Position numbers and translations under genes: made by a program | From: an uncultured bacterium | GTDB lineage: Bacteria; Actinomycetota; Actinomycetes; S36-B12; CAIYMF01 | Length of the DNA stretch: 64,000 nucleotides | NCBI GenBank assembly: GCA_903826575.1 | Contig: CAIKEU010000106.1 | Span: 1 to 64,000, forward strand | Direction of reading: 5' to 3' | Shown here: in pieces, positions 1 through 64,000 of the stretch | Numbering within the stretch: the first letter of the stretch is position 1 | Layout: every line of letters begins with the position of its first letter | The notes under the pieces: generated by a model | Databases searched by the model: none | Told to the model about the DNA's origin: nothing | The model's input: only the letters and a program-made list of their open reading frames with translations

Positions 1-33
1 GAACTGAGATGTCCATGTCGATACAGTCGAAAA

Positions 34-891
34 TTACTGGACGTGAACTGACGACGCGGGTACAGGTGCTCTGAACGTGACAGGTACATCGAAGGCAGCC
101 CGTCGTGAATCGCGACGAAGTGCATTGAGGATGGGGCGACCCGCCGCGATGATCAAAGCGACCGTGAGTGCGGCGCGCGGGATATCGAAGCCAAGTGACG
201 TCGCGATGCAAAAGGCAAGCCAGTGCCCGAGATTGGTCACGAATCCGGCGCCGGGGATGAAGCTAATCGCGGCAGGCAAGGTTCCCGCCACAGTGACAGT
301 TGGCCAGAACCACAGGTTGAGTAGGAACCCGTAGGCAAGGCAAGCGAGTGCGCCGTACACCGTCAAGAGAGCGAGTTCAGATTTACCGGAAGCGCGCGGC
401 AAGAGGCCAGCGCCAAGCCCAACCCAGCCGGCTGCGATCATCTGAAATGCCAGCCATGGGCCGACACCGCCGGTGAGCAGGGCTGAGGCGAACATACCTA
501 TTGCGCCAATCCCAAATCCGGCTCCTGGACCAAGAACTCGGCCGCCCAGAATGATGACGATCCACATCGGTTCGAAACCCGCATGACCACCACCGAAGGG
601 ACGCAGCGCCGCTGCTACTGCGGAGAGCACGCCGATCAGTGCGATGCCCTTGGCGTCGAGACCGCCGTCAGCTAAGTCGGCTAACACGACAGCGATGACG
701 AGGGGGAGGAGCACTGCGAATAACCAGGGGGTTTCCGATGCGTGGGTAATCGCCGTCGAATCGGCCGCGCCTATCAACGGCCAGAGGAATGCGAACAACC
801 CGAAGGTGGACGCGGCCGCAAGGGCTAGTCCTGTTCGTCGACCAATGTGCGCGGGACGCGACTGAGTTGTCGTCGCCGTTTGCAGGGTCAC
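34..891 (-). CDS. ECF transporter S component (substrate-specific membrane subunit), probably corrinoid/cobalamin
   Basis: 285 aa, hydrophobic multi-TM protein. Start overlaps the stop of the ECF ATPase gene (ATGA-type, 888-891). Same operon as EcfT and the fused EcfA, downstream of a cobalamin riboswitch. Confidence 0.82.
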   Translation of the reverse strand: MTLQTATTTQSRPAHIGRRTGLALAAASTFGLFAFLWPLIGAADSTAITHASETPWLFAVLLPLVIAVVLADLADGGLDAKGIALIGVLSAVAAALRPFGGGHAGFEPMWIVIILGGRVLGPGAGFGIGAIGMFASALLTGGVGPWLAFQMIAAGWVGLGAGLLPRASGKSELALLTVYGALACLAYGFLLNLWFWPTVTVAGTLPAAISFIPGAGFVTNLGHWLAFCIATSLGFDIPRAALTVALIIAAGRPILNALRRDSRRAAFDVPVTFRAPVPASSVHVQ

Positions 892-2504
892 GATGCTGGC
901 TCTAGTGCTCGCGCCACCTGCGCAACTGTCAACCAGGGCTGCGGCGAAAGTACTTTGCTGACTTGTGGTGCGAACATAGGCGACCCAATCACGACGTCTG
1001 GTGCGGGTCCGTCTGCGACGATCTCACCGTCGGCTAAGACGATCACCCGCGTCGCGACATCTGCCGCGAGTTCGACGTCGTGGGTTGCTAGTAGGACGCA
1101 ACGTCCTTCTTGGGCAAGGGATTTCAGGATCGCCACGAGCTGTTGCTTGGCCGGATAATCAAGGCCGCGTGTTGGCTCATCGAGTAGGACGATCGGCGGG
1201 TCAGCGGCTAGAACGATGGCCAGCGCTAGGGCGAGCCGCTGACCCTCTGACAGATCCCGTGGATGAGTATCGTCTTTAATCCCAGGTGCTAATCGATCAA
1301 GGGTTCGTCGAGTACTGCCGGCAGCTAGGCCGCAGTCGAGATCGGTGGCACTGCATTCATCGCGCACACTGTCCGCAACGAGTAGATGGGTTGGGTCCTG
1401 GGGAACAAGACCGACGCGGGTCACGAGTTCTCGTCCGCGAAGTGACGCAGGCGCCGCGTTGCCGACGCTGGCAGAGCCGCCGTTTAGTCCGTGAAGGCCA
1501 ACAAGGGTGCCGAGCAGTGTGGATTTGCCTGCGCCATTGCGTCCCATAACTGCGACGATCTCGCCAGCCTGGGCGCTGATCGAAATGCCACGTAGTGCGA
1601 CGGTGTGCCCGTGACGAACGATGGCGTCGGACATGGATAGCGCTTCGTCGCCGTACATGTTGGTGGCGACGGATAAGTCGCTAACAAAGGGCTCGAGGCG
1701 TTCGCGAAGGGGTGCCGCGCAGCGTCGGGCATCGCGAACTGACAGGGGGAGTGGGTCCCAGCCAGCGAGGCGGCCCAACTCGACAACCGGTGGCGCCACG
1801 GGTGCGTCAATCATGATTTCGTCCGGAGTACCCATGCGAATCGCTTCACCAGGGCCACCCACGACGATGACTCGATCCGCATACTGCACGACACGCTCAA
1901 GCCTGTGCTCGGCCATCAAGACGGTGACGCCGAGATCATGGACGAGCCGCTGCAGCGCGGCCAAAACCTCTTCCGCAGCGCCGGGATCCAAGGCTGAGGT
2001 TGGTTCGTCGAGAACGAGTACAGATGGATGAGTGGTCAGCACAGCACCGATCGCGACCCGTTGACGTTCACCACCCGACAGTGACATGAGCGCGCGATTG
2101 CGCAGGTGCGCAAGGCCGAGCAGGTCAAGAGTCTCTTCCACGCGACGCCGCATAACGTCTGGTGCAAGTCCGAGGGATTCCATGCCGTAGGCAAGTTCGT
2201 CCTCAACGACGTCGGTCACAAATCCGCTCATCGGGTCCTGCGGAACGATGCCTACGACATCGGCAAGTTCACGGGGTGGATGGGTACGGGTGTCTCTTCC
2301 GGCCACCGTCACCCGTCCACTGAGTGTCCCGCCGGTGAAGTGTGGAACGAGTCCGTTTACGCATTTGAGTAGGGTGGATTTGCCCGAACCGGTTCGTCCA
2401 ACAACGAGAACGAGTTCGCCTTCGGGAATCGTCAGGTTCACATGCGACAGAACAGGTTGGGTTGCGCCGCTATAGGTGATGCTTACGTCATCGAAGGTGA
2501 TCAC
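888..2504 (-). CDS. Energy-coupling factor ABC transporter ATPase, two fused nucleotide-binding domains (EcfA-EcfA')
   Basis: Two Walker A motifs (GRTGSGKST, GRNGAGKST), two signature regions (LSGGERQR, LSEGQRLA) and two Walker B motifs. GTG start at 2504 follows an aggaggt RBS, so the track ORF to 2741 is over-extended. Confidence 0.92.
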   Translation of the reverse strand: MITFDDVSITYSGATQPVLSHVNLTIPEGELVLVVGRTGSGKSTLLKCVNGLVPHFTGGTLSGRVTVAGRDTRTHPPRELADVVGIVPQDPMSGFVTDVVEDELAYGMESLGLAPDVMRRRVEETLDLLGLAHLRNRALMSLSGGERQRVAIGAVLTTHPSVLVLDEPTSALDPGAAEEVLAALQRLVHDLGVTVLMAEHRLERVVQYADRVIVVGGPGEAIRMGTPDEIMIDAPVAPPVVELGRLAGWDPLPLSVRDARRCAAPLRERLEPFVSDLSVATNMYGDEALSMSDAIVRHGHTVALRGISISAQAGEIVAVMGRNGAGKSTLLGTLVGLHGLNGGSASVGNAAPASLRGRELVTRVGLVPQDPTHLLVADSVRDECSATDLDCGLAAGSTRRTLDRLAPGIKDDTHPRDLSEGQRLALALAIVLAADPPIVLLDEPTRGLDYPAKQQLVAILKSLAQEGRCVLLATHDVELAADVATRVIVLADGEIVADGPAPDVVIGSPMFAPQVSKVLSPQPWLTVAQVARALEPAS

Positions 2505-3652
2505 GACAGCACCTCCTGACGGCGAAGCTCGCTGGCAACTCCAGTCGATGCAGGCCCGCCACCTGGTGGCAGAGGTGTGACGATACCGGGCAGAGCCGCC
2601 ATCAGGACTGCGATCGCCGGAATCGCTGGCAGCGCAGGCCATTGCAAGGGTGAGGTCTGGCCCGTAAGTGATGCGGGGTCGTTGACGGCCACAGCGATGA
2701 AAAGTGCAGCGGGGATCCAGCCGCTGAGGAGAACCAGCCACTCAGGCAGCGCCCACGGATCCGGACGATAGCGCGTACGAATTGAGCGACGACCGGCAAT
2801 GCGCAGGCCAACCATCGCGCAGATGATCCCGATGGCGACGAACGACCAGGACACCCAACTGCCGTCAACTCCATCGACGAGGGCGTAGACGCCAATACTC
2901 AAGGCAATCAACGAGATCAACACAAGGACGCGCGCAATGAATTGATCGCGTGGCTTCATCGGACGCGTTCGTCCATATCCGCGGGAATCCATTGCTGCAG
3001 CGAGGTCAACGGCGCGCTCTAATGCTCCCTCAAACACGGGCATTGCTGATCCGGCCAGTGCGCGCACACCACGATGGGGTCGACCGCGAAGACGTCGCGC
3101 AGTTTGCACTCGGCTCACGTCGGCAACGAGTTGTGGGGCGAAGGAAAGTGCGACGACGATGGAGACACCCACTTCGTACAGGGCTGCGGGAACGGTGGCC
3201 AAGAGGCGAGCGGGACTTGCGAGCGAATTCGCAGCACCGATACATGCCAGGATCGCGGCGATCACGGCGCCTTCGTACAAGGCGGACAGGAGCGCTTCGG
3301 CTGTGACTGGCCCCCCAAGGGTGATACCGGCTACCCAATCGGGGAGTTGAATGCTGGGCAGGGTGAACAGCACGTGGTCACCGAGCCCACCACCGAGAAT
3401 CATTGCCACCACAACGCGAATCGCAATCACTACGATGCCAAGGCGGCAGAACAGCGCAAAGGAGTTAGCCCACGGTGCCTCGGGCCGACGGCGGGCAACG
3501 ACCCAACCTGCGACGGAAACGATGAGGGCATGCAGGAGTGGATTTGTGGTGCGACTGACACAGGCCACCAGTCCCAATGCCCATGCCCACCAAGCCACTG
3601 GATGGGTCCAGCGGGGGAGCGCGGCCGCGCCGAGGCGATGCTGCGGCTTCAT
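2501..3652 (-). CDS. Energy-coupling factor transporter transmembrane protein EcfT (CbiQ-like)
   Basis: From MKPQHRLGAAALPRW; multi-TM, with the coupling-like segment 'SRVQTARRLRGRPHRG'. 4-bp overlaps with both neighbouring genes. Longer track ORF start rejected. Confidence 0.85.
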   Translation of the reverse strand: MKPQHRLGAAALPRWTHPVAWWAWALGLVACVSRTTNPLLHALIVSVAGWVVARRRPEAPWANSFALFCRLGIVVIAIRVVVAMILGGGLGDHVLFTLPSIQLPDWVAGITLGGPVTAEALLSALYEGAVIAAILACIGAANSLASPARLLATVPAALYEVGVSIVVALSFAPQLVADVSRVQTARRLRGRPHRGVRALAGSAMPVFEGALERAVDLAAAMDSRGYGRTRPMKPRDQFIARVLVLISLIALSIGVYALVDGVDGSWVSWSFVAIGIICAMVGLRIAGRRSIRTRYRPDPWALPEWLVLLSGWIPAALFIAVAVNDPASLTGQTSPLQWPALPAIPAIAVLMAALPGIVTPLPPGGGPASTGVASELRRQEVLS

Positions 3653-4620
3653 CGGCTGCCGCCACGTCGACGTGAGGTGAACCATGCTGAGCCAGCAAGG
3701 ATTGCCACGCCAATCAGTCCGATGAACAATCCCAAGGCATTCCGTGAAGCGGAAACGGGTGCTGCCTGTGACGCGATGGTGGTTGCTGGGGGAGCGGGGG
3801 TGGCTGTCGCCGGTAAGGGCTGTGCAGACGTGAGGTTCGACGCCGAGACAACCGCTGTGGTCGACGTGACGGTTGGCGTTCCGCCCGTCGACGCGATGGC
3901 CGTTCCCGGAGAGCTCTGCGTCATTGTCGGGCTCGCTGACCGAGTTGCTGCGGTGGTGGCCGAGGATTCGGCGCGGCTTGGAGTTGCCGAACTCGAAGTT
4001 GGCGACGTGGGCAGGTTGGAGTGGGAGGGTGTTGGTGATGGCTTCGGTGTTGGAGTTGTTGTGGGCTTTGAACTCGTTGACGGTGACGACGTTGGGCTGG
4101 GTGCTGCAGCAACAGGGGTTGCACATCCGACGATCGGGTAGCCGTCGATCCCACAGATGAAACCGTTGAGGGAGCGCAAAGAGATTCCCGCAGCCCGCAT
4201 GACAGCTGAGCCATGGCTCTGGATAGGGACCTCGGTGCACTCGACTCGTCCCGAGGGAGTGTTCTGCCCCTGGGGGGCATCCTGAGCATCGCCGTAATCG
4301 ACGACCGCCGCGACCCGCTCCATCCCCGATGCGGGTGTCGCAGCTGGGCAGAGGTCCCCGAAGCTCGCTGAAGCGCGTGGAGGTTGAGCCCCTCCTCCGT
4401 TGGCGCTAGTCGTTTGGTATCTCCACCCGAGCACCCAGCCATCACCGGGAACATCGCCACCCGGCCCGAGGGGAGCGTACTGCCAGGCTGCTTGCCCCGG
4501 CCGTCCCCACCAGTAGGTCCAATACCGATATGAAGTTGCCGACGCCTGCTGCGGCGCCATGAACGCAGCGATAATCGACATCAGGGACATGAGAATGAAC
4601 GTTGCAATGAAGCGCTTCAT
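3649..4620 (-). CDS. SCO2322-type secreted, C-terminally membrane-anchored protein
   Basis: N-terminal signal peptide (MKRFIATFILMSLMSIIAAFMAPQQASA), motif YRYWTYWWG, Ser/Thr/Pro-rich linker, C-terminal TM helix followed by RRRGGSR. Located in the ECF operon. Confidence 0.72.
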   Translation of the reverse strand: MKRFIATFILMSLMSIIAAFMAPQQASATSYRYWTYWWGRPGQAAWQYAPLGPGGDVPGDGWVLGWRYQTTSANGGGAQPPRASASFGDLCPAATPASGMERVAAVVDYGDAQDAPQGQNTPSGRVECTEVPIQSHGSAVMRAAGISLRSLNGFICGIDGYPIVGCATPVAAAPSPTSSPSTSSKPTTTPTPKPSPTPSHSNLPTSPTSSSATPSRAESSATTAATRSASPTMTQSSPGTAIASTGGTPTVTSTTAVVSASNLTSAQPLPATATPAPPATTIASQAAPVSASRNALGLFIGLIGVAILAGSAWFTSRRRGGSR

Positions 4621-4672
4621 ATCCCTTGTCCCTCCTTCATGATCGTCGGCTGTTCGTCGTGCGAGTGTGCCG

Positions 4673-6037
4673 CTAGGCGGTCACTCGTCGGGATTTGGAC
4701 ACTGCCGTGGTAGTGCCGGACGTCGTGGTGGCCTTTACTACGCATCGCAGAGATGTGCTTTTGTCGGCAGTGCGGATCAGGTACGTCGCACCCGTCCCCT
4801 GCACCTTTTGTGATCCTGATCGGAACCACGTAATGCTTAACGCAGGGCTATTGGTCCAGGTGCCCGCGGCGCAGGTCACGCGACGACCGACCGACGGTGT
4901 GCCGCTAATGCTCGGACGCACCTGATTAGCGGCCAACGGTCGACGAACCAGAGAAGCCAAGTGAGCAGCCAAACGGGATCTGAGCGCGGCGGGCTGATTG
5001 GTAGCCCGGTAAACAAGCAGGAAGAGCCCCTCCAACCCAGGATCGGAGTAGGAAGCCGATTCGTTCGCTCGCAGTACTGCAACGGCCTTGTTCAACTGCG
5101 ACGAGCCCACGCCAGAAGCCGATAGTGCGAGAGCCGCCCATGCGGTGTCGCCCAGTGACTTTGAACCAGCGAGGCGCACCGAATTCGTGTAATCGAATTG
5201 TGGAACTGCACCGGCGTACTTAACTAGCAGTCGGGAAATGTAACCCGCTCCGACAATCGTTGGGCTGTAACTCGCTGGCTGACCACTGACGCAGGTGAGC
5301 GTTGAGTTAGCGGTCGACGCTGGGCGGCTTACTACATGCAGTGTCTGCCCGGTGAGAGCTAGAACCGCTGAGACCGTTGCTGAGTCGTTCGCCACAAGCC
5401 CAGTTCCAAAATCCTGATAAGCAAAGCCACCGCGATCGTTGGTATCGCTTCCGGTACAGAGGACTTGCAGCGACCGGAGGAAATCCGTTGGAGTGTGACC
5501 ATTCTTCGTCAACTGTGCGGCTGAAACTCCAGCAGCCTTGTTTGCCAGGAGTGCTAAGGCTGTGGAATTGGCATCTGATTGGCCGCCGACGAACCAAGGG
5601 AAGCCGCCATCTGGGTTTTGCATGGCCTTGAGCCAATTCAATGCCTTCGTTGCCGCAGTGACATAGCCCAAGTCGTGCAGAGCAGCGGCTGCTGCTGCTG
5701 TTGAATTGCTGTCCTCGCCCACGTAGCCGGCGGCATCAGACGCGGTGCATGCAGTTGATGATGTGGTGCGCACGGGCTGGAAACCGCCATCTGTGCACTG
5801 CTGGTGGACAAGCCAGGATGCCGCAGCTGAGGGCACGGTTCGGCCCGCGGACTTAAGTCCGAGGATCGCCAAAGACTGGCGATACACGCCGTCGTATGTG
5901 GGATCGCTTTTGCCGAACAAGCCGTAGTGAGGTGCGGGGGCCGCATAGACCGGTGCGCTAGTCCAACTGCCAAATATGCCGAGGGCGATGATTGCTGCCG
6001 AGAACGCAGCAGACGATCTCTTGCGTACTGAAAACAC
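4673..6037 (-). CDS. Secreted prenyltransferase/squalene-cyclase-repeat (alpha/alpha toroid) protein with C-terminal Ig-like beta domain
   Basis: Signal peptide; repeated DGGF-type motifs (QQCTDGGFQP, MQNPDGGFPWF, NDRGGFAYQ); C-terminal 'PSISGTPSVGRRVTCAAGTWTNSPALSITWFR' repeat-type domain. GTG start at 6037. Confidence 0.8.
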   Translation of the reverse strand: MFSVRKRSSAAFSAAIIALGIFGSWTSAPVYAAPAPHYGLFGKSDPTYDGVYRQSLAILGLKSAGRTVPSAAASWLVHQQCTDGGFQPVRTTSSTACTASDAAGYVGEDSNSTAAAAAALHDLGYVTAATKALNWLKAMQNPDGGFPWFVGGQSDANSTALALLANKAAGVSAAQLTKNGHTPTDFLRSLQVLCTGSDTNDRGGFAYQDFGTGLVANDSATVSAVLALTGQTLHVVSRPASTANSTLTCVSGQPASYSPTIVGAGYISRLLVKYAGAVPQFDYTNSVRLAGSKSLGDTAWAALALSASGVGSSQLNKAVAVLRANESASYSDPGLEGLFLLVYRATNQPAALRSRLAAHLASLVRRPLAANQVRPSISGTPSVGRRVTCAAGTWTNSPALSITWFRSGSQKVQGTGATYLIRTADKSTSLRCVVKATTTSGTTTAVSKSRRVTA

Positions 6038-6100
6038 TGAGTGCCTTTCGGGTTAGCGGTTCACGACCACATGGCCGGACTGCTCCTCGAAAGACGAAAA

Positions 6101-6140
6101 CCCCCCGTGGCGATCTGACAAACAGATCATTACGAGGGGC
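6101..6140 (-). terminator. Rho-independent terminator, probable expression platform of the cobalamin riboswitch
   Basis: Minus strand: GCCCCTCGTAAT GATCTG tttgt CAGATC GCC ACGGGGGG TTTT. Confidence 0.75.
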
Positions 6141-6300
6141 GAGATGTACGAAACCAAGGAAGGTCCGGGCCCATGACCGTATTCCTCGACGGTGGAGCCT
6201 CTCGCGCCCGCCAGGCATTCCGGCTTGCCGATCACTGTCGGCTTACGGTTGCGGGTCAGCGCCGGAATCTAACCGGCTTCCCCTGGACATCGAACGCAGT
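6141..6300 (-). promoter_or_regulatory. Cobalamin (AdoCbl) riboswitch aptamer
   Basis: Minus strand reads GGGGAAGCCGGTTAGATTCCGGCGCTGACCCGCAACCGTAAGCC...AAGCCGGAATGCCTGGC. This is the conserved B12 riboswitch core plus the B12-box pattern, upstream of the toroid/ECF operon. Outer boundaries approximate. Confidence 0.9.
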
Positions 6301-6379
6301 TATTTACTTGTAGGGCTACTGCACCACGGCGACTAGCCACATGTCAAAGGTCTCACCCATCTGACGGCGCGGCGGGCGT

Positions 6380-6607
6380 CTATTCGGCTGGAGTCGCAGG
6401 GTGCAGGTTCATCGGGCCGTAGACGAGGCGATCATCCTCGAACAGGGCGACTGCGTCGACCCCGTCAGCAAGCAACTCAGCCCACGTCTCGCCGATCCAA
6501 CTTTCGGCATCAGCTTGATTGGGAAACGACGGTGAAGCTGTGCTGGACTCGACACTTTCACCTGCCGAGTTCTCGTAACGCCACGTCCAGGTTCCGTACG
6601 TTGTCAT
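6380..6607 (-). CDS. Small hypothetical protein
   Basis: 75 aa acidic ORF, 'MTTYGTWTWRYENSAGE...', 2 bp from the downstream end of an aldo/keto reductase gene on the same strand. Confidence 0.65.
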   Translation of the reverse strand: MTTYGTWTWRYENSAGESVESSTASPSFPNQADAESWIGETWAELLADGVDAVALFEDDRLVYGPMNLHPATPAE

Positions 6608-6609
6608 GC

Positions 6610-7608
6610 TTAGGCCCTCGGCTTCGGTGAGACGGTCAGACGTGGGTCACGCACGATAACGTCTGCAAGGACGCCGTCGATCGCTGACATGAGGTCGGCT
6701 TCAAGCTTCACGCCGACGGCGCCGAGGTTGTCCACCAGTTGCTCGGGACGGCTGGCGCCGACGATCGCGGAGGCAATGAACGGGTGCTGCAGAACCCACG
6801 CGACCGCAAGTTGCGCCATCGACAGCCCGGCCTGCTCTGCAAGGGGTCGAAGGTTTTGGACGGCCGTGAGGATCTCGTCGGTGCGAAGGTCTTCAGTGAA
6901 GTGTGCGCTGGTCGGATCAGTTGCGCGGGATCCGGCGGGGGGTGGCTGGCCCGGCAGGTACTTACCAGTCAGGATGCCCTGAGCGATCGGGCTCCAGACG
7001 ATCTGGCTCATACCAAGTTCGTCGCAGGTCGGCACTACCTCTGCCTCGATGACGCGGTACAGCATCGAATACTGCGGCTGATTCGAGATGAAGTGGTCGA
7101 AGCCCATCACTGCGGCGATGTCGTGGGCGCGGCGAATCTCTTCGGCACTCCACTCCGAGACTCCGATGTATAGGGCCTTGCCTGCGCGAAGGATGTCGTC
7201 GAACGCGCGAAGTGTTTCTTCCAGTGGAGTCTCGTAGTCGAAGCGGTGAGCCTGGTAAAGATCGACGTAATCGGTCTGTAGACGACGCAGGGAGGCGTCG
7301 ATGCTCTCCATGATGTGCTTGCGCGACAGGCCTCTATCGTTGGGCCCGTCACCCGTAGGCCAGTAGACCTTGGTGAAGATCTCTAGGCCTTCGCGGCGCT
7401 GACCCTTGAGTGCTCGCCCCAGAATCGCCTCGGCACGAGTCCCCGCGTAGACATCCGCGGTGTCGAAGGTGGTAACTCCGTGATCGAGTGCAACGTTCAC
7501 GCACGCGGTGGCGGCGTCCTCTTCAACCTGCGAGCCGTGCGTTACCCAGTTGCCGTACGAAATTTCACTGATCTTCAGGCCACTGTGTCCAAGGAATCTA
7601 TGCTGCAT
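6610..7608 (-). CDS. Aldo/keto reductase (Kv-beta-like subfamily)
   Basis: 332 aa; FDTADVY, 'DYVDLYQAHRFD', 'QPQYSMLYR' and C-terminal 'VGASRPEQLVDNLGA'. Confidence 0.93.
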   Translation of the reverse strand: MQHRFLGHSGLKISEISYGNWVTHGSQVEEDAATACVNVALDHGVTTFDTADVYAGTRAEAILGRALKGQRREGLEIFTKVYWPTGDGPNDRGLSRKHIMESIDASLRRLQTDYVDLYQAHRFDYETPLEETLRAFDDILRAGKALYIGVSEWSAEEIRRAHDIAAVMGFDHFISNQPQYSMLYRVIEAEVVPTCDELGMSQIVWSPIAQGILTGKYLPGQPPPAGSRATDPTSAHFTEDLRTDEILTAVQNLRPLAEQAGLSMAQLAVAWVLQHPFIASAIVGASRPEQLVDNLGAVGVKLEADLMSAIDGVLADVIVRDPRLTVSPKPRA

Positions 7609-7672
7609 AGCCAGACTTTACGACCAGCCATCCCAAGGTGCGCGCTGGGGAGACCCTAAGTCGACCTCCGAG

Positions 7673-8278
7673 CTAGCGACGGCGTGGCTTAGCGGGCTTT
7701 CCGCCCAATCCAACGCGCGGTGGTGGCAAGCGGAATCGACGTAGCTGCAGGGCGCGCATGATGCCGTAAAACGTTGCGCCACTGGCGTTTTCGTTGGGGA
7801 ATTTCTCAGGAATTGTGCGCTTGAGTTTGAACCAGATCCACAAGCCGTCGAGAACGACCCCGATCAACATGAAGATCCAGATGTAGACCAACAGGAGTTG
7901 GACCCAACTGACATGCAGGAACCCGAGTAGCAATACAGCCAACGCCACCGGGATGAATAGTTCGCCAACGCTGAGGCGACCATCGATGTAGTCGCGAACA
8001 TAGGCCTTGACCGGGCCGGCGTCGCGTGGAGGCAGGCGCTTGGGATCCCCGCTCATCAGCGCTGCGCGCGATGCTTCGCGCTCCTGAGCCCGCGCGTTCC
8101 GGCTCGCATCTCGGCTCGCTCTGGGATCCGCAGTGCCTGTGAGAGCAGCCTTGCGAGCAGCCTCGGCCTCTTTGCGAGAGGGAGTTGGCTTGCCCTTGGG
8201 CTGCTGGTCGGCAGGCAGGTTCGGATCTAGTGACGGCGCGGTGACGTCAGGTTCTGCGGTCTTGTTGCGGCGAAACAT
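7673..8278 (-). CDS. DUF3043 family membrane protein
   Basis: 201 aa; basic N-terminus 'KGKPTPSRKEAEAARK', 'PVKAYVRDYIDGRLSVGE', then two TM segments. Confidence 0.85.
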   Translation of the reverse strand: MFRRNKTAEPDVTAPSLDPNLPADQQPKGKPTPSRKEAEAARKAALTGTADPRASRDASRNARAQEREASRAALMSGDPKRLPPRDAGPVKAYVRDYIDGRLSVGELFIPVALAVLLLGFLHVSWVQLLLVYIWIFMLIGVVLDGLWIWFKLKRTIPEKFPNENASGATFYGIMRALQLRRFRLPPPRVGLGGKPAKPRRR

Positions 8279-8471
8279 GAGCGAGAGCCTACGTTAAAAG
8301 GTCTGCGCGGTACACGCGCACCACAGGCCGACGCCGGGTGCGATGGGCGACGGTGGGCCGTGGAGGCCACCTGAGTGGGGGACAGATGCGCCCTGATCGA
8401 TATAACCTCGTAGTCGGTAGAGTCTTAGTCAGCGCTGTCCGCGCTTGTCCAACGATGGAAGGAGCGCCCAC

Positions 8472-9209
8472 ATGGGCCTCTGGGAACGCTTCAAGTTGAT
8501 CTTTAACTCCAAAGCCAATGACATGTTGGATAAGGCCGAAGATCCGCGCCAAACGTTGGACTACAGCTACGAAAAGCAACTCGAACTCCTGCAGAAGGTT
8601 CGCCGCGGAGTTGCTGATGTGGCGACAAGCCGTAAGCGCCTAGAACTGCAGTTGAACTCGCTCTCCGCTCAAAGTGACAAGCTCGAGCAGCAGGCCCGCG
8701 CCGCACTCGCTGGTGGACGTGAAGATCTTGCGCGCGAGGCCCTGACACGTAAGTCAGGGCTCAGTGTGCAAATCGCTGATCTTCAGGCCCAGCACGCGCA
8801 GTTGCAGGATCAGGAAGAGAAGCTTGTTCAGGCGTCACAGCAGTTGCAGGCCAAGGTTGAAGCGTTTCGCACGAAGAAGGAGACCATCAAGGCGACCTAC
8901 TCCGCGGCTGAGGCTCAGGCCAAGATTGGTGAAGCATTCTCGGGAATTAGCACCGAACTTGCCGATGTCGGCAACGCGATCCAGCGCGCGGAAGATAAGA
9001 CCGCACAGTTGCAAGCTCGTGGCCAGGCGATCGATGAACTGCTCAGCTCAGGTGCGCTTGAAGATACGACTGGACTCGGCAAGGACTCGATTACCGCTGA
9101 GCTCGAGCGGATGGCGAGCCAGAGCGAGGTTGAAGACGGTCTAGCGAAGCTGCGATCCGAGCTTGGAACCGGCCCGGCTGCCCAGGCGATTGAACCGCCA
9201 ACCGTCTAA
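8472..9209 (+). CDS. pspA: PspA/IM30 (ESCRT-III-like) family protein
   Basis: MGLWERFKLIFNSKANDMLDKAEDPRQTLDYSYEKQ; coiled-coil. ATG at 8472 follows an ggaagga RBS; track start 8445 is an over-extension. Confidence 0.92.
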   Translation: MGLWERFKLIFNSKANDMLDKAEDPRQTLDYSYEKQLELLQKVRRGVADVATSRKRLELQLNSLSAQSDKLEQQARAALAGGREDLAREALTRKSGLSVQIADLQAQHAQLQDQEEKLVQASQQLQAKVEAFRTKKETIKATYSAAEAQAKIGEAFSGISTELADVGNAIQRAEDKTAQLQARGQAIDELLSSGALEDTTGLGKDSITAELERMASQSEVEDGLAKLRSELGTGPAAQAIEPPTV

Positions 9210-9254
9210 ACATTTTGGGCTGCGGATAGGGCATCACGCCGATACGCTCCGTCG

Positions 9255-10211
9255 ATGACTACTTCATCAGCCTCATATTTCGATACCTCGTCGTGGGATC
9301 GTCGCGATGTCATTTCCGGCGGGTCACGCATGGTCCCAATCACCACCCCGAGTGGTGAATTCCGGGTCTGGACCAAGCGCGTAGGGACGAATCCTGACAT
9401 CAAGGTTCTTCTGCTGCACGGTGGCCCCGGTATGACGGACGAACTCTACGAAAGTTTTGACGTCTGGTTTCCGGGTGCTGGCATCGAGTACTACTACTAC
9501 GACCAACTCGGCTCATTCCGAAGCGATATCCCGGAAGATCCCTCGTTGTGGACCTTGGAGCGTTTCGTTGACGAGGTCGAGCAGGTGCGTCAAGCGCTCG
9601 GCCTAGATGCGAGCAACTTTGTACTACTCGGTCAGTCATGGGGCGGCCTACTGGCGATGGAGTACGCGGTTCATTACCAGCAGCACCTCAAGGGCCTCGT
9701 GGTCTCGAACATGATGTCGAGTTCGAAGCTGTACAACGATTTTGCCAATGACGTTTTGATGCCGACGATGGATCAAGACGTGCTTGCAGAACTGAAGAAG
9801 TTCGAAGCCGACGGAACCACTGATGATCCGCGCTATGAAGAACTACTGATGGAGCATCACTACGTTCTGCACGTCTGCCGGATGCCGCTAGAACAGTGGC
9901 CTGATCCAGTCCTGCGATCCCTAAGTCACGTGAACCCGGCCATCTACGTTCCGATGCAGGGGCCGAGTGAACTGGGTATGTCTGGCAGCCTCGAGCCATG
10001 GGATCGGTCCGGAGATCTGAAGGACATTGACGTTCCGACTCTGGTTATCGGAGCAGCCCACGACACCATGGATCCGGAGCACATGCGCTGGATGTCTGAG
10101 CAGTTCCCGCAGGGTGAATTCCTCCTGTGCCCCAACGGAAGTCACCTAGCACAATATGACGATCCGGAGCATTACTTCCCGGGCTTGATTAATTTCTTAA
10201 ACAAGCTCTGA
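9255..10211 (+). CDS. Proline iminopeptidase-type alpha/beta hydrolase
   Basis: 318 aa; LLLHGGPGM, nucleophile elbow GQSWGG, C-terminal 'GSHLAQYDDPEHY'. Confidence 0.9.
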   Translation: MTTSSASYFDTSSWDRRDVISGGSRMVPITTPSGEFRVWTKRVGTNPDIKVLLLHGGPGMTDELYESFDVWFPGAGIEYYYYDQLGSFRSDIPEDPSLWTLERFVDEVEQVRQALGLDASNFVLLGQSWGGLLAMEYAVHYQQHLKGLVVSNMMSSSKLYNDFANDVLMPTMDQDVLAELKKFEADGTTDDPRYEELLMEHHYVLHVCRMPLEQWPDPVLRSLSHVNPAIYVPMQGPSELGMSGSLEPWDRSGDLKDIDVPTLVIGAAHDTMDPEHMRWMSEQFPQGEFLLCPNGSHLAQYDDPEHYFPGLINFLNKL

Positions 10212-10229
10212 GCGCATCGGAGTGCGGCA

Positions 10230-10263
10230 TAAGGGTGGCGGGTTAATGAACCTGCCACCCTTA
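10230..10263. terminator. Bidirectional hairpin terminator between convergent genes
   Basis: TAAGGGTGGCGGGTT aatg AACCTGCCACCCTTA; near-perfect 15-bp stem with one wobble. Confidence 0.8.
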
Positions 10264-10276
10264 GTCGTTTAGTAGT

Positions 10277-11473
10277 TCAGTCTCGCGGTGTCGCGCCAAC
10301 GCCTGGTAGTGCGAGCATTCGGTCTAGTGCGACCTTGGCCCAATGTGCCACGTCGGGATCGACAGTAATTCGGTTCACAACCCGACCCTCGACCAAACTC
10401 TCGAGCGACCACACCAGATGGGGAAGGTCGATCCGATTCATCGTCGAGCAGAAACACACCGTCTTATCGAGAAACACGATCTGCTTGTCGGGATGGGCCA
10501 GTGCCAGCCGCTTAACGAGATTGAGTTCGGTGCCAATGGCCCACGCACTTCCGGACGGTGCGGCCTCGATCGTCTTGATGATGAACTCGGTCGAGCCGAT
10601 CAGATCAGCGGCAAGAACAACCTCGTGCTGGCACTCGGGGTGAACCAGAACGTTGACGCCCGGCACGCGATCGCGTACGTCGGCGACCGACTCGGCAGTA
10701 AAGCGGCCGTGAACTGAACAGTGGCCCTTCCACAGAATCATCTTCGCGTTTTGCAACTGCTCCGCGGTGAGTCCGCCACCCGGTTTGTACGGGTCGTAGT
10801 TGACGCAATCGTCGAGCGAGAGCCCGAGCTCTAGGACGGCGGTATTGCGGCCAAGGTGTTGGTCTGGCAGGAAGAAGATCTTCTGACCTTGCTCGAATGC
10901 CCACTCCAGTGCGCGCTTCGCGTTAGACGATGTGCACACCGCTCCGTTGTTACGGCCAGTGAATGCCTTGATCGCAGCCGTGGAGTTCATGTACGTGATC
11001 GGGATCGTTACGTCAGTGATGCCTGCATCAGCCATGACGTCCCAGGCGTCTTCAACCTGGTTGATTGCGGCCATGTCGGCCATCGAGCAACCGGCTGCCA
11101 TGTCCGGGAGGATCACGGCCTGGTCGTCACCGGTCAGGATGTCTGCGCTCTCGGCCATGAAGTGCACACCACAGAAGACGATGTACGGCGCATCAGGACG
11201 GGCGGCTGCGTCGCGGGCAAGTTTGAAACTGTCGCCCGTTACGTCGGCGAATTGAATGACCTCGTCACGTTGGTAGTGATGTCCGAGAATGAAGACGCGG
11301 TCGCCAAGGGCGGCTTTCGCAGCGCGAGCGCGCTCAACTAATCCGGGATCACTCGCGGCGGGGAGGTCACCAGGGCATTCCACCCCGGTTTCAGAGTTCG
11401 GATCTGCATCGCGACCAAGCAAAAGCAGGGCCAGCGGGGTTGGAGACGGCTCAACAAAACGATCGGTAGTCAT
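10277..11473 (-). CDS. nadA: Quinolinate synthase NadA
   Basis: 398 aa; 'ILGHHYQRDEVIQFADVTGDS', 'CSMADMAA', 'VHPECQHEVVLAAD', conserved Cys residues for the Fe-S cluster. Confidence 0.95.
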   Translation of the reverse strand: MTTDRFVEPSPTPLALLLLGRDADPNSETGVECPGDLPAASDPGLVERARAAKAALGDRVFILGHHYQRDEVIQFADVTGDSFKLARDAAARPDAPYIVFCGVHFMAESADILTGDDQAVILPDMAAGCSMADMAAINQVEDAWDVMADAGITDVTIPITYMNSTAAIKAFTGRNNGAVCTSSNAKRALEWAFEQGQKIFFLPDQHLGRNTAVLELGLSLDDCVNYDPYKPGGGLTAEQLQNAKMILWKGHCSVHGRFTAESVADVRDRVPGVNVLVHPECQHEVVLAADLIGSTEFIIKTIEAAPSGSAWAIGTELNLVKRLALAHPDKQIVFLDKTVCFCSTMNRIDLPHLVWSLESLVEGRVVNRITVDPDVAHWAKVALDRMLALPGVGATPRD

Positions 11474-11526
11474 AATGCAATCCTCCCACGGCCCGCGCGC
11501 AACTGCCTCGCGCTAGCGTACTTGTC

Positions 11527-12684
11527 ATGCGCGTACTCATTGCCCCGGATTCCTTCACCGGGACTCTGTCGGCCACCCAGGCCGCTGGGGCAATTGCTGT
11601 CGGATGGTTACGGACGTCGCCGAACGATGTGATCCATCGGTGCCCCTTGTCCGATGGTGGTCCGGGCTTCGTTTCCGTGATGCATGCGGGCCTCGGGGGT
11701 CAGCCCTATCCCGTGACGATCAGCGGGCCTCTGGCAGAACCCACGATCGCGGAGATTGTGGTTGTCGATTCCGATGGCGTGAGCGTGGCCTATGTCGAAA
11801 GTGCACAAGCCTGCGGCTTGCATCTAGTCCCTCATGAGCAACGCGATCCTCGTCGTACAAGCAGCTTTGGACTTGGGGAACTGATAGCGCAGTCGATTGC
11901 ACTGGGCGCTAAGCGGATCGTCATCGGCCTCGGCGGTACCGGGACGAATGATGCAGGAGCCGGGCTACTTGCAGCACTGGGTGCCACTGCCCATGACGAG
12001 TTTGGCAACGACTGCTCGGACATGCTGCGCAACGGTGGCGGGGCGCTGACACGCGTTGCGTCGATTGATCTGGCGCCGGCTCGTCGGGCAGTGGCTGGCG
12101 TCGAACTTGTTATTGCGTCAGATGTTGATAATCCGCTGCTTGGCTTGCGTGGGGCGACGAATGGGTACGCGCGGCAGAAGGGTGCAGACGAAGCGGCCGT
12201 CATGGAACTGGAAGGCGCTCTTGAACACTTTGCGGCACTCGTCGGTCGTCGGGAAGATGGCAAAGACCCTGCCGTCGCTCTTGGTGCAGGTGCCGCTGGG
12301 GGAGTGGGCTATGCGCTGATGCAGGTAGGTGCGGCTCGCGTGCCGGGAATTGCCACTGTCCTTGAGACTGTTGGGCTCGCTGCGCTGATCGCCGAAAGCG
12401 ATGTGGTGGTCACCGGGGAGGGATCGTTTGACTGGCAGAGCCTGCGCGGGAAGGTCGTTTCAGGGGTGGCGGCGGCTGCGCTGGAGCAGGGCCGCCCCTG
12501 CGTTGTGATCGCCGGCAGGGTTGAGGTAGGCCGCCGGGAGTTCGCGGCCAGCGGTGTGACTGCTGCCTTCGCGGTTGTTGACGACGTACGCGATCGTGGT
12601 TTGGACGAGAAAGTCGCCATCGATGATGCGGCATCACAGGTTGCTCAATTAGCGGCGCGGGTAGCCCGAACGTGGGGTAGTTGA
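11527..12684 (+). CDS. Glycerate kinase
   Basis: 385 aa; 'MRVLIAPDSFTGTLSATQAA', 'GLGGTGTNDAGAG', 'VVTGEGSFDWQSLRGKV'. Confidence 0.94.
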   Translation: MRVLIAPDSFTGTLSATQAAGAIAVGWLRTSPNDVIHRCPLSDGGPGFVSVMHAGLGGQPYPVTISGPLAEPTIAEIVVVDSDGVSVAYVESAQACGLHLVPHEQRDPRRTSSFGLGELIAQSIALGAKRIVIGLGGTGTNDAGAGLLAALGATAHDEFGNDCSDMLRNGGGALTRVASIDLAPARRAVAGVELVIASDVDNPLLGLRGATNGYARQKGADEAAVMELEGALEHFAALVGRREDGKDPAVALGAGAAGGVGYALMQVGAARVPGIATVLETVGLAALIAESDVVVTGEGSFDWQSLRGKVVSGVAAAALEQGRPCVVIAGRVEVGRREFAASGVTAAFAVVDDVRDRGLDEKVAIDDAASQVAQLAARVARTWGS

Positions 12685-12825
12685 AGGGTTTGTGCGTCGA
12701 GGTGCCGCCCAGCGATCGTGTAATTGGAATTTCGTGGCAAGATAGGGGTGTCCCGTGGGAATTACTCATGCACGTCAGGTGTTGGGACGTACGACCAATA
12801 GACCTAGATCCGGGAGGATCCGCAT

Positions 12826-13191
12826 ATGACCGCCGACGTCACCACGGAGAACACCACTCCGGTTACCGATGGAATCCTGCTGAGCGATGAGGCTGCGAGC
12901 AAGGTTTCGAGCCTGCTCGCCCAGGAAGGTCGCGACGACCTCGCGCTGCGCGTTGCCGTTCAGCCCGGTGGCTGTTCCGGTCTGCGCTACCAGCTGTTCT
13001 TCGATGATCGTTCGCTTGATGGCGATGTCATCAAGGAGTTCGGCACCGTCCGAGTTGTCACCGATCGCATGAGTGCCCCGTATCTCGGTGGCGCGACGAT
13101 CGACTTCGTTGACACGATCGAAAAGCAGGGCTTCACGATCGATAACCCGAACGCTTCAGGCTCATGTGCCTGTGGAGATTCGTTCTCCTAA
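12826..13191 (+). CDS. erpA: Iron-sulfur cluster insertion protein ErpA (HesB/IscA family)
   Basis: 121 aa; 'LRVAVQPGGCSGLRYQLFFDD' and C-terminal 'NPNASGSCACGDSFS'. Confidence 0.94.
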   Translation: MTADVTTENTTPVTDGILLSDEAASKVSSLLAQEGRDDLALRVAVQPGGCSGLRYQLFFDDRSLDGDVIKEFGTVRVVTDRMSAPYLGGATIDFVDTIEKQGFTIDNPNASGSCACGDSFS

Positions 13192-13209
13192 ATACTCGAA
13201 CGTAAAGAT

Positions 13210-13240
13210 TGTGGCGGCACCCCATTGGGATGCCGCCACA
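13210..13240 (+). terminator. Rho-independent terminator downstream of erpA
   Basis: TGTGGCGGCA ccccattggga TGCCGCCACA followed by gtctttta. Confidence 0.85.
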
Positions 13241-13311
13241 GTCTTTTATTGCGGACTTTAACGAGGTGACGTTAGGCCGGCGACCCGAGCCGCCAGATAC
13301 CGAGTCGCTGG

Positions 13312-15054
13312 TTACTTGGGTGAGGTTCCCACCGTCAGGATCTGACTAGTAGGTCCGTCGATGACGTCGCGTGATCCAAGCGGTGCGGAGAGTTTGACGA
13401 CAACGTCTGTGGCCTTGGCCATCGCGTCGCAGACCCCGCCTGGATTTGTCGGTGTATCGGTAATGAAAACCGTCACGGTGGCGTCTGACTCCTTAGCGAC
13501 GGCGGAGTACGTCGAACAATCGCCACCCCAGAAATGGAGCGTCAGCGTCTGATCGCCATTGTCGGTGTACGTTTGAGCGCTGGTGGTGGTCGATCCGCCT
13601 GAGCCCGTCACCGGTCCGGAACTTGCGCTGCCAACGGCCCCACTCGATCCGCCGGTGCTGCTCACGGGAACGGGAACGGGGACGGGTGCGATCGACGTCG
13701 ACGGAACAGCTACAGGTGTCGGCTGTGCGATGTATTTCGGATCGACGGCAATAGACCCGATCACGTCCGACGTCGTCGTAGAACCCGCAGGGGTGTAAAG
13801 CCACGCGGGCACCAAGAGCGGTTGAACGCCATCCCATTGAAGTTGGAGCCCGAAGGTGGCCTCAGTCAAAATCATTGGCGTGGGCGAAGCACACGCGGGC
13901 AGCGGCACAACGGCGTCAGATGACGTGGGGTTTGGACTCGCCTCGACAGGGCAAGCGATTGCTACCTCGGGGTGCGGCATGGTGTTGAGCAACGTAAGTG
14001 CCTCGGCCGCCGAGATGACAGGGTACTGGCCGATTTCGGTGGGAGTGCCGATCCGTCCGGAGGCATTCACAACTCCCTTGTCGTCCACGCTGATTGACGT
14101 TTGCACACCGCTGGTGGGCAACCCGGCGATCGTTGGATCGATAAGCACGGTGGCCGGTGAGCCACCCCAGGGGGCAACGAAGGGCGTGCCGGCTAGGTGG
14201 GCAGCCTTGATGATTGGTGTCGCGGCGGCAAGTGCGGTGGCGTCGGGGACTGCAGGCGGTAGCGAGACAGGACCGCAATCGACGGCTGGCCCGCCAACGC
14301 AGGTGGGCGGCGAAACGGAAACACAATTAACTGCCGGTCCACAGTCGACAGGCGCCGTGGTGGTAGCTGCTGAAGGTGCGGTCGGAGTAGAAGTGGGTGC
14401 GGCCGGCGGAACGATGCCAGTGGGGTCCGGCGCTGCCGTCGTCCCCATCATGAGTCCAGCTGCCGTCGTGCCAGACGCCGTGTTGGAAACCGGTCCGGAG
14501 GCTACTGATCCCGATCCGTCCGCACATGCGACTGCGTAGTTGCCGTCTGCGGTGTCAATGTCGAGGTAAACGCCGGCGCACAGGCCAGTCTCACGCGCGT
14601 ACGCCCAGTCGCCAGTGTCGCGGACTCGTAGTGTTGCGGTGCTACCCGTGACCTCCCACCCGTGTGCGTGCTTGGTTGGGGCGCTGGTCAGGCCAAGACT
14701 TGTTGCGAGTTCGGCCACCTGCGCTTCGGCAGCGGCAGTCGGGTTGTATTGAAGCACTGGGCCGCTCGTCGGTGTTGCGGGGTCTGTGCCCTTGAAGACC
14801 CATCCCGGTGCTGCGATCTTGGAATCCATGGCCGCTGGAGCGCCGAGCGCCTGTGACGACTGACCAATGTGCAGGACCGGCAGTTGATCTCCGGATCCCG
14901 TCGTGGCCTTCTGTGTCCCACATGCAGTCAGCGCCAACAGGCATCCGATCCCCAGCGCGAGGACGCCTCGCAGTTGATTGCGCGGTGCGCGTTCACTGGC
15001 GGGTGAAGTACTTGTCGTCGCACGATGATTCATAACACTGACGTTACGTGGCAT
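13312..15054 (-). CDS. Large secreted lipoprotein of unknown function
   Basis: 580 aa; lipobox-like 'LLALTACGTQK', long Ser/Thr/Pro-rich spacers, Cys-containing 'VDCGPAVNCVSVSPPTCVGGPAVDCGP'. A start at 15033 (MNHRATT) is also possible. Confidence 0.75.
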   Translation of the reverse strand: MPRNVSVMNHRATTSTSPASERAPRNQLRGVLALGIGCLLALTACGTQKATTGSGDQLPVLHIGQSSQALGAPAAMDSKIAAPGWVFKGTDPATPTSGPVLQYNPTAAAEAQVAELATSLGLTSAPTKHAHGWEVTGSTATLRVRDTGDWAYARETGLCAGVYLDIDTADGNYAVACADGSGSVASGPVSNTASGTTAAGLMMGTTAAPDPTGIVPPAAPTSTPTAPSAATTTAPVDCGPAVNCVSVSPPTCVGGPAVDCGPVSLPPAVPDATALAAATPIIKAAHLAGTPFVAPWGGSPATVLIDPTIAGLPTSGVQTSISVDDKGVVNASGRIGTPTEIGQYPVISAAEALTLLNTMPHPEVAIACPVEASPNPTSSDAVVPLPACASPTPMILTEATFGLQLQWDGVQPLLVPAWLYTPAGSTTTSDVIGSIAVDPKYIAQPTPVAVPSTSIAPVPVPVPVSSTGGSSGAVGSASSGPVTGSGGSTTTSAQTYTDNGDQTLTLHFWGGDCSTYSAVAKESDATVTVFITDTPTNPGGVCDAMAKATDVVVKLSAPLGSRDVIDGPTSQILTVGTSPK

Positions 15055-15238
15055 GACGGCCTCCGGGTGTTGATCTCGCTAGGTCGTGTCATCGGTCGGA
15101 CGCACTGCTGGTGGTTCAGGTTCCGTGGCCCTGCCTGAATCTGTGCCGGCGTGCCTACTACAGTCAACCTACTCGCCGGTATCTGTTCGAGATATGGGTA
15201 AAAGGGACGAATCGTCGCAACGTGATGGAGAAATAGTC

Positions 15239-16225
15239 ATGCGCGTATGTGTCACAGGATCGATTGCCACCGATCACCTCATGACCTTCCCAGGCAAATT
15301 TTCAGACTCTATCGTCGCGGACAAACTCGATCGAATCTCATTGTCGTTCTTGGTCGATGAACTGGAGGTGCGTCGGGGCGGAGTTGCGGCGAACATCGCT
15401 TTCGGCATGGGTGTTCTTGGACTCAATCCGGTACTAGTAGCCGCAGTTGGCCAAGACTTTGCGGACTATCGGTCATGGCTTGACCGCCATGGCGTCGACA
15501 CCACTTCGGTGCGCGTATCCGATGTGCGTCATACCGCCCGCTTTGTCTGCACGACGGACACCGATCAATGTCAGATCGCGTCGTTCTATCCAGGCGCAAT
15601 GACTGAGGCACGTGAGATCGAACTTGGCCCCGTCGTGGATCGGGTAGGTGGGCTTGATCTCGTCCTTATCGGTGCCAACGACCCAGAAGCGATGGCCCGT
15701 CACACCGATGAGTGCCGATTCCGCGGAATCAAGTTCATTGCCGACCCGTCCCAGCAACTCGCTCGCCTTGAAGGTGACGAGATCAAGCAACTCATCGAAG
15801 GTGCGGCCTACCTGTTTTGCAATGACTACGAGGCGGGTCTGATTGAGCAGAAGACCGGTTGGTCGTCCGCTGATGTACTCAATCACGTCGGAGTTCGGGT
15901 GACGACGCTCGGCAAGGATGGTTCGCGAATTGAAGCCAACGGGATGCAATCCATTGAGGTCGGCTGTCCACCGGAAGAGCGCAAGGCCGATCCGACAGGA
16001 GTGGGCGATGCGTTTCGGGCCGGCTTTTTCGCAGGTGTGGCGTGGGATTTGTCCTACGAACGTAGTGCACAGATCGGTTCGCTCCTGGCGACATACGTCA
16101 TAGAGACGGTTGGTACTCAAGAATATGAACTTGCCCAACGTCACTTCTTGACTCGTTTCGCCGAGACCTACGGGGACGCGGCAGCCGCTGATGTGGCCGC
16201 CCACATCCGCTGCCCGCGTCCATGA
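15239..16225 (+). CDS. PfkB-family carbohydrate/nucleoside kinase (adenosine/ribokinase-like)
   Basis: 'MRVCVTGSIATDHLMTFPGKF', 'RRGGVAANIAFGMG', C-terminal 'DPTGVGDAFRAGF'. Track start 15086 over-extended. Confidence 0.9.
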   Translation: MRVCVTGSIATDHLMTFPGKFSDSIVADKLDRISLSFLVDELEVRRGGVAANIAFGMGVLGLNPVLVAAVGQDFADYRSWLDRHGVDTTSVRVSDVRHTARFVCTTDTDQCQIASFYPGAMTEAREIELGPVVDRVGGLDLVLIGANDPEAMARHTDECRFRGIKFIADPSQQLARLEGDEIKQLIEGAAYLFCNDYEAGLIEQKTGWSSADVLNHVGVRVTTLGKDGSRIEANGMQSIEVGCPPEERKADPTGVGDAFRAGFFAGVAWDLSYERSAQIGSLLATYVIETVGTQEYELAQRHFLTRFAETYGDAAAADVAAHIRCPRP

Positions 16226-16274
16226 CCGGCGTTCGGTAACCGGTCACAATTTTCTCGTCCACGAATGACACGTC

Positions 16275-16988
16275 ATGAGCAGACACGAACCGCCAGAGTC
16301 CCAGTGGGTGCTGCCGGATCCTGCATTGGCTGATCCCGGCGTTGAGATCCTTGGTGTGGGCGCCGATCTCGAACCAGGCACCCTGCTGGCTGCGTATCGA
16401 TCGGGTTTATTTCCGATGCCAGTAGAGCCCGAAGGCCCTGTCGGTTGGTGGTCACCGGACCCGCGCGGAGTCCTGCCTTTGGACGCAATTCGGGTATCAG
16501 CGTCACTTCGAAAATCGATGCGTAAGTTTGTCACCACAATCGACGAGGATTTCGCTGGCGTGGTTCGCGCGTGTGCCGACCCGAACCGTCCACATGGATG
16601 GATAGATGGCGCGGTGATTGAGGCATATGAGGAACTTCACCGACTCGGCTTCGCGCACTCGGTCGAGACTCGAACGTCAGCCGGTGAGCTTGTTGGCGGT
16701 CTTTATGGGATTGAGATTGACGGGCTATTCGCGGGGGAGTCGATGTTCAGCCATGAACGGGATGCTTCCAAGGTGGCACTGGTGAAACTGGTGGAGTTGC
16801 TAAGAACTGGATCTACGGTGGATCGCCGACTTTTGGATGTTCAATGGCGAACAGATCACCTTGGTTCATTGGGAGTTATTGAGGTGCCGCGCCGTCGCTA
16901 TCTGGAACTTCTTGCCGGAACTCGAGGGGTGGAGCCAGTCTTTGCCGGTCCGTTGACGACCAAGAACTCACGCAACTTTGGCCAGTGA
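16275..16988 (+). CDS. aat: Leucyl/phenylalanyl-tRNA--protein transferase
   Basis: 237 aa; 'AYRSGLFPMP', 'WWSPDPRGVLPLD', 'HSVETRTSAGELVGGLYGIEIDGLFAGESMFS'. Confidence 0.95.
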   Translation: MSRHEPPESQWVLPDPALADPGVEILGVGADLEPGTLLAAYRSGLFPMPVEPEGPVGWWSPDPRGVLPLDAIRVSASLRKSMRKFVTTIDEDFAGVVRACADPNRPHGWIDGAVIEAYEELHRLGFAHSVETRTSAGELVGGLYGIEIDGLFAGESMFSHERDASKVALVKLVELLRTGSTVDRRLLDVQWRTDHLGSLGVIEVPRRRYLELLAGTRGVEPVFAGPLTTKNSRNFGQ

Positions 16989-16994
16989 GAACGG

Positions 16995-17261
16995 TTAGAG
17001 AATGTGTGCCCGGTCGTCCTGAGTTGGCGCGACAAGAAATCCGTGACCGCGACCATCGCCCGTGTCTCCCGCCCAGACCAATACCCGGGTTCGCATTGCG
17101 CACCATGCTGGAATATCACTGATTGCCGCGGGATCGTCCGCGAGCAGGAGCACGGTGGCTTCAGGTGATTGCTTCACGGCTCGTGCCAGAGCGATCACCG
17201 GCATCGGGCACATTGATCCCCGTTCGTCGACCACGACGTCGTACGGGAGGTGCAACGTCAT
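16995..17261 (-). CDS. TusA-family sulfurtransferase
   Basis: 88 aa; 'VVDERGSMCPMPVIALARAVKQ' (CPMP motif). Start overlaps the stop of the cysteine desulfurase gene. Confidence 0.88.
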   Translation of the reverse strand: MTLHLPYDVVVDERGSMCPMPVIALARAVKQSPEATVLLLADDPAAISDIPAWCAMRTRVLVWAGDTGDGRGHGFLVAPTQDDRAHIL

Positions 17262-18451
17262 AGATCGCCCGCGCCGAGTGAGTCACGGACCTTGGCGACA
17301 ATCGACGGGAGTACGTGGATAAAGCGATCCACGTCTGATTCCAGAGCCCCGGGCGGAAGCGAGATGCGCAAATTGCCGTGAGTCAGGGCACCCATTGCAA
17401 CCAGGACGTGTGACGGCACGAGGGCATCGGCGACGCACGACGAGCCAGACGAAACTGCGAAGCCTTCACGATCAAGATCTTCCAGCAGTGCTTCACCGGC
17501 GACATATGCCATTGACAGCGTGACGATGTGGGGGAGCCGTTCGATGCCGTGGCCAAGCACGAGCGCATCTGGGATTCGGACGGGCAGTTCGGTGCGTAAC
17601 CGCTCGGTTAGGGCGAACAGCCGAGCAGATTCGGTGCGTCGTTCGTCTTCAGCCTCCTGTAGCGCCACCGCTGCGGCGACAATCTGTGGGATCGCCGTGA
17701 AGCCAGGAATTCGCCCGCTCTCGTGGGGATCATCGGGTAGCGGTGAACGCCATCGAGTCCCATTTCGAATTGCAAGAATTCCGACCCCAGTCGGACCACC
17801 CCACTTGTGAGCACTGGCCGTCAGGATGCTCCACTGTGCCGGGCAATCATCGCGACCCAACGATTGAGCCGCATCGACGATGAGCGGTATGCCGCTGTTG
17901 TCGAGTATGTGCGCGATCTCGCTGATGGGTTGGCGGGAGCCGACCTCATGGTTGGCAGATTGAATAGCGAGCAGTGCAACCTCGCCCCGTGCAATGGCCG
18001 CTCGCACCCGTTCGGGCTCGACGACGGCTCGGCTGTCGACGGGAAGTTCCTCGACCTTGCCTTCCGGAACGGCCCGGGCTGCGTGAATTACGCAACTGTG
18101 TTCGACAGCGGACACAAGGAGTCGTCGTCCGATTCGCTGCCTGCCTTGGGCTAAGCCTGTTACTGCCAGGTGGACCGCTTGGGTACCAGAGGTGGCGAAA
18201 CTCACTTCGTCTGGTCGGGCGCCGATGATTGCGGCAATCGACTCGCGGGCGCCATCAAGCAGACGACGCGACTGGCGCGCTGCGTGGTAACGCCGACTCG
18301 GATCGGCATACCCCTGATCGAGCGCAGCTAGGAGGGTTTGGCGCGCTCCGGGGCGCATGGGCAGAGTGCTCGCGGCGTCAAAATAGCCAGGAGGAGCCAC
18401 CTGACGGGGGGCAGGAACGGACCCGTCGGCAGTCAAATTCTCAGGCGCCAC
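17258..18451 (-). CDS. Cysteine desulfurase family PLP-dependent enzyme (NifS/IscS-like)
   Basis: 397 aa; 'YFDAASTLPMRPGARQTLLAAL', 'SAHKWGGPTGVGIL' (PLP Lys), 'SSGSSCVAD'. Confidence 0.92.
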   Translation of the reverse strand: MAPENLTADGSVPAPRQVAPPGYFDAASTLPMRPGARQTLLAALDQGYADPSRRYHAARQSRRLLDGARESIAAIIGARPDEVSFATSGTQAVHLAVTGLAQGRQRIGRRLLVSAVEHSCVIHAARAVPEGKVEELPVDSRAVVEPERVRAAIARGEVALLAIQSANHEVGSRQPISEIAHILDNSGIPLIVDAAQSLGRDDCPAQWSILTASAHKWGGPTGVGILAIRNGTRWRSPLPDDPHESGRIPGFTAIPQIVAAAVALQEAEDERRTESARLFALTERLRTELPVRIPDALVLGHGIERLPHIVTLSMAYVAGEALLEDLDREGFAVSSGSSCVADALVPSHVLVAMGALTHGNLRISLPPGALESDVDRFIHVLPSIVAKVRDSLGAGDL

Positions 18452-18602
18452 GTGATGACGTTACCGCCCCACCCTGACGCGCCGCGCCGCCAAGCCTGCG
18501 CTAGTCTCTCGTGGTAAGACTCGACCAGATTGCACCGGTGCTGCCCTGCCGATTTTGGGGGACAGCACCAGGTAATCGCAACGCTTTGTGGGAAGGCGAT
18601 CA

Positions 18603-19415
18603 GTGAGCCCGTCTCCGCGCTCAAACCGGGCCAGGCACGTGGTAGGTGTTGCCGCTGCGGCAGCCCTGACCATGGGTTTGTCCGGTTGTTCATCTGAAAC
18701 CCAGTTGGGTCGCTTGGGCTTCCCAGCGCCGGCCACCGAACAGGCACCGATCATGCTTGCCTTCTGGCAAAACGCATGGATCGCCGCCTTCGCGGTGGGT
18801 GTGTTGACGTGGGGCCTGATCATCTGGGCGATCATCGTCTACCGCCGTCGCACTGACGAGGGCGCTCCCGTTCAAGTCCGGTACAACCTGCCGCTGGAAA
18901 TCATGTACACGGTGGTTCCGGCCATTATGATTTTCGGGCTGTTCTTCTTCACCGCGCGCGATCAGGCTGAGTTGACGAAACTTACCGACAACACGCCAAA
19001 TGTTGTGAACGTCATCGGTTTCAAGTGGAACTGGGGCTTCAACTACATCACTGATGACGCATATCAGACAGGCACCCCACGCGACCCTGCTGAGTTGTGG
19101 TTGCCAGTTAATGAGCGCACCCGATTCCAGCTCACGTCTCCTGACGTCATTCACTCGTTCTGGGTACCGGCGTTCCTTTTCAAGATGGACGTTGTTCCTG
19201 GTCGAAAGAACCAGTTCGAACTCACGCCAAACAAGATTGGCGTGTTCGAAGGTAAGTGCGCAGAGCTTTGTGGCACGTACCACTCACAAATGCTTTTCTC
19301 CGTACACGTTGTCAGCAAGGCTGATTACGACGCACACATCGCGGCTCTGAAGGCACACGGTCAGTCCGGGCTTCTTCAGACCGGCACAATCGTCACGACA
19401 GGAGTACCGGGATGA
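18603..19415 (+). CDS. ctaC: Cytochrome c oxidase subunit II
   Basis: Lipobox '[11 protein letters not shown]'; CuA motif '[12 protein letters not shown]'. GTG start at 18603 after a ggaagg RBS. Confidence 0.95.
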
Positions 19416-21148
19416 CACTGCTGACTGATCGCCCCATCGAGTACACCCCAGATCCCGACGGTGTTCAAGCGCCGACGGCGGATCGTCGCCGTTTTGGTCG
19501 AACGCTCGTAAAGTGGATTACGTCCACCGACCACAAGGTTATCGGCAACCTGTATCTGATCACCTCGTTTGGCTTCTTCCTCTTTGGTGGCGTTCTGGCG
19601 CTCGGAATCCGCGCCGAGCTCGCTCAGCCCGGCCTGCAGTTCTTCTCCAACGAGCAGTACAACCAGTTGTTCACTATGCACGGCTCGATCATGTTGCTTC
19701 TGTTCGCAACGCCACTGTTCGCTGGCTTTGCCAACGCGATCATGCCGCTGCAGATCGGTGCCCCAGATGTGGCTTTCCCGCGTCTGAACATGCTCGCCTA
19801 CTGGTTCTTCTTCTTCGGTGGTCTGATTGTTTGCCTCGGCTTCCTGACCCCAGGTGGCGCGGCATCGTTCGGGTGGTTCGCCTACTCACCGCTGTCGAAT
19901 GCGATTAACAGCCCTAACGTCGGCAGCGACTTGTGGATCCTAGGCTTCACGCTCGGTGGCCTCGGCTCGATCCTCGGTGCGGTGAACTTCGTCACCACGA
20001 TCTTCTGCATGCGCGCCCCGGGTATGACGATGTTCCGCATGCCGATCTTCACCTGGAATGTGCTCCTGACCAGCATCTTGGTTCTGATGGCGTTCCCGGT
20101 ACTGGCGGCCGCCTTCATCGTTTTGGAGTGTGACCGAAAGTTTGGTACGCAGGTATTCGATGCGGCCAACGGTGGTGCGATCTTGTGGGAGCACCTGTTC
20201 TGGTTCTTCGGCCATCCCGAGGTCTACATTCTTGCTTTGCCGTTCTTTGGCATCGCCACAGAAATCCTCCCGGTATTCAGCCGCAAGCCGCTCTTCGGCT
20301 ACAAGGGCCTGGTTTTCGCAACGATCGCGATTGCTGCTCTCTCCGTTGCGGTGTGGGCCCACCACATGTACGTGACAGGCGCGGTCAACCTGCCGTTCTT
20401 CTCGTTCATGACGATGCTGATCGCTATTCCAACAGGAGTGAAGTTCTTCAACTGGATCGGCACTATGTGGCGAGGGCAGGTGTCATTTGAGACACCGATG
20501 CTCTGGACGATTGGCTTCCTCGTCACCTTCTTGTTCGGTGGCCTGACCGGAATTTTGCTCTCGGCTCCGCCGATCGACTTCCAGGTTTCTGACTCCTACT
20601 TCGTCGTGGCCCACTTCCACTACGTCGTGTTCGGTACGGTCGTATTCGCGATGTTCGCGGGCTTCTATTTCTGGTGGCCCAAGCTGACGGGACGCATGCT
20701 CGACGAGCGTCTGGGCAAGATCCACTTCTGGCTGCTGTTCATCGGCTTCCACACCACGTTCCTTGTCCAGCACTGGCTGGGTGCTGAGGGTATGCCGCGT
20801 CGTTACGCGGACTACCTAGCCTCGGACGGCTTCACGACGCTCAACGTCGTGTCCAGCGTGGGCGCAGTGATTCTTGGTATGTCGACGTTCCCGTTCTTCT
20901 TGAATGTCTACCGCACCTTCAAGACGGCACCACTGGTAACGGTTGATGACCCGTGGGGCTGGGGATGCTCATTGGAGTGGGCAACCAGCTGTCCGCCGCC
21001 GCGCCACAACTTCGTGTCGCTTCCTGCTATCCGTTCAGAGCGGCCAGCATTTGATCTGCATCACCCCGATTTGGTTGATGTAGCTACGCAGAAGCGTGCG
21101 GCATCATTCGACAGGGTTGTGGAGTCGTCGACGGGGGCAGCAAAGTGA
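19412..21148 (+). CDS. ctaD: Cytochrome c oxidase subunit I
   Basis: 578 aa; '[18 protein letters not shown]', '[17 protein letters not shown]', 'WAHHMYVTG', '[14 protein letters not shown]'. Confidence 0.97.
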
Positions 21149-21543
21149 AGATTGAAGGCATCCTCTTCGCCGCTGGTAGTGCTCTGTACGCGCTGATTGC
21201 GCTGGCGTACTGGTTTGTTACCCACGAGATCGTAGGAACAACAGCCCTGGCTCTCACGGCATGTTTGGCCTTCTTGATCGGTTTTTACGTTCTGTTCACG
21301 GCTCGTCGCATCGGGGAACGCCCAGAGGATAATCCGCTGGCCAACGTTGACGAAGCAGATCCGGACTATGGGTTCTTCAGTCCGCATAGCTGGTGGCCAC
21401 TTGCCGTCGGCTTCAGCACGTTCGTGGTGTGCATCGGATTGGTATTTGCGATATGGCTTGTGATCATGGGCGTCGTGCTGTTGATGCTTTCGCTCGTGGG
21501 CCTGGTGTTCGAGTACTACCGCGGGCCGTTTGTCGACGCCTAG
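21145..21543 (+). CDS. ctaF: Cytochrome c oxidase subunit IV (actinobacterial type)
   Basis: 132 aa, 4-TM, overlaps the ctaD stop; '[15 protein letters not shown]'. Confidence 0.92.
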
Positions 21544-21670
21544 GCAGTAGGTCCTTGCCGCGCGCTACTCACATGATGTGCACCGGCTGAGAATCACGGC
21601 GATTTATCGCGTCAATACCGGGAATGCGTCGTGTCGAAGTGGACATAGCATCCGTCCTAGACGGACACTG

Positions 21671-21707
21671 TTAAACAGGGTGGGGTTCTGGGGGTCACCC
21701 TGTTTAA
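21671..21707. terminator. Perfect inverted repeat, probable transcription terminator after ctaF
   Basis: TTAAACAGGGTG (21671-21682) / CACCCTGTTTAA (21696-21707), 13-nt loop. Confidence 0.65.
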
Positions 21708-21739
21708 TTGTGCGGTTCTGGGAAGCTAGGAGATGGGCC

Positions 21740-22921
21740 ATGGGGGCTATGCGCTGGGCTGTGCCTGTCGTGCTCGTTGGCGCCCTTGGCCTGACTGGAT
21801 GCTCGGCCGGTCAATTGAGTGTGCACGCTGGCTCGGACACCACGGCGTCGATAGCCCACATTTCGCTGGAGCCAACCCCGACGGGTAAGCCGATTGCCCC
21901 ATCGGTACCTCTCACCTTGGCGGCCAGCCAGGGCCGACTCACCGATGTCGTGGTTGAAGGGCCAAACGGTCCAGTACCGGGCACGATTTCGGCTGATGGA
22001 ACCTCGTGGAAGGCGCCACAGGGTCAACTTGATTATGCGGCGACCTACCAGGTGACGGCCTCCGCTGTCGACCGTTCAGGGCTGCCAACGAGTTTCACCA
22101 CGTCGTTTGCGACGGTAAAACCGTCTGAGTTCCTTAACGCGCACGTATTCCCGTCAGACGGCTCTACGTATGGCGTCGGTATGCCCGTGACGGTGACTGT
22201 GGATCACCAACTCAAAACTAACCACAACCGCGCAGCGTTCGAAAAGACCCTGAACATCACCGTTAACGGTCAGCCCGCTGAGGGTGCGTGGAATTGGATT
22301 AACAACAATACGGTCGTGTTCCGGCCAAAGGATTTCTGGCCAGGTAACGCTGTTATCGTCGTGCGCTCAAATGCCAAGGGTGTTCACATCACCAAAGGCC
22401 TGTGGGGTCAAGACGACACCAAAGTCACCTTTCATACGGGTGACTCGGTGATTTCGTATGTAGACATGACTACCCATCAATTGCGGGTCACCCGTAATGG
22501 CAAAGCTATTCGCACGATTCCCATCACCACGGGCAAGCCAGGATTCGTAACGCGCTCAGGGGTGAAGGTGATCGAGAACAAAGAACTCACCCGCCTGATG
22601 GATGCCTCGACTGGTGGCACGAACAAGAATGACCCCGAGTACTACCGGCTCACCGTTCAGTTCGCGATGAGACTAACGGACTCGGGGGAGTTCCTGCATG
22701 CCGCTCCCTGGTCGGTAGGCGCTCAAGGCCACGCGAATGTGTCCCATGGGTGCACCGGAATGAGTCTTTCAAATGCCGAGTGGTTGTACCACCAGTCAAC
22801 AATCGGCGATGTTGTCATCTACACCGGCTCTGATCGCCCCATGGAGGGCTTTAACGGCATCGGACTGTGGAATATCCCGCTCGACCGCTGGGCTCAGGGA
22901 TCGGCTCTGCAGGGCGCCTAG
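21740..22921 (+). CDS. L,D-transpeptidase lipoprotein with Ig-like N-terminal domains
   Basis: 'ALGLTGCSAGQ' lipobox; YkuD catalytic motif 'VSHGCTGMSLSNAEW'. Upstream extension (21578) contains the hairpin at 21671-21707, so ATG 21740 is preferred. Confidence 0.92.
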   Translation: MGAMRWAVPVVLVGALGLTGCSAGQLSVHAGSDTTASIAHISLEPTPTGKPIAPSVPLTLAASQGRLTDVVVEGPNGPVPGTISADGTSWKAPQGQLDYAATYQVTASAVDRSGLPTSFTTSFATVKPSEFLNAHVFPSDGSTYGVGMPVTVTVDHQLKTNHNRAAFEKTLNITVNGQPAEGAWNWINNNTVVFRPKDFWPGNAVIVVRSNAKGVHITKGLWGQDDTKVTFHTGDSVISYVDMTTHQLRVTRNGKAIRTIPITTGKPGFVTRSGVKVIENKELTRLMDASTGGTNKNDPEYYRLTVQFAMRLTDSGEFLHAAPWSVGAQGHANVSHGCTGMSLSNAEWLYHQSTIGDVVIYTGSDRPMEGFNGIGLWNIPLDRWAQGSALQGA

Positions 22922-22977
22922 TCCGTCCTGAGCCCGTTACTGTGACAGGCCGCCCGAAAGCTGAAAGTATTGCCGCC

Positions 22978-23481
22978 GTGTTCCTTGTGGTGTCTGGACT
23001 TCCCGGTACAGGTAAATCGGCTGTAGCTCATGCGGTTTCCGCTCGGCTAAATGCCGTTCACTTGTCCATTGACCCTGTTGAGGACGCGATGCTCGGGGCG
23101 GGCCTTGAATACGGTTGGTCGATAGGGGTCGCCGCGTATGAAGCGGTTAGGGTGATGGCCGAACAGAACCTTGCCCTCGGTCTGTCCGTGGTGGTTGATG
23201 CGGTCAACGACAGCGAAGCAGCGCGGAACACGTGGAGGAACGCCGCGCACGCAACCGGGCACCCAGTCACCTTTGTACTGTTAAGTGTGCACTCATTAGA
23301 CGAGCACCAACGGCGGCTGGAGAGCCGCGAACGGGGCTTCACCCATGTCGCCGAGCCGACGTGGGAGCGGGTCCGTGCTCGGGCAAGGGACTATGAGCCG
23401 TGGCAGGGTCCATGCCTGCTGATCGACGCAAGTGGGCCGCTGAGTGTTGTGGTCGACGAGGTTCTTTCTGCCCTCATGTGA
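22978..23481 (+). CDS. P-loop (AAA/zeta-type) small-molecule kinase-like protein
   Basis: 'VFLVVSGLPGTGKSAVAHAVSARL' Walker A; 'SVVVDAVNDSEAARNTW'; start uncertain (GTG 22942 or 22978). Confidence 0.78.
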   Translation: MFLVVSGLPGTGKSAVAHAVSARLNAVHLSIDPVEDAMLGAGLEYGWSIGVAAYEAVRVMAEQNLALGLSVVVDAVNDSEAARNTWRNAAHATGHPVTFVLLSVHSLDEHQRRLESRERGFTHVAEPTWERVRARARDYEPWQGPCLLIDASGPLSVVVDEVLSALM

Positions 23482-23514
23482 ATCGCGCCCACTGCTAGAC
23501 GTTCATGCGGGCAA

Positions 23515-23553
23515 ACAGTGAGGGCGCCCAGAAAAACTGGACGCCCTCACTGT
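23515..23553. terminator. Strong bidirectional terminator between convergent genes
   Basis: ACAGTGAGGGCG-C-CCAG aaaaa CTGG-A-CGCCCTCACTGT; 12 bp plus 4 bp stem with one mismatch. Confidence 0.9.
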
Positions 23554-23563
23554 TGTGACAAAC

Positions 23564-25246
23564 CTAGTCGGTCAACTCCGACGGGATGGGTGCACCCGCC
23601 TCGTGCAGAACGTCGATCTCGTGAGCCACTTCATCGTGATGGTGATGTTCAGCAGCTTCAATCTCGGCAAGGGTCGGACGCTTAACATTCTCGCCGAAGT
23701 ACGCGTTCGACAACTTGGCCCGCCACTTCTTTGCACGAAGTCCAGGGGTTGCGATGCCGTTCTCGTCGGTAGCTGGCGGAGCTTCGATAGGTGCGATGTC
23801 CCGCTTAGCCAGGATGACCGCCTTCTCATCGTCGGAGATAGGCGTGTGGATCTCTATGAACTCACCGTGCGGCAGACGCAGGATCTGGCCGCTCTCGCGT
23901 CCGTGCATCAACAGATCCCGATCGCGACGCTGCAGACCGAGACAGAATCGTCTCGTCGCGATGAAGACCAGTGGTGGGAAGACGAACACTCCGATTCGAG
24001 TGAACCACGTCAGCTGGTTGATCGAGAGATTGAAGGCTTGGGCGACAATGTCGTTAGCCCCGTTGATGACCAAGATTCCGTAGAACGTGATCGCCATTGC
24101 ACCAAGTGCGGTGCGCGTAGCGGCGTTTCGCGGACGGTCAAGTAGGTGATGTTCGCGGGTGTCGCCAGTGATCCATGCTTCCAAGAATGGGTAGGAAAGC
24201 AGCAGAGCAACAAGGATTCCCGGCATAAGCACACAGGGGATCAGGATATTCCAGCTCCACGTGTGGCCGAGGAAGTTCTCCGATTCCCAGTTCGGGAATG
24301 CGCGCAGGGCACCGTCGACGAAGCCGATATACCAGTCGGGCTGCGAACCCGCCGTCACCTGATCAGGCACGTACGGCCCGTACGCCCAGATTGGGTTGAT
24401 CGTGACGAACGCAGCCATGAGAACCGTGACGCCAAAAACGATGAAGAAGAAGCCACCGGCCTTCGCGGTGTAAACCGGGAACAGCGGGAAGCCAACGACG
24501 TTATCGTTCGTACGGCCGGGGCCGGGGTACTGCGTGTGCTTGTGGTAGAAGATCAGCACGAGGTGTAGGCCGACACTGGCCAGCAGGATGCCGGGCACCA
24601 GGAGCACGTGGAACGTGTAAAGCCGTGGGATGAAGTCGTGACCCGGGTACTGCCCGCCAAACAGGAAGAACAGCAGGTAGGTGCCGACGACGGGGATCGA
24701 CTCGATGATGCCCGCGACGATGCGGACACCCACGCCGGACAGAAGGTCGTCAGGCAGTGAGTAACCTGCGAATCCTTCCAGCAGGCCGATGAGGATCATT
24801 GAACCGCCGATGACCCAGTTGAATTCACGTGGCTTGCGGAATGCTCCGGTGAAGAAGATGCGGAACATGTGCACGACCATGGCGGCCATGAAGAACAGCG
24901 CGGCCCAGTGGTGAATCTGACGAATCAGGAGGCCACCACGAACGTCAAAACTGATATGCAGGGCTGAGTTGTAGGCCTCTGACATCGGAATGCCAACGAG
25001 TGGCTGGTAGGAGCCGTGGTAGACAACTTCCTGCATCGACGGCTGGTACCAGATCGTCAGGTAGACGCCCGTCAGCAGCAGGATGATGAATGAGTACAGC
25101 GCGATCTCACCGAGCATGAATGACCAGTGGTCGGGGAACACCTTGCGCAGGTTGTCCTTGAGGAGGGACGAGATGGGGGCGCGGTCGTCAGCGCGACCAA
25201 TTGCCTTACCCACTCCGTCTACTACCGTGCTCATGCTCGCTCCCAA
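23564..25246 (-). CDS. qcrB: Cytochrome bc1 complex cytochrome b subunit
   Basis: 560 aa; 'HHWAALFFMAAMVVHMFRIFFTGAFRKPRE', 'YTFHVLLVPGILLASVGLHLVLIFYHKHTQ' heme ligands. Confidence 0.96.
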   Translation of the reverse strand: MGASMSTVVDGVGKAIGRADDRAPISSLLKDNLRKVFPDHWSFMLGEIALYSFIILLLTGVYLTIWYQPSMQEVVYHGSYQPLVGIPMSEAYNSALHISFDVRGGLLIRQIHHWAALFFMAAMVVHMFRIFFTGAFRKPREFNWVIGGSMILIGLLEGFAGYSLPDDLLSGVGVRIVAGIIESIPVVGTYLLFFLFGGQYPGHDFIPRLYTFHVLLVPGILLASVGLHLVLIFYHKHTQYPGPGRTNDNVVGFPLFPVYTAKAGGFFFIVFGVTVLMAAFVTINPIWAYGPYVPDQVTAGSQPDWYIGFVDGALRAFPNWESENFLGHTWSWNILIPCVLMPGILVALLLSYPFLEAWITGDTREHHLLDRPRNAATRTALGAMAITFYGILVINGANDIVAQAFNLSINQLTWFTRIGVFVFPPLVFIATRRFCLGLQRRDRDLLMHGRESGQILRLPHGEFIEIHTPISDDEKAVILAKRDIAPIEAPPATDENGIATPGLRAKKWRAKLSNAYFGENVKRPTLAEIEAAEHHHHDEVAHEIDVLHEAGAPIPSELTD

Positions 25247-26259
25247 AAACTTGGACCGACGGGTTGCTGGAAATCACTCTGCGCCACGAGGAAGCCTTCA
25301 CTGTCGACCGTGATCGGCAACTGCGGCATTGCACGGGCGGCTGGGCCGAAGACGACCTTGCCCGAGTCAGCCAAATCGAAGGTCGATTGGTGACATGGAC
25401 ACAGCAGGTGGTGTGTGCGCTGCTGATAAAGCGCGATCGGGCAGCCGACGTGGGTGCAAATCTTGGAGAACGCCAAGATGCCGTTCCACGACCAGCCTTC
25501 ACCTTGCTCGGAGACGATGTCTGATGGCTTCATGCGGACTAGGATGATCGACGCCTTGGCGCGGGCATTCTGATCTCCGTCCGCTTCCTGAATCGCCTTC
25601 AGATCGGCTGGGGACGCAGAGACCAATGAACCGACCTGCATATCCTCCGGGCGCAGTGGCTGACCAGTGACGTCGATGACGATGCGACTGCCCTTACGCC
25701 AAATAGTGTGGCGAAGTGAGTCGCCCGGCAACGGGCCCATGTCCTTGAGAAGCACGATGAGGGGCAGCGGGAATAGGGCCAGGGCTCCGAGGAGCGTACG
25801 GCGCACCATTTTGCGCTCAACGAAACCGGATTCGGCAACGCCTGCATCGAAAGCGGCCTTGGCAGCGTCGCGATCTTCCTGAGGCGAGCCGACAGGGTGA
25901 CGGTAGTCGACGATCTCCTCGTCTGACATGAGTTTCTTGGCCCAGTGGATGGCCGCGATTCCGATCAGCAGAGTCGCCAAACCGAAAGTCAGACCTAGCA
26001 TGAAGTTCGACGTCTGGATCGTTCCAGCCGGACCAAGATTGAGGTACGACGTTTCTGGAATCGCAATGTACGCGGCGATGAACGCGATGATGCACAGGCC
26101 CGACAAGATGAACATGGTCGATACTTGACGCTCGGCACGACGTGCGGCGCGAGGATCTGTATCGGTCAGGCGGTGGTGGTGCGGGGGAAGCGGAAACTCG
26201 ACGATGTCGCCTTCAACGATTCCCGTGGTTGCTATGTCTGTCTTGTGATCGTTACTCAT
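25231..26259 (-). CDS. qcrA: Cytochrome bc1 complex Rieske iron-sulfur subunit
   Basis: 'CTHVGCPIALYQQRTHHLLCPCHQSTFD' Rieske motif. ATG at 26259 overlaps the qcrC stop. Confidence 0.96.
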   Translation of the reverse strand: MSNDHKTDIATTGIVEGDIVEFPLPPHHHRLTDTDPRAARRAERQVSTMFILSGLCIIAFIAAYIAIPETSYLNLGPAGTIQTSNFMLGLTFGLATLLIGIAAIHWAKKLMSDEEIVDYRHPVGSPQEDRDAAKAAFDAGVAESGFVERKMVRRTLLGALALFPLPLIVLLKDMGPLPGDSLRHTIWRKGSRIVIDVTGQPLRPEDMQVGSLVSASPADLKAIQEADGDQNARAKASIILVRMKPSDIVSEQGEGWSWNGILAFSKICTHVGCPIALYQQRTHHLLCPCHQSTFDLADSGKVVFGPAARAMPQLPITVDSEGFLVAQSDFQQPVGPSFWERA

Positions 26260-27038
26260 CGAACCTTTGCTCCGATCCATACTGCGACGGCCAGAAGAGC
26301 GCCCAGACCCGCCGTCCAGATGAAGATGCCTTCAGTGACAGGTCCGAGTGAACCAAGGGCCAAACCGCCGGGGCTTGGTGCAGTCTGCAGCTCGTTGATG
26401 TACTTCAAGATGGCGCGCTTTTCCGCCGGCGGCAATGTCTTGTCGTTGAACACGGGCATGTTTTGCGGACCGGTCAACATTGCCTCGTACATCTGACGCG
26501 GTGTCGCGTTCATCAAGCTTGGGGCGTACTTACCGTTGCTCAGTGCTCCGCCGTGACCAGCAAAGTTATGGCACTGGGCACAGTTTGTTCGGAACAGCAC
26601 ACCACCTTCCGCGAGATTTGCATCGGTGGTGTTCAGGTCTTCGTCAGAGGGCACCGCGGGGCCGGGGCCAAGCGAGGCCACGTATGCAGCGAGCGCAGCG
26701 ATTTGATCGTCGTTGTAGACCGGAACCTTGCGCGGAGCTTGGTTGGCTGGCTGTGCCATGGGCATGCGGCCGGTAGCGACCTGGAAGTTGACCGCCGCGG
26801 CCCCCACGCCGATCAGGCTGGGGCCTTCCGATGAGCCCTGTGCCGCGAGACCGTGACAGGTGGCGCAGCCCTGCTGGAACAGTTGCTTACCCTGATCAAT
26901 CTGAGTCTGCGAGTACATCGCTACGGAGGCTTCAGCAGTGCTGGTGACGGCTGCATACCCAACGCCGGTAATCACTAGTCCTGCTAGTAGGACGACCAGG
27001 CCGGTGGCCTTGTTGCGTCGAACTGAGGTGCTGGTCAC
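26256..27038 (-). CDS. qcrC: Cytochrome bc1 complex diheme cytochrome c subunit
   Basis: 260 aa; two CxxCH motifs (CATCHGL, CAQCHNF) and TM segments at both ends. Confidence 0.96.
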   Translation of the reverse strand: MTSTSVRRNKATGLVVLLAGLVITGVGYAAVTSTAEASVAMYSQTQIDQGKQLFQQGCATCHGLAAQGSSEGPSLIGVGAAAVNFQVATGRMPMAQPANQAPRKVPVYNDDQIAALAAYVASLGPGPAVPSDEDLNTTDANLAEGGVLFRTNCAQCHNFAGHGGALSNGKYAPSLMNATPRQMYEAMLTGPQNMPVFNDKTLPPAEKRAILKYINELQTAPSPGGLALGSLGPVTEGIFIWTAGLGALLAVAVWIGAKVR

Positions 27039-27103
27039 GTGCGCCCTTTTTCTCTGATGTTTTGATGCATTTCGATGCGGGACTTTCGGTGCTACGTACG
27101 GTT

Positions 27104-27709
27104 CTAGCGAATGAGATAAATCATGGTGAACAGGCCGATCCAGACAACGTCAACGAAGTGCCAGTAGTACGACACGACGATCGCGGTGGTGGCCTGGCGA
27201 TGGGTAAATCGGCGCGAAACGTAGGTTCGCCCGAGGACAAAAAGGAAGGCGATCAATCCTCCGGTGACGTGCATACCGTGGAAGCCCGTCGTCAAGTAGA
27301 ACACCGACCCGTACGCCGACGAAGACAGCGTGAGTCCTTCTTTGACGAGTTCGGAGTACTCGGTGATCTGTCCGGCAACGAAGATTGAGCCCATGATGAA
27401 CGTGATGATGAACCACATTCGGAGCTTCTTGACATCCCCTCGCTCGGCGGCGAAAACGCCCAACTGACAGGTCACCGAGGACAGGACGAGGATTGTCGTG
27501 TTGACGGTTGCGAACGGGATGTTCAGATGCTCGGTGTAGTTGTGCCACACGTCGTAATTGACCGCGCGCATAGTGAAGTACATCGCGAACAGCGCCGCGA
27601 AGAACATGAGCTCGCTGGACAGCCACACGATGGTGCCAACGGAGACCATGTCTGGCCTGTTCGCAGGCGCATGGGCCGAATGGTTATCAATCACAGTTGC
27701 AGTCGCCAC
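27104..27709 (-). CDS. ctaE: Cytochrome c oxidase subunit III
   Basis: 201 aa, TM-rich; '[17 protein letters not shown]', '[14 protein letters not shown]', '[15 protein letters not shown]'. Confidence 0.96.
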
Positions 27710-27872
27710 GGTGTGATTCTGGCAGGTATTCCTTCAATCGGCGCGTCCACCCCCCCCTGTTTCTGGTTGGGCGTGGCGAACCTGTTGTGGGCGACGACTT
27801 GTCGATCGTGAAATGTTGCACAAACAGCCCCACTGCCGTCGTCGGCCACTGCGGGGGCGATAGCATGACGGC

Positions 27873-28295
27873 ATGAGTTCGGATACCCCGCAGGCGCGAT
27901 TGACGGTCTTGATCTATAGCGATGACGCGAATGTGCGAGCCGCAGTGCGATCGGCATTGGGCCGCCGTCCGGCGATCGATTTACCATTCGTGGACTACGT
28001 CGAATGTGCCACCGAGCCCATGGTGATTCGATATCTCGACAAGGGCGGCATTGATCTTGCGGTTCTCGATGGTGAAGCGGTCCCGTCTGGCGGCATGGGG
28101 ATCGCGCGCCGGATGAAGACGGAGATTTTCAATGCACCTCCGGCTCTGCTTCTCACCGGACGTCCGCAGGACGCGTGGCTGGCCACGTGGTCACAAGCCG
28201 AGGCCGTCGTGCCGCACCCGCTAGATCCAGTTCTTCTTGCGCAGGCCGCCGCCGCCCTGTTGCGGCCGCGAGCAGCCGTAACTAGTCGCCCGTAG
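27873..28295 (+). CDS. Receiver-like (pseudo-response-regulator) domain protein
   Basis: 140 aa; 'LTVLIYSDDANVRAAVRSAL', 'DLAVLDGEA', 'ALLLTGRP'. The usual conserved Lys position reads 'VVPHPLDP'. Confidence 0.72.
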   Translation: MSSDTPQARLTVLIYSDDANVRAAVRSALGRRPAIDLPFVDYVECATEPMVIRYLDKGGIDLAVLDGEAVPSGGMGIARRMKTEIFNAPPALLLTGRPQDAWLATWSQAEAVVPHPLDPVLLAQAAAALLRPRAAVTSRP

Positions 28296-28324
28296 CAGCT
28301 CGAGCGCGGGAAACGGATCCTTAT

Positions 28325-29431
28325 ATGACGTCGACCTCATCCGCGGCGACCTCCTGGCCGGAGCTCACAGCAGCTTTGCTTCGCCGTGACGATCTGACCG
28401 AGCAGCAGGCGTCGTGGGCGATGGATCAAGTCATGTCTGGCGATTCCACGGCCGTCCAGTTGGCGGGGTTCTTGGTTGCCCTTCGTGGCAAAGGTGAAAC
28501 CTCTAACGAAATAGGGGGACTTGTTGGCGCCATGCTCGACCATTCGGCTCCCGTCGCGCTGCCGGCCGATCTTGGGCCGGTAGTCGATACCTGCGGCACC
28601 GGTGGAGACCGGTCGAACACAGTCAATATCTCCACCATGTCAGCGGTTGTCGTGGCTGCGGCGGGTGCACCAGTGGTAAAACATGGAAACCGTGCAGCGA
28701 GCTCAGCGGCCGGGTCAGCGGACGTTTTGGAAGCGCTTGGGGTGGTGGTTGATTTACCGCCGGAATCCATCGGACCGTGTGTCGAACAGGCGGGAATCGC
28801 TTTTTGTTTTGCCCCGGTATTTCACCAGGGCATGCGTCACGCTGCCGTTGCAAGGCGCGAACTCGGGCTGCCGACTGTGTTCAATATCCTCGGACCGCTA
28901 GCCAACCCGGCTCGGCCCAGCGCACAACTCGTTGGTTGTGCCGATATTCGCTTGGCTCCATTAATGGCCGCGGTACTGTCTGCGCGAGGCACGAAGGCAC
29001 TTGTTGTCCGAGGTGAAGACGGCCTCGACGAGCTGTCGACTGCGGCTCCGACGCGGGTGTGGGATGCCACCGGCATTGGCGTGCAAGAAAGCGTCATCGA
29101 TCCCGCGGAGTGTGGGATCGCCGCTCCGGCACCGGGCGCACTCGGTGGCCAGGATGCGGCATTTAATGCTGCTGTCGCACGATCGGTGATTTCAGGTGAA
29201 CGGTCATCCACCCTCGACCCCGTGCGAGATGCGGTACTCCTCGGGGCCGCCGGCGCCCTCATCGCTTACGACGCTGCGTGCGGTATGTCGGTGGTCGGCA
29301 CGGTGACGGAACGACTTATCGCAGTGTTGCCGCGGGCGGTCGACGCGATTGACAGTGGTGCTGCTGGGCGCACCCTCGATCGGTGGATCAGCGTCTCTCA
29401 GGCGTTGAAGGGCTCACGCGCTCAGGGCTAG
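28325..29431 (+). CDS. trpD: Anthranilate phosphoribosyltransferase
   Basis: 368 aa; 'DTCGTGGDRSNTVNIST', 'VKHGNRAASSAAGSADVLEALG', 'GPLANPARPSAQLVG'. Confidence 0.96.
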   Translation: MTSTSSAATSWPELTAALLRRDDLTEQQASWAMDQVMSGDSTAVQLAGFLVALRGKGETSNEIGGLVGAMLDHSAPVALPADLGPVVDTCGTGGDRSNTVNISTMSAVVVAAAGAPVVKHGNRAASSAAGSADVLEALGVVVDLPPESIGPCVEQAGIAFCFAPVFHQGMRHAAVARRELGLPTVFNILGPLANPARPSAQLVGCADIRLAPLMAAVLSARGTKALVVRGEDGLDELSTAAPTRVWDATGIGVQESVIDPAECGIAAPAPGALGGQDAAFNAAVARSVISGERSSTLDPVRDAVLLGAAGALIAYDAACGMSVVGTVTERLIAVLPRAVDAIDSGAAGRTLDRWISVSQALKGSRAQG

Positions 29432-29458
29432 TGGGATCCGTCGCTCAGTTGGCACAGA

Positions 29459-29737
29459 TCAGTCGAGCCCAATGGAGAATGCTGCGTCGAGGTCTTGACG
29501 GCTGTAGGTCTGGAAAGCCACGTGCGTTTCGGTGGACGTGATTCCTGCAGTCTTTGAAATCCCACCCGTTACGACCTGGCTGACCTGCTCGAGGGACTGC
29601 ACCCGGATCAGGGCGACGAGATCGAGATCTCCGGTGACCGAGAAGACCTCGCTGACCCCATCGATCGCTGCCACTGTCTCAGCTACTGCGTTGACTGCGT
29701 TAACTTCGGTGCGAATGAAAACCAAGGCTGTGATCAT
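29459..29737 (-). CDS. Stand-alone Lrp/AsnC ligand-binding (RAM) domain protein
   Basis: 92 aa; 'VNAVAETVAAIDGVSEVFSVTGDLDLVALIRV', no HTH. Confidence 0.88.
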   Translation of the reverse strand: MITALVFIRTEVNAVNAVAETVAAIDGVSEVFSVTGDLDLVALIRVQSLEQVSQVVTGGISKTAGITSTETHVAFQTYSRQDLDAAFSIGLD

Positions 29738-29828
29738 CTGCTTAGCCTAAGCGGCCCGAGGTTTCTGCACTAGGTATGGCGCGAGATCTGATCTTCTAGT
29801 GGTCTGCGGATTCACGTCGCTGTCATCT

Positions 29829-31595
29829 TTAGCCAGCAGGGCGCAGATTGCGATCCATCGCCGGGATGGGAACGACGAGCTCGCGACGAGCCGCAGTGAG
29901 TCTGGCCAGCAGCCCGGACGCCCCATAAGCCGGCAGTGACCATGCGACTTCATTCTCGCCAGGGACGAGGCGGACGCCATCACTGGCGAGCCAGCGCAAA
30001 ATCAACGTGGTTTCCTCGATAAGGCCGGCCGGAACAGTGCGTGGGTTGGCAGCAATCTGTTCCGCGGCTGCCACAACAGCCGCAACCGTCAGCCTAGGGT
30101 CGGTACCGACTGGCGCATGGGCAGCTCCGGCGAGACGGCCGTACCGGATGACGTGGATCTCCCATGACCGATCGGGTAGTGCCCGAGCGGCGATGAGTTC
30201 GGGCATAGTTACGAGCGCGGCGATTTCCTGTGCACGTGCGGCACCGCGGGCAAATGTTTCGAGTCGATCGCGCCACGCTGCGGCCTCTTCGTAGCGCAAG
30301 TCCTGTGACAGTGCCGTGAGGCGATCTCGCAATGGCTGCTCGATGAGGCGCCCATCACGCGTGAGTGCATCGCGCATGCGATCAGCGATCTCACCGTAAC
30401 CCTGTGCGTCGATCGCGCCGATGCACGGAGCCGAGCACCGGCCCATATCGGCCAGCACACAAGCTGTCGCAGCTGGACGACGAACCGAGAGTTTGTCGGT
30501 ACAGGTGCGCAAGGGGATTGCCGCGTGTAGGGCTTCAACGGCCTCCTGCGCTGTCTTTTGTGAGCCGAATGGCCCTAAGTAGGCGGCCCCTTCCGCGACA
30601 TCATCACGAACTTCACGCACGACCGATAAACGCGGGAACGGCTCGACCGTTAACTTCACCCAGACTGCCCGACCGCTGTTCTTACTTCGCCGGTTATAGC
30701 GAGGGTTCAATTCAGTGATGAGCCGAACTTCTCGCACCTCTGCTTCGAGAGGTGAACTGCACACGATGGCATCGATTGAGGTGGCGATACCAACCATCTC
30801 GGCCATGCGTGTACGCGTCTCGGATGCGGTGAAGTACGTGCGAACCCGCGAACGAATGCGCTGTGACTTACCGACATACAAGGCTTCATTCTTGTGATCG
30901 CGGAAGATGTAGACACCAGGGGCGTCAGGTAGTCCATTAGCCAGATGCTTCTTGCGTCGCTGAGCTGGGGTGACCCGCGAGGTGTACGTGACAAGTTCGT
31001 CGAGGGAGTGAACCCCGAGTGTCCCGATCCGTTCGATCAGTCCGTGCAGGACGTCGACCGTGGCACGTGCGTCGTCCAGCGCGCGGTGGGTGGGTGTTGT
31101 GGTGGCGCGGAAGTGCTGCGCCAACGTGCTGAGTTTGCAGTTGCGAACCTCGCCGCGCAGCAACACCGAGCGAGCCAACCGTGCCGTATCCACGACTGCA
31201 TGATCCGGCCATGCGCGGGCCAGGCGAGTGCAGCCACCCTTCAGGAAGGAGATGTCGTATGGCGCATTGTGGGCCACGAGCACGCATCCGGCGGCGAAGT
31301 CGAGAAATGCGGGCAGCGCCACCGACAGTGGGGGTGCATCGCACAGCATGGCGTCGGTAATACCCGTCAAGACCGCGATGAACGCAGGGACGGGAATACC
31401 TGGGTTAACCAGTGTTTGGAACTCACCGATGATCTGGCCCCCGCGCACCTTGACCGCACCGATTTCGGTGATGCCGGCCTCAGTTGGTGAACCACCTGTG
31501 GTTTCGAGGTCAACCACGACGAAGGTCACCTCGGACAGCGGTGTGCCGAGATCGTCGAAAGCTGTTTGGTGTCCCACATCCACGACCGTAGACAT
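29829..31595 (-). CDS. DnaQ-like DEDD exonuclease fused to GIY-YIG/UvrC-like nuclease
   Basis: 588 aa; N-terminal 'FVVVDLETTGGSPTEAGITEIGAV'; central 'PDAPGVYIFRDHKNEALYVGKSQRIRSRVRTYF' (GIY-YIG); UvrC-like 'PAATACVLADMGRCSAPCIG'. Confidence 0.92.
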   Translation of the reverse strand: MSTVVDVGHQTAFDDLGTPLSEVTFVVVDLETTGGSPTEAGITEIGAVKVRGGQIIGEFQTLVNPGIPVPAFIAVLTGITDAMLCDAPPLSVALPAFLDFAAGCVLVAHNAPYDISFLKGGCTRLARAWPDHAVVDTARLARSVLLRGEVRNCKLSTLAQHFRATTTPTHRALDDARATVDVLHGLIERIGTLGVHSLDELVTYTSRVTPAQRRKKHLANGLPDAPGVYIFRDHKNEALYVGKSQRIRSRVRTYFTASETRTRMAEMVGIATSIDAIVCSSPLEAEVREVRLITELNPRYNRRSKNSGRAVWVKLTVEPFPRLSVVREVRDDVAEGAAYLGPFGSQKTAQEAVEALHAAIPLRTCTDKLSVRRPAATACVLADMGRCSAPCIGAIDAQGYGEIADRMRDALTRDGRLIEQPLRDRLTALSQDLRYEEAAAWRDRLETFARGAARAQEIAALVTMPELIAARALPDRSWEIHVIRYGRLAGAAHAPVGTDPRLTVAAVVAAAEQIAANPRTVPAGLIEETTLILRWLASDGVRLVPGENEVAWSLPAYGASGLLARLTAARRELVVPIPAMDRNLRPAG

Positions 31596-31825
31596 AGGGT
31601 CTGACGTTCACGAGTCGCCTCGCCGAAATCGGATGATGATTTGGAGCCATCGGCTATCGGCCCCGCACCGTCAGCATCCGCCGGGTCTTGTCAGAGGTCC
31701 CACCTAACGTTGTGAGCAAGAAGCAACTGAGCGACACCACGTCGTCGTATGGCGGTGGATTAGCGGGTTGACTCTTGTGAAGCAAACGGACGTAAAGAAC
31801 TCGAACATAAAGGGTAGGTGGCGCG

Positions 31826-32056
31826 ATGATCATCGATTGTGATTCATGTGAGGTTCGCGGTTTAGCGTGCGGTGATTGTGTTGTGTCCTTTGTTCTTGGG
31901 CCAGTGCAATGGGCAACGGGTGATGGAATGGCTGACGAAGAGCGAGCTGCTCTCGCGGTGCTTGCCGACTCTGGCTTGCTGCCGCCCTTGCGTTTGGTTT
32001 CGGGGCCACGGATCCCCGTGCGCGATTCCACGAACACAGGTCGGGCAGTTTCATAA
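31826..32056 (+). CDS. Small CxxC-containing conserved hypothetical protein
   Basis: 76 aa 'MIIDCDSCEVRGLACGDCVVSFVLG...EERAALAVLADSGLLPPLRLV'; paired CxxC motifs; matches an actinobacterial small-protein pattern from memory. Confidence 0.78.
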   Translation: MIIDCDSCEVRGLACGDCVVSFVLGPVQWATGDGMADEERAALAVLADSGLLPPLRLVSGPRIPVRDSTNTGRAVS

Positions 32057-32118
32057 GCCGGTCGCTGTGTTCGTCGAGCGATGCGACAGGATCGTCGATT
32101 GCGACGTAACGTGTCTTT

Positions 32119-33666
32119 ATGAGTCATCTGAGTCCGGACGAGCCGACGCGTGAGCGGTCGTCTCGTCCGATCTGGATACTCACCTTCGCACTGTTGATGC
32201 TGATCGGTATCGCTGGCGCTGGATTCGCCCTCGTGACGAGTCGGCAATCAACGTCCGTACCGCAGGTGTCCGCGAGTGCGAATCACGAAGTTGCCGCGGC
32301 GGCGCCCGTCACGACGGCGCCGAGTTTGCCTCAGGAAATCACCAACCCGGCAACGCGCCAAAACTCGATCGAACGATTATTGCGCGATCGGGCTGATGCA
32401 CTGCTCCTCGGTGATGTTTCCTCGTGGAGCGATGAGCAGGTGCTCGATGCTGCGGTTCCGGATTTCACCAGTATTCATAAACTCGCTCCGGTGTCATTCG
32501 AGTATTCAGTCACCTCGATAACCTCCAGCGGCGATCCAACTCAGGCCGCTGTGTCTGCGCTGATTCGCTACCGCCTGCCGATGGATGCGGCCGCAGCGAC
32601 ATTTCGTGAGGATCTAGCACTTCAGCACACGGACACCGGTTGGCGAATCGTGTCCGAGCACTCAATCGGACGTAAGCCGGTGTGGGAGCTGGGCTCAATC
32701 TCTCAGCTCATCGGCAAGCATGTGACGGTCATCGGTATCGATCAAACTCCCGCCACCTTGCAACGCTATGCATCGATTGCCGATGCGGTGATCCCAGACG
32801 TGACAAGGGCGTGGGGGAGTGACTGGGCGCAACGGTTGATCATCGTCGTGCCGAAAACGATCCAACAGGTCGAGACAGGGCTGGGTCGATCGGTCGAGTC
32901 GCTGCGCGATATCGCCGCGGTGACGTCCATGGAGACGGCGTCTGGTGATCAGGGCTCGCCTCGAATTTGGCTCAATACGCCAACAATGCAGGGTCTGTCG
33001 TCGCTGGGTCGTGAAATTGTTCTGCGGCACGAGGTGGTCCATGTCGCCACTGGATCAGGTTCCACTGATGCAACGCCGCTGTGGTTGGAGGAAGGGCTCG
33101 CCGAATACATCGGCTACGAGAACACAGGCGTCAGTCGAGTAGTTGCAGCAGGAGATGCGATCGATGCGCTTCGTGATGGGCACAAGTTCACCGCGCTGCC
33201 GACATCTGACGATTTCTCCGGAGCTGGTCTGGCTATCGCATATGAAGGGGCCTTAATCGCGTGTGACGAGTTAGCCGATGATGGCGGCCTCGCGAGTTTG
33301 GTGAAGACCTATCGGCTCACTGCGCAGGGCACGGGTTCGTCGGATGAGAATGTAGCCGCAGCAATCCACCAGATCTACGGACTTTCGCTTGACGAGTTCA
33401 TTGTTCATTGGAATGCGCGACTTCATCAGTTGGCGGGGTTGCCATTCACCCAGGAGGAGGCGCTGGACGCTCAATCCTCGGCCGAGCCATCGAGCACCTC
33501 GTCAATGCAGCCGTCATCCACGCCGACCGCTCGGCCGAGCGCGCGGCCAACGTCACAACCAACGTCTCAACCAACGTCTCAACCAACGTCTCAACCAACG
33601 TCTCAACCAACGGTGCGTTCGTCTGCGTCGCCGTCAACGCAGCCTCCATCGCAATCGTCGGGCTGA
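32119..33666 (+). CDS. Membrane-anchored gluzincin-like metalloprotease-like protein
   Basis: 515 aa; N-terminal TM anchor; 'LRHEVVHVATGSGSTDATPLWLEEGLAEYIG' (HExxH plus downstream Glu); C-terminal low-complexity SQPT repeats. Confidence 0.82.
   Translation: MSHLSPDEPTRERSSRPIWILTFALLMLIGIAGAGFALVTSRQSTSVPQVSASANHEVAAAAPVTTAPSLPQEITNPATRQNSIERLLRDRADALLLGDVSSWSDEQVLDAAVPDFTSIHKLAPVSFEYSVTSITSSGDPTQAAVSALIRYRLPMDAAAATFREDLALQHTDTGWRIVSEHSIGRKPVWELGSISQLIGKHVTVIGIDQTPATLQRYASIADAVIPDVTRAWGSDWAQRLIIVVPKTIQQVETGLGRSVESLRDIAAVTSMETASGDQGSPRIWLNTPTMQGLSSLGREIVLRHEVVHVATGSGSTDATPLWLEEGLAEYIGYENTGVSRVVAAGDAIDALRDGHKFTALPTSDDFSGAGLAIAYEGALIACDELADDGGLASLVKTYRLTAQGTGSSDENVAAAIHQIYGLSLDEFIVHWNARLHQLAGLPFTQEEALDAQSSAEPSSTSSMQPSSTPTARPSARPTSQPTSQPTSQPTSQPTSQPTVRSSASPSTQPPSQSSG
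33550..33609 (+). repeat. 12-bp in-frame tandem repeat (acgtctcaacca x4 plus variant acgtcacaacca), encodes (T)SQP repeats
   Basis: Five contiguous 12-nt units read directly from the sequence. Confidence 0.95.
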
Positions 33667-33688
33667 CGTCTGATCGCACTGTCAGAAG

Positions 33689-34330
33689 TTACGCATTTGG
33701 ATCATCGCGCTTGAGAAGTCCAAGTTTCAGCGCGGTCATGAGTGCTTGGGCGCGATTGCCAGCGCCTAACTTTTCGTACAACTTGCTGATGTGAGTCTTG
33801 GTCGTTGATTCGCTGATGTACAGCTGTCGGCTGATCTGGGCGACACCTAGACCGTCGGCGAGGAGACCGAGAACCTCTCGCTCCCGTGGCGACAGTTGTG
33901 GCCCGGTTGGCGACATCTTGCGCCGCATAGCCTCATTGAGATCATTCGCCGTAAACGAGTGAGGTGAACTCTTGGCGTGTTTGGCTGCGGCAACAACATC
34001 TTCGGCGGGCGCATTCTTTGGCACAAAGGCCGAGGCGCCAGATTCGAGTGCCTCAAACAACTGATCGTCACCCGCGTACATCGTCAGGATGACAATGCCC
34101 ATATCTGCGCGTTCCTTGCGGATTGCGCGGCAGGCTTCCAGGCCGTTGCCGTCGGGCAGGCGGACATCGAGAATGGTGACGTCTGGGTTGACCAGGCCAA
34201 TAAGCCGCTTGGCGTCGGCCAGCGATCCGGCCTCGCCTACCACTTCAAACTCGCGATCTCGCTCGAATGCTCGACGCAAACCTTGGCGGATCAATTCGTG
34301 ATCATCAACCAACAAAACACTGATCGTCAT
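33689..34330 (-). CDS. LuxR/NarL-family response regulator
   Basis: 'MTISVLLVDDHELIRQGLRRAFE' receiver, C-terminal 'LSPREREVLGLLADGLGVAQISRQLYISESTTKTHISKLYEKL'. Preferred start 34330. Confidence 0.94.
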   Translation of the reverse strand: MTISVLLVDDHELIRQGLRRAFERDREFEVVGEAGSLADAKRLIGLVNPDVTILDVRLPDGNGLEACRAIRKERADMGIVILTMYAGDDQLFEALESGASAFVPKNAPAEDVVAAAKHAKSSPHSFTANDLNEAMRRKMSPTGPQLSPREREVLGLLADGLGVAQISRQLYISESTTKTHISKLYEKLGAGNRAQALMTALKLGLLKRDDPNA

Positions 34331-34510
34331 GCCGCCCCCTATCTGTTTCGCCTCGACCTTGATCATGTCACGTTTTGTGACGTTCATTCGATGGTCTCGG
34401 CAATTGATGGATCATGGCGAGATCTTGAGCGCGCAATCGGTCAATGTCGGACCATACGGCCACTAAGAGTTATCGATCGGTTGATACGCAATTGTGCTCA
34501 GCTGCGTTCC

Positions 34511-36118
34511 TCAGCCGGCATCTTCCGGCGCAGTTGCATCCATTACTACGGGTGCTCCGAGGGACAGTTCGACGACAGTTCCACCACCTACTCGTTGGCG
34601 GATGGATAACTGTGCGCCAAGTCGCTCAGCGCGTTCACGCATGATCTCCATGCCGAAAGAGTCCCCTCGCGGCGATCCGAGCCCCTGGCCGTCGTCGGCG
34701 ATGCGCAGGAAAGCCACCGGCGGATCCACTCGGCAGGTGACCCATAAGTTGCGTGCTCGCGCATGTCGTCGCGCATTGGTGATTGCTTCTTGTGCGATGC
34801 GTAGCACTTCAGTCTCGGCCTCAATCGGTAATCGAAGGGCCGACTCGTCCAGCACCATGTGCATGGTGATCCCTGTTCCCGTACTCATTGAGCGAACGTA
34901 GCTGGAAAGGGCGGCACCGAGCCCTGCACTCGGTTGAACGTCGGTGCGCAGATCAAAGATAGAAAGCCGAAGTTCGCTGACAATCCGCGTCAGCTCGCCT
35001 CGCAGTGAATGAAGGGCCGAACCGACGCTTTCATCTTGCGAACTGGCTGAAAGGTCGTCGACCACATAGCCCAGTGATGCGATCTCTTGGGCGATCCCGT
35101 CGTGGATCTCGCGGGCGAGCCTACGTCGTTCCTCGACGGTGGCGATCGATCGAACCTCACTAAACAATTGCCCGGTTTCGATCCGTAGAGCAGCCTCATC
35201 AACGATCGCTTGCGCATCATCAAGGTTGCGCGCCGACCAAGGTGCAGCGTCACGCTCAACAGCAACGAGGCCGATTGTTCGCTCGCCAAGTCGCATCGGG
35301 AAGTAACCCGAAAACCCCTGTGTGTGAGCGGAGATCGCCTCATCACGTTGGATCGGACTGCTGGTGACGAATGCCGCCTGCCAGTTCTCGTGGCCAGACG
35401 CGGGATTCCAATCCAAACGATCGGAGCCTCTGTACGCGAGTGGATTAACCACCCCGCTGGTATCGCGGGTGTAGACCGCGCCGCGATCAAATTCAAGTAC
35501 ATCGTCGAGTTCTGCCAGAACCTGCTGTGACAGTGAGACTTCGTCGAGGCCTGTGGGCAATTCACGTGAGACATCGCGCAGTTCGGTGAGCAAATGATGC
35601 GCGGTTGCGTAAGAGGTTGTCGTTCGCCGCTCTTGCTGCAAGAGGGAGCGAGCCCATCCACTTAGCAGGCCCGCCAGGAGTCCCACGGCAATCCATTGAG
35701 CAACGGGCGTTGTCAACGCAGTGGATCCGGAATCCTTGTTCATCAGGTTTACCGATCCGAAGACAAGCAGGCTGGCCAAGCTGGTGGTCAATGCCGGAAG
35801 AAGCCCACTTTGAATGCCGGCTGCGAATGACGGCACGACTAGGTAGGGCAGGAAGGCGTTCGTGTGCGGTGCGCCCGCGGCGATGATTGCCGAAGCGAAG
35901 CCTGCTTCGAGGGTTACTTGAGCCCATCGCCTAGCGGCGGGTTTCACCGGAATGCTCGCTAGGATGGCCACTGTTATCAGGGCTACGACGGAGACGATGG
36001 ACGGACGGTCGCGGCCAAAAACTGATGTGATCAGGCCGATACTTACCACGCCAAACCGAGCCACTGGCACGATCACGGCCGGCTGGCGCCAATCAAGAAC
36101 TCTGGTGAACCATTCCAT
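34511..36118 (-). CDS. Sensor histidine kinase (GAF plus HisKA_3/HATPase, NarX/DesK-like)
   Basis: 535 aa; N-terminal TMs; 'RRRLAREIHDGIAQEIASLGYVV'; 'ITNARRHARA'; 'RIADDGQGLG'. Confidence 0.93.
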   Translation of the reverse strand: MEWFTRVLDWRQPAVIVPVARFGVVSIGLITSVFGRDRPSIVSVVALITVAILASIPVKPAARRWAQVTLEAGFASAIIAAGAPHTNAFLPYLVVPSFAAGIQSGLLPALTTSLASLLVFGSVNLMNKDSGSTALTTPVAQWIAVGLLAGLLSGWARSLLQQERRTTTSYATAHHLLTELRDVSRELPTGLDEVSLSQQVLAELDDVLEFDRGAVYTRDTSGVVNPLAYRGSDRLDWNPASGHENWQAAFVTSSPIQRDEAISAHTQGFSGYFPMRLGERTIGLVAVERDAAPWSARNLDDAQAIVDEAALRIETGQLFSEVRSIATVEERRRLAREIHDGIAQEIASLGYVVDDLSASSQDESVGSALHSLRGELTRIVSELRLSIFDLRTDVQPSAGLGAALSSYVRSMSTGTGITMHMVLDESALRLPIEAETEVLRIAQEAITNARRHARARNLWVTCRVDPPVAFLRIADDGQGLGSPRGDSFGMEIMRERAERLGAQLSIRQRVGGGTVVELSLGAPVVMDATAPEDAG

Positions 36119-36250
36119 CCCCTAGACAGTCGCACATGTAGGTAGGCGAGCGCATCTCGTCGCAGGTTTTGTGTCTGGCTCGCGCATCGGGGCCGTGGTT
36201 ACTCTCGGGCTGATCGGTGCTGGACCTGCCAGCGGATCATCACGCACGCG

Positions 36251-36664
36251 TTGACGCGTGTGCCACCATCAGGTGTGCCGATTCTTAATGTCGCCGACGA
36301 CACATTCATCGTTGGTGATCCGCGGGTCGTCGCGCGACTGGTCAATGATCCGATTCGCCATCAACTCTGGTGGCCACAGTTATCGTTGAATGTCAGCCGC
36401 GACCGTGGCCGGGTGGGTGTTGAGTGGACGGTCAACGGGGTGTGGGCCGGCCAATCCTGGGTCGGTTCGATGGAGATGTGGCTTGAGCCGGTACTCGACG
36501 GCGTAGTGCTCCACCACTATGTGCGTCTCGATCCCGTTGGGCGGTCGTTAACCGACAAGCAGGTGGCTGCGCTCAACGTGACCTATGCGACGGACTGGAA
36601 ACGGCATGTATTTGCCCTCAAGGATGCGGTTGAATCCACGCGCTCTGTCGGTGCGGAGTCTTAA
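36251..36664 (+). CDS. SRPBCC-like (polyketide cyclase/START) family protein
   Basis: 137 aa; 'ADDTFIVGDPRVVARLVNDPIRHQLWWPQLSLNV'. Confidence 0.62.
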   Translation: MTRVPPSGVPILNVADDTFIVGDPRVVARLVNDPIRHQLWWPQLSLNVSRDRGRVGVEWTVNGVWAGQSWVGSMEMWLEPVLDGVVLHHYVRLDPVGRSLTDKQVAALNVTYATDWKRHVFALKDAVESTRSVGAES

Positions 36665-36677
36665 GTCAGCATCATGA

Positions 36678-37292
36678 TTGGCCGATAGACATCGTGTGGC
36701 GGATAAGTATCGGTGTCCCAATTGCAACGCAGTGATTCCACAGGGTGCTGCATGGTGCTCATTGTGTCTGACCGATGTTCGCCCGGACCCAGCTACGCCA
36801 TTGCCGCAGTCGTTGACTCTGGTGGGTGGTGGTGCCCCGAGTGCGTCCACCGCCGCGAGCGGCCTTAGAAAAGCGACCTCATCGTCGGCGTCTGGAAGTT
36901 CGAGACGGGGTACGCTGCTGAGCCGCGAAACGCGGGCGCGTCCAACCGGTCGTCACAGTTCGGGATCAGCGCGCCCGGTCTCGTCGCCCGTCGATGCATC
37001 TCGGCCAGATTTGTTGCCGGCGGATTTCTCCGCTGCAGGGCCGATCAAGACCTCCGACTCGGCGGTAGGTGGCGCGGTGACTGCTCAGTCGCCGGTGTCG
37101 TCGCAGATCTCGCCCGAGACTGAGCGATGGGCGCAACAGGTTCTCACCGAACTTCGACATGCTGAACCCGGTTTGATGGATCCGCAGACGGCGCCTGGTG
37201 GCAAGTGGGGAATGGCCGCCATTGGAACGACAGGAGTCATCGTCGTGCTGCTCGTTGTTTATACGGTGCTGGGATTCATCATCGGTCGATAG
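36678..37292 (+). CDS. Zinc-ribbon protein with C-terminal TM helix
   Basis: 204 aa; 'YRCPNCNAVIPQGAAWCSLC' double CxxC; C-terminal hydrophobic 'AIGTTGVIVVLLVVYTVLGFIIGR'. Confidence 0.75.
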   Translation: MADRHRVADKYRCPNCNAVIPQGAAWCSLCLTDVRPDPATPLPQSLTLVGGGAPSASTAASGLRKATSSSASGSSRRGTLLSRETRARPTGRHSSGSARPVSSPVDASRPDLLPADFSAAGPIKTSDSAVGGAVTAQSPVSSQISPETERWAQQVLTELRHAEPGLMDPQTAPGGKWGMAAIGTTGVIVVLLVVYTVLGFIIGR

Positions 37293-37381
37293 AGCCTCAT
37301 GAGTGCGAGCCTTCGTGAGCTCGAGCCGTGTGCGGCGGAGTTCAGAACGCGCAGATCGCAGTGATTGTTTAGGGTCATGGT

Positions 37382-38161
37382 GTGCGACTTAATTTCGTAA
37401 GCGATGTTCACGGAAGCGTCGAGGAGCTACGTTCCAGTGCCGATGGTGCTGACGCCGTGGTGTGCCTGGGCGACTTTGTCCTGTTCATCGATTATGCCGA
37501 TCCCGGCAAAGGCATTTTTGGTTCGCTGTTTGGTGCCGAGAACACGCGGCGGTACATCGCTCTTCGGACGGCTGGCAATTTTGATGACGCCCGCGCGTGG
37601 TCTCATCAACTCTGGACGGACGTGATCGAGCGGGAAGGTGTCTCCCGTTCAGAACTTGTCGATCGGATGATTAAAGAGCAATACCAGGAATTGTTTGCTG
37701 CCTTGCCTACTCCCGCGTACTTGACCTACGGCAACGTTGACGTGCCAGATTTTTGGTCGCCGTACCTTCGCGAGGGGCACACGGTTTTGGACGCTCAGAC
37801 CATCGACCTCGACGGGCTGCGATTCGGCTTCGTTGGTGGTGGTTTGGTATCACCGATGCGCACGCCGTATGAACTGGACGAACAAACATTCGCAGAACAT
37901 GTGGCCGCGTTGGGTCCGGTTGACGTGCTGTGTTCGCATATCCCACCGGCCGTTCCGGAACTTCTCTACGACACGGTGGCGCGTCGATTCGAGCATGGCA
38001 GTGTCGCGTTGGCCGAGTACATCCGCGATGTGCAGCCCCGCTATTCGGTCTTTGGGCATGTGCATCAGCCGCTCGCGCAGAGAGTGCGCATCGGTCGCAC
38101 AGAGTGTGTGAACGTTGGGCACTTTCGAGGTGGAGCTAAGCCATTCTCGTTAGCGTGGTAA
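37382..38161 (+). CDS. Metallophosphoesterase
   Basis: 259 aa; 'NFVSDVHGSVEEL', 'CLGDFV', 'CSHIPPA', 'VFGHVHQPLAQ'. Confidence 0.92.
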   Translation: MRLNFVSDVHGSVEELRSSADGADAVVCLGDFVLFIDYADPGKGIFGSLFGAENTRRYIALRTAGNFDDARAWSHQLWTDVIEREGVSRSELVDRMIKEQYQELFAALPTPAYLTYGNVDVPDFWSPYLREGHTVLDAQTIDLDGLRFGFVGGGLVSPMRTPYELDEQTFAEHVAALGPVDVLCSHIPPAVPELLYDTVARRFEHGSVALAEYIRDVQPRYSVFGHVHQPLAQRVRIGRTECVNVGHFRGGAKPFSLAW

Positions 38162-38244
38162 GCCGGTCCAGTTGCGGTCACGCTGCATGGGCGATGGTCC
38201 GTGCACATCTCGTCCAGAGACAATTGAGGGAGTAGGGTCACGTT

Positions 38245-38685
38245 ATGGCTGAGCGCACCGAATCGAGCATCGTGATCAACGCACCCGCCGATCGCGTCAT
38301 GGATGTGATCGCTGATGTGTTGGCGTACCCCGAGTGGAGCGAGGGGGTTCGTAGTGTCGAGATTCTCACCACGTACGAGGATCTGCGCCCGGCCGACGTC
38401 GTTTTTGTGGTCGACGCGGGAGCCATCAAAGATACGTACCAATTGGAGTACGACTGGACGTCCGATAACCGCGTCGTTACCTGGACGTTGACGTCGGGTG
38501 AAATGCTCAAAGCGATGGATGGGGCGTATCGCCTCACGGAAAACGGTCCATCGGCTACAACGGTTGTTTATCAGCTCTCTGTTGACGTGAGCATTCCCAT
38601 GATTGGCATGATTCGTCGCAAAGCGGAGAAGGTGATTGTGGACACCGCGCTCAAGGGTCTTAAGGAGCGGGTGGAAAAGTCATGA
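38245..38685 (+). CDS. SRPBCC family (cyclase/dehydrase) protein
   Basis: 146 aa; 'SSIVINAPADRVMDVIADVLAYPEWSEGVRSVEIL'. Confidence 0.88.
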   Translation: MAERTESSIVINAPADRVMDVIADVLAYPEWSEGVRSVEILTTYEDLRPADVVFVVDAGAIKDTYQLEYDWTSDNRVVTWTLTSGEMLKAMDGAYRLTENGPSATTVVYQLSVDVSIPMIGMIRRKAEKVIVDTALKGLKERVEKS

Positions 38686-39038
38686 CGGAGTCCCCGCTAT
38701 CTGGAGATGACATCTCGAAGGCCATCACGACGGCCCAAGAATGGCTCCGCACTCAGGCCCCCCACCTGGCGCCTGTTGACGCGCAAGGGGAGACCTGTCC
38801 GTGTCCGCTGTGCAAAGTTGTGGCCACTGTTCGCGATATAGATCCGGAGTCAGCCGCAACGTGGGTGAACACCGCCTTTGCGGCCTTCACCTCGACGCTT
38901 GCGTCCTACACGGCGTCGTCCCCATCGGCGGCGAACACTGCTGATGATGGTGCGGGAGGTTCGACCACGCCACCCCGTACACTCGTGGAAGATCTCCGCA
39001 CACCGCAAGACGACGATCCCGATGGCTTTGCACAATGA
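38682..39038 (+). CDS. Conserved hypothetical with CPCPLC motif
   Basis: 118 aa; overlaps the upstream stop; 'GETCPCPLCKVVATVRDIDPE'. Confidence 0.7.
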   Translation: MTESPLSGDDISKAITTAQEWLRTQAPHLAPVDAQGETCPCPLCKVVATVRDIDPESAATWVNTAFAAFTSTLASYTASSPSAANTADDGAGGSTTPPRTLVEDLRTPQDDDPDGFAQ

Positions 39039-39157
39039 CGTGTTCCGCCGCGCGGACACATGCGTCCGGAAGCGTTAGTCGGCATGTCGAGGTCGCTAGA
39101 TAATCGGCACAATGACGTGCGGATAGCCCGCTTTCGTGGATCGGATTGGCAAAGCAC

Positions 39158-40123
39158 ATGTCCGTCTCTATTGGTGTTGACATTGGCGGTACGAAAATTG
39201 CCGCCGGGCTCGTAGACGATGCCGGGGTAATCGTTGAGCGGGTCCGCAAAGATACGCCGGCTCGTTCCTTCGACGGCGTTGTCGAAGCGATTGCGTTGGC
39301 ATGTGCTGATTTGGTCTCGTACGCGCAGGCCAATGGGCTCGAGCTCGTCGAGGCGGTCGGCATGGGCGCCGCTGGCCTTGTTGATGAAACAGCATCCATC
39401 GTCCGCTTTGCGCCGAATCTGGGCTGGACTGAGGCGCCCCTTGGCCCGAGAGTTTCAGAAGCTAGCGGACTTCCGGCTACCGTCGAAAACGATGCGACAG
39501 CGGCGGCGTGGGGTGAGTTTCGGTTTGGAGCCGGGCGAGGTGCGCAATCACTCGTCGCAGTGACTGTAGGCACCGGAATTGGTGGCGGGATCATCAACGC
39601 AGGTGAACCGCTGCGCGGCGCATTCGGGATGGCCGCGGAGTTTGGTCACATCATTCAGGTACCTGAGGGTCGACCCTGTGGATGTGAACGCAAGGGCTGC
39701 TGGGAGCAGTACGGCAGCGGAAGTGCTTTGCTGCGCGAAGCCAGGGATTTGGCTCACGAGCGTCGCTCCGAGGCGGAAATCTTGATGTCCCTCGGCGATG
39801 GCACCCCGGAGGGAGTCACCGGGGTGCACGTCTCGCAGGCCGCTGCCGCCGGAGACCCGGTTGCCTTGGAGGCCTTTCGTCGCGTCGGCCACGCGCTTGG
39901 TCGTGGAATGGCTGATTTGACCGCGATTATGGATCCGGACCTTTACGTGCTCGGTGGTGGTGTTTCTGAAGCGGGCAGGATCTTGCTCAACCCCGTCATC
40001 GACTCTTATCAGGCGGCCGTTGTCGCGCGCGCCTACCGTCCGTCGGCAACCATCTTGCTTGCGGAACTGTCTAATGATGCCGGCCTCATCGGTGCGGCGG
40101 ACCTCGCCCGGCGCCTGGTGTAG
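39158..40123 (+). CDS. ROK-family glucokinase
   Basis: 'MSVSIGVDIGGTKIAAGLVDD', 'VTVGTGIGGGIINAGEPLRG', 'EFGHIIQVPEGRPCGCERKGCWEQYGSG'. Confidence 0.94.
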   Translation: MSVSIGVDIGGTKIAAGLVDDAGVIVERVRKDTPARSFDGVVEAIALACADLVSYAQANGLELVEAVGMGAAGLVDETASIVRFAPNLGWTEAPLGPRVSEASGLPATVENDATAAAWGEFRFGAGRGAQSLVAVTVGTGIGGGIINAGEPLRGAFGMAAEFGHIIQVPEGRPCGCERKGCWEQYGSGSALLREARDLAHERRSEAEILMSLGDGTPEGVTGVHVSQAAAAGDPVALEAFRRVGHALGRGMADLTAIMDPDLYVLGGGVSEAGRILLNPVIDSYQAAVVARAYRPSATILLAELSNDAGLIGAADLARRLV

Positions 40124-40185
40124 TCGCACTCGTCGACATCCCGGCACTGCGCTGGCGGGGTGGTCGGCGTGACCGGCACTGTTTC

Positions 40186-40959
40186 CTAAACGACGGCTCC
40201 GTCGTCCCAACTGTCAGGCTTACGATCGCGCATCCTCGCGACCAGGGTTACGAAGCCGCCAAGGAAGGCCGCGATCGCTAACAGAACGATCCACGGTTCG
40301 AGAGTAAAGCCGAGCATGGTTGCAATCAGGATCAGGCCAGGACCACCGAGCAGGGCTCCCCACGCGAGGCGAGTGATGGGATCGGTCTCGGGTAGCGGCG
40401 GCGGGGCGGGCGGTTCGAAATGCCCGTCGTCTTCGACCAACTCGTAATCGCGGGGGCCACTGGACTGACGCAGGAGGCGTTCGGTGGGATCTGGGTCTGC
40501 TGGCGCGGGTTGTTGGTCGGAGTCTTCGCGAACCGACCAGCGGGGTATTGGGTCGTCAGTGGTATTGCTGAAGCCAGAAACGATGTCCTGAAAGAGTGCG
40601 TCGACATCAGCGTCAGGCAGTTCGCGTTGACGGTCGATCGACTTCATGTCTGACGCGTCTGCCCGCATCGCGGCGTCTGCATGGAAATCAGAGCGCAGGG
40701 ATGGCAAGGCACGGGCCACGACGACATGGGCACGCGCGAGTTGCGCAAAATCTACGTGGATTCGCTCGGTTGGTCGATCTGGGGGAATCGTGTCTCGTGC
40801 CAGGCCGGGATCACCGGCTACGGGTGCGGCGATGGCGGTGATTTCCGCGTCACGTAAAAGCTCGAGCACATGGTCTGCGACGGGGGGGTCGACGTCCACT
40901 AGCGCGGCATAGCGAGCGACCTCAGGCAAGCCATTGTCGCGGCCGTTCGGTGCACTCAT
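40186..40959 (-). CDS. Hypothetical protein with two C-terminal TM helices
   Basis: 257 aa; acidic N-terminal part and 'WGALLGGPGLILIATMLGFTLEPWIVLLAIAAFLGGFVTLVARM'. Confidence 0.78.
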   Translation of the reverse strand: MSAPNGRDNGLPEVARYAALVDVDPPVADHVLELLRDAEITAIAAPVAGDPGLARDTIPPDRPTERIHVDFAQLARAHVVVARALPSLRSDFHADAAMRADASDMKSIDRQRELPDADVDALFQDIVSGFSNTTDDPIPRWSVREDSDQQPAPADPDPTERLLRQSSGPRDYELVEDDGHFEPPAPPPLPETDPITRLAWGALLGGPGLILIATMLGFTLEPWIVLLAIAAFLGGFVTLVARMRDRKPDSWDDGAVV

Positions 40960-40969
40960 GGTCTAAGTG

Positions 40970-41770
40970 TCACCCAGATGTGGTCGAACGTGCGACTCGG
41001 TTGATGAAGTCCACACTTGTGCTGAAAACTAGCGGAGCGTCATTGTCCAGTGTCGCTACGTGATAACTGTTTTCAAGCCAGATCTCGGTTCGATCTGCGC
41101 TCGAGATGTGGTTGAGAATCCACTCCGAGTTACTTGGCTCGACAACATGATCAACCCGACTGTGCAGGACCAAGGCGGGCGATGTCACGCGGGCGATGTC
41201 TGTCTTGATAGTCGCCCATGCTTGCTGCAGTGAGTAAACCGCGTGGAGGGGGAGTTTTGAGTAGCCGCCTTCGTCGACCCCCACCTTCTTCGTGTCGTTG
41301 ATGATCCCTGGAAAGGCTTTAACGATGTGCCGGACGACCGGCAGCAGGTGCCGGTCCCAGCGCTCGGTGTGAACAGCAGGGTTGACCAAGATCAGCCCAG
41401 CGACATCGCCTGGCCGCTGCTCAGCTAGGCGCAGGGTCAGTGAGCCACCCATAGATAGACCGGCGACGAACACCTGCTCGCAGCGATTCACCAGGTCTGT
41501 CAGCGCGAGATCGACCTCGCTGTACCAATCTTCCCAGCGGGTCACTGCCATGTCTTCCCATCGGGTTCCGTGCCCTGGCAGGCGTGGCAGCTCAACGCTG
41601 AACCCAGCGGCCGCCAAATGCTCAGCCCACGGCCGCATCGACACCGGCGATCCGGTGAATCCATGGATGACCAGTACGCCGATGGGGCCGCCTTGGTGTG
41701 AGTAAGCTTGCGCGCCGGGCATTACAGGCATCGGTTCTCCAGTTTGCTCAGGCGCAAGTGCTGCGCTCAC
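40970..41770 (-). CDS. Alpha/beta hydrolase (Est30-like carboxylesterase)
   Basis: 266 aa; 'GVLVIHGFTGSP', 'GLSMGGSLTLRLAE', 'HSRVDHVVEPSNS'. Confidence 0.91.
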   Translation of the reverse strand: MSAALAPEQTGEPMPVMPGAQAYSHQGGPIGVLVIHGFTGSPVSMRPWAEHLAAAGFSVELPRLPGHGTRWEDMAVTRWEDWYSEVDLALTDLVNRCEQVFVAGLSMGGSLTLRLAEQRPGDVAGLILVNPAVHTERWDRHLLPVVRHIVKAFPGIINDTKKVGVDEGGYSKLPLHAVYSLQQAWATIKTDIARVTSPALVLHSRVDHVVEPSNSEWILNHISSADRTEIWLENSYHVATLDNDAPLVFSTSVDFINRVARSTTSG

Positions 41771-41999
41771 GCTGACAGATGGTTCGTGATTGAGTTCGTG
41801 AATCCCAGCCGTGTGGGATGTAGGGGCCGACCGGATCCTGCAGAACTGACGTTACCTCTAACACCGGGGTGCGTGTGGGGGATACTGTCAGCATTGGTCG
41901 GACGCGCGTGGTTCGCGCTGACGCACCGAAAAGATGTGACTGTGACGTGGCTGCGGCCACGTGGTCGTAATACGAGTTGTTCGCTCAGGAGGTGACGGC

Positions 42000-42740
42000 A
42001 TGTTCTATTGGTTGTGCAAGTACGTGCTGATCGGCCCGTGGCTTCGGCTCCTCTTCCGTCCACAGGTCACTGGTCTCGAGCATCTACCGGTGGACGGCCC
42101 AGCGATTTTGGCCAGCAACCACCTGTCATTTTCCGACTCGATCTTTCTTCCTCTCGTTGTCAAGCGACACATCACCTTTTTGGCCAAGAGCGACTACTTC
42201 AACACCCCGGGGATCAAAGGGTGGGCGACGAAGTTATTCATGTCGGCCGCAGGGCAAGTGCCCGTGGATCGCTCGGGGGGGCGAGCGTCAGAGGCGGCGA
42301 TCACTACCGGTGTTCGCATCTTGAATCAGGGGGAACTCCTCGGTATCTACCCGGAGGGCACGCGATCACCAGATGGTCGGCTCTATCGAGGCAAGACCGG
42401 CGTTGCTCGGATGGCACTCGAGGCAAAGGTCCCGGTAATCCCTGTGGCCATGATCGACACCGACAAAATCCAACCGCCAGGCCGGATTTGGCCGAAAATC
42501 ATGCGGGTGCGCATCGCAATCGGCGAACCGTTGGATTTCTCGCGGTATGAGGGGATGGAGGGTGACCGCTTCGTCCTGCGTTCCATGACGGACGAAATCA
42601 TGTACGAACTAATGCAGTTGTCGGGCCAGGAGTACGTCGACATGTATGCGACGAAGGCCAAGTCGATCCTCGCCGAGGCTGCCGTTGCGCCCGCGCCAAC
42701 GGCGCCCGTAGAGCAGGCGGCGAGCGCACCAGCGGCCTGA
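42000..42740 (+). CDS. 1-acyl-sn-glycerol-3-phosphate acyltransferase (PlsC-like)
   Basis: 'ILASNHLSFSDSIFLPL' (NHxxxxD), 'GIYPEGTRSPDGRLYRGKTG'. ATG 42000 follows aggaggtgacggc. Confidence 0.93.
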   Translation: MFYWLCKYVLIGPWLRLLFRPQVTGLEHLPVDGPAILASNHLSFSDSIFLPLVVKRHITFLAKSDYFNTPGIKGWATKLFMSAAGQVPVDRSGGRASEAAITTGVRILNQGELLGIYPEGTRSPDGRLYRGKTGVARMALEAKVPVIPVAMIDTDKIQPPGRIWPKIMRVRIAIGEPLDFSRYEGMEGDRFVLRSMTDEIMYELMQLSGQEYVDMYATKAKSILAEAAVAPAPTAPVEQAASAPAA

Positions 42741-42789
42741 TTCGGTGCCGATGGCATGACGTACGCGGCCGGCGCGCAATGACGCTGAG

Positions 42790-44274
42790 TTAGAGAACCG
42801 CCCAACCCTTGGCTCGTTCAACTGCTGCGCGCCACCGCTGATGCGCTCGTTCGTCTCGTTGGCCCGGTTCAAAGCGGGCAGCGCCTTGAACGAGTTCTGC
42901 GATCGACGCGCGGTCGGGCCAAAATCCTGTGCCGAGACCGGCTAGAAATGCCGCGCCGAGACCTGTGGTCTCAAGGGCTCTGGCACGAATGACGGGAACG
43001 CCGAGGGTAGTTGCCTGCGTTTGGCACAGGAAATCGTTCGCCGCAGCACCTCCGTCCACTTTCAAAGCGGGTAGTGTCACGTCTCCCTCCTTGATCATCA
43101 AGGCGACGACGTCTGCGACCTCATAGGTGATCGCTTCAAGGGTTGCCCGAACAATGTGGGCGCGTGTGGTGCCGCGGGTAAGCCCGAGGATGGTGCCGCG
43201 TGCGTGCGGATCCCAATCTGGGGCGCCCAAGCCGGTCAATGCGGGCACGAAAACCACCCCGCCGCTGTCAGTGACACTCCGCGCCAGCGATTCTGTGTCG
43301 GCTGCTGACTCGATGATTCCGAGGCCGTCACGCAGCCATTGAATCGCGGCTCCGGTCACAAAAACTGCGCCCTCGAGGGCATACGTCAACGTGCCATCTG
43401 GCTCTTGCCACGCGACGGTGGTGAGGAGTCCAGTTGATGATTCGACGGCCTGGCTTCCAGTATTAACGAGGACAAATGAGCCGGTGCCGTACGTGCATTT
43501 GCTGCTGCCCAGTTCGAAGCATGCCTGACCGAAGAGTGCGGACTGCTGGTCACCGGCAATACCTGCAATGGGGAGGTCAAGGCCGGCGCACGCGTCTGGG
43601 TCTGTCCGAGCCACGACGCCGTAGGACGGAACAACTTTTGGCAAGCAGTCGACGGGAACCTTGAACAGGTCGCACAGTTCTTGACTCCACGAACCTCGAT
43701 GGATGTCATAAAGCAGGGTTCGTGAGGCATTCGATGCATCGGTCACATGTGCCGCACCGCTAGACATGCGGGCGATCAAATATGAGTCGACGGTTCCCAC
43801 AGCTGTCTTACCGGAGATGACGTCGGCCCAGATGGTCGATTCGTTGAGCCAGAGCCAACTCAACTTCGTTGCGCTGAAATATGGGTCGAGCCTAAGCCCC
43901 GTCAGCTCGGCAACTCTCGGCTCATGGCCGTCGGCGCGTAGCTGATCGCAGATACCTGCTGTTCGTCGGTCCTGCCACACGATCGCGCGTCGCGGTGAGG
44001 CGAGAGAGTGTCGATCCCACAGAACGATCGTTTCACGTTGATTTGTGATTCCGACGGCAGTGGGTGGGTCACAGTCAGCGGGCAAAGTGTCTAGCGCGGT
44101 TTTCATTGCGACGAGGGTGGCAGCCCAAATCTCCTCAGGTTCATGCTCGACCCAGCCCTCCTGCGGAAAATGCTGGGGAAACTCCGAGTACCCACGACTC
44201 ACGATTTCGCCGTATTGGTTGACCACAAGAGCGGTGACGCCGGTGGTACCGGCATCCACGGACAGAATCGTCAC
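42790..44274 (-). CDS. glpK: Glycerol kinase (FGGY family)
   Basis: 494 aa; 'SVDAGTTGVTALVVNQYGEIV', 'GITNQRETIVLWDR', 'GIAGDQQSALFGQACFELGSSKCTYGTGSFVLVNTG'. Confidence 0.93.
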   Translation of the reverse strand: MTILSVDAGTTGVTALVVNQYGEIVSRGYSEFPQHFPQEGWVEHEPEEIWAATLVAMKTALDTLPADCDPPTAVGITNQRETIVLWDRHSLASPRRAIVWQDRRTAGICDQLRADGHEPRVAELTGLRLDPYFSATKLSWLWLNESTIWADVISGKTAVGTVDSYLIARMSSGAAHVTDASNASRTLLYDIHRGSWSQELCDLFKVPVDCLPKVVPSYGVVARTDPDACAGLDLPIAGIAGDQQSALFGQACFELGSSKCTYGTGSFVLVNTGSQAVESSTGLLTTVAWQEPDGTLTYALEGAVFVTGAAIQWLRDGLGIIESAADTESLARSVTDSGGVVFVPALTGLGAPDWDPHARGTILGLTRGTTRAHIVRATLEAITYEVADVVALMIKEGDVTLPALKVDGGAAANDFLCQTQATTLGVPVIRARALETTGLGAAFLAGLGTGFWPDRASIAELVQGAARFEPGQRDERAHQRWRAAVERAKGWAVL

Positions 44275-45128
44275 GGTGCTCCGCCGGTGAGGTTGCGCAG
44301 ATGGTCAAGGACGATCGGGTCGATCTGGCCCGGGACCATTCGCTCTTCCAGATTTTCGATATCAGCCCAGATGATGAGTGCTTTCTCCACGTCATCACCT
44401 GTCCTCCCAAGGATCGAGAGTCGATCTCGGACCTCTTGCTCGGTGGCCCCCGTCAGAGGTAGGCATGCGTCGAGATCGACCGCGCCAAACAGCATGTCTC
44501 GGATCGCCATCAGCCGTTGCAATTCGGGAATCGGATCAGGGTGATCGTCAACTCGCAGGTCCACCACGACATCGCTGGTGCCGCCGTAACCGCCGTTTGG
44601 CGTGACGACGTACACGGCTGCACTTTGACGTCCGCGTGCGTCACCGCCGGCCAGATCCCCTGCACGTAGTGCATCGACGAGTCGGTGATGCATTTCGCGT
44701 CGCGGATCCGAAGCTTCCCAGGCGGCGACGACTGCGTCGACAACCTCCGGGCCGGCGAGGATGTTTCCCTGCACCGCGAATGCTGATCCTCCCGACGTTG
44801 TTCCCGCAGTGCCTCCGGCCCAGGGAACACAGTCCGATCCGGTGAACGTACTTGCGCCACCGTGGGCGTCGACAATGCCGAGTTGACGGTCGTCACGGCC
44901 TGGATCATCGCCGGTTAGCTTGGCCACCGTGGACGCTGCGTCGAGGCCTTCGCGCAGCAAAGCAAGTCCGTTGGGACGGTAGGCCAGGTTAGCCAAGGCT
45001 TGGGTGGCGATCGCTCCAGCGGCTACCTCAGCTGCCGGAACGGCTGCGCCGACGGCAAGGAATTTCGAAGCTACTGCAATGCCGAGATGTGAGCCATCTT
45101 CGGACCTGGCGACAATGGAAAAGGTCAT
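44271..45128 (-). CDS. DUF1028 domain-containing protein (Ntn-hydrolase-like)
   Basis: 285 aa; 'MTFSIVARSEDGSHLGIAVASKFLAVGAAVPAAEVAAGAIATQALAN'. 4-bp overlap with glpK. Confidence 0.88.
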   Translation of the reverse strand: MTFSIVARSEDGSHLGIAVASKFLAVGAAVPAAEVAAGAIATQALANLAYRPNGLALLREGLDAASTVAKLTGDDPGRDDRQLGIVDAHGGASTFTGSDCVPWAGGTAGTTSGGSAFAVQGNILAGPEVVDAVVAAWEASDPRREMHHRLVDALRAGDLAGGDARGRQSAAVYVVTPNGGYGGTSDVVVDLRVDDHPDPIPELQRLMAIRDMLFGAVDLDACLPLTGATEQEVRDRLSILGRTGDDVEKALIIWADIENLEERMVPGQIDPIVLDHLRNLTGGAP

Positions 45129-45373
45129 AGTCGCTGACGTTAGTACCCAGCATCGTCTTTACGCAGCAGGTTGATGTCGTCGACGTTCTCAGCAGGCCTA
45201 GACGGCGCTCCGGCCGAGGCTTTGTAAGGCACGGCTCAACACGGCATTACGCAGATCGTCCCCGACGAACGTGGCCGAATAGGGGGTCACGCAATCGTGG
45301 GGGGATCTGTACGGTTTGATAGTGGTAAATGACAACGGGGTCATGCCACTGTTAGCCCTCGCATTGGAGTGTC

Positions 45374-46399
45374 ATGCGCGTAGGAGTCTTGACTGGCGGC
45401 GGCGATTGCCCCGGTCTGAACGCAGTTATTCGTGCCGTCGTCCGCAAGGGCGTTAGCGAATATGGCTACGAATTCGTCGGTTTTCGTGACGGGTGGAAGG
45501 GGCCGCTCGAGGGCCTCACGTCGACGCTCGGCATCGCGGAAGTTCGCGGGATTTTGCCCCGTGGCGGAACGATCTTAGGGTCAAGCCGAACCAATCCCAT
45601 CAAGGTTGACGGTGGCGTAGACAGGATCAAGTCGAACCTCGCCGACCTGGGCGTGGATGCACTGATCGCCATCGGTGGCGAGGATACGCTCGGCGTTGCG
45701 ACGAAATTGCACGACCTTGATGTGCCTGTCGTTGGAGTGCCCAAGACGATCGATAACGACTTGTCCGCAACGGATTACACGTTCGGTTTCGACACGGCGG
45801 TCAACATCGCGTCTGAGGCGATCGATCGGCTGCACACCACGGCCGAGTCACACCACCGTGCACTTGTGGTCGAGGTCATGGGTCGTCATGCCGGATGGAT
45901 CGCACTTCACGCGGGTATCTCCGGTGGAGCTAACGCCATTCTGATCCCCGAGGTGCCGTTCGATTTGGATGAAGTTATCTCATGGGTGACATCACGGTTC
46001 GAATCTCATTACGCACCCATCATCGTGGTGGCTGAAGGTGCACTGCCCAAGGATGGCGACCTCATCACAAAGGACACCACGCTCGACGCTTTCGGACACG
46101 TGAAGTTGTCCGGCATCGGCGATTGGCTTGCGTCAGCAATTGAAGCTCGCACGGGTAAAGAAGCGCGCACATCGGTTCTCGGCCATATTCAGCGCGGCGG
46201 AACTCCGACCGCTTTTGATCGCGTGCTGGCCACTCGCTTCGGACTGCAAGCGATTGACGCGATCCATGACCGCGACTTCGGCGTTATGGTGGCGTTGCGG
46301 GGAACGGACATCGTTCGGGTTCCGCTTGCAGACGGCACCGGAGTGCTCAAGACGGTGCCGATGTCTCGTTATGAAGAAGTGCGGACGTTCTTCGGCTAG
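45374..46399 (+). CDS. 6-phosphofructokinase, predicted PPi-dependent by motif
   Basis: 341 aa; 'GGGDCPGLNAVIR', 'IGGEDTLGVA', 'GVPKTIDNDLSATDYTFGFDTAV', 'EVMGRHAGWIA'. Confidence 0.94.
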   Translation: MRVGVLTGGGDCPGLNAVIRAVVRKGVSEYGYEFVGFRDGWKGPLEGLTSTLGIAEVRGILPRGGTILGSSRTNPIKVDGGVDRIKSNLADLGVDALIAIGGEDTLGVATKLHDLDVPVVGVPKTIDNDLSATDYTFGFDTAVNIASEAIDRLHTTAESHHRALVVEVMGRHAGWIALHAGISGGANAILIPEVPFDLDEVISWVTSRFESHYAPIIVVAEGALPKDGDLITKDTTLDAFGHVKLSGIGDWLASAIEARTGKEARTSVLGHIQRGGTPTAFDRVLATRFGLQAIDAIHDRDFGVMVALRGTDIVRVPLADGTGVLKTVPMSRYEEVRTFFG

Positions 46400-46488
46400 C
46401 CGATGACCGCGCGATGGCCCGGTGTCACGTGACGCCAATGGACTACGCCCGATTAGTGCGGTGAATGTGCGCGCCCTACGCTTGGAGC

Positions 46489-47835
46489 ATGGTGGACAAC
46501 CTCTCGTGGCCTGACCTTCCGGCTGCCCAGCAGCCGCAATGGCCAGATCAGATTGCCCTCGATGGGGTTCTGTCTCAGTTGCGTACGCTGCCGCCGCTGG
46601 TCTTTGCTGGTGAATGCGATCAGCTTCAAACTCGACTTGCCGGGGCGAGCCGTGGCGAAGCCTTCGTTCTCATGGGCGGTGATTGCGCTGAAACGTTCGA
46701 CGGGGCAACCGCTGAGGCGATCCGCGGGAAGTTGAAGACGGTTCTGCAGATGGCGATCGTCCTGACGTACGGTGCGAGCCTGCCGGTCGTCAAGGTGGGC
46801 CGGATGGCTGGGCAGTACTTCAAGCCGCGGAGTAAGCCGCTTGAGTCTCGCGACGGAGTCGAACTGCCCTCCTACTTTGGGGACGGCGTCAATGCCCTGG
46901 CCTTTGATGAGCAGGGTCGAATTCCCGATCCGAATCGACTCTTGCGCAGCTATCAGACGGCGAGTTCGACGCTGAATTTGGTGCGCGCCTTCACCCAAGG
47001 CGGCTATGCCGATCTTCGCGAAGTTCATTCGTGGAATCAGGACTTCGTCGCCGAAACTCCGGCAGGTAACCGGTACGAGCAGGTGGCTGGCGAAATCGAT
47101 CGTGCGTTGTCGTTCATGGCTGCCTGCGGTGCAGATCCGGACGAATTCAAGCGCGTTGAGTTTTACTCGGGCCACGAGGCCTTAGTGCTTGATTACGAAA
47201 AAGCCATGACGCGCATAGATTCTCGGACGGGTAATCCGTACGACGTGAGCGGTCACTTCATCTGGGTCGGCGAGCGCACCCGTCAACTTGATGGTGCCCA
47301 CATCGATTTTGTCTCGAGGATTCATAATCCAATCGGCGTGAAACTGGGACCGACAACCTCGCCGGAAGCAGCCGTCGAGATGGCTGAACTCCTCAATCCA
47401 GAGCGCATTGACGGCCGCCTTACGTTCATCTCACGAATGGGTGCCGGGGTCGTTCGCGACGCACTGCCGCCGATTGTTGAAAAGGTTCAGGCCAGCGGCC
47501 ATCGAGTTTTGTGGATCTGTGATCCGATGCATGGAAACACGCGTGAGGGTAGTACCGGCCACAAGACTCGCTCGTACGACGATGTAGCGGACGAGGTCCT
47601 TGGCTTTTTCCAAGTGCACAAGGCACTTGGCACGGTCCCCGGTGGCATTCACGTGGAGCTCACCGGTGACGATGTCACCGAGTGCGTCGGCGGAACCCTT
47701 GGCGTTACTGAAGATCAGGTGGGTGATCGTTATGAAACGGCCTGCGATCCGCGGCTTAACCGGTCGCAGTCACTTGAACTTGCATTTGATGTTGCCGATT
47801 ATCTGCTGGACCGCCCGCGGGTGGGACTCATCTAG
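46489..47835 (+). CDS. 3-deoxy-7-phosphoheptulonate synthase, class II
   Basis: 'SWPDLPAAQQPQWPDQIALDGVLSQLRTLPPLVFAGECDQL', 'GDCAETFDGATAEAIRGKLKTVLQMAIVLTYG', 'WICDPMHGNTREGSTGHKTRSYDDV'. Confidence 0.95.
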   Translation: MVDNLSWPDLPAAQQPQWPDQIALDGVLSQLRTLPPLVFAGECDQLQTRLAGASRGEAFVLMGGDCAETFDGATAEAIRGKLKTVLQMAIVLTYGASLPVVKVGRMAGQYFKPRSKPLESRDGVELPSYFGDGVNALAFDEQGRIPDPNRLLRSYQTASSTLNLVRAFTQGGYADLREVHSWNQDFVAETPAGNRYEQVAGEIDRALSFMAACGADPDEFKRVEFYSGHEALVLDYEKAMTRIDSRTGNPYDVSGHFIWVGERTRQLDGAHIDFVSRIHNPIGVKLGPTTSPEAAVEMAELLNPERIDGRLTFISRMGAGVVRDALPPIVEKVQASGHRVLWICDPMHGNTREGSTGHKTRSYDDVADEVLGFFQVHKALGTVPGGIHVELTGDDVTECVGGTLGVTEDQVGDRYETACDPRLNRSQSLELAFDVADYLLDRPRVGLI

Positions 47836-47853
47836 TTCGACACGGGGAGGCCT

Positions 47854-47885
47854 AGGTCTGATTTCCGCTAGTGCAAATCAGACCT
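47854..47885. repeat. Perfect 11-bp inverted repeat between DAHP synthase and ada-alkA (terminator or operator)
   Basis: AGGTCTGATTT (47854-47864) / AAATCAGACCT (47875-47885), 10-nt loop. Confidence 0.8.
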
Positions 47886-47905
47886 GATCGGGCAGACTCG
47901 TCGTT

Positions 47906-49393
47906 ATGACGAGCGCAGCACCGCAAACGACGGCCCTGATCGGGCTCGACGGCGATGCTGCGTACCAAGCCATTGTGAGCCGTGATCGCCGCTTCGACGG
48001 TCGGTTGTGGTTCGGTGTCACGTCAACGGGAATTTATTGCCGACCGGTGTGCCCGGCCCAGACACCGCTGCAGGCGAACGTGCGGTTCTTCGCTGTACCA
48101 GCCGCAGCGGTTAGTTCGGGTTTCCGCGCGTGTAAGCGATGTCGGCCTGACTCCGCACCAGGCTCACGTCATTGGGACCATCGACATGATCTGACGGCGA
48201 AGGCGTTGAGGCTCATCGCCGATGGCCTCGTTGACGATGCTGGGGTTGCAGGGTTGGCGGCAACCTTGCATGTGAGCGAACGTCATGTTCATCGAACACT
48301 GGTTGCTGAGGTGGGAGCTAGCCCGCTACAGCTTGCCCAAAGTCGTCGAGCACAGACTGCACGGATGCTCCTTGAGCAGACTGACTTGACCGTATCCGAT
48401 GTAGCCTTCGCAGCGGGCTTTTCAAGCCTTCGTCAATTCAATGATGTGATCAAACGCGAGTTCGGTGCGCCACCCTCAGAACTGCGCACACCAGTTGGCT
48501 CTGCACTTGCAGCGACCGATCGACTGCTTGTTTTGCGCCTGCGATATCGACCTCCCTACGATGCGACGCAGATGGGCGAATTCCTTGCTGCCCGTGCGAT
48601 TCCGGGATTGGAAGTCCACACAGCGTCGACTTCGGGTTGGGTGCACCGTCGAGTCATTCAACTTCCGGCTCGGCCGGCGTCCGTCGACGTCTCGGTACAC
48701 GACGGCCATGTGCTCGTGCGGAGTGATTGCGACGTTCGGGACACCGCACAACTTGTCCGTAAGGTACGGCAGTGGCTGGATCTGAATGCCGACCCCGATT
48801 CGATCAATCACGTATTACGTCGCGACGAAACGATGCGTCGGCTCGTCGACGCCCGGCCTGGCATGCGGGTTCCGACAACTGTCGATCCGTGGGAAACGTT
48901 AGTGCGGGCGATCGTCGGCCAGCAGGTGTCCGTAAGTGGTGCGACCACAGTTTTGGGTCGGCTCGTCGCCGCCACGAGTGCGTCAACGCCAGACAACCTG
49001 GTGGCCTTCCCTGACGCGGCGTCGGTTGCAGAACTAGGTAGTGATCGCATCGCTAAACTGGGGATGCCTGGCGCGAGGGCGCGAACGATTTTTGGAGCAG
49101 CAGACGCTGTGGCACATGGGCGCATCGATCTGCGCAACCCCGACGTCGAATCCCTCCGAGCCGAGTTGCTCGCGATGCCCGGCCTTGGTCCGTGGACAGT
49201 GAATTACCTTCAGATGCGTGGGTTGGGGGACCCAGATGCCTTCCCGGAAACCGATTTGATCATCAAGCAAAACGCTCGGCGCTTAGGTCTGCCGGACAGT
49301 CCACGTCAACTGGCCGCCCATGCCAACAGGTGGAGCCCGTGGCGAGCATATGCAGCCCATCACATCTGGAGCATTCCGAAGGAGCAAACATGA
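47906..49393 (+). CDS. Ada-type methylphosphotriester domain/AraC HTH fused to AlkA-like DNA-3-methyladenine glycosylase
   Basis: 495 aa; 'SRDRRFDGRLWFGVTSTGIYCRPVCPAQ...FRACKRCRPDSAPGS'; AraC HTH 'LTVSDVAFAAGFSSLRQFNDVIKREFG'; AlkA HhH 'LLAMPGLGPWTVNYLQMRGLGDPDAFPETD'. Confidence 0.94.
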   Translation: MTSAAPQTTALIGLDGDAAYQAIVSRDRRFDGRLWFGVTSTGIYCRPVCPAQTPLQANVRFFAVPAAAVSSGFRACKRCRPDSAPGSRHWDHRHDLTAKALRLIADGLVDDAGVAGLAATLHVSERHVHRTLVAEVGASPLQLAQSRRAQTARMLLEQTDLTVSDVAFAAGFSSLRQFNDVIKREFGAPPSELRTPVGSALAATDRLLVLRLRYRPPYDATQMGEFLAARAIPGLEVHTASTSGWVHRRVIQLPARPASVDVSVHDGHVLVRSDCDVRDTAQLVRKVRQWLDLNADPDSINHVLRRDETMRRLVDARPGMRVPTTVDPWETLVRAIVGQQVSVSGATTVLGRLVAATSASTPDNLVAFPDAASVAELGSDRIAKLGMPGARARTIFGAADAVAHGRIDLRNPDVESLRAELLAMPGLGPWTVNYLQMRGLGDPDAFPETDLIIKQNARRLGLPDSPRQLAAHANRWSPWRAYAAHHIWSIPKEQT

Positions 49394-49935
49394 CAAACCA
49401 GGTAGCTGCCTCCCGTCAGCCGTTGGAGACGGCCTCGATCTGCATTCCCGGAGGGGAATTGACGATCGTTGTCGACCCTGCTGATGGTGCGGTAATTGCT
49501 TCGGGATTCACCTCCTTGGCGGCTCTGCTTGAACTCCTAACAGACACAGACGTAGGCCGAGGACAGCGCAAGGTTGCCGCATCTGCAGCAATCACACCGG
49601 TACTCCAGGCTTGCCGTTCCTACGCTCGAGGTGATCTAGCTGCGCTAGATGCGGTTCCTGTTCGTCAAACAGGGGGTCCATTCATCGAGCGTGCCCGAGC
49701 GGAGTTGCGCGGCATTCCCGCTGGGCAGACTGATAGTTATGCAGGGCTCGCAACTCGGGCGGGACGCCCGGCAGCGGTGCGAGCAGCCGGTCAGGCGTGC
49801 GCCACGAATAAAGTTGCCCCATTCGTCCCCTGCCACCGAATTCTTCGCTCCGACGGATCGCTCGGTGGCTACGCCTATGGCCTGCCGGTAAAGCGGGCAT
49901 TGCTGATTCACGAGGGCGTCGAACTCCCTGACTGA
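49390..49935 (+). CDS. ogt: Methylated-DNA--[protein]-cysteine S-methyltransferase
   Basis: 'AGLATRAGRPAAVRAAGQACATNKVAPFVPCHRILRSDGSLGGYAYGLPVKRALLIHEG' (PCHR active site). ATG 49390 overlaps the ada-alkA stop. Confidence 0.93.
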   Translation: MTNQVAASRQPLETASICIPGGELTIVVDPADGAVIASGFTSLAALLELLTDTDVGRGQRKVAASAAITPVLQACRSYARGDLAALDAVPVRQTGGPFIERARAELRGIPAGQTDSYAGLATRAGRPAAVRAAGQACATNKVAPFVPCHRILRSDGSLGGYAYGLPVKRALLIHEGVELPD

Positions 49936-49981
49936 TCAGCGTCGACCATCCATCTCGGGCCAATGGCTCTAGGCTGTACGA

Positions 49982-51031
49982 GTGACTCATGTGGTAGATC
50001 TGCGCAGCGACACTGTGACCCGTCCCTCGGCTGGAATGCGCGAGGCCATCGCCTCCGCCGATGTCGGTGATGACGTGTATGGCGAAGACCCAATGCTCAA
50101 CGAGATTGAGCAACGCGTCGCCGAGATGTTTGGACACGAGGCCGGCCTGTTCACCCCGACCGGTTCACTGGCCAACCAATTGGGCCTGCGCATGTTGGTC
50201 AAGCCAGGTGAAGAGATTGTCTGCGACTCCCAGGCCCACATCGTTCGTGCCGAGTTAGGTGCGGCGGCTGTGTTCAGTGGGATCACGTCGCGGACGTGGG
50301 AGACGCCTCGAGGAATCATCGAGGTCGATCAGATCAAGGGTTTTGTTCGCCCCGATGGCGGCCCGCATTTGGTGTCGACGACCGCGATCGCACTGGAGAA
50401 CACGCACAACTTCGGCGGTGGAACCATTCAGCCGATCGACCGAATGCATGCCGTTCGTAACTTCGCTACCTCGATCGGACTCGCAGTACACCTTGATGGT
50501 GCGCGATTGTGGAATGCCCATGTAGCCACGGGGGTCTCGCTGCGCGAGTATGGGACAACAGCCGACACGATTTCGGTGTGCCTGAGCAAGGGGTTGGGAG
50601 CGCCTGTCGGCTCGGTACTGGTTTCCACAGCCGAACGCATCGCCGGTGCGCGCGTTTGGCGCAAGCGCTACGGCGGCGGGATGCGTCAGGCCGGAGTGTT
50701 GGCCGCTGCTGGTTTGTACGCACTCGATCACAACATCGATCGGCTGAGCGAGGATCACGCGAGAGCTACTCGACTCGGTGAGGCGATTGCCGTTCTTAGC
50801 GAAGGCATCGTCGATCTCGATTCGGTGCAGACAAACATGGTCGTACTGGAATTAGCTGGCACTGGATGGAAGGCCGCTGAGCTGGCCGCGCAGGCACGTG
50901 AACAGGGTGTGCTCATCTCTGCACTTGGCCCCACCTTCGTGCGGTTAGTGACCCATCTCGACCTCGATGACGACGATATTGATCGCGCCATCGAGGTCGT
51001 CAGCTCGCTGCTCGCGTCGCGTTCGGCGTAG
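49982..51031 (+). CDS. Low-specificity L-threonine aldolase / beta-eliminating lyase family
   Basis: 349 aa; 'VVDLRSDTVTRPSAGMREAIASADVGDDVYGEDPMLNEIEQ', 'VHLDGARLWNAHVATG', 'SVCLSKGLGAPVGSVL'. Confidence 0.94.
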   Translation: MTHVVDLRSDTVTRPSAGMREAIASADVGDDVYGEDPMLNEIEQRVAEMFGHEAGLFTPTGSLANQLGLRMLVKPGEEIVCDSQAHIVRAELGAAAVFSGITSRTWETPRGIIEVDQIKGFVRPDGGPHLVSTTAIALENTHNFGGGTIQPIDRMHAVRNFATSIGLAVHLDGARLWNAHVATGVSLREYGTTADTISVCLSKGLGAPVGSVLVSTAERIAGARVWRKRYGGGMRQAGVLAAAGLYALDHNIDRLSEDHARATRLGEAIAVLSEGIVDLDSVQTNMVVLELAGTGWKAAELAAQAREQGVLISALGPTFVRLVTHLDLDDDDIDRAIEVVSSLLASRSA

Positions 51032-51034
51032 CGC

Positions 51035-52069
51035 TTAGGCCGGCGGTGCCGTCAACGTACGACCGGCGATCGGTGCCAATGCCTTGATACTGGAGGTCAG
51101 TTCGGCCAGATCTTCGGCCATAAGTGCCTGAGGTCCATCACATAATGCTGTTGCTGGATCAGGGTGAACATCCACGATGATGCCGTCGGCACCGATTGCG
51201 ATGGCTGCCCTCGATAGTGGGACGACGAGGTCACGTCGACCGCCGGAGTGGGACGGATCCACAACGACCGGAAGATGTGACAAGGAGTGCACGACCGGAA
51301 CCGCCGAAATGTCGAGGGTGTTTCTGGTGGCCTTCTCGAAGGTACGAATCCCACGCTCGCACAGGACGATCTCGAGATTGCCGCGTTGCGCGATGTATTC
51401 AGCGGCCATCAACCACTCTTCGATCGTCGAACTCATGCCGCGCTTGAGCATCACGGGTTTCCCAGCCGCGCCAACTGCTTGCAAGAGGGCGAAGTTCTGC
51501 GCGTTCCTAGTACCTACTTGCAGCATGTCGGCGTAAGACGCGACCACATCGACATCGGCAACATCGACGACCTCGGTGACGATTGGCAGACCAGTTTCGG
51601 CCCGTACGTCGGCAAGAATGCGAAGACCCGCCTCGCCGAGTCCTTGGAACGCGTAGGGCGATGATCGGGGCTTGTAAGCACCTCCACGCAGCAGGCTGGC
51701 ACCGGCAGCTTTTGCCATCTGTGCGGCCGCCAGTGTCTGCTCGGGCGTCTCGACGGCGCAGGGGCCGGCAATGAGGGTAAATGTTCTAGGACCGATTGGC
51801 GCCCGGCTTGTGCCGACCATCACGGTTGACTTCTCCGGGTGGTGATCGCGTGAGACCAGTTTGAACGGGGTGGAGATTCGCACCACCCGCTGAACGCCGT
51901 CGAAGGCCAGGAGATTTAGATCCTCGAACAGGTCAAGATCGCCGACAAGGCCGATGATTGTGCGCCGTTCCCCGCGGCTGACAAACGCTTGACCGCCCAC
52001 GCCGGTGACTTTCGAAACGACGGCATTGATGTTGACCTCAGTGGCCGATGGGCTAAGGACGATAACCAT
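51035..52069 (-). CDS. 3-deoxy-7-phosphoheptulonate synthase, type I-beta with N-terminal regulatory-like domain
   Basis: 344 aa; 'FTLIAGPCAVETPEQTLAAAQMAKAAGASLLRGGAYKPRSSPYAFQGLG', 'VVVDPSHSGGRRDLVVPLSRAAIAIGADGIIVDVHPDP'. Confidence 0.95.
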   Translation of the reverse strand: MVIVLSPSATEVNINAVVSKVTGVGGQAFVSRGERRTIIGLVGDLDLFEDLNLLAFDGVQRVVRISTPFKLVSRDHHPEKSTVMVGTSRAPIGPRTFTLIAGPCAVETPEQTLAAAQMAKAAGASLLRGGAYKPRSSPYAFQGLGEAGLRILADVRAETGLPIVTEVVDVADVDVVASYADMLQVGTRNAQNFALLQAVGAAGKPVMLKRGMSSTIEEWLMAAEYIAQRGNLEIVLCERGIRTFEKATRNTLDISAVPVVHSLSHLPVVVDPSHSGGRRDLVVPLSRAAIAIGADGIIVDVHPDPATALCDGPQALMAEDLAELTSSIKALAPIAGRTLTAPPA

Positions 52070-52109
52070 GTTCGAACTTCTCTCGATTGGAAGGAGTGCG
52101 CAGTTGCCG

Positions 52110-52146
52110 CAAGCAAAAAGCCCCGGCCAAAGGCGCGGGGCTTGAT
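52110..52146 (-). terminator. Attenuator terminator hairpin upstream of the type I DAHP synthase
   Basis: Minus strand: AAGCCCCG cgcctttggc CGGGGCTTTTTGC; 8-bp GC-rich stem followed by a U-tract. Confidence 0.85.
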
Positions 52147-52162
52147 GAGTGGACGCGAACGA

Positions 52163-52219
52163 CTAGACCGCCCACCCGGTAACCCCGGGTCGGTAGCCAT
52201 AAAAATATGTCGAACGCAT
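52163..52219 (-). CDS. Aromatic leader peptide (putative attenuator) MRSTYFYGYRPGVTGWAV*
   Basis: 18-codon ORF preceded by AGGATGG, followed by the terminator hairpin at 52110-52146 and the DAHP synthase gene. Residues include Y-F-Y-G-Y and W. Confidence 0.82.
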   Translation of the reverse strand: MRSTYFYGYRPGVTGWAV

Positions 52220-52229
52220 AGTCGCCATC

Positions 52230-54110
52230 CTAGACGACGTCGATGCTGATCGTCGATCCCCATGGCAGTTCGGTGCCGACTGGTTCAGATTGGCGAACAA
52301 CTCGACCGAAGGGTGCGATCCCGAGCGGGTACGTAACGGTGACCTTGAATCCCAAGCCGGTCAGCGTGGAACGTGCGTCAGCTTCAGCGGTCTTATAGAG
52401 ATCCGGCACGGTGATCAGGGGCGGCCCTTTACTGACAACGAGAGAGACCGAGTCACCGCGGTTGACCTTGGATCCCGCCGACGGATCGGTAGAGATGACG
52501 TGGCCGGTTGGAACCGTCTTGCTGTATTCGCGGCTCACCGAATATGTCAGGCCCGCGTTGGTCAAAGTTTTTTCGGCGCCGCTCAAGGATCGTCCGGCCA
52601 GATTCGGAACGGGCACTGGGGCTGGGCCCTTAGACACGATCAACGTCACTTGTTGATTGCGCTTGAGTTTCTGACTTGCTGGCGGATTTGTGCCAACAAC
52701 CTTTCCCTTGGGAATTTTTTCGTCATATGTCGTGGTTTGGCCGCCGACCGTGAGTGAACTGTCGGTGATGGCGGCAGTTGCATCAGCCACTGACATCCCA
52801 GCCACCTGAGGAATCGCATATCGCTCAAGGCCTTTGGAGACGATCGCGGTGACGTTAGAGCCGTCACGAACGTCTACTCCAGCAGTCGGATTCGTCGAAA
52901 TAATCTGACCGACAGGAACAACTTCGCTGAATTGCTGGCCGGCCACGGACAACGTCAGGTTTAGGGGCTTGAGCCTGGCTTGGGCGGCGGTGGTTGTGAG
53001 ACCAGTGACGCTCGGGACCGCAACTTTCTTTCCCACGCCCAGGAACCATGCGGCACCCGCAACGAGTGCGGCGATGACGCTAAAGATCAGCAGCGCAATG
53101 ACACCTTTGCGTTTATTGCGAGGTGCGCGAGTTACCTGCGGGGGAGCGTCCAGCGAGTTCTGAACGATCGGACCGGTCTGCATCGTGGCAAGCGGAACAA
53201 TCAGCGTTGATGCGTTCGATCCGCCGAGATCGAACGGTCGCGGTGCCGGAAGTGCAGAACGGATCCGGCGCACATCGGCGAGGAAACTTCCTGCATCGCG
53301 GTAGCGCAGATCGGGGTCTCGTTCGGTTGCGCGCGCCACGAGTGCATCGACCTCGGCGGTGATTCCTGGCCGGATGCTCGAGGGAACGGGTACCACCGCG
53401 TTGACATGTTGATAGGCCACGGCAAGCGGAGTTTCACCGGCGAAGGGAACGGCCCCCGTGATCATTTCGTAGAGCAGGATTCCGGCGCCGTACACGTCGC
53501 TACGCGCATCGGCGATTCCGCGCTGGACTTGCTCCGGCGACAAATACGCCACAGTTCCGATCAGTAGTCCTTGGGTAGCCGCGGTGGCATTACCTGCGGT
53601 GATCGCGCGTGCCAAACCAAAGTCGGCGACCTTCACTCGACCGTCATCGGTGAGTAGGACGTTTTCGGGTTTGACGTCACGATGCACGAAGCCGGCTGCG
53701 TGAGCCGCATCGAGAGCCTGCAGCACTGGGTCCAGAATCGTCAGGGCCTGCTCAGGGGTAAGGCGACCGAACTCACGCAGCACATCGCGCACCGTGCGAC
53801 CCGGTACGTACTCCATGACGAGGTAGATCAGACCGCTGTCTTCACCCTGATCGTAAACAGCCACAACATGTTGATCACTGAGCCGTGCTGCGGATTTGGC
53901 TTCGCGAACGAACCGCGAGACAAACGCGTTATCTTCGGCCAGCGAGGCATGCATGATTTTGATCGCGACGTGCCGATCAAGGCGAAGATCTGTCGCCGAA
54001 TAAACCGTAGCCATCCCACCGCGGGCGATCCGATCTTCAATTCGGTATCGGCCGTCGAGAGTTCGCCCGACCAGTGGGTCAGCGACGGCGGTTTTTGCGG
54101 ACGACTCCAT
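52230..54110 (-). CDS. Ser/Thr protein kinase with four PASTA domains (PknB/Stk1 family)
   Basis: Kinase motifs 'FVHRDVKPENVLL', 'KVADFGLARA'; TM helix; four PASTA units beginning AVPSVTG, AIPQVAG, PVPNLAG, TVPDLYK. Start at 54110 or 54134. Confidence 0.95.
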   Translation of the reverse strand: MESSAKTAVADPLVGRTLDGRYRIEDRIARGGMATVYSATDLRLDRHVAIKIMHASLAEDNAFVSRFVREAKSAARLSDQHVVAVYDQGEDSGLIYLVMEYVPGRTVRDVLREFGRLTPEQALTILDPVLQALDAAHAAGFVHRDVKPENVLLTDDGRVKVADFGLARAITAGNATAATQGLLIGTVAYLSPEQVQRGIADARSDVYGAGILLYEMITGAVPFAGETPLAVAYQHVNAVVPVPSSIRPGITAEVDALVARATERDPDLRYRDAGSFLADVRRIRSALPAPRPFDLGGSNASTLIVPLATMQTGPIVQNSLDAPPQVTRAPRNKRKGVIALLIFSVIAALVAGAAWFLGVGKKVAVPSVTGLTTTAAQARLKPLNLTLSVAGQQFSEVVPVGQIISTNPTAGVDVRDGSNVTAIVSKGLERYAIPQVAGMSVADATAAITDSSLTVGGQTTTYDEKIPKGKVVGTNPPASQKLKRNQQVTLIVSKGPAPVPVPNLAGRSLSGAEKTLTNAGLTYSVSREYSKTVPTGHVISTDPSAGSKVNRGDSVSLVVSKGPPLITVPDLYKTAEADARSTLTGLGFKVTVTYPLGIAPFGRVVRQSEPVGTELPWGSTISIDVV

Positions 54111-54311
54111 AATTGTTGAGTCTACGTAGGACATGCCGCAGGAAGGGTCTGGCGCGCCGATTTGTCCGATTGTGATGTGCGAGCGATGCGGCTCCGCGAT
54201 GCGAGCGATGACAGCGATGCGGCCCATTTCTGCGAACTCGTCGTCATCACGGCAGGATGTACATATGGTCTCTCGAAAAGCGCCCCTCGTGTGGTCCTTC
54301 GGGATGGTGTT

Positions 54312-54680
54312 GTGAGCCATCTGGCCTACGTGGCCGTGCTTGTCTTCATCCTGATCGGCGCGGGTTGGCTTGAAGTCGCCATGCGCACTCGGGTCTTTTC
54401 CAAGTGGCGTCGAATGATCCTGACCATCGTTCCGGTGGTCGTGATCTTCAGTGCTTGGGACGTATACGCAATTGCACAGGGGCACTGGAGTTTTGACTGG
54501 GCGCACGTCACCGGGGTGGTTTTCCCGGGTGGTCTTCCGCTGGACGAGGTGTTGTTCTTCATCGTCGTGCCCATAGCGGCCATTCTGACGCTAGAGGCGG
54601 TTCGAGCGGTTAAGCGCTGGCAGGTTGGTGACGAGCCGGCTGATGAGATCGTCAACGGTAGTCGGATGGGGGAGTTATGA
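54312..54680 (+). CDS. crtYc: Lycopene cyclase domain protein (CrtYc-type subunit)
   Basis: Small 3-TM protein with 'GVVFPGGLPLDEVLFFIVVPIAAILTLEAVR' (PxDE); directly followed by a second cyclase-domain ORF. Confidence 0.88.
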   Translation: MSHLAYVAVLVFILIGAGWLEVAMRTRVFSKWRRMILTIVPVVVIFSAWDVYAIAQGHWSFDWAHVTGVVFPGGLPLDEVLFFIVVPIAAILTLEAVRAVKRWQVGDEPADEIVNGSRMGEL

Positions 54681-55096
54681 CATACACCCAGCTGGCCGTC
54701 GTGGGGGTTTTTGTGGCAGTGGCGATTGATCTGTTTGTTTTTCGTACCGGATTAGTTCGGCGTCGAGCATTCTGGGCCTCGTACGCGATCATCTTCTTGT
54801 TCCAACTCCTCACCAATGGCATCCTGACGGGCCTGCGCATCGTCCGCTACGACGGTGCGGCAATCATCGGCTCCTCGACGGCTGCGGACTCCACTCCAGC
54901 GTTCATCGGCGATGGACGTATTGCATACGCGCCGGTGGAGGATCTACTTTTCGGCTTCGCACTTGTGGTGTTTGCTCTGTCACTATGGGTGTTCTGGGGA
55001 CGCCGGAATGTTCAGCGGACGCCGTACTCGGGACCGCCACGCATTCCCTATCCCGGCGCCCAGCAAGATCCGCGGTTAGGAGCCGGTGGGAAATAG
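54677..55096 (+). CDS. crtYd: Lycopene cyclase domain protein (CrtYd-type subunit)
   Basis: 139 aa; 'FLFQLLTNGILTGLRIVRYDGAAIIG' and 'IAYAPVEDLLFGFALVVFALSLWVFWGRR' (PxED); overlaps crtYc. Confidence 0.88.
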   Translation: MTYTQLAVVGVFVAVAIDLFVFRTGLVRRRAFWASYAIIFLFQLLTNGILTGLRIVRYDGAAIIGSSTAADSTPAFIGDGRIAYAPVEDLLFGFALVVFALSLWVFWGRRNVQRTPYSGPPRIPYPGAQQDPRLGAGGK

Positions 55097-56029
55097 ACCC
55101 TGCGTATGTCCGGCACCGTATCGTTTGCTGGCCACAACGGCTCGACCCAAAGCGGGTAATGCGACAGCTAGACGACGACGCTTCGACACCGTTGCACGCT
55201 GGGTAAAGACTTGGTAATTAATGTCTTCGACCGCGTCGACGATTCCGCAGTAGAGGATTCGGGCCGCTTCGATGCACGGTTGCGACGACGGGTGCAGCAT
55301 CGCGATCCCTGCTCTGGATTGCTCCTCGAGTTGGCGCACGCGAGCGATCTGAAACTCGAGAGCGGCTCGAATGTCGGGGGTGAGAATCCGGCGTTCAAGG
55401 TCTGCGCGTCCAACATTGAATCGGGCTAAGTCGTCTAGCGGGAGATACACCCGGCCTCGATCCAGGTCCTCACCAACATCGCGAACGAAGTTCGCCAACT
55501 GGAACGCAACCCCGAGATCCTTGGCACGGTCGAATGCCTCGGGCGCAGTGGGTTCAAGAATCGGGACCATCTGCAGCCCAATGACCGCTGCGGATCCGTA
55601 AACGTATTCGTAGAGATCGTCGTATGTCTGGTAGTGAGTGACCGTCAAATCCATTTTCATCGAATGGATGAAGGCGTGGAAGTACTCGATCGGAATGTTC
55701 CAACGCAGAACCGTATCGACAACCGCCATGCAGACCGGATCGTCGCTGTGGCCGCGGGCAAGATCGACGAAGAACTTATCTGCCCAGCTATCAAGCCACT
55801 CTGCCTTTTGCGCATCACCTAGTGTGGACGCGAGGTCGTCGACAATCTCGTCGGCGTATCGAGCGAATCCGTAAAGCGCGTGCACGTAGGGGCGCTTAGC
55901 TGCGGGAAGCAGAAGGGTCGCCAGGTAATACGTCTTACCATGGTCCGCGTTGAGTTGGCGGCAGCGCTCATAGGAATCGCGCATCGCCGGGTTGGTCACC
56001 CCGGCGAGATCCAGCTCATGTGCGCTCAT
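55076..56029 (-). CDS. crtB: Phytoene synthase
   Basis: 317 aa; 'HGKTYYLATLLLPAAKRPYVHALYGFARYADEIVDD' and 'LGVAFQLANFVRDVGEDLDRGRVYLPLDDL'. Confidence 0.95.
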   Translation of the reverse strand: MSAHELDLAGVTNPAMRDSYERCRQLNADHGKTYYLATLLLPAAKRPYVHALYGFARYADEIVDDLASTLGDAQKAEWLDSWADKFFVDLARGHSDDPVCMAVVDTVLRWNIPIEYFHAFIHSMKMDLTVTHYQTYDDLYEYVYGSAAVIGLQMVPILEPTAPEAFDRAKDLGVAFQLANFVRDVGEDLDRGRVYLPLDDLARFNVGRADLERRILTPDIRAALEFQIARVRQLEEQSRAGIAMLHPSSQPCIEAARILYCGIVDAVEDINYQVFTQRATVSKRRRLAVALPALGRAVVASKRYGAGHTQGLFPTGS

Positions 56030-56087
56030 GGGTAAATCTTTGCATTGACGGCAGGAAGTTGCGTCGCCGCCGTGGGACGATACGTGA

Positions 56088-56651
56088 GTGCTGAGTCAAG
56101 CGGGGGTGCCGCATCGTCGTCATGGTGTGTCTAAGGCCGTTATTGCATCGGTAGGTTGCCTCGTCGCGGTGCTCGTCTCGCTGGCGGGCTGCGGCAAAGG
56201 TGCAAGTCCACAGGCGCCCCTTCCCGCTTCGGTATTCCCATCATCCAATGTGCCCGCCGCGACCAGCAGTGCACCGGCACCAAGTGCGAGCCGGACGTCG
56301 TCTGCTTCTCCCACGCCGACGATGGCCGGGCCGACCTTGGCGCCGGCCTTGCCCTCCTCAAACCTGCCGACAATGACGGTGGCGCAGTTGCCGCCGGAGG
56401 GACGTACGACACTGGTGCTGATCGCATCGAATGGGCCGTTCCCGTATCGCAAAGATGGGGTGGTCTTTAGTAATCGAGAACGCCGACTGCCGAAGCAGGA
56501 TTACGGGTGGTACCACGAGTACACAGTTGTTACGCCGGGCTCGTCAGATCGCGGTGCTCGTCGCATTATCAGTGGGCGTAATGGCGAGCGTTACTACACC
56601 GCAGACCACTACGGGAGTTTCCGTGAAGTAATTCAAGGGGAGTCAGTATAA
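56088..56651 (+). CDS. Barnase/RNase Sa-like guanyl-specific ribonuclease with lipoprotein signal
   Basis: 187 aa; lipobox 'VSLAGCGKG'; Pro/Ser-rich linker; catalytic region 'FSNRERRLPKQDYGWYHEYTVVTPGSSDRGARRIISGRNGERYYTADHYGSFREV'. Confidence 0.88.
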   Translation: MLSQAGVPHRRHGVSKAVIASVGCLVAVLVSLAGCGKGASPQAPLPASVFPSSNVPAATSSAPAPSASRTSSASPTPTMAGPTLAPALPSSNLPTMTVAQLPPEGRTTLVLIASNGPFPYRKDGVVFSNRERRLPKQDYGWYHEYTVVTPGSSDRGARRIISGRNGERYYTADHYGSFREVIQGESV

Positions 56652-57076
56652 TGAGCGGTAAGCCGAAGAATTCAGTGCTGAAGAAGTTAAGCGGCATTAA
56701 CCATACGACTGCTCCCATCGAGCAATTCGAGCAGGCCGCCGATGCTCTGGGATGGCGCCTCATCGCCCTTGATGGATCGGATGTCAGCGATAAGGACGGT
56801 TTTCTCGAACTCTGCGCGAATGCGTTTGGCTTGCCGGAGTGGTTCGGTATGAACTGGGATGCGTTGGACGAATGCCTGACGGAAATCGACCTTGAGACAC
56901 CGGGGCTTGTCGTCCTGTGGTCGTCATGGAGCGAGTTTGCGCAGGCTGACCCCGAGGAGTTTGCAACAGCCGTCGACGTACTTCGCACCGCGGCTGGAGT
57001 GTGGGCTGACGACGGCGTTAAGGGTGGCGTACTTCTCATTGGTGACGGACCGCAGATCCACCTACCAGCGCTCTAG
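56651..57076 (+). CDS. Barstar-family ribonuclease inhibitor
   Basis: 141 aa; 'IALDGSDVSDKDGFLELCANAFGLPEWFGMNWDALDECLTEI'. TAATG overlap with the upstream RNase gene. Confidence 0.92.
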   Translation: MSGKPKNSVLKKLSGINHTTAPIEQFEQAADALGWRLIALDGSDVSDKDGFLELCANAFGLPEWFGMNWDALDECLTEIDLETPGLVVLWSSWSEFAQADPEEFATAVDVLRTAAGVWADDGVKGGVLLIGDGPQIHLPAL

Positions 57077-57097
57077 TGACAACCCCTGGGCCGCTGA

Positions 57098-58663
57098 CTA
57101 AACGGAGATCGGTCCGCGAATGATCAACTGGTCATGACGCGCAAGAGCAGGTCGATCTTCAGGGAGGAGACCGTGCGAGGCCGGTTCGCCAAAGAACAGC
57201 GCACGTTCTCGCGGCGAAACCGAAACGGCGAGCGCCACGGCGCCTGCCGCTGCCAGCATCGCTATTCCGTCAGATAGTTCGAACAGGCTGTCGGCCGTCG
57301 CACTTGGTTCACACAGCCCGTACAGGGTGAATCCCGCAATGAGGAGTAGGACCGCGCGCAGTTCCTTTGCTGTGAGCCCGGCGGCGGCCGCAAGTGGCAG
57401 AGCCCACAGGAGATACCACGGCTGAATGACCGGCCCTAAAACGACCACGGCGACGAATGCTAAGACCAAGCCTCGCAATGCTGTGCGACCTTCAGGTTTG
57501 ATGATCAGACGGGCGATCATGATTATGGCGGCGAGCTCAAAGAGGGCTCGGAAGACAGTCACGGTGAGATCGACGTGATCGCCGAGACCAAACCACTTCA
57601 GGAGGTTTCCTGACGCCATTCCCAGTGCCGTCGATGGCGATAGCCATGTTCGCACCGTGCCCGGTGTCGTCAGGGCGTGTACCCAACCGAGGTTGACCCC
57701 GACCAGTGCCGAGGCTCCCACAAAGCAAGCGGCCCCGACTGCCCCTGTTTTTGCCCAAGCAATGAGTCGTTGATTTCGACCGCTCTGGGTGCCAGCCCAG
57801 ATGAGTCCGACAAAGGGTAGCGCGAGCAGGCCGATCGGTTTGACCATTGCACCGGCCGTCACAGCGATGATTCCAACGATCATCCTGCCTTCCAGCGCCA
57901 TGCACATGCCGGCGGCGATTAAACCGATCATGAGGGAGTCGTTATGCGAACTCGCTACGAAGTTCATCAGAATGAGGGGATTCATCACCCCAAGCCACAG
58001 AGCCTTCGGCGCATCGATTCCGTTGAGAAAAGCCAACCGTGGTACGTAGTAGGCAAGTAGAGCGACACCAGCGATTGCTACCAGCCTAAAGGCGATTGCG
58101 GCGACGAATGGATCGCCGATCACCTGTGCGATGGCGCGCGAAATCCCAAGGAAGACAGGGCCGTACGGGGTTGGAACTTGACTCCACATGGGGTCGACGC
58201 CGTCGCGAAACCAGCCTGGGATTGAGTCGACTCCGTTGGTGTACGGGTCGACACCCTTAAGCACGAGCTTTCCCTGTGCGTAATACGAGTAGACGTCCCG
58301 GCTGAATAGTGGTGGTGCAAGCACCAGTGGTGCGATCCAGATCGCCAGCACACTCCACAGCCGTCGTACATCGCGAATGTGGCCCGAGAGCACGTCAGCC
58401 CCGGCTACGAGCCAGGCCTGAAGAAGAAGTGCGCCTCCGAGAATCACGCACACTCGAGAAAGGAACATGCCGATGTCCGTCGTGCGCAACGTGTGCACGA
58501 ACGGGACGTCGACGAGACCGTAGATCGGAAGCCAGCCCACCCCAAGGGCTCCGAGCGCGATGACACTCGTTGCGATCAGGCCCGGTACGGCGTAACGAAG
58601 CGTGAACGCGAGTTGTGAATCCGAATCGTGGTGTTCGCCGTAGACAGGGTCAACGGAAGCCAC
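57098..58663 (-). CDS. mptB: Polyprenol-phosphate-mannose-dependent alpha-(1->6) mannosyltransferase, MptB-like
   Basis: 521 aa multi-TM; 'LFSRDVYSYYAQGKLVLKGVDPYTNGVDSIPG', 'NPLILMNFVASSHNDSLMIGLIAAGM'. Confidence 0.86.
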   Translation of the reverse strand: MASVDPVYGEHHDSDSQLAFTLRYAVPGLIATSVIALGALGVGWLPIYGLVDVPFVHTLRTTDIGMFLSRVCVILGGALLLQAWLVAGADVLSGHIRDVRRLWSVLAIWIAPLVLAPPLFSRDVYSYYAQGKLVLKGVDPYTNGVDSIPGWFRDGVDPMWSQVPTPYGPVFLGISRAIAQVIGDPFVAAIAFRLVAIAGVALLAYYVPRLAFLNGIDAPKALWLGVMNPLILMNFVASSHNDSLMIGLIAAGMCMALEGRMIVGIIAVTAGAMVKPIGLLALPFVGLIWAGTQSGRNQRLIAWAKTGAVGAACFVGASALVGVNLGWVHALTTPGTVRTWLSPSTALGMASGNLLKWFGLGDHVDLTVTVFRALFELAAIIMIARLIIKPEGRTALRGLVLAFVAVVVLGPVIQPWYLLWALPLAAAAGLTAKELRAVLLLIAGFTLYGLCEPSATADSLFELSDGIAMLAAAGAVALAVSVSPRERALFFGEPASHGLLPEDRPALARHDQLIIRGPISV

Positions 58664-58757
58664 GTTCCAAGGGTACTAGCGTCCAGTGCCCTGGCGAACC
58701 GAAAACACCAGTGTTCCGAGTGATCCCGGTCTCCGGCCGAGGGTGAGTGGGAGGTGG

Positions 58758-60278
58758 CTAGTGCAGGTACGTCGGCGCGTATGAACGGTCTACGCCCGTA
58801 ATGCGTTCGGCAGCGAGCCGACCGGACACCAACACCATCGGGACTCCCACGCCAGGCTGGGTCCCAGAGCCGGTGAACACAACGTTCTCACCAAAGAGGT
58901 TGGCTGGTCGGAAGGGTCCGGTCTGAATGAAGGAGTGCGCTGACGCGAAGGGTGCGCCTCTTTCCAGCCCTTGAGCAGCCCAATCCAGAGGCGTGGTGAC
59001 GTGTTCAACTTCGATTGCATCACCAAATCCGATGTAGCCGCGCTGTTCGAGAGTTCGAACGATCTCATCTCGGTATCGGGGGCCGGTGATCCGCCAATCA
59101 ATATCTGCATCGAGATTCGGAGTGGGGAACAGGACGTAGTAGATCTGCTTGCTATCCGGTGCGAGATCTGGATCAGAGTACGTCGGATTCGTGACCAGAA
59201 TGCTCGGATCGCTCATGAGTTGCTTGTCATTGATCAACTCACGAAAGACCCCATCCCATGATCGTCCGAAGTGAATGTTGTGATGGGCCGTCTTCGTGTA
59301 CGTCGCCGACGAGCCAGCCAAGAGCAGGAAACACGACGGTGAGTAGGTGAGGCGACGAACATTCCAAGGCTCTCGGCCAAGGAGTTGCCGGTACGCAACT
59401 GGCAGGTCAGGATTCAACACCACAACATCAGCGGCGTATCGCTCACCGTTGGCGGTGCGAACGGCAACGGCACGCTGACCACTCATCTCGACGTCGGTTA
59501 CTTCGGTGCCGTAATGAATCTGTACGCCATGCTTTTCTGCCGCTGCGGCCATTGCTTTCGGCAGTGCGTGCATCCCCCCTTTGGGGAAGTAGACGCCGGC
59601 GACCGAGTCCATGTAGGCGATGATTGCGTAAATGGCCAGCGCGTCCTGGGGGGATAGCCCCGCGTACATGGCCTGAAAACTAAAAAGTCGTTCGGTACGT
59701 GGGTCATTCAGGTACTGACGAACCTTCGGCGCGAGCTTGCGAAAGCCGCCAATGGCAACGAGTTTCGCTAGGTTTTCGGTCAGAAGGTCCAGCGGCGTAT
59801 CGATGTTCGTGTCGATGAAATCGCGCATTTCATAGCGATACAGCTTCGATACGAAATCAACGTAGCGTCGGTATCCGGCGGCCTCTGCCGGTGAGATCAC
59901 CTGCGAAATCTCTTCGGCCATCGCATCGACGTTCGAGTGGACGTCAAGTTGTGATCCATCGGGATAGAAGGCTCGGTAGAGCGGTTCGACAGGCATCAGA
60001 TCGAGCCAGTCATTCATATCTTCACCGACGGAATTAAATGCATCGTGAATGAGATCAGGCATCGTCAGGACGGTAGGCCCGGTATCGAAGCGGTAACCAG
60101 CATCGTCGATCAGGCCAGCCCGCCCGCCCGGTACAGACTCACGTTCCAGAATCGTCACCTGTCGACCGGCCCCTGCCAGCCGAAGTGCGCATGACAGGCC
60201 CGCGAGTCCGGCACCTACGATCACGACGTTGTCGGTGCGGCCCTGAACGGTACGAGGTGAACGACCTAGAAAACCCAT
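58758..60278 (-). CDS. crtI: Phytoene desaturase
   Basis: 506 aa; 'VVIVGAGLAGLSCALRLAGAGRQVTILERESVPGGRAG', C-terminal 'VFTGSGTQPGVGVPMVLVSGRLAAERI'. Confidence 0.95.
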   Translation of the reverse strand: MGFLGRSPRTVQGRTDNVVIVGAGLAGLSCALRLAGAGRQVTILERESVPGGRAGLIDDAGYRFDTGPTVLTMPDLIHDAFNSVGEDMNDWLDLMPVEPLYRAFYPDGSQLDVHSNVDAMAEEISQVISPAEAAGYRRYVDFVSKLYRYEMRDFIDTNIDTPLDLLTENLAKLVAIGGFRKLAPKVRQYLNDPRTERLFSFQAMYAGLSPQDALAIYAIIAYMDSVAGVYFPKGGMHALPKAMAAAAEKHGVQIHYGTEVTDVEMSGQRAVAVRTANGERYAADVVVLNPDLPVAYRQLLGREPWNVRRLTYSPSCFLLLAGSSATYTKTAHHNIHFGRSWDGVFRELINDKQLMSDPSILVTNPTYSDPDLAPDSKQIYYVLFPTPNLDADIDWRITGPRYRDEIVRTLEQRGYIGFGDAIEVEHVTTPLDWAAQGLERGAPFASAHSFIQTGPFRPANLFGENVVFTGSGTQPGVGVPMVLVSGRLAAERITGVDRSYAPTYLH

Positions 60279-60334
60279 GCCCTCAGCCTAGGCATCAACG
60301 CTCACCTCGGCCCGTCGAAGTTGGGCGTTGTGAT

Positions 60335-61456
60335 CTATATCGAACGTGAGGTGGCCGCGTGGGCCAGTCCGGTGAGGATCTCACGTGCGGGCTCTGTCAA
60401 GTCGACGGTGTCGAGCGCTGCAAGACTTTGGGCGGTCAGCGCGTCTATAAGGGCTTCGACGTGAGCCAGCGCACCTGTGTCGGTGATGACCTCGCGTAAG
60501 GCACTGACTCCCGATACGTCGAGCGCCGGATCGCCTAGGTGGCGACGCAGTAGTGCTTGCTGTGCGGGCGTTGAGGCCTCGAGCGCCGTCGCGATCAAGA
60601 CGGTTCGCTTGCCCTCGCGTAGATCATCGCCAGCAGGCTTGCCCGTCTGCGCTGGATCTCCGAAGACGCCCAGAACATCATCGCGAAGTTGAAATGCCTC
60701 GCCGAGTGGAAGCCCGTAACCGGAGTAGGCAATGTGAATCTCGTCAGGCGCACCTGCAAGGGCCGCGCCGAGGTGAAGTGGCCTTTCAATCGTGTATTTG
60801 GCCGATTTAAAGCGCACGACGCGCATCGCGCGCTCTGCTGAGCCACCGCCGACGGCTTGTTCGAGTAGGTCGAGGTATTGGCCAGCCATGAGTTCGGTTC
60901 GCATGATGTCGTACACAGGTTTGCCGCGAAGTACCTGTTCTGCAGAAAGGCCACAGTTCATGAGTAACTCGTCGGCCCAAGACAGACACAGATCTCCGAG
61001 AAGAATGGCCGCGCCGAGGCCAAATCCCTCAGAAGATCCGAGCCACTCGTTTTCACGATGCAACGTGGCGAATCGTCGATGTGCCGCCGGCATACCTCGC
61101 CTAGTATCCGAACCATCCATCACATCGTCATGGATGAGGGCGCACGCTTGTAAGAGCTCAAGTGCCGTAGCTGCCGTCACTGCTGCATCGCTGGCGTCCC
61201 CACCGGCGCCGCGCCATCCCCAGTAGCAAAAGGCTGGACGAAGGCGCTTGCCGCCACGAAGCAGGTCGATCACTGAATCAGTTAGCGGTCCAAGATCTGG
61301 ACTCACGTCGTCGAGGATCGGCGCCTGATGGGCTAGGAATTCGTCGAGCCGCTTTTGCACCCGAACGCGCAGTTCGTCAGCATCGAGCGGCGAGGTCGGC
61401 GCAGCATGTGTTCCCACGAGGTGACAATCTACGGCTTCGCAGTGATTTCGGCGCAA
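60335..61456 (-). CDS. crtE: Polyprenyl (geranylgeranyl) diphosphate synthase
   Basis: 373 aa; 'GGKRLRPAFCYWGWRG', 'LIHDDVMDGSDTRRGMPAAH', 'QLRDDVLGVFGDPAQTGKPAGDDLREGKRT'. Confidence 0.94.
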   Translation of the reverse strand: MRRNHCEAVDCHLVGTHAAPTSPLDADELRVRVQKRLDEFLAHQAPILDDVSPDLGPLTDSVIDLLRGGKRLRPAFCYWGWRGAGGDASDAAVTAATALELLQACALIHDDVMDGSDTRRGMPAAHRRFATLHRENEWLGSSEGFGLGAAILLGDLCLSWADELLMNCGLSAEQVLRGKPVYDIMRTELMAGQYLDLLEQAVGGGSAERAMRVVRFKSAKYTIERPLHLGAALAGAPDEIHIAYSGYGLPLGEAFQLRDDVLGVFGDPAQTGKPAGDDLREGKRTVLIATALEASTPAQQALLRRHLGDPALDVSGVSALREVITDTGALAHVEALIDALTAQSLAALDTVDLTEPAREILTGLAHAATSRSI

Positions 61457-61562
61457 TTGGACATTGTTTTCCCTCGCCGTGTGGCATTGGTCTACCGGCA
61501 GTGGCTTAGCTGATGGGCCAATGATCGGGACAGGATCGACGTGAGTAAGGCAGGATCGTCAC

Positions 61563-62189
61563 ATGGGTAGATCAGTGACAGTAACCGGGTTTGGCCGCGC
61601 GAGTGGTACCTACGATCAAGCCACCTTGCGGTTGGCTGCGGCAGCTCGTGCAACCAATCCTGGTGACGCGACCGCGCGAGCAACGTACGCCATGGCCGCT
61701 ATGCGTGAGGTGATTTTGCGCGGTGGAGTTGAGGAATCGGCCCTGTCGACAACAAACATTTCGCTATCCCCAGTGCATGACCCATGGCCAACAGTGGTGG
61801 CTTACGAAGCGACCTTGGGTCTAGCGGTCAAGGTGAGGGATTTGACGTCGATCGGATCGCTCCTGGTTTCGGCGGTGGAGTCCGGTGGCGATGGTGCACG
61901 AGTTGATGGAATTGAGTTCACCCATCGCGACCCGGCTTCGTTGCACAACGCTGCTCGCGACTCAGCCTTTGCCGACGCGCTAGCCAAAGCCCAACAGTTC
62001 GCTGGGTTGGCCGGGCAAGCCCTGGGCGAGGTTCGCCACGTGGTTGAGGGATCGGGTGCGATGCCGGCCCCGCGCGGACGCATGATGATGGCGATGGCCG
62101 ACTCGTCCGGTGGTGCTCCTATCGACGCTGGGGAGGGCACCATCACTTCGATGGTCACCGTAACGTGGGCACTGGGACCTTCCGTCTGA
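61563..62189 (+). CDS. SIMPL domain-containing protein
   Basis: 208 aa; 'VTGFGRASGTYDQATLRLAAAA', 'STTNISLSPVHD...VAYEATLGLAVKVRDLTSIGSLLVSAVESGGD'. Confidence 0.9.
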   Translation: MGRSVTVTGFGRASGTYDQATLRLAAAARATNPGDATARATYAMAAMREVILRGGVEESALSTTNISLSPVHDPWPTVVAYEATLGLAVKVRDLTSIGSLLVSAVESGGDGARVDGIEFTHRDPASLHNAARDSAFADALAKAQQFAGLAGQALGEVRHVVEGSGAMPAPRGRMMMAMADSSGGAPIDAGEGTITSMVTVTWALGPSV

Positions 62190-62848
62190 TGGATGTGCCG
62201 TCGCGCGCGGAGTATTTCGAGCGCTGGTCTGAACTGCATGGAGGATATGACCCGCGGAAGTCTCGGTTCGTCGGACCGTGGTTGACGTTGATCTACACAC
62301 TCGCACGCCCGTTTGCTGCGGTAGGAATGCAGCCGGATGTCGTGACCTTGTTGGGTGTTGGCGTAGCTGGCGCTGTCGTGTGGTGTGCATCAGTTGGCGG
62401 TCATTGGCTGGTGCTAGCGGCTATGGTGTGTGCGCTGTCCGGAGTCTTTGACTCATTGGACGGCGCCGTGGCGGTGCTGACGGGACGCACTACCCAATGG
62501 GGTGCGCTGCTGGACTCACTTGTCGATCGAATCAGCGATCTGCTGTACCTATGTGCCCTGTGGATCGTAGGCGCACCGGTTTCGTGGTGCGTTTTTGCAG
62601 GATGCGCGCTCTTCTTATTGGAGTACACAAGGGCCCGGGCGCTGGCGATCGGCATGGATGACGTTGGGATCATCAGTATCGGGGAGCGGCCGACCCGGGT
62701 GACCGTCGTGTCGATGTTCCTGCTGGCTGCCGGAATTTACTCGGCTTGTGCCGCAACGTGGGTGAGTTATACCGCTGCGATTCTCGCCGTGCTGTGCGTC
62801 GTGGGGCTTGTTCAATTTCTGTGGGTCGCTCGACAGCGACTTCGATAG
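62189..62848 (+). CDS. CDP-alcohol phosphatidyltransferase family protein
   Basis: 'GVFDSLDGAVAVLTGRTTQWGALLDSLVDRISD' (DGx2Ax8Gx3Dx3D-type motif); overlaps the SIMPL gene stop. Confidence 0.92.
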   Translation: MDVPSRAEYFERWSELHGGYDPRKSRFVGPWLTLIYTLARPFAAVGMQPDVVTLLGVGVAGAVVWCASVGGHWLVLAAMVCALSGVFDSLDGAVAVLTGRTTQWGALLDSLVDRISDLLYLCALWIVGAPVSWCVFAGCALFLLEYTRARALAIGMDDVGIISIGERPTRVTVVSMFLLAAGIYSACAATWVSYTAAILAVLCVVGLVQFLWVARQRLR

Positions 62849-62899
62849 GTCATGGACGTTGGGCGAATCCGGGGCCTGGCCTTAGCTCACTGATCCCAC

Positions 62900-63430
62900 G
62901 TGCGGCATTGTGATGGCATGGATCATCTCGAACAGGACGGCACTCGGCCGGACGTGCAGCCGGACTGGCGGGTTCACGGTGTGCACGTTGTGCGTGCGGC
63001 GGAGTTGGACAACAACACCGCGCAAACACTAGGCATGAACCGGGCTGCTGCGATCACCGCTGCTCGTCAAGGAGCCCAGCTGCTATGGGCGGGCACCGTC
63101 GATATTCATGCGGGTGCAGCCACAGGTGCCCATCATCACGGGCCGGTGGAGAGTGTGATTTACGTTGTCCGAGGCACGGCGCGAATGCGCTGGGGTTCGC
63201 GGCTGGAGTTCATTGCTGAAGCCGGTCCTGGTGACTTCATTCATGTGCCCCCATTCGTGCCACATCAGGAGATAAATGCCAGTAGCGACGAGACACTTTC
63301 CTGTGTCCTGGTGCGCTCCGGCCAAGATCCGGTAGTCGTCAACCTCGACGACATCGAAATTGAATCCTCCCCTCAGTCCATCGAGTGGGTCGACGATCTG
63401 CATCGTCCATCGCCGCAGGCCGACTCCTAG
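62900..63430 (+). CDS. Cupin domain-containing protein
   Basis: 176 aa; 'GAATGAHHHGPVESVIYVVRGTARMRWGSRLEFIAEAGPGDFIHVPPFVPHQEINAS'. Confidence 0.9.
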   Translation: MRHCDGMDHLEQDGTRPDVQPDWRVHGVHVVRAAELDNNTAQTLGMNRAAAITAARQGAQLLWAGTVDIHAGAATGAHHHGPVESVIYVVRGTARMRWGSRLEFIAEAGPGDFIHVPPFVPHQEINASSDETLSCVLVRSGQDPVVVNLDDIEIESSPQSIEWVDDLHRPSPQADS

Positions 63431-63483
63431 CTCGTGCTGTTGTCAGCTCGAGTCACATCGGATCAACGACGTACAATTCTGGC

Positions 63484-63720
63484 ATGAGTAATGTGCAGGT
63501 AGAGCCGGCGAATCGTTCATGGACAATCACCAAAGTCATTGCCGTCATTGTTGGAATCCTGAGTGCTGGATACATGTTGCCGTGGACGATTGCGGCAGTT
63601 CGCGATGTTCCGCACTGGTTTGTTTTTTGGATCAATCTGCTGCTCGGATGGACGATCATCGGGTGGATCGTCGCGTTAGTCATGGCTCTCAAGCGCCAGC
63701 GATACGTCGTTAGTGGCTAG
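63484..63720 (+). CDS. Superinfection immunity protein-like small membrane protein (T4 Imm fold family)
   Basis: 78 aa; two TM segments; 'LPWTIAAVRDVPHWFVFWINLLLGWTIIGWIVALVMALKR'. Confidence 0.78.
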   Translation: MSNVQVEPANRSWTITKVIAVIVGILSAGYMLPWTIAAVRDVPHWFVFWINLLLGWTIIGWIVALVMALKRQRYVVSG

Positions 63721-63726
63721 CGGCTG

Positions 63727-64000
63727 CTAAGCCTTCGTCGTGGCTTCCCCGTCGCGACCAATAGCGTTCGCGACGATTTCTGCGGACATGCCCACGAGCG
63801 GTAAACCGCCGCCGGGATGTGCGGATCCGCCAACCAAGTAGAGCCCTGGAATCGGGGAGATATTCGCGGGTCTCAGGAAGGCAGCTCGAGCACCATTACT
63901 CGAGGTGCCGTAGATCCCTCCGCCCGGCGCGCGGGTAGCGTGTTCGAGATCCGCAGGAGTGCGCGTGATTGTCCACAGTGCCCGGCCGCGTAAGTCGACT
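63727..64000 (-). CDS. Phytoene desaturase-like FAD-dependent oxidoreductase, C-terminal part (truncated by window end)
   Basis: Minus-strand translation ends ...FLRPANISPIPGLYLVGGSAHPGGGLPLVGMSAEIVANAIGRDGEATTKA*, a CrtI/CrtO-type C-terminal FAD motif. Confidence 0.85.
   Translation of the reverse strand, partial: VDLRGRALWTITRTPADLEHATRAPGGGIYGTSSNGARAAFLRPANISPIPGLYLVGGSAHPGGGLPLVGMSAEIVANAIGRDGEATTKA

What the first reader, a model, noticed from the sequence alone, without database searches (positions are those of the whole stretch)
52110..52219. Aromatic-residue leader peptide and terminator: ribosome-mediated attenuator of a DAHP synthase
Minus strand encodes ATG CGT TCG ACA TAT TTT TAT GGC TAC CGA CCC GGG GTT ACC GGG TGG GCG GTC TAG, i.e. 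MRSTYFYGYRPGVTGWAV*. Five of 18 residues are aromatic (3 Tyr, 1 Phe, 1 Trp). A GC-rich hairpin with a U-tract follows, then the type I DAHP synthase. The leader region itself can fold (ACCCGG/CCGGGT), consistent with alternative structures. Aromatic leader attenuation of DAHP synthase genes is known in some actinobacteria. This leader contains codons for all three aromatic amino acids. It was absent from the supplied ORF track.
Basis: partly seen in the sequence, partly recalled or inferred. Interest (0 to 1): 0.75.

Follow-up and report, generated by a model that had tools for sequence, protein, structure and literature searches.

The report
Tyrosine/phenylalanine-sensing attenuator before DAHP synthase
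A tiny 18-codon gene packed with tyrosine and phenylalanine codons, followed by an RNA off-switch, sits in front of the first enzyme of aromatic amino-acid synthesis; the same arrangement is conserved in dozens of actinobacteria and most likely lets the cell make the enzyme only when those amino acids run short.

Summary
On the minus strand, 52219-52163 encodes MRSTYFYGYRPGVTGWAV*, followed by an intrinsic terminator (52143-52115) and a type I-beta DAHP synthase (52069-51035).

It is not chance. I found 61 distinct relatives of this leader upstream of orthologous DAHP synthases in Nanopelagicales-type MAGs, Nocardiopsis, Actinomadura, Streptosporangiaceae genera and Nocardioides. All keep an aromatic codon cluster, with Phe/Tyr/Trp swapping places, and a terminator hairpin. 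All 61 have a -10 box (TAnnnT) 6-9 nt before an in-frame leader start, so the mRNA is probably leaderless.

The fold gives a complete switch: a protector hairpin; a composite antiterminator (leader segment A pairing with terminator arm D around a stop-codon hairpin); and the terminator. A:D covaries (27 double-change cells; 0 of 500 shuffles reach the score). It forms in silico when a ribosome stalls on Tyr5/Phe6/Tyr7, and not when the ribosome is at the stop codon.

Two corrections: Trp16 is not a conserved control codon, so this copy reads Tyr/Phe; and the antiterminator is not the ACCCGG/CCGGGT hairpin.

A related leader, nearly without Trp, precedes chorismate mutase in Streptomyces. No Rfam family matches. 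The mechanism is known (trp/phe type; C. glutamicum aroR); this family was not in the literature I could search.

The parts
52227..52256 (-). Putative promoter TCGACG-N18-TAGGAT inside the 3' end of the PknB/PASTA kinase gene; the -10 overlaps the kinase stop codon
   Evidence: sequence; TAnnnT 6-9 nt before the leader start in 61/61 leaders vs 1/266 control starts
52163..52219 (-). Leader peptide ORF MRSTYFYGYRPGVTGWAV*, predicted leaderless
52199..52207 (-). Control codons TAT TTT TAT (Tyr5-Phe6-Tyr7)
   Evidence: aligned codon columns are 73, 90 and 96% aromatic across 48 leaders; stalling here frees segment A
52174..52190 (-). Protector hairpin P1 (ACCCGG ... CCGGGT)
   Evidence: MFE without ribosome; cross-species swap test
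52181..52187 (-). Segment A (CGGGGTT): 5' strand of the antiterminator, a mimic of the terminator 3' arm
   Evidence: covariation at the aligned A:D columns in the family
52147..52177 (-). Antiterminator inner hairpin P2 (GGGTGGGCG ... CGTCCACTC) spanning the leader stop codon; excludes P1
52115..52143 (-). Intrinsic terminator D:E (AAGCCCCGCGCC ttt GGCCGGGGCTT) with U tract; D (52142-52136) also pairs with A
51035..52069 (-). Type I-beta DAHP synthase (3-deoxy-7-phosphoheptulonate synthase), the regulated gene

Best explanation
This is a ribosome-mediated transcription attenuator that senses Tyr-tRNA and Phe-tRNA charging and controls a type I-beta DAHP synthase. Transcription starts at or next to the leader start codon. 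When Tyr/Phe are plentiful the ribosome runs to the stop codon, covers segments A and P2, and leaves terminator arm D free; D pairs with E and RNA polymerase stops before the gene. When Tyr-tRNA or Phe-tRNA is scarce the ribosome stalls on Tyr5-Phe6-Tyr7, masking the 5' side of the protector hairpin. The stop-codon hairpin P2 and the enclosing A:D helix then form before E is made, D is sequestered, and polymerase reads into the DAHP synthase gene. Shown here: the ORF, terminator, conserved aromatic codons, -10 spacing, mutually exclusive helices and their coevolution. Inferred: promoter activity, ribosome stalling, and amino-acid-dependent read-through.
For: Homologous leaders occur in 61 distinct relatives across several orders. 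The aligned codon columns are 73, 90 and 96% aromatic, with Phe, Tyr and Trp replacing each other (TTT/TTC, TAT, TGG), which points to selection on amino-acid class. With a ribosome masking Tyr5, Phe6 or Tyr7, the window's nascent RNA folds into A:D plus P2 (-28.7, -28.7 and -28.4 kcal/mol at 30 C); without a ribosome it folds into P1 with D not paired to A. Across 63 loci, P(A:D) is 0.94 when stalled one codon before the last clustered aromatic, 0.68 without a ribosome, 0.00 at the stop codon, 0.79 with segment A shuffled. A:D covariation score is 0.251 against 0.104 in shuffles (0/500) and at most 0.072 when slid, with 27 cells changed on both sides. Swap tests favour own partners for P1, P2 and A:D (each P=0.0002). 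The -10 spacing holds in 61/61 leaders. The covariance model recovers the window (E=3e-15; it was among the training sequences) and many other actinobacterial genomes.
Against: No expression, Term-seq or Ribo-seq data. In the complete RNA the terminator is thermodynamically favoured even with a stalled ribosome, so the switch must be kinetic, as in other attenuators. GC-rich sequence pairs readily: shuffled segment A still reaches P(A:D)=0.79, and in some clades A:D also forms without a ribosome. Swap and shuffle tests do not fully correct for relatedness. RNAalifold on the mixed-clade alignments found nothing (A1) or only the terminator core (A2).
Confidence: 0.92

Rival explanations
1. The hairpin is only the terminator of the upstream PknB/PASTA kinase gene, and the short aromatic ORF is a chance reading frame.
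For: The hairpin is a good terminator directly downstream of the kinase gene; short ORFs are common (958 of 12-40 codons in the window).
Against: Aromatic codons are conserved in 61 relatives with W/F/Y interchange; every leader has a -10 at fixed spacing from its start; segment A covaries with the terminator arm. Relatives that keep this DAHP synthase but lack the leader (L012, L014, L016-L020) show no such terminator either.
Confidence: 0.03
2. The leader works by translational coupling, Rho-dependent termination or mRNA stability rather than an intrinsic terminator switch.
For: In S. coelicolor ilvB and leuA, mutation of leader codons did not give classical attenuation (discussed in PMC1262725).
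Against: A GC-rich stem with a U-rich tail is kept throughout the family and one arm covaries with the leader; the leader stop lies about 94 nt before the gene start, too far for simple coupling.
Confidence: 0.04
3. The leader RNA is a metabolite-binding riboswitch or T-box, and the peptide is incidental.
For: Alternative structures and a terminator are also typical of riboswitches.
Against: No Rfam family reaches its gathering score here or in eight family members; the relaxed scan gives only sub-threshold hits. Conservation is concentrated in codons and competing helices, not in an aptamer core.
Confidence: 0.01

Closest known systems
Corynebacterium glutamicum aroR attenuator upstream of aroF (Neshat et al. 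2014, cited in PMC11802643 and PMC7356990; PMC4046766)
   Same: Actinobacterial leader peptide with a Phe/Tyr cluster (Phe-Tyr-Phe) upstream of a DAHP synthase; reported to be de-repressed under Phe limitation.
   Different: aroR regulates aroF; genomes in unnamed families f9 and f23 carry aromatic leaders before type I-alpha (TIGR00034) genes with visibly different hairpins. The window's enzyme is type I-beta, and the RNA family described here sits on type I-beta DAHP synthases and on chorismate mutase. The aroR sequence itself was not compared.
Escherichia coli pheL-pheA, pheST and trpL attenuators
   Same: Mechanism: stalling at control codons in a short leader selects antiterminator over intrinsic terminator (reviewed in PMC11802643).
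   Different: Here the antiterminator is composite (long-range A:D helix closing over a stop-codon hairpin), the mRNA is probably leaderless, and control codons are often UUU/UAU, nearly absent from the regulated genes. No detectable sequence relation.
trp, leu, ilv, ala and thr leaders of Streptomyces and Corynebacterium (PMC1262725, PMC8079986)
   Same: Actinobacterial leader peptides, mostly leaderless mRNAs, several with intrinsic terminators.
   Different: They sense other amino acids. [quoted passage not shown] lividans table in PMC8079986 lists no Phe/Tyr leader.

Membership tests
Ribosome-mediated transcription attenuators (trp/phe/his type) | Short translated leader with clustered codons for the pathway's end product | tested here: met
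   Tyr5-Phe6-Tyr7; conserved aromatic columns in 48 aligned leaders. Translation itself was not measured.
Ribosome-mediated transcription attenuators (trp/phe/his type) | Intrinsic terminator between leader and structural gene | tested here: met
   52143-52115; conserved stem with compensatory changes
Ribosome-mediated transcription attenuators (trp/phe/his type) | Mutually exclusive antiterminator that forms when the ribosome stalls on the control codons | tested here: met
   In silico only; A:D covariation; swap tests
Ribosome-mediated transcription attenuators (trp/phe/his type) | Downstream gene belongs to the biosynthesis of the sensed amino acid | tested here: met
   DAHP synthase; in relatives also chorismate mutase
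Ribosome-mediated transcription attenuators (trp/phe/his type) | Read-through depends on amino-acid supply and on leader translation | not testable with these tools
   Needs reporter, Term-seq or Ribo-seq experiments
aroR-aroF attenuator (C. glutamicum type) | Located upstream of a type I-alpha (aroFGH, TIGR00034) DAHP synthase | tested here: not met
   The window enzyme is type I-beta; TIGR00034 finds nothing in the window's genome. That C. glutamicum aroF is type I-alpha is general knowledge, consistent with the control hit.
Rfam leader families | Match at the family's gathering score | tested here: not met
   No match; best leader-type hit is Leu_leader at 13.7 bits against a 50-bit threshold

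The most novel reading that the evidence does not exclude
This is one member of a widespread, so far unnamed actinobacterial family of aromatic attenuators whose residue make-up follows the branch of the pathway controlled. Most DAHP synthase leaders carry Trp as well as Phe/Tyr in the cluster (44 of 61), while Streptomyces-type leaders before chorismate mutase, which feeds only Phe and Tyr, carry Phe/Tyr and almost never Trp (1 of 12). The stalling codons are largely UUU and UAU, nearly absent from the regulated genes, which may sharpen sensing of tRNA charging.
Probability: 0.5. Interest if true: 0.6.

Novelty: new member of a known kind. Interest (0 to 1): 0.5.

Why it matters
Phe/Tyr-responsive leader control in Actinobacteria is documented in the papers I found mainly for C. 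glutamicum aroF, and a 2005 comparative survey reported no such elements for Phe or Tyr genes. A conserved, unannotated attenuator family on the entry enzyme of the shikimate pathway, and on chorismate mutase in Streptomyces, would explain part of how antibiotic-producing actinobacteria control aromatic precursors. It gives engineers a defined element to remove and provides clear mutational tests. The Phe/Tyr codon bias (UUU 57% in leaders against 1% in the DAHP genes; UAU 69% against 1%) makes the role of codon choice in stalling testable.

Tried and rejected
RNAalifold on mixed-clade MAFFT alignments: no structure (A1) and terminator core only (A2); clades use different helix registers. 'Probability that D is paired to anything upstream' as a read-out did not separate states, because masked-ribosome folding allowed pairing across the ribosome; I replaced it with P(A:D) in RNA downstream of the ribosome. 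A raw A:D duplex-energy comparison between clades was ambiguous because GC-rich arms are sticky; interaction-corrected swaps and column covariation resolved it. My first terminator finder missed the Nanopelagicales terminators because of a 1-nt bulge. Trp16 as a third sensor was considered and rejected. The upstream in-frame ATG at 52228 (MATMRS...) was considered and rejected as the start, because it lies inside the -10 box and is not present in L002. Many weak model matches (E about 1e-5) are ordinary terminators or other attenuators and were not counted. Paper searches found no description of this family; the library lacks most subscription journals.

Full report
What is there. Minus strand 52219-52163 reads ATG CGT TCG ACA TAT TTT TAT GGC TAC CGA CCC GGG GTT ACC GGG TGG GCG GTC TAG. 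A strong terminator hairpin with a 1-nt bulge and five U's follows, and the gene 52069-51035 (-) is a type I-beta DAHP synthase. The leader starts 11 nt after the stop codon of a PknB/PASTA kinase gene (52230-54506), and its -10 box overlaps that stop codon.

More than chance. The same protein was sought in 60 related genomes and in named genomes. Taking upstream regions, I obtained 63 loci (61 after removing two duplicates of the same locus) with an aromatic leader and a terminator-like hairpin. They come from the window's own genus and family, another family of its order (L015), Nocardiopsis and relatives, Actinomadura and relatives, Microbispora/Nonomuraea/Streptosporangium and relatives, Nocardioides, and several MAGs. 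Named Nanopelagicales and Actinomycetota MAGs carry the same leaders as G-handle relatives (L023/L006, L024/L008), which suggests the window is a relatively large-genome member of that group. Examples: MRPNYFYGYQPGVSGWAV, VRSWQFYGDRPGSSRVGRAS, MQRNFWRFYGYRPTGRTVACRALR, VRNTVYFFWFDQPGRLVCQALR, MRTAWSFWYGDGPVRTDRLHALR, VTHSYFFGHLPGLPVRGV. Some relatives have the gene without the leader (L012, L014, L016-L020).

Selection on codons. In the 48-sequence alignment the codon columns at 13, 16 and 19 are 73, 90 and 96% aromatic. The residues interchange between Phe, Tyr and Trp, which in the case of Trp needs double nucleotide changes (TGG to TTT/TAT); the columns directly after the cluster are mostly not aromatic, apart from a Tyr in 16 of 48 at column 25. 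TTT is 57% of Phe codons in leaders against 1% in the DAHP genes themselves, and TAT is 69% of Tyr codons against 1%. I cannot tell whether this reflects decoding or a nucleotide-level constraint on UUUUAUGGC.

Leaderless start. Every one of 61 leaders has TAnnnT 6-9 nt before an in-frame ATG/GTG, against 1 of 266 other ATG/GTG codons in the same regions.

The switch. With a ribosome masking Tyr5, Phe6 or Tyr7, the window's nascent RNA (before E exists) folds as CGGGGUU (52187-52181): AGCCCCG (52142-52136), enclosing GGGUGGGCG (52177-52169): CGUCCACUC (52155-52147), at -28.7 to -28.4 kcal/mol (30 C). Without a ribosome, ACCCGG/CCGGGU forms and D is not sequestered by A. In the complete RNA the terminator wins in all states, so the choice must be made co-transcriptionally. 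Across 63 loci the mean P(A:D) is 1.00, 0.94 and 0.69 for stalls two codons before, one codon before, and on the last clustered aromatic codon, 0.68 without a ribosome and 0.00 with the ribosome at the stop codon. Segment A shuffled still gives 0.79, so the energy evidence alone is modest.

Coevolution. Columns of A against D: 82.8% of cells paired, covariation score 0.251 (shuffles 0.104, 0/500), 27 cells with both sides changed, and slid controls at most 0.072. For example, C-G becomes G-C in 10 sequences and G-C becomes A-U in 9. The terminator itself also covaries. Clade-swap tests show own partners fit better than foreign ones for P1, P2 and A:D after removing row and column effects (P=0.0002 each), though relatedness is not fully controlled.

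Trp16. In the window TGG lies in GGGTGGGC, the 5' strand of P2. In relatives with a loop one base different in length the same bases read CGG GTG GGC (Arg-Val-Gly). Only the window and L002 have Trp at this place among the near relatives. A ribosome stalled at Trp16 would cover A and P2 and favour termination. The window's attenuator therefore most likely reads Tyr and Phe.

Wider family. A covariance model (R1) searched in 297 genomes of the class found the window at 3e-15 and 163 genomes with some match, many of them weak terminators. In one large genus (f22 g45) the full-length matches precede not DAHP synthase but a CM_2-type chorismate mutase; Streptomyces sp. WAC 01529 has the same arrangement (L178). 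Their leaders (TTFLFTYGNRPTGCHGRAA and similar) contain Trp before the YG in 1 of 12, against 44 of 61 DAHP leaders with Trp in the cluster. This fits the enzyme's role in Phe/Tyr only, but the samples are phylogenetically clumped, and the window and Nocardioides leaders break the rule by lacking a clustered Trp. For two chorismate mutase leaders, a stalled ribosome likewise leaves an A:D-type helix over an inner hairpin.

Comparison with the known. The mechanism is that of trp/phe attenuators and of C. glutamicum aroR-aroF (PMC4046766, PMC11802643). I found aromatic leaders on type I-alpha DAHP synthases in families f9 and f23 with a different RNA layout, which look like the aroR kind. No Rfam family matches. 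PMC1262725 reports no Phe/Tyr elements in Actinobacteria. I file the window element as a new member of a known kind.

Limits. All functional statements are computational. The paper library lacks most subscription journals, so an earlier description cannot be excluded.

Noticed in passing
window 46501-47796 (+): A second DAHP synthase, of class II (PF01474), lies about 3 kb from the attenuated type I-beta gene. I saw no aromatic leader or terminator directly upstream, so one isozyme appears leader-controlled and the other not.
   Followed up: partly
window 6193-6309 (-): Cobalamin riboswitch (RF00174, 37.4 bits).
   Followed up: no
L133-L139, L154, L155, L157, L164, L178: Phe/Tyr leader peptides with a matching terminator upstream of a CM_2 chorismate mutase in Streptomyces (named for WAC 01529) and an unnamed genus; not found in the literature searched.
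   Followed up: partly
L150, L168, L152: Chorismate mutase leaders in other families (MLVGVTSAATRFFYGYRPPVAVAAV; VFDQRFFYYGTGSPAAVGRA), Phe/Tyr without Trp (L152 downstream protein not domain-checked).
   Followed up: partly
L196, L201-L206, L208, L210-L212, upstream of type I-alpha DAHP synthase: Aromatic leaders (VNIGRAGYWRFIEAPGGADKAQR; VITVRRYPYFAQAPGGAGRVMR) with a different hairpin set, e.g. GGCTCCGGGTG pairing with CACCCGGAGCC before a separate terminator; probably aroR-like.
   Followed up: partly
L003, L004, L006, L007, L010, L011, L013, roughly 40 nt upstream of the leader start: An inverted repeat resembling TGGACA...TGTCCA at or near the -35 region, possibly an operator; absent in the window, where the promoter lies inside the kinase gene.
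   Followed up: no
leaders of L001-L096: UUU and UAU make up 57% and 69% of Phe and Tyr codons in leaders against 1% in the DAHP genes; all 33 leaders with Tyr at alignment column 19 use UAU. Reason unknown.
   Followed up: partly
L166, L167: The model also picked up thrS leaders (MKRAAITTTPDSVPAR), similar to the thrL reported for S. lividans in PMC8079986.
   Followed up: no
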